A stretch of 26,718 bases of DNA, taken from IMG/VR virus record IMGVR_UViG_3300019889_000034, positions 1 through 26,718 of that record, one strand, 5' to 3'. This stretch comes from a virus. The notes under the pieces were generated by a model. The model had not been told where the DNA came from. It ran no database searches and saw nothing but the letters and a program-made list of their open reading frames with translations. Shown here one piece after another: positions 1 through 26,718 of the stretch. The position numbers and the translations under genes are program-made. Position 1 is the first letter of the stretch. The number at the start of each line of letters is the position of its first letter.

Positions 1-87
1 TCCTGTAACACTTTTTCTTAATTGTGACTTCTCTTCTTCTGAAAATTTATCTCTAATCCTCTCCCAATGATTGTTTGTTATTAACAT
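1..87 (-). CDS. Partial hypothetical protein (N-terminal 29 residues)
   Basis: An open frame starts with ATG at 87 and runs off the left edge of the window without a stop. Only 29 residues are visible. They are hydrophilic and charged (MLITNNHWERIRDKFSEEEK and onward), so this is probably a soluble helical protein. A strong ribosome site (GGGGAGGAAT) sits six or so bases upstream, inside the last codons of the preceding small acidic gene, so translation is probably coupled to it. No family is recognisable from this fragment. Confidence 0.7.
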   Translation of the reverse strand, partial: MLITNNHWERIRDKFSEEEKSQLRKSVTG

Positions 88-89
88 AA

Positions 90-191
90 TTATTCCTCCC
101 CATCTTCCTCATCTTCATCATCTTCCAAATCGTCATCTTCTTCAGAATCCCATTCATGTGGGTTATCCGATATATTTTCACCGTTAGCCAT
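90..191 (-). CDS. 33-residue highly acidic protein
   Basis: ATG at 191 follows directly on the TGA of the upstream gene (TGAATG) and has an AAAGGAG ribosome site seven bases away. The product has 33 residues, and its last half is almost entirely Asp and Glu. Its final GGGGAGGAA codons also provide the ribosome site for the next gene. Such acidic peptides can act as DNA mimics or as charged partners of DNA-binding proteins, but nothing in the sequence assigns a function. Short length limits confidence; the fit between its neighbours is the main support. Confidence 0.6.
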   Translation of the reverse strand: MANGENISDNPHEWDSEEDDDLEDDEDEEDGEE

Positions 192-347
192 TCATTTTCT
201 CCTTTTAAAATACTCTTGTATCTTTTCAAAGTCTTCTTCTGTAAATTCCTTAGCTTCCTCTATATAAATAGATTCAAATTCAGCTTTTGAAATTAAAGGC
301 TCTAGTACCCTTTGAAGATCTTCTTTAGTGCCTCTAAATATTATCAT
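192..347 (-). CDS. Small hypothetical protein, 51 residues
   Basis: The frame could start at a TTG at 386 (64 residues), but that codon has no ribosome site. I prefer ATG at 347, which has GGGG eleven bases upstream. The product is MIIFRGTKEDLQRVLEPLIS and onward, with a predicted beta strand followed by amphipathic, Glu/Lys-rich helices. I do not recognise a family. It sits at the downstream end of the replication cluster, after a gap of about 75 bases behind the SSB-like gene, and is followed without spacing by the acidic micro-protein. Confidence 0.65.
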   Translation of the reverse strand: MIIFRGTKEDLQRVLEPLISKAEFESIYIEEAKEFTEEDFEKIQEYFKRRK

Positions 348-461
348 AATTTTAAAATCCCCGCGTCGGTGGTTCGGATAAACCAATACTACAGCTTTGT
401 TGCAATTAAGCCCTCTCTTGAGTCCGATATTTTATTCGCGCGAGGATTATTTAATTACTGA

Positions 462-854
462 CTAATAAGACGGCGCCGATGCTGCTTTACCATAAGGAAG
501 ATAATTTTTGATATCATTACCAATATTACCCTGGTATTCCTTATGTACAACCTCAACATCCACCTTCTTACCAAAAAGATCGTCCGTATTAAAAACGAAG
601 TCCTCAGGCTTGAACTCCTGTAAAGTGGCCGCCGAACAAAGAGGAATAAGGCGATTAAGTTGTTTGCTATTAAAATTAATCTCAATCTCCTTACCATCCG
701 TCTTATCAATTCTGAATGTAACTAGAAGATTCTGAGACTCTCCGTCTTTTGAAGCTTTCCAGTCATTCACTTTTACGATTTCCGCGCCGAACCATCCGGC
801 ATCGAGAACCTTATTACGTAATACGTCAGCTGCTGTAAATTTAATGAGAGGCAT
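462..854 (-). CDS. Probable single-strand DNA binding protein (DUF669-like)
   Basis: This 130-residue protein opens with a pattern typical of phage DUF669-like proteins: a short lead, then residues 18-32 (DAGWFGAEIVKVNDW), then K-S-K-D-G-E-S-Q and a strand-rich stretch LLVTFRI. That family is generally regarded as phage SSB-like and is often encoded beside Sak4-type ATPases, as here (one small gene separates it from 1075-1860). The rest is beta-rich with no membrane segment. There is no acidic C-terminal tail of the kind found on cellular SSB; it ends in GKAASAPSY. The start has AAAGGAC upstream. The family call rests on remembered sequence pattern, so the function is an inference. Confidence 0.6.
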   Translation of the reverse strand: MPLIKFTAADVLRNKVLDAGWFGAEIVKVNDWKASKDGESQNLLVTFRIDKTDGKEIEINFNSKQLNRLIPLCSAATLQEFKPEDFVFNTDDLFGKKVDVEVVHKEYQGNIGNDIKNYLPYGKAASAPSY

Positions 855-890
855 TTTTGTGTTTGTCCTTTTTTAGTTTGTGTTTTTTTG

Positions 891-1073
891 TTACTTCCCT
901 TTTGGGTATGGGGGAACTTTGGTACTGAACTCGATAATTTTATTTGCTAATTCTGAGATGTTAAATTTACCTTCTAAAGCGAATATTTCTGGTTCAAATG
1001 AACTCCAACGTGCATAATCCGCCTCAGTGCAAAGGAAATTAACAATTAGACATATTAAATCTTTTCTGTCCAT
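891..1073 (-). CDS. Small hypothetical protein, 60 residues
   Basis: ATG at 1073 lies one base beyond the TGA of the Sak4-like ATPase gene, so the two are probably translated together. The product (MDRKDLICLIVNFLCTEADY and onward) is predicted mostly helical, with a hydrophobic N-terminal helix and a Pro/Lys end (VPPYPKGK). It lies between the ATPase and the SSB-like gene, which suggests a role in the same DNA-processing module. No family is recognised. Confidence 0.65.
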   Translation of the reverse strand: MDRKDLICLIVNFLCTEADYARWSSFEPEIFALEGKFNISELANKIIEFSTKVPPYPKGK

Positions 1074-1074
1074 T

Positions 1075-1860
1075 TCAAACCTTTTTAATCAATGACATTA
1101 ACTTCTCGTAGAAATTAACGCCTGTAATGTCTATTTCACCATCCGGTAAATCAACAAAAGTAGTCCGACAAATATCACCGCGAAATTTAACAGTAAACCT
1201 ATCTTTACCATTGATAGTTCTCTTGTCAAACCTGAAGATATGGTCAAAATAAACAGGAACATTTTCAGCTATTTTATCCCTAACTGATAATCTTTCACCA
1301 ACAACAACGGACTCAGAATATTCATCATCGGGATTCTCCTTACCATAACGATCAATTAAATGCGCCGTTACAATTAAATTCATTCCTGGAATTGAGCGTA
1401 AGGATGCTAAAAGGTTGTAAGTAGTATCCGCTTCAAATCCATATTCCGCAGGACCAGTCATTCTATAACCAGCAATTCTACGCCCTTTTGTATCTGCTGA
1501 CTTTTCTGCTGCAAGTAGAGGTTTTGCTTGACACAACATTGCAAAAGTTTCCGCGGTTAGGGAATCAATGACAGTAGTTTTAGTATTCAATTGACCCATA
1601 ATCGCTAACGATTGCATATTGTCAACTTTATTCATAATACGCATAATCATTCCCTTTTCTTTAGGTGGAAATGACTCATAAATTACTTTCTTACGATCTA
1701 CCCACGGAGTCCCTAATAATCCCCTGATACGACCATCAAAATCCCAATCTTCTACAAATTCCGGAAATGAGCAGGCCGCGCCGGTTTTACCACTACCAGA
1801 CTTTCCTACAAACAGGCCCCTAAATATTCCATCGGGTTGCAAGTCTTCAGCCTTGGGCAT
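1075..1860 (-). CDS. Sak4/AAA_24-like recombinase ATPase
   Basis: The 261-residue product carries a clear Walker A loop GKSGSGKT at residues 19-26, preceded by a short strand (GLFVG). A Walker B-like strand TTVIDSLT lies at about 95-102, and NLIVTAH at 161-167 looks like the RecA-type strand bearing the sensor residue. This layout and length fit phage Sak4-type single-strand annealing ATPases (RecA core without the long C-terminus), which work with a partner SSB. An SSB-like gene lies just downstream. ATG at 1860 follows a TAG directly (TAGATG). It probably drives recombination or recombination-dependent replication. A DnaB-like or generic AAA role is less likely, because there is no primase or helicase signature. 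Confidence 0.75.
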   Translation of the reverse strand: MPKAEDLQPDGIFRGLFVGKSGSGKTGAACSFPEFVEDWDFDGRIRGLLGTPWVDRKKVIYESFPPKEKGMIMRIMNKVDNMQSLAIMGQLNTKTTVIDSLTAETFAMLCQAKPLLAAEKSADTKGRRIAGYRMTGPAEYGFEADTTYNLLASLRSIPGMNLIVTAHLIDRYGKENPDDEYSESVVVGERLSVRDKIAENVPVYFDHIFRFDKRTINGKDRFTVKFRGDICRTTFVDLPDGEIDITGVNFYEKLMSLIKKV

Positions 1861-2157
1861 CTAGATTTTATCCTTAAAGGGAATTTTAGCCCCTTCCCCC
1901 TGAGATTCAAGGACTTTAGAAACTACATAATCTACTATTTTTTCAGCCGCAATTTTTGAACTAGTTGTTACAACAATCATTTTTTGAACTTCTTCAATGA
2001 TTTTTTCCCTGTTGAATGGTATTTTCTCCTTCTTTGCAACTTTTTCAATTGACTCAACGGGAATTGGAGCAGGAATATGGTTTATTATCCTTGGCTCCTC
2101 TTTAACTTCTGGTTCAGTTACAGGATTAGCTTTTCTAAATCTCTGAAATAGTTTCAT
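1861..2157 (-). CDS. 98-residue basic protein with C-terminal repeat of the next small gene
   Basis: The open frame extends up to 2214, but ATG at 2157 has an AGGGGTCAAATAA leader containing a ribosome site, so I start there. The N-terminal 45 residues are basic and Pro-rich (linker-like). Residues about 49-82 are helical and end in IAAEKIVDYVVSKV. This part resembles the entire 39-residue protein encoded immediately upstream (IAQDIVDYVIETV), which shares the same leader. The two look like a duplication in which one copy gained an N-terminal extension. It abuts the Sak4-like gene (TAGATG). Function unknown. Confidence 0.65.
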   Translation of the reverse strand: MKLFQRFRKANPVTEPEVKEEPRIINHIPAPIPVESIEKVAKKEKIPFNREKIIEEVQKMIVVTTSSKIAAEKIVDYVVSKVLESQGEGAKIPFKDKI

Positions 2158-2185
2158 AATTATTTGACCCCTGAATTGTTTTTGT

Positions 2186-2305
2186 CTATACAACTGTTTC
2201 AATAACATAATCAACTATATCTTGAGCAATAACACTAATATCATCATCAGGTCCAATGCCTTTAATTATTTCGGTTACTCTTTCATACAATTCTGTTCTA
2301 TCCAT
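2186..2305 (-). CDS. 39-residue helical protein, paralogue of the 1861-2157 product
   Basis: ATG at 2305 has the leader AGGGGTCAAATAAC, nearly the same as the one preceding 1861-2157. The product begins MDRTELYERVTEIIKGIG and ends IAQDIVDYVIETVV, with an acidic DDD turn between two helices. It aligns end to end with the C-terminal third of the next protein. The TAG at 2186-2188 leaves a 28-base gap to that gene's ATG. A two-helix unit this small may dimerise or form a complex with its paralogue; that is inference only. Confidence 0.65.
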   Translation of the reverse strand: MDRTELYERVTEIIKGIGPDDDISVIAQDIVDYVIETVV

Positions 2306-2306
2306 G

Positions 2307-2576
2307 TTATTTGACCCCTAAATTATTCATGATCTCATCCATCCGTTTCTTTAACCGCCCTTCTTTTGTATCCCTGCAATTAATGCAAGCAGGTTCTGCT
2401 AATTGAAGTAATTCTGAAGTAAGGGTAATCTCCTCCCCACACTTACAGCATTTAGAAGCTTTCCCAAGAATTAAAGCTTTCTCAGCAACGTGGGTGCAAT
2501 ACTTATCTAAACACTTATAGAGTTTTTTCCTCCCCCTGATTTTTCGGTACGTGTGAATATGTTGTAACGTTGGCAT
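2307..2576 (-). CDS. Small zinc-ribbon protein
   Basis: This is an 89-residue basic protein with cysteines at CLDKYC (about 22-27), CCKCG (about 43-47) and CINC (about 64-67). Several CxxC knuckles are available, enough to bind at least one zinc ion. The N-terminus is Arg/Lys/His-rich (TYRKIRGRKKLYK), which suits nucleic-acid contact, and the C-terminus is helical. It ends one base before the 39-residue gene. It is one of a series of cysteine-rich small proteins in this leftward operon. No named family is recognised. Confidence 0.7.
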   Translation of the reverse strand: MPTLQHIHTYRKIRGRKKLYKCLDKYCTHVAEKALILGKASKCCKCGEEITLTSELLQLAEPACINCRDTKEGRLKKRMDEIMNNLGVK

Positions 2577-2597
2577 TTTATTTCATTCCTTTAATTT

Positions 2598-2807
2598 TTA
2601 AATGTAGCCTCGTTGTCGCACATTAGCATAATATGCTTCTTCGGCTTCTTTAATTTTTCTTTCATCCCCCCCTGAAAGATATTTAATCATGAAATGCATA
2701 TTTTCACAAGCTTCTAATGCATCCCCTAAATTTTCAATCATTACCGTAAAATTCTCATCCTCAAATGTACCGTCGTCTTTTGTGCAATGTCTATATGATC
2801 CTGCCAT
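2598..2807 (-). CDS. Small hypothetical protein, 69 residues
   Basis: ATG at 2807 follows the stop of the upstream gene by about a dozen bases. The product is acidic in its first half (TKDDGTFEDENF), then predicted helical (NLGDALEACENMHFMIKYL), with an Arg/Tyr-rich end. There is no transmembrane segment and no metal-binding pattern. I do not recognise it; neighbours are equally small early-type phage genes. Confidence 0.6.
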   Translation of the reverse strand: MAGSYRHCTKDDGTFEDENFTVMIENLGDALEACENMHFMIKYLSGGDERKIKEAEEAYYANVRQRGYI

Positions 2808-2821
2808 TTTTATTTCACCAC

Positions 2822-3082
2822 CTAATCCCCTATTAGAGTTTCACCTGTTTTACCCAATGGATATTTCTCCTTAAATTTATCAAATGCAAAAGACTCATAG
2901 ATAAATTCAAATTTTCCACCCAAAACATCAAAACCTACTTTTCTAGCACAAGATCCCGCAGATGCCTCTATTTCTATCCAGTGTTTATGTAAAGGATGTG
3001 AGGGACCAAATACCATGTAGAATTTCTTCTTCACTGGTATATGTTGAATTCGCGTTTCTACTACTGGTGCGGACGTTAGCAT
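2822..3082 (-). CDS. Hypothetical protein, 86 residues
   Basis: The frame extends to 3103, but ATG at 3082 has AAAAGGAGCTTTAAA directly upstream and sits one base past the TAA of the preceding gene, so I choose it. The product (MLTSAPVVETRIQHIPVKKK and onward) has beta-like segments (KFYMVFGPSHPLHKHWIEIEA), a Ser/Cys/Arg-rich helix (SAGSCARKVGFDVLG) and a charged end. This looks like a small alpha/beta fold, but no family comes to mind. It is co-transcribed with the helix-hairpin-helix-like and nuclease genes upstream. Confidence 0.6.
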   Translation of the reverse strand: MLTSAPVVETRIQHIPVKKKFYMVFGPSHPLHKHWIEIEASAGSCARKVGFDVLGGKFEFIYESFAFDKFKEKYPLGKTGETLIGD

Positions 3083-3083
3083 T

Positions 3084-3290
3084 TTAAAGCTCCTTTTCAC
3101 CAAATCTTTTTGCTACAAGATTAAAACACTCTTTTGCAATTTTAACATCTACCATTGTAGCCTTAGAACAAATACTAAAATCATGAAAACCCAATCTAGC
3201 TAAACCAATGACAACAGCTAGTGTCAAACCCTTGACATTTTTAAGCTTTTCAATTAAATCTTTTTCATCCTCCTCGTCATCTACACTCAT
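3084..3290 (-). CDS. Small protein with a helix-hairpin-helix-like segment
   Basis: I start at ATG 3290, which overlaps the nuclease stop by four bases (ATGA) and has AGAGG seven bases upstream. A GTG at 3323 would add eleven residues. After an acidic lead (SVDDEEDEKDLIEKL) comes KNVKGLTLAVVIGLARLGF, then DFSICSKATMVDVKIAKE. This resembles the HhH arrangement found at the N-terminus of RadA/RecA-type proteins (a K/G turn, a helix, an L..G break, then an S/A-T helix). Such motifs bind DNA backbone without sequence preference. Its coupling to the nuclease makes a DNA-targeting accessory plausible, but the match is by eye and weak. Confidence 0.55.
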   Translation of the reverse strand: MSVDDEEDEKDLIEKLKNVKGLTLAVVIGLARLGFHDFSICSKATMVDVKIAKECFNLVAKRFGEKEL

Positions 3291-4219
3291 AATTGAACCT
3301 CTGCTAATTTCCAAGGTTGCCACAATTCCTTTTTCTTGTATCCTGCGTGTTTCATAGCTTCCCTAATATCAGGATTATACTGTTCACACAAATCCGTAAA
3401 CTGGCACTTATACCCAAATTTCCCCGAGCAAGATCCCCAACGCCGCTCCATTTTTAAAGTCTGAAGATTCTTAGCCATGCTAATAAATTTCTCAATCAAT
3501 TCCTGATTCCACCACCTCAATTCCTGGGGGGAGAATGAAATTAACTCACGTTTAAAAGTATCATCGCTCAATTTATCCGCCATTCTCACATAATTGATGA
3601 TTCCTACACATGATTTAGTAACCAAGGCATAATTTTTAAACTGAACAGATTTTTTATAGAGATTCCGTTTTCTCTCCTGCCACTTGTGATCCATAAAAAC
3701 ACGCATACCATCTACAGTACCAATTAAATCTATCATCCCCTCTAGAACAAATAAGTACTCTTTAGATTCGTACAACTTATGAGAAAATCCCATTTCAACC
3801 ATTGGTATATATTCATAAGTATCAATAGGAAGATTCGTTGCTGTATCTGTTTTAATTACATATTTTCGTTTTCTATCCGGTATTATATCCTGAGAACCAT
3901 TAATCCCGGCGCCGTACTTTAGCCAATAAAACTGGAATTTATCCAACACGGCATTTTGGCGGTCTTTAGATAATTTTAAACCTAGAGGCATTGGAGATTT
4001 CAATGCTTCTCTATAAGCGTTGTCAGGTTTTAATCCTAATGCTATTCCCCTGTAGTAGTTTTCCAGTAATTTATGCCCATAAGATCCCATATCCATAGAA
4101 TCTCTTTCATCACCGCTTATTTGTACCAATTGCTCTACATCCCCATATTCCCATTTTTGAGGACACTCATCGTAAGTTACTAATTGGGTTGAATCTAATA
4201 TTAGAGTTTGTCTTCCCAC
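3287..4219 (-). CDS. PD-(D/E)XK nuclease, RecB/Cas4-like, with probable Fe-S cluster
   Basis: This 310-residue protein starts at GTG 4219, with AGGTGA seven bases upstream. It has the RecB/Cas4 nuclease order: H49 in GSYGHKLLE, E160 and D164 in LEGMIDLIG, D177-H178-K179 in VFMDHKW, and the Q193-xxx-Y197 helix motif (QFKNY). One cysteine near the N-terminus (C19 in DECPQKW) and three near the C-terminus (C264, C272, C278) match the spacing of the four-cysteine iron-sulfur 'staple' seen in AddB/Cas4-type nucleases. It most likely acts as a DNA exonuclease in replication or recombination with the Sak4-like ATPase and SSB-like protein. Cas4 itself is unlikely, because no CRISPR genes are near. 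Confidence 0.8.
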   Translation of the reverse strand: MGRQTLILDSTQLVTYDECPQKWEYGDVEQLVQISGDERDSMDMGSYGHKLLENYYRGIALGLKPDNAYREALKSPMPLGLKLSKDRQNAVLDKFQFYWLKYGAGINGSQDIIPDRKRKYVIKTDTATNLPIDTYEYIPMVEMGFSHKLYESKEYLFVLEGMIDLIGTVDGMRVFMDHKWQERKRNLYKKSVQFKNYALVTKSCVGIINYVRMADKLSDDTFKRELISFSPQELRWWNQELIEKFISMAKNLQTLKMERRWGSCSGKFGYKCQFTDLCEQYNPDIREAMKHAGYKKKELWQPWKLAEVQL

Positions 4220-4368
4220 GATTTCTCACCTGTTATAGATCTTAACAAAATATCCTGTTTTTCATTTTCTCTTGCTTGAATTAACATTTTCTCAAGAACA
4301 GCCGCAGGATTATGAAAAGTTCTAAGCTCTTTTAAAGCTAATTCCATTTCCTCTATTGTAAGTCTCAT
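4201..4368 (-). CDS. 55-residue helical protein overlapping the nuclease start
   Basis: ATG at 4368 shares its A with the upstream TGA (TGATG) and has AGGGGAATTG before it. Its TAA lies 19 bases inside the nuclease gene. The product (MRLTIEEMELALKELRTFHN and onward) is strongly amphipathic, with charged heptad-like spacing and the end SITGEKSWEDKL. A coiled-coil or helical-hairpin accessory subunit is plausible. The double overlap on both sides is good evidence that this short frame is translated. Family unknown. Confidence 0.7.
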   Translation of the reverse strand: MRLTIEEMELALKELRTFHNPAAVLEKMLIQARENEKQDILLRSITGEKSWEDKL

Positions 4369-4619
4369 CAATTCCCCTTTTCCTGATTATACCGATCCCG
4401 CCGCCGCTTATTTATTGCCACTGTGCATCTTTTGCATCTTTTTAAAAGCATTTTATAGGGTTTTCCTTCTTTGGGTTTCATTAGGACCCAATAATCCCTA
4501 TCATCCCCACATCCATTACATTTTCCTTCATTAGTATTTCTAAGCTGCCATTTTCTCTGTTTTGAAATATTTGTATTTGCTAGCGGATCTTCAATTTTCC
4601 TGGCCCTTGGGATTCGCAC
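4368..4619 (-). CDS. Small zinc-finger protein with RKWQLRN-type lead
   Basis: The start is GTG at 4619, decided by the strong site GAGGAGGAAATAA just upstream. The 83-residue product has a basic N-terminus, KQRKWQLRNTNEGKCNGCG at about 20-38, and a second knuckle CKRC at about 62-65 followed by a basic helix (INKRRRDRYNQEK). The paired CxxC motifs should bind one zinc, and the arginine-rich helix suits DNA or RNA binding. Similar R-x-W-x-x-R-N ... C-x-x-C proteins are common in phages but lack an assigned role. It overlaps both neighbours, so translation is coupled. Confidence 0.7.
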   Translation of the reverse strand: MRIPRARKIEDPLANTNISKQRKWQLRNTNEGKCNGCGDDRDYWVLMKPKEGKPYKMLLKRCKRCTVAINKRRRDRYNQEKGN

Positions 4620-4767
4620 TTATTTCCTCCTCTATTTTTTGAATTTTACAACCTATTGCAATAAACATTTTAACACATTTAGAACAATGATAGGTATTAC
4701 TTGTTAAACATAAATGAGTAGCTAAATTATGCATGCAACAGTGACAAACTTGTCCTGTTAAAATCAT
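4591..4767 (-). CDS. 58-residue cysteine-rich zinc-binding protein
   Basis: ATG at 4767 shares a base with the helicase stop (TGATG). The product has C8, C10, C11, C20, C28 and C31 plus His at 9, 13, 18 and 27, in the order VCHCCMH ... HLC ... YHCSKC, so one or two zinc sites are likely. The last third is Lys/Glu-rich. It overlaps the start of 4368-4619 by 29 bases, and its codons there contain that gene's ribosome site. It belongs to the set of small zinc proteins in this operon. Function unknown. Confidence 0.7.
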   Translation of the reverse strand: MILTGQVCHCCMHNLATHLCLTSNTYHCSKCVKMFIAIGCKIQKIEEEISANPKGQEN

Positions 4768-6407
4768 CAAACAAGCCTTCTCCCAATAGTATCATTAACC
4801 AAATCTTTCCAATTTAACGGTTCTCCCATCGAGTCCCAATCATTCCCTACAGTTTTACCAAACATATATCTTTTAGATTCAACCATGGCTGCAAATAATT
4901 CATCCACCGTACCTTTTACCAAAGGATATTTAGCCATCACCTTAAGTATTTGACCACTTCGCCAGAATCTTCCCTCAAATTGTTCCTCCTTGGTTGAATT
5001 CCATTGACGTTCTAATACTAGCACGTTATTACAAATTTGCAACCCATCCATCCCAACGCCGCCAGCAAGCATATTAATAATTAGAATTCGATTATCAGGA
5101 TGTCCAAATTCCTTTTTAATTCGCTCTTTTGCTGAAGAATCATCATCACCAGATAATTTTAAAACATTATGACCACGGGCTTTTAATAGGCCAAATAATC
5201 CATCTCGAACCATATGATGATGAACACCAACCGCGATTTTTTCCCCTTCACAAGATTCTAAAAAGTCCTCAATTTCATCTACAGCCCATTCTACTTTCAT
5301 CATTCCTGTAATTCTGCGGAGAGTCATTAAGGAATCGGAAATTTCTACATATGAGGGATTTCCACCCTTAGAAAGCATAATTTCTCTAAGGCGATCCAAT
5401 TCAAGATTATAAATTTCCTTCATCTTATCATTATCGACATTGATAATCTGAAAGTCTCTCTGGAAATCAGGTAGATCTATTTGAACGTCTTTTTTCTCTC
5501 TTCTTAATACATAAGGAGAGATCATTTCACGGAAATCCTTTTCTAAATAAGTGGCAATTCTCGAATATCGACCCGATGAATCTCTCATGCACCAATTAGA
5601 TTGGAATCTATCTAGTGAAGTAATTTTCTCTGGCATCAGGAGATTTAAAACAGTGAAATATTCATCAGCGCGATTCTCAATTGGTGTGCCGGATAAAAAC
5701 AACTTGTGCTTAATATTCGCCGCTTTAATAAATCCTATTAATGCTTTAGTTCTCATTGATGAAGGATTCTTATAAGACTGACATTCATCTGCAATAATAA
5801 ATTTTATTCCCAATGCTGCTAATGGAGGGGAAATTATAGGAACATCCATTCGTTTTGTATAACTATTCCCCCATTGATCCTTTTCAGTTTCTACTAACTG
5901 AGATTCAAACTTGACCATTCTAGAAAATGTGTCCATAGAAATGATGTAGTTGAGAAATCCTGGCGGTATGAATCCCTTTGTATTTGTAATGATATAATTA
6001 CTTAGAATATTATTATCAAACCAAATTCGACCTTCATTAAGCCACTGAAAAGTAATTGAAGATTTTACTATTATTAAGCAAGGAGTTAAATTCTTACGGT
6101 TATTTCGGAGTGCTAGTAAAGCCTGCGCCGTTTTCCCGATTCCCATTTCATCGGATAAAAGGGCATTCATATTACATTCGCCATTTAGGAAAAAATCTAG
6201 AAAATCAACTTGATAGGGTCTAGCGGTTTTATCATTTCCTATTGCATCTAGAAATTTAATGGGAATCTTCTCAATCAAATCCTCTACAAATATATGACCA
6301 CATTTATAGGATTTAAGAGGTTGATAGGTTAGTGAAGTACCCATTTTTACCTCGGCTACTAGTTCTAGCGGCCTATTACACTTGGGGCATTTATTTTGAA
6401 GTTTCAT
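4767..6407 (-). CDS. SNF2-family helicase/ATPase
   Basis: This 546-residue protein has an N-terminal zinc knuckle (CPKC at 7-10 with a further C36 in YKCGH). The superfamily 2 motifs follow: motif I LLSDEMGIGKT (83-93), motif II ADECQ (206-210, a DECQ variant of DEAH), motif III LSGTPIEN (238-245), motif V IINMLAGGVGMDGLQ (443-457), and motif VI QFEGRFWRSGQ (476-486). That is the full set for an SNF2-like dsDNA translocase. Compact phage SNF2 proteins are thought to remodel DNA-protein complexes or branched DNA during replication and recombination. It is part of the same leftward run as the nuclease. A defence role (as in DISARM) is unlikely in this context. Confidence 0.9.
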   Translation of the reverse strand: MKLQNKCPKCNRPLELVAEVKMGTSLTYQPLKSYKCGHIFVEDLIEKIPIKFLDAIGNDKTARPYQVDFLDFFLNGECNMNALLSDEMGIGKTAQALLALRNNRKNLTPCLIIVKSSITFQWLNEGRIWFDNNILSNYIITNTKGFIPPGFLNYIISMDTFSRMVKFESQLVETEKDQWGNSYTKRMDVPIISPPLAALGIKFIIADECQSYKNPSSMRTKALIGFIKAANIKHKLFLSGTPIENRADEYFTVLNLLMPEKITSLDRFQSNWCMRDSSGRYSRIATYLEKDFREMISPYVLRREKKDVQIDLPDFQRDFQIINVDNDKMKEIYNLELDRLREIMLSKGGNPSYVEISDSLMTLRRITGMMKVEWAVDEIEDFLESCEGEKIAVGVHHHMVRDGLFGLLKARGHNVLKLSGDDDSSAKERIKKEFGHPDNRILIINMLAGGVGMDGLQICNNVLVLERQWNSTKEEQFEGRFWRSGQILKVMAKYPLVKGTVDELFAAMVESKRYMFGKTVGNDWDSMGEPLNWKDLVNDTIGRRLV

Positions 6408-6561
6408 TTGTAGGAACCTTAGACATTAATTCTTCCAAGATACGAAAAATTTCCCGTTTGGATCTAATACGACTACTTGCAATTTTTTTATCACTATCAG
6501 AGAGATTCTGTAAATGTTGTTGAATTTCTTCCCTTAAAACTAACTTAGCAATTTCTGTCAT
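6391..6561 (-). CDS. Small hypothetical protein, 56 residues
   Basis: I take ATG at 6561, which overlaps the upstream TGA by four bases (ATGA). ATG at 6573 is also in frame, but its AAGGG is too close to serve as a ribosome site. The product is a highly charged helix (MTEIAKLVLREEIQQHLQNL, then SDSDKKIASSRIRSKREIF). Its 3' end overlaps the helicase start by 17 bases, so it probably sets helicase translation. No family recognised. Confidence 0.6.
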   Translation of the reverse strand: MTEIAKLVLREEIQQHLQNLSDSDKKIASSRIRSKREIFRILEELMSKVPTNETSK

Positions 6562-6887
6562 TTTATTGGACATCCCTTACCATAATAGCAATCTTTATGG
6601 TTATCTGTTACACAACTAGTACAATCACATGTACAAACTTGCTCAAAAAACCCTTCTAATTGCTTTCGCCCTATCATTACTCCTAACGAGAAAACTGTAA
6701 ATTGAGCTGTAAGTTGTTGAATAGGATTAGTTCCCTCTGTCAAAAAACTTCTAGCACTAGCACAAACTAAATGATTTTTCAATAGAGGACTCTCAATTAT
6801 CTCATTAATCAAATCCTCATGATTTTTCTGAGATAAATCCGAACCCATATCAAATATTTCTTGTAAAGCCTCATCCAATGATTTCAT
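6558..6887 (-). CDS. MKSLDEA-family protein with cysteine-rich tail
   Basis: This 109-residue protein is related to the neighbouring 6889-7158 product: both begin MKSLDEA, and both have a helix ending in GxxxxRxQ-E (GVMIGRKQLEG here, GIYLARRQFEE there). This copy adds a C-terminal tail CTCDCTSC ... CYYGKGC with six or more cysteines, a probable metal-binding knuckle absent from the sister. ATG at 6887 follows the sister's TAA by one base. Tandem duplication followed by acquisition of the metal-binding tail is the simplest reading. Role unknown. Confidence 0.65.
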   Translation of the reverse strand: MKSLDEALQEIFDMGSDLSQKNHEDLINEIIESPLLKNHLVCASARSFLTEGTNPIQQLTAQFTVFSLGVMIGRKQLEGFFEQVCTCDCTSCVTDNHKDCYYGKGCPIK

Positions 6888-6888
6888 C

Positions 6889-7158
6889 TTAGTTGATGTC
6901 CTTCAGATTTTGTAATTGTTGTGCAAGTGTTAATTTAAGCTCTTCTTCAAATTGTCGCCGTGCTAAATAAATCCCCATTGCAATATCAGCAATAGATTTT
7001 CCTAAGATATCAGGATGCAATCCTACAAATCTTGAAGGTCTAATGTATTCTAGAAATAATTTCTTACTAGCCATAATCTCATCTGATATACTATTCTTGG
7101 CTTCAGACCAATCTTCATCATTCTTTAAATCTTCAAAAGCTTCATCCAATGATTTCAT
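6889..7158 (-). CDS. MKSLDEA-family protein without cysteine tail
   Basis: This 89-residue, helical, acidic protein starts at ATG 7158, three bases after the upstream LIM-like gene's stop. Its first seven residues and the underlying 17 bases match the start of 6558-6887, and the middle segments align loosely (LGKSIADIAMGIYLARRQFE). It ends LAQQLQNLKDIN, where the sister has the cysteine tail. There is no catalytic motif and no membrane segment. It may form a mixed oligomer with the sister. Confidence 0.65.
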   Translation of the reverse strand: MKSLDEAFEDLKNDEDWSEAKNSISDEIMASKKLFLEYIRPSRFVGLHPDILGKSIADIAMGIYLARRQFEEELKLTLAQQLQNLKDIN

Positions 7159-7161
7159 TAA

Positions 7162-7851
7162 TTAACCCTCCTTTATCCCTTTAGCTTTATTAATTGCAAT
7201 TTCAATATCCCCATCGCTCATTCCCATCATTTTGAAAGCTTTAATCATATTGACATGATTTCTTTCATCGGGAGACATTTTTACTTTAGGCTCCCTAATG
7301 GATTGAACTTTTTTCTCTTTAGGCTCTTTTGGATCACTCTGCTTTTTTCGATATTCCTGTACCTCTTCAAATTTCCGCCGTTCAGTCTCAGAGATCATGT
7401 TTAAAGCACGTGTTTTATCTCTCGATAACACAATACTTAAAGATGCTGTTATTGCCTCCATCCTCTTGACTGTTATAAATAACTGGTCAAGTTTCATATC
7501 AACCGCCCAAAGTGAAGCCATTAATGCAGCCTCTTTTTGATTAGTTTCTGGAGATAACTCTAAATTCGCCGCGAACATTAAATTGACTTTGTTTAAAAAA
7601 TCTAAGTGAGCTTGAGTAACTAATACAGGCTTATTTTTAAATTCCTGTTCAAAATGTTTATCCTCACAAGGTTGATGACAAATTATTTTACTACTCTTGT
7701 GTAATTTCTCTACTATTTCCAATTGAACCAAATGTCCACAGTAATGACAATTCATGCAACGCTCATGAAATTTCCAATGGAGCTTTTTGAAAAACTCTTC
7801 CATTGGCTCATTGCATATTAAGCAATTTTCGTAGATTGGCAAATCCTTCAT
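7162..7851 (-). CDS. LIM-like double zinc-finger protein
   Basis: The 229-residue product has N-terminal ligands C10-x2-C13-x15-H29-x2-C32-x2-C35-x2-C38-x19-C58-x3-C62. This is essentially the LIM double-finger spacing, and the residues around the centre (W26, F28-H29, then C-x2-C-x2-C) also look like LIM. The middle (about 75-150) is helical, with an AALMASLWAVDMKLDQLF helix. A Lys/Glu/Pro linker follows (about 165-195), and the end (HVNMIKAFKMMGMSDGDIE) resembles a small three-helix domain. LIM modules mediate protein-protein contacts; here the partner is unknown. ATG has GGAGGATTC upstream. A generic pair of zinc ribbons is the alternative. Confidence 0.65.
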   Translation of the reverse strand: MKDLPIYENCLICNEPMEEFFKKLHWKFHERCMNCHYCGHLVQLEIVEKLHKSSKIICHQPCEDKHFEQEFKNKPVLVTQAHLDFLNKVNLMFAANLELSPETNQKEAALMASLWAVDMKLDQLFITVKRMEAITASLSIVLSRDKTRALNMISETERRKFEEVQEYRKKQSDPKEPKEKKVQSIREPKVKMSPDERNHVNMIKAFKMMGMSDGDIEIAINKAKGIKEG

Positions 7852-7933
7852 ATTTTGAATCCTCCAGTTTTAAAAACTTAACCTTTTAGACTCTTAGGGG
7901 AATCTAAATGGCTAAACTTTCTAGTCCCATTAA

Positions 7934-8020
7934 TTAAATCATCTGAACATTTTGAATAATCCACCAAAAAACGAATCCCATAATCCAACTTCCAGTAATT
8001 AGGATTAGGTTCTTAATCAT
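7934..8020 (-). CDS. 28-residue single-helix membrane micro-protein
   Basis: ATG at 8020 is preceded by a consensus GGAGGAATAA site and overlaps the upstream TGA (ATGA). The product is MIKNLILITGSWIMGFVFWW followed by IIQNVQMI: one hydrophobic helix with three Trp and almost no polar loop. It is the third of three consecutive tiny membrane genes. Roles such as holin-like, superinfection-exclusion or membrane-enzyme-tuning peptide are possible, but none is shown. The stretch 7852-7933 beyond it has no gene. Confidence 0.6.
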   Translation of the reverse strand: MIKNLILITGSWIMGFVFWWIIQNVQMI

Positions 8021-8115
8021 TTATTCCTCCTTTTATCAAAAAATCCCTCTAATACTACTACTAGTAGAAACATTGAGAGTCCCATTATTAAAATATCGAA
8101 GAGTAATTGTATCAT
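8017..8115 (-). CDS. 32-residue single-helix membrane micro-protein
   Basis: ATG at 8115 sits directly after the upstream stop (TAGGATG). The product has a hydrophobic stretch of about 25 residues containing LIMGLSMFLLVVVLEG, then a basic end (FFDKRRNK). By the positive-inside rule the C-terminus should face the cytoplasm. Its own ribosome site is weak, so it probably relies on re-initiation after the preceding gene. The basic tail codons double as the GGAGG site of the next gene. Confidence 0.5.
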   Translation of the reverse strand: MIQLLFDILIMGLSMFLLVVVLEGFFDKRRNK

Positions 8116-8116
8116 C

Positions 8117-8209
8117 CTAATCTTCAATTATCAAGTACCAAAATACACGGAATAGGAGAAAAAACCCGATCCCATAACTCATTAGTTGCATCTCATTAAT
8201 TGACATCAT
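8117..8209 (-). CDS. 30-residue membrane micro-protein
   Basis: The frame starts at ATG 8209 (a second ATG follows at 8206), about ten bases after the SH3-like gene at 8220-8420. The product has a hydrophilic lead (MMSINEMQLMSYG) and a hydrophobic, aromatic segment (IGFFLLFRVFWYLII) with one Arg in the middle. The ribosome site is poor (AAGAGATT). The case rests mainly on its place in a gap-free series of three similar micro-genes. Confidence 0.45.
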   Translation of the reverse strand: MMSINEMQLMSYGIGFFLLFRVFWYLIIED

Positions 8210-8219
8210 TTAGAATCTC

Positions 8220-8420
8220 TTATTCATTACTAATAAATTCTAATTCATTCTCATTGAAATAATGGAAATCATTAGGAAAATGAACTTCATAGGGAAATGC
8301 TGTTACATCAGTATCAATTTCCCTAATTACTCCTTTTAAATAAAGATATTTAACAATATCCTCTTTGTCATCCATCAAATCACATGGTACAATTTTAACC
8401 ACATTCCCTATCTTGAGCAT
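8220..8420 (-). CDS. Small SH3/KOW-like beta-barrel candidate
   Basis: This 66-residue protein reads G-x-V-V-K-I-V-P, K-G-V-I-R-E-I, then YEVHFP and F-N-E-N-E-L-E-F-I. This alternation of short strands and a KGxI turn is typical of small SH3-like barrels, which often bind nucleic acid or protein termini. ATG at 8420 has GGAGG nine bases upstream and lies inside the end of the neighbouring 8408-8614 gene, which encodes a similar product. Fold assignment is by pattern only. Confidence 0.6.
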   Translation of the reverse strand: MLKIGNVVKIVPCDLMDDKEDIVKYLYLKGVIREIDTDVTAFPYEVHFPNDFHYFNENELEFISNE

Positions 8421-8614
8421 ATTAAGGAAACCTCCGCCGGTGAAATCTCTATTGGCATTAATTGCAAATCCTCTTCAAAACATTCCACTGTTAAGAATCC
8501 CTGATGATTCATTGGAAACTTGACCGTGAAAATATTCCCCGTTATTCTCGTAACCTTCCCACTTAATTCCAATTCCTTATGAAATACTATATCATGTAAT
8601 TCTATCGGGTCCAC
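8408..8614 (-). CDS. Small SH3/KOW-like beta-barrel candidate, paralogue of 8220-8420
   Basis: The start is GTG at 8614, with AGGAGG nine bases upstream. The 68-residue product has the same strand pattern as its neighbour: L-H-D-I-V-F-H, L-S-G-K-V-T-R-I, F-T-V-K-F-P, then E-E-D-L-Q-L-M-P-I. Both genes also share the leader GGAGGTTT-n-TTAAT. Tandem duplication is likely. The overlap of 13 bases couples translation. The function is unknown. Confidence 0.6.
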   Translation of the reverse strand: MDPIELHDIVFHKELELSGKVTRITGNIFTVKFPMNHQGFLTVECFEEDLQLMPIEISPAEVSLICSR

Positions 8615-8678
8615 TTAATTAAACCTCCTATCATTCAAACGCCTCATCATACGATAAATCCGAATGAGTTTAATTATC

Positions 8679-8813
8679 CTATTTAACATTTTGTTTAATC
8701 CTTATTCCAATACGAATTGGTCTCCAATCTCTTAAGTTAGAGAAATTCCAATCAATTCTAAAAGCATCATCCATAATCCAATCATTGAGCCAATACCATT
8801 GAGTTTTTTTCAT
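8679..8813 (-). CDS. 44-residue tryptophan-rich protein starting MKKTQWY
   Basis: ATG at 8813 lies four bases past the preceding stop. The product contains six Trp in 44 residues (QWYWLNDWIMDDAF, then IDWNFSNLRDWRP) and ends in a basic strand IGIRIKQNVK. The first seven codons, together with one upstream base, are identical over 20 bases to the start of the unrelated-looking gene 10591-10746. There is no strong ribosome site (GGGATTTAAAGA only). A short soluble protein is most likely. Family unknown. Confidence 0.55.
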   Translation of the reverse strand: MKKTQWYWLNDWIMDDAFRIDWNFSNLRDWRPIRIGIRIKQNVK

Positions 8814-8816
8814 TCT

Positions 8817-9221
8817 TTAAATCCCTTTTAATTTTTTAGGTAACATCTTAGAAGCTATGGTATTGAGATTCTTGAGGGGCCAATTTTCCCCGCCGTCAGT
8901 ACTGCTAATCCTAACGGTCTTTTTGAATAATAGGAGGAAAAAATCACTCGTATATTCATTGTTGGACATTTTTTCATTAACCGTTTGAAGAGTTTTATGG
9001 AATGGTTTCTCTTTAATGCCATAGTATCCCCGTATTACTGATGGAGGAATTCCACTGTAAAGTAGGAATGTATAGGAAAATTCTCTTCTAGTAAGATAAA
9101 CTAGTGCATTACTTTCCCACCGAATTTTATAATCTACCCAATACAATCCCGAGCGCGCTAAAGCATCCGATAAGGTTTTTTGGGAATCGAGATTTAAAAA
9201 TCTGTTTAACGAGGAGGGCAT
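8817..9221 (-). CDS. Hypothetical protein, 134 residues, possible HTH
   Basis: The product has a helical N-terminus (MPSSLNRFLNLDSQKTLSDA), an aromatic core (YWVDYKIRWESNALVYL) and the segment SGIPPSVIRGYYGI followed by a charged helix. The latter is reminiscent of a helix-turn-helix (small residue, Pro-Pro, then YGI-x-x). The C-terminus is basic (ASKMLPKKLKGI). A transcription factor or DNA-binding role is possible but unproven. ATG at 9221 has GGAAATAAAAA upstream. Confidence 0.6.
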   Translation of the reverse strand: MPSSLNRFLNLDSQKTLSDALARSGLYWVDYKIRWESNALVYLTRREFSYTFLLYSGIPPSVIRGYYGIKEKPFHKTLQTVNEKMSNNEYTSDFFLLLFKKTVRISSTDGGENWPLKNLNTIASKMLPKKLKGI

Positions 9222-9245
9222 TTTTTATTTCCAAACCTGGATTTT

Positions 9246-9566
9246 TTATTTCCAGTCATGTAGCATTAAACCCGCAATTACCTTATTTGTATCCTTTAGT
9301 GCAATCTCTTTAGGATCGCTATAGGATAAAAACATTGCATTTTTACAAATAGGGCACTTTGCAAAATGTCTCGTCTCTTTAAATCCGGCGGGAATATCAG
9401 ACCATTTATTACATTTCTCACATTCTACATAACCAATGGATTTTTCTTTTTTTGTAGAGTTCATTGGATTTTTATTTCTCGCTTTTCCTTGTGTTTTCCC
9501 GGAGGTAAGACCCATTATGAGCCATGTGGAGGAGGGTGTCAAGAACTCTATCTCCTTTGGAATCAT
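9246..9566 (-). CDS. Small zinc-ribbon protein, first gene of the long leftward run
   Basis: I keep ATG at 9566 because AGGGGTAACTCT precedes it; internal ATGs at 9515 and 9464 lack a good site. The 106-residue product has a Lys/Asn-rich basic linker, then CEKCNKW at about 49-55 and CPICKN at about 71-76, a four-cysteine zinc ribbon with an intervening 18-residue loop. It is the most upstream gene after the non-coding stretch 9567-10050, so its promoter should lie there. Confidence 0.6.
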   Translation of the reverse strand: MIPKEIEFLTPSSTWLIMGLTSGKTQGKARNKNPMNSTKKEKSIGYVECEKCNKWSDIPAGFKETRHFAKCPICKNAMFLSYSDPKEIALKDTNKVIAGLMLHDWK

Positions 9567-9803
9567 AGAGTTACCCCTACCTATCGTAAGTGACCCTAAA
9601 CTAGGAGCCTTGGTAGGCCATCCATGGTAAATACTCCCTTTTCAACTTGTTGATTCTAAAGGAGTTATAAGTGTCATGTAAATTACTCTTTTTTCATTGG
9701 GTGTTTATTTTATTTTTTTTTTCTTTTTTTTAGAATCAATAACTTACCGACTATTCCCCAGACGCCGATGTGCTGCCAAGGGCCTAGCTTGATGGTCAAT
9801 TAC

Positions 9804-9831
9804 GATAATAATGGATAAATCCTCTATTATC
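9804..9831. other. Nested hairpin, possible structured RNA or operator
   Basis: GATAATA (9804-9810) pairs with TATTATC (9825-9831). Inside, GGA pairs with TCC around a TAAA loop, with a two-base internal bulge on each side. There is no T-run next to it, so it does not look like a terminator. It may be an operator palindrome or a structured leader of the leftward transcript. Confidence 0.4.
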
Positions 9832-9961
9832 AACAAGTTAGCCTTTAAAGTACCACTTGGCCAGTAACGTAAAATTGACAACCAAGGGGGAATAAACACT
9901 AAGAAAGCCAGAAATTTATTTGGAGCCAAACGGGTCAATTACGAAAATTAATTTTAAAAGT

Positions 9962-9997
9962 GAGGCTTTAAGGAATCCTTTGACTCCCCAAAGCCCC
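9962..9997 (-). terminator. Probable rho-independent terminator for the 11341-to-10051 block
   Basis: On the minus strand GGGGCTTT pairs with AAAGCCTC (eight pairs, one G-T), and an inner AAGGA/TCCTT stem extends the structure. It is followed in the leftward direction by CACTTTTAAAATTAATTTT, which is T-rich though not a clean run. It lies about 55 bases beyond the stop of 10051-10527, where a leftward transcript would be expected to end. Confidence 0.5.
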
Positions 9998-10050
9998 TTT
10001 TAAACTCCCTCCGCGAAATTCTATATCCCGGAAGAATTAAACTTTAGAAA

Positions 10051-10527
10051 TTACTCTTCTGTAACTCCCAAAGCTGCCTGTTTCTTGAAATTCTCACGAA
10101 TAACTTCCGTGTTCTTAATAACATTCAGCGCGGCAGCTTTTGCCTCACGACGTTTTTCAATCGGCTGTTCTTTAGAATACCCGAAAATACTCTTAGCCAT
10201 ATTTAGCGCCAAGGTATTTACTGTTTTTGCATCCACCAATGTTCCGGTGAAATCTACTAAATTCCCCTCTTCATTTTCAATCTGCCATGGAATATTAGTA
10301 TCACGCTTAATATCTTGAGCAATTTCAGCACGGAGACCGCGATTAATAACAGCGATCAGGCGGTCTGCATTATTACCGAGTCTTTCCAAAGCCTCCTCCG
10401 TGCGGGTGACATCGGTAAAAGGTACAGTTTTAAGTACTAGTACCTCTTCCATTGTATCGAGGTCAAAAAGGGTCGATTGCGTCTTGATGGGTTCCGATGT
10501 GGAGCCGTTGGAATTCGAGGGGTTCAT
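10051..10527 (-). CDS. Hypothetical protein, 158 residues
   Basis: The frame runs to 10590, but ATG at 10527 has AAAGGAAACACAAT upstream, so I start there. The first 20 residues are Asn/Ser-rich and probably disordered. The middle is predicted helical (TRTEEALERLGNNADRLIAV), then a strand part (EEGNLVDFTGTLVDAKTV), then a long basic helix (EKRREAKAAALNVIKNTEV). It is soluble, with no cysteine cluster or catalytic motif I can identify. Codon use is slightly more GC-rich than that of the neighbours. It ends the short leftward block that begins at 11341. Confidence 0.7.
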   Translation of the reverse strand: MNPSNSNGSTSEPIKTQSTLFDLDTMEEVLVLKTVPFTDVTRTEEALERLGNNADRLIAVINRGLRAEIAQDIKRDTNIPWQIENEEGNLVDFTGTLVDAKTVNTLALNMAKSIFGYSKEQPIEKRREAKAAALNVIKNTEVIRENFKKQAALGVTEE

Positions 10528-10590
10528 ATTGTGTTTCCTTTGCCGTTTAACGAGTGGGGGCATCTCAGTTACTACTCTTATAGTGTACAT

Positions 10591-10746
10591 CTACTTCGCA
10601 TCCTTTGCAAGTGGAAATCCACACATAACAGTGAAATACTTGTTAGCGTGTTGGTCTCGTGATATCGTGGCAAATTCTAGAAATTGATCGTACATGGGTA
10701 GTGTCTCATCGACGAATGCTGGAACGTACCATTGAGTTTTTTTCAT
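10591..10746 (-). CDS. 51-residue protein starting MKKTQWY
   Basis: ATG at 10746 has a consensus GGAGG seven bases upstream. The product (MKKTQWYVPAFVDETLPMYD and onward) has a mixed helical segment (QFLEFATISRDQHANKYF) and the end MCGFPLAKDAK. Its first 17 coding bases plus the preceding region match the 5' end of 8679-8813 over 20 bases, though the rest differs. It lies 63 bases upstream of the 158-residue gene. Family unknown. Confidence 0.65.
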   Translation of the reverse strand: MKKTQWYVPAFVDETLPMYDQFLEFATISRDQHANKYFTVMCGFPLAKDAK

Positions 10747-10813
10747 ACAAAATCCTCCTTGGGAAATTTACTACCCATGCTACCCTTAAGCACATGGGAA
10801 ATGAATCTCCTTT

Positions 10814-10963
10814 TTACTTAATTCTCGTGACCTTCAAAAATTCAGGTTTGTAAAAATCCATCACGGACTTTATGTAATCTTGCGCAGCCATCACGGAATA
10901 AAACTTTCCACTTCCGTATGGTTTATCATCTCCAGAACATTCCCAAATAACTTCTATTATCAT
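10814..10963 (-). CDS. Small hypothetical protein, 49 residues
   Basis: ATG at 10963 has GGGAGGAGGATTTTTCAA upstream; the longer frame to 11023 lacks such a site. The product (MIIEVIWECSGDDKPYGSGK and onward) has an N-terminal strand, a Gly/Asp loop and the helix VMAAQDYIKSVMDFY with a basic end. It looks like a small compact alpha/beta protein. No family is recognised. Confidence 0.6.
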   Translation of the reverse strand: MIIEVIWECSGDDKPYGSGKFYSVMAAQDYIKSVMDFYKPEFLKVTRIK

Positions 10964-11146
10964 TTGAAAAATCCTCCTCCCATAAGACCTGCGAGTCCCA
11001 GGGGGAAATATCTTCCACGTCATATCACCGATACAAAAGGTTCGGTTTAATTAAATGTGGGACGCTCAACCGTCTCCCGTTTCTAATTATCCCCGTTCCA
11101 CCACTACGGTGTTAACGTTTGCTATTCAATTGTCAAATATCTGGTA

Positions 11147-11341
11147 CTACTTTTCTAAACGGTAGATCACATCCAAAGGGACATCAGGATGATAACGATC
11201 AATATTTACTGCTAAACCATCTGGCCAAATGATAGCGAAATCATAATCGCCATTCCATATTCTTACACAACATGGACCAGATAGAGTCTTGCAAAATTTA
11301 TCGTATTCGTCCCAAGCTATCCCTTTATACCAAGATAGCAT
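11147..11341 (-). CDS. Small hypothetical protein, first gene of the leftward arm
   Basis: This 64-residue protein is rich in Trp, Tyr and Asp (MLSWYKGIAWDEYDKFCKTL, then PCCVRIWNGDYDFAIIWPDG). ATG at 11341 has AAGGAG five bases upstream. It is the gene nearest the divergent intergenic hub, so it is probably among the first expressed from a leftward promoter there. The strand-turn-strand pattern suggests a small beta-rich fold. No homologue is recognised. Confidence 0.65.
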   Translation of the reverse strand: MLSWYKGIAWDEYDKFCKTLSGPCCVRIWNGDYDFAIIWPDGLAVNIDRYHPDVPLDVIYRLEK

Positions 11342-11497
11342 AACTACTCCTTTTTAGTAAGCAGACAATTGGTTCCAGCTCTTCGAGAATTCTTGCCTAA
11401 GCTCGTTTGCCGCGTCCAACCTATCTACTACTCTTTAATAATAGCATGGCTCCTAGCATTTGTGCCAGTTATTTTAGAGAAATGTATACTTAGAACT

Positions 11498-11763
11498 TTA
11501 GTACTATTATTAGGGGACGGGTACTCCCCCAAAGGTACTAAGTAAATTTATAGGGACGCGCCCTAAATCACGATTACAATAGAAAAATGGAAAACCTCCT
11601 AAAGAAATACTAAAAATCCTAAAAATTGGAAAAATCCTAAATAAAATTTTATTAAAAGTACTAACTAGGGAAAATTGGTTAGTACAAGTGGAATACTAAC
11701 CTGAAATAAAATACTAACGTGGGTAAATGGTTGATTCTATTGGTACTAGTAAGTTAGTACTAA
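11498..11763. repeat. Cluster of TACTAA(C) motifs, iteron-like
   Basis: TACTAA or its complement TTAGTA occurs at 11498-11503, 11536-11541, 11608-11613, 11659-11665, 11678-11684 (inverted), 11694-11700, 11712-11718 and twice as the palindrome TTAGTACTAA at 11754-11763. Five copies are the longer TACTAAC or its inverse. Copies 11694 and 11712 are spaced 18 bases apart. Repeated short sites of this kind bind replication initiators or regulators; which one is not shown here. Confidence 0.6.
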
Positions 11764-11801
11764 TGGACTTACTGTATTGCAACTAAAGTAGGGGGGTGAT
11801 A

Positions 11802-11834
11802 ATGTGGGTCATCAGAAATTTCCAATTTTACTAA
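11802..11834 (+). CDS. Possible ten-residue leader peptide
   Basis: ATG at 11802 follows a strong AGGGGGGTGATA site and is followed by nine codons (MWVIRNFQFY) and a TAA, 17 bases before the ATG of the first rightward gene. A leader peptide or a translational landing site is possible. It may also be chance: the ribosome site could instead serve a GTG at 11804 in the frame of the following gene. Confidence 0.3.
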   Translation: MWVIRNFQFY

Positions 11835-11851
11835 ATAGAGGTGTTTTTATA

Positions 11852-12058
11852 ATGTTTACGACGGCGCAATTTCAGGAGTCTTACGCTTTGAAGCGGCTCA
11901 AAAATAGTCCCCTGCACAAAATAGAGGATTCAAAGGATTCAGTATTGCCACCTATTTGTACACTGGACGAATCTCCATTAATGGAAGAATTTACTAGAGT
12001 TGATCATTCTCCCTTTGGATCAGTTTATACGGATGGGAAATCATTAAGTGAGGAATAA
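11852..12058 (+). CDS. Small hypothetical protein, first gene of the rightward arm
   Basis: I start at ATG 11852, with GAGGTG eight bases upstream. A GTG at 11804 in the same frame, behind AGGGGGGTGAT, would add 16 residues. The 68-residue product (MFTTAQFQESYALKRLKNSP and onward) is hydrophilic, with an SPLHKIEDSKDS linker and an acidic end. The next gene starts four bases after its stop. No known family; early rightward genes ahead of a terminase are often packaging accessories. Confidence 0.6.
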   Translation: MFTTAQFQESYALKRLKNSPLHKIEDSKDSVLPPICTLDESPLMEEFTRVDHSPFGSVYTDGKSLSEE

Positions 12059-12062
12059 TTAA

Positions 12063-12386
12063 ATGCCTCTAATAGATCCAATGCAGTTCCCAAAATTTGA
12101 TGCGGCGCTAAAAGAGGCGGGGCTGATTTCTAAAGACCGTGATTCTAGTCCTTTACAGGAAGATCTTGATCGTGTAGGTTTGGGTAAATTGGATGTTTTA
12201 AATACCGTCGGGGATATTATGAGGACCGGCGAAACATCTCAGAATCGGCTAAAAGCTGCGGAGATTGGTTTAAAACTAAATGGACTTTTGAGTAGAGATG
12301 ACAATGCTATACAAGTACCACATGTAACTATTGTAATAAAAGATTCTCAACATACTGATATTAATCCTATTTTGATTCCCCGTTAA
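12063..12386 (+). CDS. Possible small terminase-like DNA-packaging protein
   Basis: The 107-residue product has a helical middle (VLNTVGDIMRTGETSQNRLK, AAEIGLKLNGLL) and a C-terminal beta part HVTIVIKDSQHTDINPILIP. The helix that counts 'ges...RlkAae.alKl.G' followed by a TIVI strand recurs in phage proteins encoded ahead of the large terminase and annotated as small terminase or HTH-containing. It would bind pac/cos DNA and present it to TerL. The true small subunit may be another nearby gene, since TerL is 2.4 kb away. The family call is tentative. Confidence 0.5.
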   Translation: MPLIDPMQFPKFDAALKEAGLISKDRDSSPLQEDLDRVGLGKLDVLNTVGDIMRTGETSQNRLKAAEIGLKLNGLLSRDDNAIQVPHVTIVIKDSQHTDINPILIPR

Positions 12387-12398
12387 TTATTAAATTTT

Positions 12399-12662
12399 AT
12401 GAATAATGATACTAAAGTAATTGAAACTGAAGTCCCAGCTAATATAGATCCAACGAATTTGTGGATTCTTTATTATCGGCATGGTCCATCTCCTTTTCCG
12501 ATGTTTAAATTTTTCTATCATCCTGGAAAGTTTGGGGATGTAATTGAGCGGGCCAAAAATCACTGTACCGTTATGAATACCCGGTTCATTTCTATCCGGC
12601 CTGCAATTGTAAACCTTGCAGAAGAAGAAAAGCGTCAGGTTTCCGAGACACAATATGTTTAA
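12399..12662 (+). CDS. Hypothetical protein, 87 residues
   Basis: ATG at 12399 follows the previous stop by twelve bases with no strong ribosome site. The product has an acidic lead (NNDTKVIETEVPANIDPTN), then an aromatic and proline-rich part (LWILYYRHGPSPFPMFKFFY), then helix GDVIERAKNHC and a Glu-rich end (LAEEEKRQVSETQYV). It overlaps the next gene by eight bases. No membrane span is convincing. The family is unknown. Confidence 0.6.
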   Translation: MNNDTKVIETEVPANIDPTNLWILYYRHGPSPFPMFKFFYHPGKFGDVIERAKNHCTVMNTRFISIRPAIVNLAEEEKRQVSETQYV

Positions 12663-12930
12663 AAAAGTTAGATTTGGATCAGAGTGTTTAACAGCTTTAC
12701 AAGCTACATCAGCTATTTCCCATCGTTCTGTTTTAACTATTCTAGAGGTTACTTACAAGGGAATCAATGGATCAGTATTACCTTTCATCGAATCCTATAA
12801 GTACCTTCAGATATTTAGGAACGGCCTCTTTTTGACGGAAGGGGAAGATTATACCCTCGATCCTACTAAAATCACCTTTATAATCCCGCTCGCGGATACA
12901 GATCTTGTGAAATTGGTAGCTTGGGAATAG
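12655..12930 (+). CDS. Small beta-rich virion-type protein
   Basis: I choose ATG at 12655, inside the end of the preceding gene; the longer frame from 12616 lies within that gene. The 91-residue product (MFKKVRFGSECLTALQATSA and onward) ends with YLQIFRNGLFLTEGEDYTLD, then ITFIIPLADTDLVKLVAWE. The pattern 'NG..L..G.DYt....ItF..p...D.v.v' is common in short repeat domains of phage tail and appendage proteins. It may therefore be a virion decoration or adhesin module, although it sits well before the structural genes. Confidence 0.6.
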   Translation: MFKKVRFGSECLTALQATSAISHRSVLTILEVTYKGINGSVLPFIESYKYLQIFRNGLFLTEGEDYTLDPTKITFIIPLADTDLVKLVAWE

Positions 12931-12951
12931 AAAAGTGGTAAATAGAATAAA

Positions 12952-13224
12952 GTGGCTACAAAGTTTTATAAGCGACTGTGGCGTAGAAGAAAACAAAATA
13001 AAGAGAGACTTGTTCGATTACAGGCTTATAATGCTAGAAAATGGAATCGTTTCTTTGTGGACTATTGGGACGTGGCCGGAAAATATTTCGCCGTTAAGTC
13101 CTGTCTTAATCCACACCTTTTATCTTGCGGGCCACAATTAGCATTAAGTCCATATAAGGGAATGCGTGAGGGTATTAGGGGTAAAAGTAAAAGGTGGGAT
13201 CATAAAAAGGTAAAAGATGATTAA
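12952..13224 (+). CDS. Small strongly basic protein, 90 residues
   Basis: The frame starts at GTG 12952, without a good ribosome site, so the start is uncertain. The product is rich in Lys and Arg (ATKFYKRLWRRRKQNKERLV, then SKRWDHKKVKDD) with an aromatic middle (WNRFFVDYWDVAGKYFAVK). It may bind nucleic acid or the capsid interior. Its stop overlaps the start of the next basic gene (ATGATTAA). An alternative frame at 12935-13141 covers the same DNA; I prefer this one because it reaches and couples to the next gene. Confidence 0.5.
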   Translation: MATKFYKRLWRRRKQNKERLVRLQAYNARKWNRFFVDYWDVAGKYFAVKSCLNPHLLSCGPQLALSPYKGMREGIRGKSKRWDHKKVKDD

Positions 13225-13348
13225 AATACCTAAATTTCCTAAAACAAAAGCAAAAGGCAAAAGTGGGATTGCTGAAACCATAGCCGGGAATATTATGGCG
13301 GCGCGGCAAAGTAGCAAGGGCAAGAAATCCTATCCTAAGGGTAAATAA
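13217..13348 (+). CDS. 43-residue lysine-rich protein
   Basis: ATG at 13217 has AAAAGGTAAAAG upstream and overlaps the previous stop by eight bases. The product is MIKIPKFPKTKAKGKSGIAE, then TIAGNIMAARQSS and a basic tail KGKKSYPKGK. Nearly one residue in four is Lys. A nucleic-acid- or peptidoglycan-binding peptide is possible. No family is recognised. The overlap and clear ribosome site support it as real. Confidence 0.6.
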   Translation: MIKIPKFPKTKAKGKSGIAETIAGNIMAARQSSKGKKSYPKGK

Positions 13349-13353
13349 TATCA

Positions 13354-13578
13354 ATGAGTTTTTCAAGTATGCTTAATCTTTTAAAATCCGGGTCCAAGTG
13401 CCGGAGGGCCGATTGGGATAATAAGGTTATACATATTGGATTATTGATTCCTGATGAATTTAATCATATGACTTTACCCTTTATGTACTTGAAAAATGTA
13501 AATAATCAACTTGTTCCCTGGCTACCTTCACAGGCGGATATTTTTGCTGAAGATTGGGAAGTAGCCTTATCAATTTAA
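13354..13578 (+). CDS. DUF2829 protein, Tad2-like anti-Thoeris candidate
   Basis: This 74-residue protein matches the DUF2829 pattern throughout: F-x-x-M-L-x-L-L-K-S-G at 3-13, then R-A-D-W (18-21), a loop with PDEF, and the hallmark VPWLPSQADIFAEDW at 54-68. DUF2829 is the family of Tad2, a phage protein that sequesters the cyclic nucleotide signal made by the Thoeris TIR enzyme and so blocks that defence. Full-length family members are about this size, so it appears intact. It works, by inference, as a small soluble oligomer in the host cytoplasm. Neighbours are other small accessory genes. The family is sure; the anti-Thoeris activity of this copy is not tested. Confidence 0.8.
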   Translation: MSFSSMLNLLKSGSKCRRADWDNKVIHIGLLIPDEFNHMTLPFMYLKNVNNQLVPWLPSQADIFAEDWEVALSI

Positions 13579-13598
13579 AATTTAAGGATAATTTAAAT

Positions 13599-13814
13599 AT
13601 GAAACCATCAATAGGTAGAATAGTTATTTATAACCATCCGGGTAGTGCTGATGGTAAATATCCTTCTTCTAAATCTCCTGCTATTATACAAGCGGTAGAT
13701 GAAGAATTTGATACTGTTACTCTTTGGGTTTTTGGACCTAAAGGATTACATCACGATTCAGGATTAAAGCAGGGTGACGGACCTTGCCAGTGGAATTGGC
13801 CCCCCAGAGTTTAA
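13599..13814 (+). CDS. Conserved small phage protein (PSIGRIV-type)
   Basis: I start at ATG 13599 (AAGGAT eleven bases upstream); the frame opens earlier, but only within the preceding gene. The 71-residue product begins MKPSIGRIVIYNHP, has SPAIIQAVDEEFDTVTLWVF and ends PCQWNWPPRV. This pattern (PSIGRIV-Y, PAII..V, v.L.VF, W.WP) recurs in small proteins of many unrelated phages, with no assigned role. It is probably a small SH3-like beta barrel. It directly follows the DUF2829 gene, so it may be part of the same accessory set. Confidence 0.65.
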   Translation: MKPSIGRIVIYNHPGSADGKYPSSKSPAIIQAVDEEFDTVTLWVFGPKGLHHDSGLKQGDGPCQWNWPPRV

Positions 13815-13825
13815 AAGGTGGTAAA

Positions 13826-14011
13826 ATGATACCAACAGTTATAAATATCAATGTCAAAGTAGATTTTCCGGCATTGGATTTGTTTATCAAATATTTGGTG
13901 GAGAATAAGCAATCTGAAGTTAATAATATAACTTTGAAGGTTAATTCATTGACGGAAAGATTGATTGTGTCTAGTACAAAACTTGAAGCAGTTATTAAAA
14001 AGGAGAATTAA
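13826..14011 (+). CDS. Small helical protein, 61 residues
   Basis: ATG at 13826 has AAAAGGTGGTAAA upstream. The product has an N-terminal strand (MIPTVININVKVDFP), a helix (ALDLFIKYLVENKQSEVN) and a second helix SLTERLIVSSTKLEAVIKKE. The last part resembles TVTARAVASSDKLAAAVLA at the end of the next protein, suggesting a shared helical unit. It is probably a small oligomeric coiled-coil protein. Family unknown. Confidence 0.6.
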   Translation: MIPTVININVKVDFPALDLFIKYLVENKQSEVNNITLKVNSLTERLIVSSTKLEAVIKKEN

Positions 14012-14015
14012 AAAG

Positions 14016-14321
14016 ATGCCTAAAGTAGATTATACAGCTCTAAATGCTGCGGTAGAAGCTGCAACTGCGGCGGTTACAAAAGTGGAAACTGTTGGTGGAA
14101 GTGCCGTAGAACTTATTACTCAATTCTCATCGCTTCTTTTGGCAGAAGTTACAAAAGCCTTGGATGCTGATAATTTGGCTGATCAAAATACGATTAACGC
14201 TGTAACGGAAGTATTTAATACTGTTACTGCGCGTGCGGTTGCTTCCAGTGATAAATTGGCAGCGGCGGTTTTGGCAGGAACTCCTTCTGCTCCGCCGGTA
14301 GAAAATCCTCAGACCGTATAA
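14016..14321 (+). CDS. Alanine-rich coiled-coil protein, 101 residues
   Basis: ATG at 14016 has AAAAAGGAG and follows the previous stop by four bases. The product (MPKVDYTALNAAVEAATAAV and onward) is almost wholly predicted helix with Ala/Val/Leu spacing, ending in a Pro-rich tail (TPSAPPVENPQTV). Short Ala-rich helical proteins with a proline tail are frequent in phages, and their role is unknown. The C-terminal helix resembles that of 13826-14011. Confidence 0.65.
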   Translation: MPKVDYTALNAAVEAATAAVTKVETVGGSAVELITQFSSLLLAEVTKALDADNLADQNTINAVTEVFNTVTARAVASSDKLAAAVLAGTPSAPPVENPQTV

Positions 14322-14402
14322 TTAATTTATAACGAATTCTTAAACGACCGGTTACCTCTGAAATTGGTCGTAAGAAGAACGGGTCTTTAAACTTTTCCAC
14401 CG

Positions 14403-14429
14403 TTAACAAGAAAAGTAATTTAGTATAAT
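14403..14429 (+). promoter_or_regulatory. Possible sigma-70-type promoter
   Basis: TTAACA at 14403-14408 and a perfect TATAAT at 14424-14429 are separated by 15 bases, shorter than the usual 16-18. The start site would fall at about 14436, after the first ATG of the next small gene but before its second ATG at 14444. Just upstream is a weak inverted repeat ACGACC / GGTCGT (14344-14371). Low confidence because of the spacing. Confidence 0.35.
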
Positions 14430-14431
14430 AA

Positions 14432-14581
14432 ATGGGTAATCGAATGAAGAGATTGTTTTTGATTGCTGCACTTTTTATGGCAGTAGTAGCTTTTACTGCT
14501 TCGACGGTTAATCTGGGACCTACTATTCCTCCAGATTATTGGTGTGGTGAAGCTGGTCATGATCCTTGTCCTACTAGCTAA
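14432..14581 (+). CDS. 49-residue secreted peptide with signal sequence
   Basis: The frame reads MGNRMKRLFLIAALFMAVVA followed by FTASTVNLG and a short tail with two cysteines (PDYWCGEAGHDPCPTS). A basic N-terminus, about 15 hydrophobic residues and a small-residue stretch (TAS) make a typical Sec signal peptide, leaving a mature peptide of about 26 residues with a possible disulfide. ATG at 14444 is an alternative start. The ribosome site is weak. It may act in the periplasm or at the cell surface, for instance in superinfection exclusion or lysis timing; this is inference. Confidence 0.55.
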   Translation: MGNRMKRLFLIAALFMAVVAFTASTVNLGPTIPPDYWCGEAGHDPCPTS

Positions 14582-14846
14582 TTTTTTATAAAGATACTAA
14601 AGGGGGTGATCCTTATTTAGTAACTTAATTAAATACAGTTATTCGTTTGAACAAAGGGTAATAGGGGATTTTGGATCTTGTTAGGCCGGGTCCCCTACAA
14701 ATAAAAATTTCTATAGAATCTAATATTATGAGTCAAATCATAATAGGCCAATGAGTTCACCTCTTCTCATTAGATAAAATCGAGGTAAGGTCATTTAATG
14801 AAAGTGGGATTTGGACCTTATCAAACTAAATCCCCGAGAAAAATTA
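14582..14846 (+). promoter_or_regulatory. Structured non-coding region ahead of the terminase gene
   Basis: This 265-base gap carries three inverted repeats: TAGGGGA / TCCCCTA (14662-14668, 14691-14697), TATTATGA / TCATAATA (14724-14731, 14738-14745) and TAAGGTC / GACCTTA (14786-14792, 14814-14820). It also has TACTAA at 14595-14600 followed by AGGGGGTGAT, echoing the hub at 11782-11800. It probably contains the promoter or operators for the late packaging genes, but I see no clear -35/-10 pair. Confidence 0.45.
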
Positions 14847-14875
14847 ATGGATCTAGAAATAACTTTTCAAGATAA
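14798..14875 (+). CDS. Possible 25-residue leader frame overlapping TerL start
   Basis: ATG at 14798 has the best ribosome site near the terminase start (GAGGTAAGG, seven bases away), yet it opens a separate frame of 25 codons (MKVGFGPYQTKSPRKINGSR and onward) ending inside TerL. It could be a leader that controls TerL translation by re-initiation, or a sign that the TerL start region carries a frameshift. It lies in the loop of the TAAGGTC/GACCTTA hairpin. Confidence 0.35.
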   Translation: MKVGFGPYQTKSPRKINGSRNNFSR

Positions 14876-16325
14876 ACAGCAACGGGATTTTTATTACGCA
14901 ACCCAGAGGAATCAGTGTTTCTCTGGTGGGTTCAATAATGGGAAATCCTTTGCGGGTTGCTTGAAGGTATTTACACTTTCTAATACATTCAGGAAATATA
15001 AAACTGCTATCTGCCGCGAAGTTTATGCTGATTTGAAGAAAACAACAATGGAGACATTCTTCAAAATCTGCCCGGATGAAATGGTTGAGTCTCATAATTA
15101 TCAGGATGGTAAGACGGTCCTAAAGAATGAATCCGAGATTTACTGGATGCATTTGGATGCTGTAAATGAACAATCTTTAAGAGGCTTGGAAGTAAATTCG
15201 GTATTAATGGATCAGGCTGAAGAAATCCAGGAGCAGATTTATGATGTTATGGATGCGAGAATTGGTCGTTGGGATAATGCTATTATTCCAGATTATCTAT
15301 TGAAAGCTAATCCTGATTGGCCAATTGGTAAAACAGGAAAATATATAGCCCCATCTTATATGATGCTCCTCTGTAATCCTGATACACAATTTCATTTCAT
15401 CTACAAAAAATATCACCCGGAATCTCTTGATCGTGATGAAAATTATTTCTTCGTGGAAGGAGAATGGAATCCGAATTTAGGGTCAAGAGAATCTTATGAT
15501 GTAGCAATGAAACATTCGGAAGAATGGGTAGAAAAGTACATTAAGGGAAAGTGGGGAATTAGTAGTGCACAGATTCATAGGGTAAGGGAAGATTCACTTC
15601 TTGAATATTCTGAAGAATTGATGGATAGAATATTGAGGAAGGGGAATTTATTCCGTATTTTGGACCACGGCGAAGCTTCTCCTACTTGTTGTTTATGGGT
15701 AGCAGCTATCAATGGGGTTTTTATAGTCTACCGTGAATATTATTCCCCTGGTAAAGTTATTTCCTATCATCGTCAATCTATCCATGATTTATCAAAGGGT
15801 GAACAATATTCGGCGAACTGGGCTGACCCGCAGATTTTTAAAAAGACGGGACAAAAAGATGGCGGGTATTGGACAACAGCGGACGAATATTTGGATCGTA
15901 ATCTTCCTGCTCCTCCTCTTACTTGGATACCTGCGGATAATAATGAATTCGCCACTCGTAATAGAATTAATGAAATTCTTGCAGGTCATTCTGGGATTCT
16001 TCATCCAGTAACTGGGCGGGATAATTCTCCTCGGATCTACTTTATAAAGAAATCCACAAAACATCCATTTGGTTGTTATCATGCAATTAATGAGACTCAG
16101 AGCCAGCGGCGGAAATTAATTGGGTATCATAATGGAACGGCGATTTATGGGGATGATAGGGAAGATTCCATTGCGGACCATTCCTATGATTGTGTTCGGT
16201 ATTTTGCAGCTATGCATGGGAACGGGAAATCAGTTCCGCCGAGAATTATTAGGCCCAACACTTTTAAATATTTCCAGAAAATAGCAATGAGACCTAGGGG
16301 ATTAGTAGCTGGATCGGTACAATAA
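14847..16325 (+). CDS. terL: Terminase large subunit
   Basis: The DNA-packaging motor: an ATPase plus nuclease that cuts concatemers and pumps DNA through the portal. With the start at ATG 14847 (492 residues), the order is an adenine-side lead FQDKQQRDFYYATQ, Walker A variant GGFNNGKS (27-34), Walker B VLMDQAEE (D122, E125), motif III LLCNP (174-178), then the RNase H-like nuclease with D273 in RILDHGE, D327 in WADP and D444 or D448 in IADHSYD. The Walker A lacks the usual GxGKT but keeps the lysine and serine. A TTG at 14811 would add twelve residues. The neighbour downstream is the portal, after a tiny zinc protein. Confidence 0.9.
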   Translation: MDLEITFQDKQQRDFYYATQRNQCFSGGFNNGKSFAGCLKVFTLSNTFRKYKTAICREVYADLKKTTMETFFKICPDEMVESHNYQDGKTVLKNESEIYWMHLDAVNEQSLRGLEVNSVLMDQAEEIQEQIYDVMDARIGRWDNAIIPDYLLKANPDWPIGKTGKYIAPSYMMLLCNPDTQFHFIYKKYHPESLDRDENYFFVEGEWNPNLGSRESYDVAMKHSEEWVEKYIKGKWGISSAQIHRVREDSLLEYSEELMDRILRKGNLFRILDHGEASPTCCLWVAAINGVFIVYREYYSPGKVISYHRQSIHDLSKGEQYSANWADPQIFKKTGQKDGGYWTTADEYLDRNLPAPPLTWIPADNNEFATRNRINEILAGHSGILHPVTGRDNSPRIYFIKKSTKHPFGCYHAINETQSQRRKLIGYHNGTAIYGDDREDSIADHSYDCVRYFAAMHGNGKSVPPRIIRPNTFKYFQKIAMRPRGLVAGSVQ

Positions 16326-16326
16326 T

Positions 16327-16488
16327 ATGGATAACACGCCTTGTGAACACAAATTTATTTTTCTTAGGCAAGAAAGCAAAGATAAAAATCCTGGACAATG
16401 GCATTCTGATCAGATAATTGTAGATATTTATCATTGCGAGAAATGCTTGTTTTACAGAGAGATCAAAATTAGGGAAATTGTTAAATGA
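16327..16488 (+). CDS. 53-residue zinc-binding protein between TerL and portal
   Basis: ATG at 16327 follows the TerL stop by one base, and its TGA overlaps the portal ATG (ATGA), so it is tightly packed and probably translated. The product has C6-x-H8 near the start and YHCEKC (C37, C40) near the end, a likely single zinc site, and a basic C-terminal helix (YREIKIREIVK). It may be a packaging accessory or simply a regulatory cargo gene. No family is recognised. Confidence 0.65.
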   Translation: MDNTPCEHKFIFLRQESKDKNPGQWHSDQIIVDIYHCEKCLFYREIKIREIVK

Positions 16489-18299
16489 AACAAATAGTAC
16501 AAGATCAGTTGTGGGCCAATCGTATTGATAGTATGAATAAATATTATCAAGAGTGGGAAACCCGCTTCAAATGTGAAGCTCTTGAGAAATATTACGAGGG
16601 TTTACAGTGGGCCTACCAACAGGATCTTAGTAACAATCCTTATGTAATCAATAAAATTTATGAGACTGTTCAAATCAAAATCGCTCAGTTTGTTCCTTCA
16701 TTCCCGAAATTCAATGTTTCTGCGAAACCTGGTAATCAGGAGTTTAACCTCGAAACGGCAATGCGATCCGCGCAACTTAAAGAAGATGTACTTAATACGA
16801 TTACCTCCGACGATCGTAATAACTTCAGTGAGGAAATCGAGCAAGCCTATAAAGACTCTTTTTTCAGGTTCGGCATTATGGAGGTTGGGTATGCGGCGGA
16901 TTGGATAAATAACCCTAATGTTAAAAAGCCTCTTTTAGAAAAGGATGTTAATGCACGGGCCACAGGGAAGAATCGTTCGAAAATGCTGGATAGTCTCCCG
17001 GAAATTCCTATCAATGAGAGGATTTATTTTAAGCACATTCCGGCTAAAAGGTTCCGTGTTGGTGGGATAGATCATAAATATCTTACTAGATGTTCTTATG
17101 TAGGATATTATGATTATGTTTATATGGATGATCTTTTGTCCATGAAGTTAATTAACCGGGATAAATTAACAAACGGTGTAATTGAGCCTGGTTCATTTAG
17201 TACTTCTGATAAGGAAGATCATAATTATCGACAGGATGGAGTCATTAAAATTTGGCATATGTGGGATTTACGTTCCATGATGCAACTTTTAATTGTAGAT
17301 TCTCCTTGTGTTACGGTTTCTCAACGGCCGTTTCAACGTTTGCCCCTCAAAGATTTTAGACCTGATAAAAGACTAATAGGTGAGGGATTTTATCCGGTAC
17401 CTCCTGTTTATCATTGGCTTTCTCCACAGGATGAAATTAATGAAACGCGGGAACAACTAAGGAATCACCGGCGGAAATTTATCAGAAAGTTCCAAATAGT
17501 TGAAGGGGCTGTTACGGATGAAGAAATTGAAAAGTTCGAATCAACTATTGACGGCGCGCTCATTAAAGTTGCCCGTGAAAATGCGATCACCCCAATTCAA
17601 AATGCGGATCTTGGAAATTCTTTACCGGAAGCGATACAAACCTCTGGGGATGACCTCAATAGAATATCAGGCACGTCTAATGAATCTCGTGGGATTGCGG
17701 ACAGAACAACGGCCACTCAGGCTCAAATAATTAATCAACGCTCTGGAATTAGGGAGACAAAAGATAGGGACCGGGTTGTTACTTGGTTGAGTGAAATTGG
17801 GCGGGAAGTTTTGAGTACTGTTAAGGATAAATTTACCTTAGGTATTTGGGCTGAACTAACTTCACCTGAAGGGGAGAATTTTCTTGGAGAAATACAGGAA
17901 GTTACAAATGCTGCTCGGTGGATTTCTGCAGAAGAGTTGCATGATGGTTACGATTTTAAAATTAACGTTGAAGTTACTAGTTTGTCCGTCGTTGCGCGTG
18001 AGGACGAAAAAAAGAGTTATCTTGAATTCCTATCGACTCTTACGAACTTCCCAATGATTGCTTTCTCCCCTTTGCTGGTCCGCGAAACTGCTAATAGGGT
18101 TGGTTACAGGAATGACCGGGCTATTAAGGAATTGCAGAAAATGGCATTGTTGATGGAAATGGGAAGAATGAACCAATTGCAAATGCAAGCTGGATTAATG
18201 CCCGGCGATCAAAATGCGGCACAGGGAATTGTAGCACAGCAAACTCCTAATACTCAGGAACAAATTACTAATCAGATACAGGGACAATTGACTCAATGA
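16485..18299 (+). CDS. Portal protein
   Basis: This 604-residue protein is in the portal position, after TerL and before scaffold and capsid. The N-terminal portion (WANRIDSMNKYYQEWETRFK and onward, with LEKYYEGLQW and NPYVINKIYETVQIKIAQFV) is typical of P22-type portals, as are the central PPVYHWLSPQDEINETREQL helix and the ISGTSNESRG segment followed by TATQAQI. The C-terminus is Gln/Met-rich (LQMQAGLMPGDQ). Twelve copies should form the DNA gate of the capsid vertex, binding TerL during packaging and adaptor proteins afterwards. ATGA overlaps occur at both ends. Confidence 0.85.
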   Translation: MKQIVQDQLWANRIDSMNKYYQEWETRFKCEALEKYYEGLQWAYQQDLSNNPYVINKIYETVQIKIAQFVPSFPKFNVSAKPGNQEFNLETAMRSAQLKEDVLNTITSDDRNNFSEEIEQAYKDSFFRFGIMEVGYAADWINNPNVKKPLLEKDVNARATGKNRSKMLDSLPEIPINERIYFKHIPAKRFRVGGIDHKYLTRCSYVGYYDYVYMDDLLSMKLINRDKLTNGVIEPGSFSTSDKEDHNYRQDGVIKIWHMWDLRSMMQLLIVDSPCVTVSQRPFQRLPLKDFRPDKRLIGEGFYPVPPVYHWLSPQDEINETREQLRNHRRKFIRKFQIVEGAVTDEEIEKFESTIDGALIKVARENAITPIQNADLGNSLPEAIQTSGDDLNRISGTSNESRGIADRTTATQAQIINQRSGIRETKDRDRVVTWLSEIGREVLSTVKDKFTLGIWAELTSPEGENFLGEIQEVTNAARWISAEELHDGYDFKINVEVTSLSVVAREDEKKSYLEFLSTLTNFPMIAFSPLLVRETANRVGYRNDRAIKELQKMALLMEMGRMNQLQMQAGLMPGDQNAAQGIVAQQTPNTQEQITNQIQGQLTQ

Positions 18300-18451
18300 T
18301 TTTATTCCCTGCTCGTGTATATTTTAGTTTAGGTAGAAAAGATAAGTTTTATGTTTGGCAAAGATTCCTGTTTCATGATGCATTAACTTATCAATATTGG
18401 ATTAAAAATACCCGACGGGTTAGAAAATTACTAAAATGTCAACCTGTGTAA
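18296..18451 (+). CDS. 51-residue basic aromatic protein
   Basis: ATG at 18296 overlaps the portal stop (ATGA). The product is MILFPARVYFSLGRKDKFYV, then WQRFLFHDALTYQYWIKNTR, ending in a basic helix RRVRKLLKCQPV. It overlaps the KTSC gene by 16 bases. The continuous overlap on both sides is the main support. The function is unknown; the position in the head operon suggests a minor role in assembly or simply cargo. Confidence 0.6.
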   Translation: MILFPARVYFSLGRKDKFYVWQRFLFHDALTYQYWIKNTRRVRKLLKCQPV

Positions 18452-18630
18452 ATAAATTAACCTATGAACCTGAGACTCAGCAACTTACAATCGTGTTTCA
18501 GAAACGTGGGACTTATGTTTATTACGATGTTAGTCCAGAGGAATATACAAGAATTGAATTTGCAGGATCTCAAGGTTATATTTTTAATAGTATATTAAGA
18601 GATATTAAATATTTTGAAAAAATAGGATAA
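18436..18630 (+). CDS. KTSC-domain protein
   Basis: The 64-residue product matches the KTSC domain pattern: a short lead with S-T-C-V, an inner strand LTIVFQKRGTYVYYDVSP, then EEYTRIEFAGSQGYIFNSIL. The family's characteristic 'A-S-x-G-x-x-F-N' shows here as A-G-S-Q-G-Y-I-F-N. KTSC domains occur in many phage and bacterial proteins and at the end of some lysyl-tRNA synthetases; their exact role is unknown. It lies between portal and scaffold, eight bases ahead of the latter. Confidence 0.75.
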   Translation: MSTCVNKLTYEPETQQLTIVFQKRGTYVYYDVSPEEYTRIEFAGSQGYIFNSILRDIKYFEKIG

Positions 18631-18637
18631 TTATATT

Positions 18638-19462
18638 ATGTCACTCGATGCCATTGTTAATAAAGCTGTCAATGAAGCGGTTCCCGATTCTAAAGAAACC
18701 AAGGTTGAGGAAACTCCCGAAGGTGTAGAATTAACAGTTGAGGAATCTGCTGAAGAATCTGAGGAAGCACCTGAGGAATCAAATGAATCCTCCGTGGATG
18801 AGGAATCTACAGATGATGAAAATCTCTCTGAAGAAGAAGCTCAGGAAGCAAAAAAGCTCTATAAAGCTCTAAAAGACCCAAAAACGGCTAAGGAAGTCCT
18901 AGCACTTCTGGCTAAACAAACGGGTCTAGATGAGGTGGATTCCAAAAAAGATATAAAGGAATCTAAAAAGGGGATACTTGATATCCTCAAAAATGCTCTC
19001 GGTGAAGAATATTCGTTCTTATCCGATAGGTTAGGGAAGGGAATCGAAGAGATTCTAAATCAAGAAAAAGCTGAGCGGGATAATGAACGCCAGCAAGAAG
19101 TAGCTAAAAGAATCCAGGGAGAAACTGTAGTAGCCTGGAATTCTCTAGTGAAAGAGACAAATGGGGATGCTAAGAAATTAGAATCCAAAATGCAGGAAAT
19201 AGCAAAAGAAATTCTACCGGGGCCAAATACAACACCCAAACAATACTTGCGTCGTCTTTATACAATAGCTTCCGCTGGGAAGTCTGGAGTGGAAAATCCT
19301 AAAAAGATTATAAATACGATTCAGAAAAATGCTAATGACACTAGCGGTAGACTACGTGCAACCGGCGGAAATGAGGGAAAATCCCCTGAAACTTTCACCG
19401 GCAAAGGAATTGGGAAAGCGGTCGATTTTGTTTTCGACCAAATGACTAAAAAAGGAAAATAA
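18638..19462 (+). CDS. Scaffold protein
   Basis: This 274-residue acidic, helical protein sits directly before the major capsid gene, the usual scaffold position. Residues about 24-70 are almost pure Glu/Asp/Ser/Pro (disordered). A long helical middle follows (KKLYKALKDPKTAKEVLALL, and ILDILKNALGEEYSFLS), then Lys/Glu-rich coiled coil, and a short basic-hydrophobic end (GKAVDFVFDQMTKKGK) of the kind that binds capsid subunits. Copies should line the procapsid interior and leave before DNA entry. There is no protease motif. The last codons hold the AAGGAAAA site for the capsid gene. Confidence 0.8.
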   Translation: MSLDAIVNKAVNEAVPDSKETKVEETPEGVELTVEESAEESEEAPEESNESSVDEESTDDENLSEEEAQEAKKLYKALKDPKTAKEVLALLAKQTGLDEVDSKKDIKESKKGILDILKNALGEEYSFLSDRLGKGIEEILNQEKAERDNERQQEVAKRIQGETVVAWNSLVKETNGDAKKLESKMQEIAKEILPGPNTTPKQYLRRLYTIASAGKSGVENPKKIINTIQKNANDTSGRLRATGGNEGKSPETFTGKGIGKAVDFVFDQMTKKGK

Positions 19463-20563
19463 ATGGGTATCACGTTTGGTTCGGCTAGTGCTCCTAGTCA
19501 GATTACAGTAAATTTTGATGCACTCTTTTCTCAATCTCTTGCGGCTTACCGTAAGGAATTGGTAGATAATATTGGTGCAACTAATGCTTTTTTCCATGAA
19601 ATGCTAAAGAGGGATCTTTATGAGTCTCAGGAAGGCGGGACCGATATTAGAACCCCTCTACTTTACGCATTAACTGCGGCAGATTCTTATGATGGTTATG
19701 ATGAATTGTCAACTCTTCCAACAGATGGTGTGACGGAATCTGTGTTTGAATGGCGTCAATGTGCTGCTGCTATTTCCTACAATATGAAGGAAGTTAAGCA
19801 GAACAAAAACGGCATCAAGAATATCGTTAAGACCAAGATTAAGCAGGCGGAAATGGGATTGCAGGAGTATTTTTCCCAGGCACTAAATTGGGGATCTCTT
19901 GCAGATGGTGGGGCTGGTACTCTTATTACTCCCCGCACTTCTGGTGTTAATGGATCTTTGTCGATTGATCCACTTTTTAAATTGATTGCTTTCGATCCTA
20001 CCACTTCAGTAGCTATCGGGAATATTAATCAGAACACTTCTTCCTGGTGGCGGAATAAAACTAAAACCTCGGCTGCTACAACATATGATGCATTTTTGTT
20101 GGAGATTGATAATATCTTCAATTCCTGCGCCCTCGGTTCTGGTGGAAAGCCTAAGTTGATTGTTTGTGATCAAGTAACTTATGAGCTTTTTGTGCATGCT
20201 CTGTATCAGAAATTCCGCTATACTTCTCCTACAGTTGATGAAGCTTATCCATTTGAAAATATTGTTTATCGTGGCGCCCATTGGGTGATGGAAGATAAAA
20301 CACCTGATGTTTATACCGGCGCAATTGCTACTTCTGGCGCGAATACTTATGGGACGATGGGTTTTATTAATCCTGAGTTCTTTAAGATCATCTATGAATC
20401 AACCTCGGATTTTGCAATGTTGAAGGATGATAACGGCAAGACTTTTGCAAAGCCGATTAATGGTGATTCACGCGTTGGTCATCTTGCATGGATGGGAAAT
20501 ACCACTATCCAAAATCGTCGGAAACAGGGCGTAATGGGTAAAATTGCACGTTCGATGACTTAA
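19463..20563 (+). CDS. Major capsid protein
   Basis: This 366-residue protein immediately follows the scaffold gene, with ATG adjoining its stop. The N-terminus (FDALFSQSLAAYRKELVDNI) and the stretch RTPLLYALTAADSYDGYDEL followed by FEWRQCAAAISYNMKEV fit HK97-fold capsid proteins with an N-arm, E-loop and spine helix (IKQAEMGLQEYFSQALNWG). The C-terminal A/P-domain strands include KLIVCDQVTYELFVHALYQK and LAWMGNTTIQNRRKQGVM. Hundreds of copies would form the shell. It is unlike minor heads because of its length and its place. Confidence 0.85.
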   Translation: MGITFGSASAPSQITVNFDALFSQSLAAYRKELVDNIGATNAFFHEMLKRDLYESQEGGTDIRTPLLYALTAADSYDGYDELSTLPTDGVTESVFEWRQCAAAISYNMKEVKQNKNGIKNIVKTKIKQAEMGLQEYFSQALNWGSLADGGAGTLITPRTSGVNGSLSIDPLFKLIAFDPTTSVAIGNINQNTSSWWRNKTKTSAATTYDAFLLEIDNIFNSCALGSGGKPKLIVCDQVTYELFVHALYQKFRYTSPTVDEAYPFENIVYRGAHWVMEDKTPDVYTGAIATSGANTYGTMGFINPEFFKIIYESTSDFAMLKDDNGKTFAKPINGDSRVGHLAWMGNTTIQNRRKQGVMGKIARSMT

Positions 20564-20603
20564 ATTGATCCGTGATTGTGATTGTAAATAAAGGATAAAT
20601 TAA

Positions 20604-21116
20604 ATGAGATTTAAACAAGTTGGAAATAAGGCTGATACAGCTTTTATTGTTATTCGGAATTCAGAAGCAACTGATCTTCCCCTCGGTGCCCCTTGTTTTT
20701 TTACCATGAATGGTACAAACGACGGGTTGGATATTATTGATGCTACTAGTGCGGCAGGAGCTAAACAGGGTTTCTTTGCTGGTATTACTGCGTCGATTAT
20801 TCTGGCGGGTCAATTTGGTGAGGCACAGGTATTTGGGCTATGTCAGAATACTCGTGTTGCAACTATTACCCGCGCAGCTTCTACTGATTCCTACAATTCC
20901 GTTACCGCGATTCTTGTAGGTGATATCATGGCAATTAATACGTTAACTCTTGCAGATGCTATTTCTCGCTCTGGTGCTGGTTCTGCTACTGCTGCATTGT
21001 TTAATATTGTGGCGGCGCAGAGTTATAGTTCCACGGCTTCTCAAAGTTCATCTTTTGATACGACTTCGAGAACTGCAATTACTACTTATTTGAAAACGTT
21101 CCTTCGAGCAATGTAG
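20604..21116 (+). CDS. Probable capsid decoration protein
   Basis: This 170-residue, Ala/Ser/Thr-rich, beta-rich protein sits 40 bases after the major capsid gene and ahead of a terminator. It has alternating strands (TAFIVIRNSEATDLPLGAPC, GFFAGITASIILAGQFGEAQ, AILVGDIMAI) and a low-complexity Ser-rich end (AQSYSSTASQSSSFDTTS). Length, place and composition fit head-decoration or cementing proteins of the DUF2190-like sort. It likely sits on the outside of the shell, adding stability. No motif proves this. Confidence 0.6.
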   Translation: MRFKQVGNKADTAFIVIRNSEATDLPLGAPCFFTMNGTNDGLDIIDATSAAGAKQGFFAGITASIILAGQFGEAQVFGLCQNTRVATITRAASTDSYNSVTAILVGDIMAINTLTLADAISRSGAGSATAALFNIVAAQSYSSTASQSSSFDTTSRTAITTYLKTFLRAM

Positions 21117-21140
21117 ACTTATTCCTCCTCTGGGAACTTG

Positions 21141-21176
21141 GGGGCCTTGATTCTACCAATTGAGGCCCCTCTTTTA
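21141..21176 (+). terminator. Rho-independent terminator after the capsid genes
   Basis: GGGGCCTTGATT (21141-21152) and AATTGAGGCCCC (21158-21169) pair over twelve positions (two G-T wobbles) with the five-base loop CTACC. TCTTTT follows. This is the clearest terminator in the window and would end the TerL-to-decoration transcript, leaving the glycan and adaptor genes to read-through or their own promoter. Confidence 0.85.
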
Positions 21177-21181
21177 AATAT

Positions 21182-21325
21182 ATGATAAAATTAATATTAA
21201 GCTTATTTATTACTAGTTCATTACTTTTTTCGGGGACAGTAAGAAAGCCAGAAGATAAAGGCCAAATTACTGAGGGTCATCCCAGTCCTATTAAAGTTAA
21301 GAAAAAGACCAGTAAAACGAAATGA
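21182..21325 (+). CDS. 47-residue protein with signal-like N-terminus
   Basis: ATG at 21182 lies only six bases past the terminator's T-run and has no proper ribosome site. The product has a hydrophobic start (MIKLILSLFITSSLLFSGTV), like a signal peptide or lipoprotein-free anchor, then a basic, polar tail (RKPEDKGQ to KKKTSKTK). It may be exported or N-terminally anchored. It overlaps the next gene (ATGA). Family unknown. Confidence 0.5.
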   Translation: MIKLILSLFITSSLLFSGTVRKPEDKGQITEGHPSPIKVKKKTSKTK

Positions 21326-21501
21326 GATTCTGGAAAGTACTGACGAAACAAGAGCCACCATATAATAAATGGATAGACTATCAGGAATGGCATGATAGAA
21401 ATTGGCGCCGTTTCAATCTTCAGATTGTAGAATTTGATCGTGAGAATAATCGTATTAAGGTAGTACCTAGTAAAATTGATCTTAAAGGAATAATTAATTG
21501 A
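21322..21501 (+). CDS. 59-residue hypothetical protein
   Basis: ATG at 21322 overlaps the previous stop (ATGA), and the TGA at its end overlaps the TTG start of the glycosyltransferase gene. The product is aromatic and basic early (MRFWKVLTKQEPPYNKWIDY, then QEWHDRNWRRFNL) and has a strand-rich second half (QIVEFDRENNRIKVVPSKI). It looks like a small alpha/beta or beta-hairpin protein. The double overlap supports it. No family is recognised. Confidence 0.6.
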   Translation: MRFWKVLTKQEPPYNKWIDYQEWHDRNWRRFNLQIVEFDRENNRIKVVPSKIDLKGIIN

Positions 21502-22238
21502 AAACTATTGTTGGTGTGAATACTCTTGAAAATGTATCTCCTTTTGTTTATGCTTCTCATTGTAAGTTATGGGTAGAAATGGTTAGGAAATTCCCAAATG
21601 ATGAATTTATTTTCTACACTCCGTACCGCATGTCTATTGATAATATGCGTAATGATGTTGCTAGAATTGCGATTGAGCACGGATGCGATTACATTTTATT
21701 CATTGATGATGATGTTATTGTTATGCCTGATACTTATAAAATGCTTCGGGAAGCAGATAAGGATATTGTGGCAGCGATGACTTATGTACGGGGATATCCC
21801 TTTCACCCGATGTTTTTTAAGGACCTAGGTACGATTACTGAGACTAATGGTAAACGTCGGAAAAATATAGGATTTCACGATGATTATCTTGAGACTGTGC
21901 AGGAAGACGGTTTAGTTAAAACTGCCGCGGTTGGATTCTCTTGTGTACTTATTAAAGTTGATGTTTTAAAAGCAATGTCTCCACCATATTTTGTAACGGG
22001 TCCGGGGCACACGGAAGATGTTTATTTCTGTTTAAAAGCTTCTTTAGAGCTAGAACCGGAGCCGGAAATTTTTGTGGATACAAAATGTAAAACGGGTCAT
22101 TTAATGATGCCTGATGCTGTTAGCAGCGAGAATGTTGAGATCCTGAGAAAATATTATAAACCGGAGTTAGATGAAAAGGACGTTGTTAAATTTCGTATGA
22201 AAGATCATATCCGCAATGTTATTCAGGAGATGGCATAA
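21498..22238 (+). CDS. GT-A-type glycosyltransferase
   Basis: The start is TTG at 21498, with AAAGGA nine bases upstream, overlapping the previous stop. The 246-residue product has a GT-A fold pattern: a nucleotide-side strand (IVGVNTL), Arg51 and Asp53 in NMRNDVARIA, the metal-binding FIDDDV (D70-D72), an acceptor loop, HTEDVYFCLK (E173, D174) as probable catalytic base, and H201 in KTGHLM as metal ligand. That is a GT2-like enzyme transferring sugar from a nucleotide sugar. The substrate is unknown; virion or host-surface glycan is likely. It pairs with the next gene. Confidence 0.75.
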   Translation: MKTIVGVNTLENVSPFVYASHCKLWVEMVRKFPNDEFIFYTPYRMSIDNMRNDVARIAIEHGCDYILFIDDDVIVMPDTYKMLREADKDIVAAMTYVRGYPFHPMFFKDLGTITETNGKRRKNIGFHDDYLETVQEDGLVKTAAVGFSCVLIKVDVLKAMSPPYFVTGPGHTEDVYFCLKASLELEPEPEIFVDTKCKTGHLMMPDAVSSENVEILRKYYKPELDEKDVVKFRMKDHIRNVIQEMA

Positions 22239-22816
22239 TGGATAAGGTTTCCTTGAATATTGGTTGTGGTGAGAATCCTATTGAAGGATTTATAAATATT
22301 GATTGTATTGAAAATGAAATGGTAAAGCCTGATTTGGTGTTAGATATTATAAATCAGAAGCTTCCATGTGAAGATTCTACAGTCGATGAAATATGGATGA
22401 TTCATTCCCTTGAACACATTGAAATGCATAAGTGGCAGTTTATACTTGAAGAGTTTCGGCGGGTTTTAAAGGATAATGGCACGGTAGTTTTCTCCTACCC
22501 GGAATTTAAAGAATGTGCTAAAAACTTCTTAAATAACCATGGTAACAAGAAAACTTTTTGGCGGGCTACACTTTATGGTCGTCAACTTTATAAATCTGAT
22601 TATCATGTAGTTCCAATGGATTCTAATGAGATCAAGGAAATTCTTGAGATTGCAGGATTTTACCGGGTTAATCACCGGCCTGAAAGTGATAATGAGCCGT
22701 ATAATACTATTATGGTAGGTTATAAAGATCCAAAGCCTGTTAGCCGTGAGGCAGTTCTAGTTAAAGAATTGCATTTATCAATTGGTGATACCGTGATGAT
22801 TGGAGATTTAATTTAA
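22238..22816 (+). CDS. SAM-dependent methyltransferase, class I
   Basis: This 192-residue enzyme has motif I LNIGCGENP (6-14), D22 in FINID as the ribose-binding acid, a helix-strand SLEHIEMHK, and RVLKDNGTVVFSYP (75-88) as the post-motif 'LkpGG' equivalent. That is the class I Rossmann methyltransferase layout, close to the Methyltransf_11 type found in sugar and glycan pathways. The TAATG overlap with the glycosyltransferase suggests that the two modify the same product, for instance O-methylation of a transferred sugar. It has no DNA-methylase motif IV (NPPY), so DNA modification is unlikely. Confidence 0.75.
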   Translation: MDKVSLNIGCGENPIEGFINIDCIENEMVKPDLVLDIINQKLPCEDSTVDEIWMIHSLEHIEMHKWQFILEEFRRVLKDNGTVVFSYPEFKECAKNFLNNHGNKKTFWRATLYGRQLYKSDYHVVPMDSNEIKEILEIAGFYRVNHRPESDNEPYNTIMVGYKDPKPVSREAVLVKELHLSIGDTVMIGDLI

Positions 22817-24352
22817 ATGGCATTTGCACTGATAGCATTTACTGGAAGAGTAGCAGGTGTTAACGGTGCAACTACTACACCCGGTATTAATACTGCTGGT
22901 GCTGATTTAATTATTATCCAAATTTCTCGCCAAGCTGGTGTTGGTGGAACTCCTACTGATAGCAAAACTAATACTTGGACTCCTTTAGATGCTTCTACTA
23001 CTTCTGGTGGTGGTACAGAAACTAGATGTTGGTATTGTGTTAGTCCTAATGTAGGTTCTGGTCATACTTTTAGTACTGGTGTTGGTGCAGGTCAGTATTC
23101 ATGTATTAATGTTTTAGCCTTTTCTGGTGTTGATACAGCCTCACCCTTTTTAAGTTCTTCTGGTACTAATACTAGTGGTGGTTCTACTTTACAAAATCCT
23201 GGTATTACTGGTACTGCATCTTTATTTGTTATAGGTTTCAACGGTCAACCTGGTGCGGGTGCTTCAACTATTGATTCTAGTTTTATTATAGAAACGGGAT
23301 TATCACAAGCTGGTGCTGGTAGTAATAATTACGCCGGTGCATTTGCTTATAAATTAAGTAATACTGGTTCTATCAGTCCTACTTGGACTTATACTGGTAG
23401 TCAACCCGCTGCAACAGGAATGTATGCATTTAATCCTTCTGTGGGGACTACAAATCTAACGGCGACAATTTCCGATACCCAAACTTTTACGGATAGTGTA
23501 GCTACGGCGCTGTTTGGTTTTATTACTAGTAATTTAAATGATACCATAACTTTTTCGGAATTGTTTGAATCCCAGTTAGGTTTACCGTTAATTAATGCAG
23601 TTTTAAGTGATACACAGACTTTTAATGATTTCATTGAAATATTAGTAGGTAATCCCTTAATAACCAATAGCTTCGCCGATACAATTACTCTTAGTGATGC
23701 AATTGTGACTAGTTTGAATACTGTTATTAGTGGTGATTTTAATAGAGTAGATATAAAATTAAAAGTCACTAATTTCTTCCAGAATCCTGCTTATTATCTG
23801 GGGGCAGATTTAAATGATAGTATTCAAGACGGTACTGACGAGATTACTGCATTTAGTGGTTGCAATTATGGGGTTGCTCTTATTCCTTTTGTTGGTAGCC
23901 TTTCTTACTACGATCTCCTTACATTGATTCCTAATTATATTGGCGTCATTGCTATTTTCAACGGGGCTACTAAATGTTGGATGACTCCTACTTCGGTTAG
24001 AAAATTGGATCAATATAGACCAGATTGGGAAACTGCTATTGGTACACCTGAGTTTTTTGTACCTATTAATCATCGCTATATTGCTATTTGTAAGAAACCT
24101 TTGGTACAAGATTATGGTAATATGTATATGCTTTATGTATCATCTTCTCCAGTATTAGACGATGCTACAACATTACCATTTCCATCTGAATATGCTCAAT
24201 TAATTGAAGCTTATGTGAAAACGGATCTCTGGGAACAAAACGAAGAATTTACTAAAGCTAGTAAAGAATTTTTAATCTATCAACAACAACTGCAAAAATT
24301 GCATACACTGGTACATTCTAAACGGCAGATTGATAGATTACCGAGCTTATAA
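22817..24352 (+). CDS. Adaptor-like virion protein with repeat-bearing surface-type N-terminus
   Basis: This 511-residue protein appears to be a fusion. Residues 1-210 are Gly/Ser/Thr-rich and beta-type, as in phage decoration or adhesin domains. Residues 213-305 hold four units of about 23 residues built on D-T-x-T-F-x-D/S (ISDTQTFTDS, LNDTITFSEL, LSDTQTFNDF, FADTITLSDA). Residues about 306-511 resemble a connector/tail protein: ADLNDSIQDG, PPINHRY-like and YMLYVSSSPVLDDATTLPFP, then AQLIEAYVKTDLWEQNEEFT. The C-terminal part matches the sort of protein usually encoded near a portal and adaptor. The N-terminus could extend outward from the neck or capsid vertex. Confidence 0.6.
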   Translation: MAFALIAFTGRVAGVNGATTTPGINTAGADLIIIQISRQAGVGGTPTDSKTNTWTPLDASTTSGGGTETRCWYCVSPNVGSGHTFSTGVGAGQYSCINVLAFSGVDTASPFLSSSGTNTSGGSTLQNPGITGTASLFVIGFNGQPGAGASTIDSSFIIETGLSQAGAGSNNYAGAFAYKLSNTGSISPTWTYTGSQPAATGMYAFNPSVGTTNLTATISDTQTFTDSVATALFGFITSNLNDTITFSELFESQLGLPLINAVLSDTQTFNDFIEILVGNPLITNSFADTITLSDAIVTSLNTVISGDFNRVDIKLKVTNFFQNPAYYLGADLNDSIQDGTDEITAFSGCNYGVALIPFVGSLSYYDLLTLIPNYIGVIAIFNGATKCWMTPTSVRKLDQYRPDWETAIGTPEFFVPINHRYIAICKKPLVQDYGNMYMLYVSSSPVLDDATTLPFPSEYAQLIEAYVKTDLWEQNEEFTKASKEFLIYQQQLQKLHTLVHSKRQIDRLPSL

Positions 24353-25047
24353 TGATTTGGTCCTCTGATTATTTAGCACAATTAAATATTGACGCCGGGA
24401 AGCAAATCTCGACTGATTTGAATAGTATTTATAATCGGTCCATGCTTGCTATTACTGAGGGATTGTCAGTTTACAGATTACCAAATGCCCTAAGATCCCT
24501 TATGCGTATTACTTATAGGGGGTATAAATTAGAGCCTATGAACTGGGAGCAATTTACACTTTTGACTCCTAGTACGGTATTTCTAAATGAGACTTACAGA
24601 ATCGAGAACTCCAATTCACGTCCTTTTTGGTATACTATTCATCCTACTAATTTGTTTGATATTCGACTTTATCCAGCACCTAATGAAACTTTTACAGCAG
24701 ACGGAGACCCTTTCTCTCCTGGTGTAAATGATTCAAAATGCATAATTTCTTATTATCAAATTATTGAACCGTCATCAGAAATTACTTCTCTTCCTGTTTA
24801 TATTGATCGTAGGATAAGAAAAGCCTATGTTCTTTGGCAAGCATTTTCTGCTGAGGGTAAGGGTCAAAATCTGAGAGCTTCTGAATATTATCGTAATAAA
24901 TATTTTTTTCTAATTGAACGTTTTAAAATGATTAATCAGGGTTGTTATGTGAGTAAGAAATACACTTTGGGTAATGACAATATCCCTCAAACGGGTCGTT
25001 ATCCACGTCCAATGTTACCGAGTAATTTTGAAAGGAGATATTATTAA
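24352..25047 (+). CDS. Head-tail adaptor protein
   Basis: The 231-residue product starts at ATG 24352, overlapping the previous stop (TAATG). It shows the pattern of phage head-completion/adaptor proteins: an N-terminal helix (YLAQLNIDAGKQISTDLNSI), R-I-T-Y-R-G-Y-K-L-E-P-M (53-64 or so), a tryptophan-tyrosine turn (RPFWYTIHP), LFDIRLYPAPNETF, and a C-terminal helix (RIRKAYVLWQAFSAEGKGQN) with Tyr/Arg-rich ends. It should join the portal to the tail. It directly follows a protein sharing the adaptor-like tail region. Confidence 0.7.
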   Translation: MIWSSDYLAQLNIDAGKQISTDLNSIYNRSMLAITEGLSVYRLPNALRSLMRITYRGYKLEPMNWEQFTLLTPSTVFLNETYRIENSNSRPFWYTIHPTNLFDIRLYPAPNETFTADGDPFSPGVNDSKCIISYYQIIEPSSEITSLPVYIDRRIRKAYVLWQAFSAEGKGQNLRASEYYRNKYFFLIERFKMINQGCYVSKKYTLGNDNIPQTGRYPRPMLPSNFERRYY

Positions 25048-25505
25048 TGCAAGATTATATTAGACTTCGTGGATCACTGAGACTCGTACTGGGAGACTTG
25101 GATGGTAAAATCCTAGAAGAGAGACTCGTAGAAAATACCGTGGTTACAGTTGGACGGGCATGGATGCTTGGACAAATGCAATCTGTAAATCACGTAACTG
25201 GACAGAATATTAGCCATATGGCTATTGGTAGCGGGACTGTTGCTCCTACTACTGGTGATTCTGCTTTAGGAAATGAGGTTACTCGCCAAGCTGTGGATTC
25301 TTTTTCTACCACTGGTTTGACTGCTAACCCACCCTCTTGGAGAGCACAGGCTACTTTTGCAACAAACATTGGAAACACGACTCTAGCAGAAGCTGCACTT
25401 TTTAATTCTTCCGCCGCAGGTACTTTGATTGGCCGCGCAACTTTTGCATCTTTCGTAAAAGCTACTTCTAACACTTTTGCTATTAGTTATACAATATCAG
25501 GTTAA
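25047..25505 (+). CDS. Phage tail-fibre/appendage-type protein
   Basis: This 152-residue beta-rich protein starts at ATG 25047, sharing its A with the previous TAA. The stretch MAIGSGTVAPTTGDSALGNE (58-77 or so), followed by a turn of strands FATNIGNTTLAEAALFNSSA and GRATFASFVKATSNTFAISY, recurs in small phage proteins labelled tail-fibre or structural. It probably forms part of a tail or baseplate appendage. The product has no signal peptide, cysteine or enzyme motif. Confidence 0.6.
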   Translation: MQDYIRLRGSLRLVLGDLDGKILEERLVENTVVTVGRAWMLGQMQSVNHVTGQNISHMAIGSGTVAPTTGDSALGNEVTRQAVDSFSTTGLTANPPSWRAQATFATNIGNTTLAEAALFNSSAAGTLIGRATFASFVKATSNTFAISYTISG

Positions 25506-25506
25506 A

Positions 25507-25752
25507 ATGTCAATAAATGACTCGATGGATATGAGCGGGAGAGATCATTTTACAAACGGTGACCGCCGAGAATTGATGAAACAGAGTCTGCAATTAGAAA
25601 ATATAACTTCTACCCTGCATAAAATGGTAGTAAGTCAAGAATCCTTTGAAGAAAGGGTTAGAGCTTTAGAGAATTTCAGATGGTTTTTGCTTGGTATGAG
25701 TAGTATTATCAGTGTTTTTGTAGTCATTATAATGAAGCTTCTTAAAATATAA
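25507..25752 (+). CDS. Small C-terminally membrane-anchored protein, possibly holin-like
   Basis: I start at ATG 25507, right after the previous stop; the longer frame from 25477 lies inside that gene. The 81-residue product has a charged coiled-coil part (HFTNGDRRELMKQSLQLENI, then VSQESFEERVRALENF) and a single C-terminal membrane span RWFLLGMSSIISVFVVIIMK ending in basic residues. This layout, helical cytoplasmic lead plus one span, occurs in XhlA-type and similar holin-associated proteins. A lysis role is plausible given the late position but is unproven. Confidence 0.6.
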   Translation: MSINDSMDMSGRDHFTNGDRRELMKQSLQLENITSTLHKMVVSQESFEERVRALENFRWFLLGMSSIISVFVVIIMKLLKI

Positions 25753-25767
25753 GGTTTGAAAAATTAA

Positions 25768-26718
25768 ATGAAAAAATTAAATAATCTTGGTCCTGGTCTT
25801 ATTCTTGGTATTCCTACTCTTGGTCGTCCTATTCCTTTGGATTGGGCTTTGGCTTTTAAAGCTCTTAGCCCGCCAATTAATTATAATGTGAATTTTAATA
25901 TTGTTTATGGAAATCAAGTAGCTGATGCTAGAAATTCCATTGCAAAAGCTGCTTTGGAGGCAAATGCTAAATATCTATTTTTCCTTGGCGATGATGTTGT
26001 TTGTCCTGCTCATACGCTACGCCAACTTATTTATAGAATGGAACAAGACGACAATATTGGGATGGTTGGTGGTGTATATTCTACCAAGTGTGATCCTTCT
26101 GCTCCTCTTGTTTTTAAAGGAAATGGTCAGGGTAGTTATTGGGATTGGAAAATCGGGGAGTTTTTCGAGGTAACAGGTTTAGGGATGGACTGTAATTTAA
26201 TCCGGGTTTCAGTGTTTGAGAAACTTTCTGAACCTTGGTTTAAAACTGTTGATGAAGATCAATTTCTTGATGGTGTTAATAAAGCTGAGCAATGGACGGA
26301 AGATCTCTATTTTTGTAATAAGCTACTTAAAGAGACTAACTATAAAATTTATTGCGATGGCTCAATTATCTGTGACCATTGGGATGTTTATGCCAATAAA
26401 AGATATCGAATGCCTCATGATTCTCTCCCAATGAGAGTTAGAACAACGGATAAGGAATATAAATGCTTATTGATGGGATCTACATCAGTTCCAATTTCTG
26501 ATCAATTCAATGTTATAACTGCGAGTAATAATGAGTACATGGACGCAGATTATCGGGTACAATTTGGTAATCTTCCATTCGATAATGAAGTATTTGATCT
26601 GGTAATCCGAGGCACAAATGATGGTCATGAACTTTTAAAAGGTTATGAAACTGAGTGGTTACGAATATTAAAACCTGGTGGTCGTTTGGTTATTGAAGTT
26701 GATCCGTTGTTTAATAAA
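25768..26718 (+). CDS. Glycosyltransferase-methyltransferase fusion, partial at right edge
   Basis: ATG at 25768 (AAGG upstream) opens a frame that stays open for 317 codons to the window end. Residues 1-215 form a GT-A domain: strand LILGIPT, R55-N56 in ADARNSIAK, metal site FLGDDV (D75-D76), WTEDLYFCN (E178, D179), H204 in ICDHWD. They are related to the enzyme at 21498-22238. Residues about 232-311 look like a class I methyltransferase half: YKCLLMGSTS (a degraded motif I), NLPFDNEVFDLVI and WLRILKPGGRLVIEVD. The fused order mirrors the two separate genes upstream. It probably modifies a surface sugar. More protein lies beyond the edge. Confidence 0.75.
   Translation, partial: MKKLNNLGPGLILGIPTLGRPIPLDWALAFKALSPPINYNVNFNIVYGNQVADARNSIAKAALEANAKYLFFLGDDVVCPAHTLRQLIYRMEQDDNIGMVGGVYSTKCDPSAPLVFKGNGQGSYWDWKIGEFFEVTGLGMDCNLIRVSVFEKLSEPWFKTVDEDQFLDGVNKAEQWTEDLYFCNKLLKETNYKIYCDGSIICDHWDVYANKRYRMPHDSLPMRVRTTDKEYKCLLMGSTSVPISDQFNVITASNNEYMDADYRVQFGNLPFDNEVFDLVIRGTNDGHELLKGYETEWLRILKPGGRLVIEVDPLFNK

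Follow-up and report, generated by a model that had tools for sequence, protein, structure and literature searches.

The window, the whole 26,718-nucleotide stretch of viral DNA that was analysed, carries a short open reading frame between two conserved genes upstream and the gene for the terminase large subunit (TerL) downstream (Table 1). The frame is intact from an ATG at 13354 to a TAA at 13576-13578, and its full product of 74 amino acids reads MSFSSMLNLLKSGSKCRRADWDNKVIHIGLLIPDEFNHMTLPFMYLKNVNNQLVPWLPSQADIFAEDWEVALSI. This protein scores 70.6 bits (E-value 1.6e-19) against PF11195.14 (Tad2-like, Thoeris anti-defense 2-like domain) in Pfam, where the curated cut-off is 25 bits. The alignment pairs residues 1-70 with profile positions 1-72 of 73, which covers the whole domain, and no other reading frame in the 26.7 kb record matches the family. 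The original prediction had recognized the DUF2829 pattern from end to end, and the profile search it proposed agrees, clearly excluding the lack of a significant family match.

Table 1. Features at the locus, with positions in the window.
Feature	Position	Strand	Basis
Possible small-terminase gene, conserved, upstream of the slot	12063..12386	+	Homologues at the same position in many relatives
Conserved small gene, upstream edge of the slot	12399..12662	+	tblastn in related contigs
Variable accessory slot between the 12399-12662 gene and TerL	12663..14810	+	Flanks conserved, content differs in related contigs
Tad2-like (PF11195) gene, 74 aa, short-loop form	13354..13578	+	Pfam, AlphaFold2, Foldseek
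Codons of the beta1-beta2 loop, residues 19-26 (ADWDNKVI; relatives GWNGKG), pocket-lining in known Tad2	13408..13431	+	Conservation; PMC12043709
Codons of the short central loop, residues 32-42, replacing helix alpha2 and a longer insertion	13447..13479	+	Model without the helix; span 47 versus 60 in SPO1 Tad2
Hallmark VPWLPSQADIFAEDW, residues 54-68, strand beta4 to alpha3	13513..13557	+	Translation; conservation
phrog_2293-like gene, 71 aa, small beta barrel	13599..13814	+	phrog_2293, E 3e-16; directly downstream of the Tad2-like gene
TerL gene, downstream edge of the slot	14811..16325	+	phrog_2, E 1.5e-18

The top PDB matches found by phmmer are Tad2 chains, led by SPO1 Tad2 (8sme, 4.5e-8) and followed by 8wje, 8v3e and 9eib; Myroides Tad2 and ModTad2 rank after SPO1 Tad2. 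A profile built from 57 relatives matches Tad2/AcrIIA7 chains only, and tblastn relatives of the protein are encoded in 154 phage records. A search of NCBIfam gave no match, and a search for a close homologue, intended for a selection test, found none. Weak matches to Kringle/plasminogen (Pfam, phmmer) were taken as composition noise. The predicted hallmark is in place, nothing is missing from the beta4-alpha3 segment, and the residues of the hallmark that are conserved in the 57 relatives are kept (W56, S59, D62, A65, E66, D67 and W68), as are the invariant R18, W21, D62, D67 and W68. By its sequence the protein is a member of the already known Tad2 family. Tad2 is the protein with which other phages soak up bacterial immune signals.

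Given the 57-sequence alignment and a single chain, AlphaFold2 predicts a monomer (pLDDT 92.5) whose elements follow the order alpha1, beta1, beta2, beta3, beta4, alpha3, beta5 in SPO1 numbering, without alpha2. The best Foldseek match of this model in the PDB is SPO1 Tad2 with 1''-3' gcADPR (8smf, E 8e-7, TM 0.81). All 24 PDB matches at E <= 0.001 are Tad2/AcrIIA7 entries; further matches are ModTad2 with His-ADPR, SptTad2 with cGG and HgmTad2 with cADPR, and the first unrelated match has an E-value of 0.29. The comparison with known Tad2 structures, which had been suggested alongside the profile search, likewise came out positive: the modelled protein has the Tad2 monomer fold, with helix alpha2 missing.

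SPO1 Tad2 (Gp34.65; 8sme/8smf/8smg) shares with the window protein the family, the monomer fold, the alpha3 hallmark segment and the small size, whereas the window protein is shorter by 13 residues in its central part, lacks alpha2, reads DWDNK for GWNGK and is about 30% identical. It spans 47 residues from W21 to the tryptophan of the final DW; the corresponding span is 60 in both SPO1 Tad2 and ModTad2, with a median of 62 across 81 sequences. In the model, beta2 and beta3 are linked by a loop of just 11 residues, with no insertion before beta3. In SPO1 Tad2, alpha2 and beta2 form a V-shaped dimer contact (reviewed in PMC12043709). ModTad2/MoTad2 from Myroides odoratus (9eib, 8v3e) has the same family and fold (TM 0.76-0.81) but, in addition to its longer central part, falls into another, supported clade of the tree; the ligand of SPO1 Tad2 is gcADPR and that of MoTad2 is His-ADPR (PMC13299392). 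HgmTad2/AcrIIA7 and SptTad2 (8kbi, 8kbj, 8wjd) also share family and fold but are proteins of about 100 amino acids with long insertions. Cyclic dinucleotides are bound via an insertion between beta2 and beta5 (PMC12043709), and the long beta2-beta5 insertion of the HgmTad2/SptTad2 type is absent from the window protein.

The central loop had been predicted to be short and, as a special feature, to hint at a different ligand. The first part stands, but the loop is less special than the second part implies: the span of 47 recurs in phages of Mycobacterium (Curiosium gp4), Acinetobacter (XC38) and Aeromonas (Ahp1) and in several uncultivated phages (L070-L075), and as several unrelated phages share it, the short loop represents a recurring form of the family, nothing peculiar to the window protein. 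Most of these short proteins share a PD..xKMTLPYIY-type centre with the window protein, with identities of up to about 50%; their pocket loop, unlike that of the window protein (DWDN), still reads GWNG. To our knowledge no ligand has been tested for a short-form member, and we found no functional test of these proteins. In the tree, the short forms and a few others form a set with 83/83 support, which is not a starred set; the window protein sits on a long branch (1.62), and its exact place is unsettled. In Aeromonas phage Ahp1 (L065, 1983-3911) a short-form gene immediately precedes one for nicotinamide phosphoribosyltransferase, an arrangement that would be in keeping with counter-defence by restoring NAD+; such a phosphoribosyltransferase was found in one of 20 short-form records, and we treat the linkage to NAD salvage as an anecdote. 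In another viral contig, of 322 kb, a Tad2-like domain forms the N-terminal part of a 289-aa reading frame (L018, 7776-8642), possibly a fusion.

The pocket loop is a different matter. The gcADPR pocket consists of the beta1-beta2, beta3-beta4 and beta4-alpha3 loops together with beta4 and alpha3 (PMC12043709). In the first of these loops GWNG is kept in 71 of 76 relatives, and G20, N22 and G23 are each at least 90% conserved in the 57 relatives, but the window protein has D, D and N at these positions (D20-W21-D22-N23-K24). This change is more unusual than the short loop and would be the stronger hint of an altered ligand specificity; because the beta1-beta2 pocket loop is changed, the ligand preference or the affinity may well differ from those of SPO1 Tad2. 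The loss of GWNGK, which we had looked for as a mark of a functional Tad2, lowers the case for a sponge without excluding it, since GWNGK is not known to be essential. The protein could also have lost its function, but this is less likely, as the remaining core is retained.

Related viral contigs share a common gene order of 12063-type gene, 12399-type gene, TerL, portal and capsid. The portal gene downstream of TerL is supported by PHROGs, and TerL itself is where it had been predicted (Table 1). The original prediction also placed the Tad2-like gene in an accessory island, which is borne out by the relatives, as they keep the flanks and vary the content between them. The upstream gene that had been called terminase-like, likely the one at 12063-12386, is less certain: its position fits a small terminase, but the profile evidence is weak, with a small-terminase family match for one of nine homologues (E 0.03). 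Two further genes in the window's slot, at 14016-14321 and 12672-12930, resemble small genes of the relatives by eye; their products are a coiled-coil-like protein rich in alanine and a protein with the motif RNGLxLTEGxDYTL, which is typical of virion-like domains. Among annotated phage records TerL matches haloarchaeal tailed viruses only, at about 22-23% identity, which places the phage in a poorly sampled lineage. When GTDB genomes were searched with the capsid profile to infer the host, a single contig of 4.8 kb from a Patescibacteria MAG matched, which we set aside as too weak and perhaps a binning error.

The slot is nearly empty in two relatives (about 120-170 bp in L033 and L035). It holds another, divergent Tad2-like gene in L021, a phrog_2293 gene in L057 and the gene of a PF02026 RyR-domain protein in L022; in L037, whose contig is cut off upstream, a divergent Tad2-like gene lies just before TerL. 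Most relatives with the slot have no Tad2-like gene, and the majority of the slot genes in relatives have no link to counter-defence, coiled-coil and virion-like genes being among them. The TerL proteins of L021 and L022 are 70% identical, and a small gene (MIRSG...) that directly precedes the Tad2-like gene of L021 has a homologue with 38% identity that directly follows the RyR gene of L022. Two Tad2-like matches and one RyR match in 593 kb of related records all lie inside the slot, which makes up 7.7% of the bases. The chance of three out of three is about 5e-4, or about 3e-5 if phrog_2293 is counted, and because these figures were computed after the data had been seen, the clustering of Tad2-like and RyR genes in the slot is suggestive.

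A 2026 preprint (PMC13232231) reports that Thoeris is defeated by phage RyR-domain proteins (RyDEP), which break down or sequester cADPR signals. The RyR-domain protein in the pre-TerL slot of L022 (8509-8919, plus strand; PF02026, E 1.4e-9) has H77, W80, H102 and D119 with spacings of 3, 25 and 42, identical to those of the RyDEP ligand residues H75, W78, H100 and D117 (PMC13232231); it is a candidate anti-Thoeris enzyme or sponge. This RyDEP-like gene fills the same slot as the window's Tad2-like gene and shares its proposed purpose, the removal of Thoeris signals, but RyDEP is unrelated to the 74-aa protein in family and fold, and there is none in the window. Co-occurrence of Tad2 and RyR genes was seen in none of 50 records.

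We favor the explanation that the 74-aa protein is a compact Tad2-family sponge for a TIR-made, ADP-ribose-type signal, and put its probability at about 0.62. The family, the predicted monomer fold and the variable slot are the firm parts of this explanation, and make the protein a probable nucleotide-signal sponge. In its favor we count the PF11195 match, the Tad2-only Foldseek matches, which include complexes with gcADPR, His-ADPR and cADPR, the kept invariant residues, the Tad2-like genes (L021, L037) and the RyDEP-type gene (L022) in the same slot, and the precedent of the family; against it we count the changes at G20, N22 and G23, the missing dimer-contact helix alpha2, and the slot genes without a counter-defence link. 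During infection the protein would oligomerize and trap a small nucleotide signal made by a host TIR or related enzyme. The likeliest class of ligand would be ADP-ribose derived, namely gcADPR, His-ADPR or a relative, and cyclic dinucleotides would be unlikely ligands because the insertion that binds them is absent. With the signal trapped, a Thoeris-type effector would stay silent, and the host NAD+ and the infection would survive. If the protein does bind a signal, this would show that a minimal Tad2 fold can still act as a sponge when alpha2 is missing and the pocket loop is rewritten, and a different ligand might come to light.

The change from GWNG to DWDN, the lack of alpha2 and the long branch would also fit a protein of the Tad2 fold that no longer takes up ADPR signals and is instead a sponge for another nucleotide, or is AcrIIA7-like with a different target; relatives of the Tad2 fold are indeed filed in the PDB under AcrIIA7 or "Inhibitor of Type II CRISPR-Cas system". 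However, the core is otherwise preserved, no structure matches better than the gcADPR-bound form, and the best known alternative site, the cyclic-dinucleotide insertion, is lacking, so that we consider such a shift unlikely, though it is the strongest of the alternatives. Still less probable is an ordinary, non-immune role of this PF11195 protein, for example in packaging or virion assembly, that would explain the position before TerL. Unrelated phages, too, have Tad2-like genes next to their terminase genes (upstream in Curiosium and MalagasyRose, directly after TerL in Klebsiella phage IME346), and the slot also houses coiled-coil and virion-like genes, but the Tad2-like gene is dispensable, since most slot-bearing relatives do without it, and other short forms are placed quite differently, for example beside ribonucleotide reductase or clamp loader genes. 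That the gene is a decaying Tad2 copy whose product no longer binds anything, as the lost pocket-loop residues and the long branch might suggest, is very improbable given the intact frame, the confident fold and the remaining conserved core.

The phrog_2293-like protein encoded next to the Tad2-like gene is predicted to form a small beta barrel (model pLDDT 95.5), for which no convincing relative was found among solved structures. The window's copy has no Pfam family and shows a weak match to an unnamed viral protein and nothing else; matches of the phrog_2293 profile to TATA-binding protein were rejected as short stretches with no domain passing alone. Copies up to about 80% identical are found in other uncultivated phages. 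In Mycobacterium phage Curiosium the same pair, likewise in this order, lies upstream of the terminase genes (gp4-gp5). In Anaya, a relative of Curiosium, gp4 is the phrog_2293 gene at the corresponding site, and the stretch covered contains no Tad2-like gene. L173/L174 have one more such pair, with 150 bp between the two genes and their order reversed. The pairing is nevertheless occasional, since phrog_2293 was found in none of 50 Tad2 records and a Tad2-like gene in two of 50 phrog_2293 records. It is doubtful whether the short PF11195 form and the adjacent phrog_2293 gene make up a two-gene counter-defence module, in which a sponge with its own ligand and a beta-barrel partner from a new counter-defence family would occupy a pre-terminase slot of interchangeable anti-TIR genes. 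Nevertheless, the slot offers a route by guilt by association: because Tad2-like, RyR-domain and phrog_2293 genes are found at one place in related phages, the remaining slot genes of undefined role, phrog_2293 first, become testable candidates for counter-defence.
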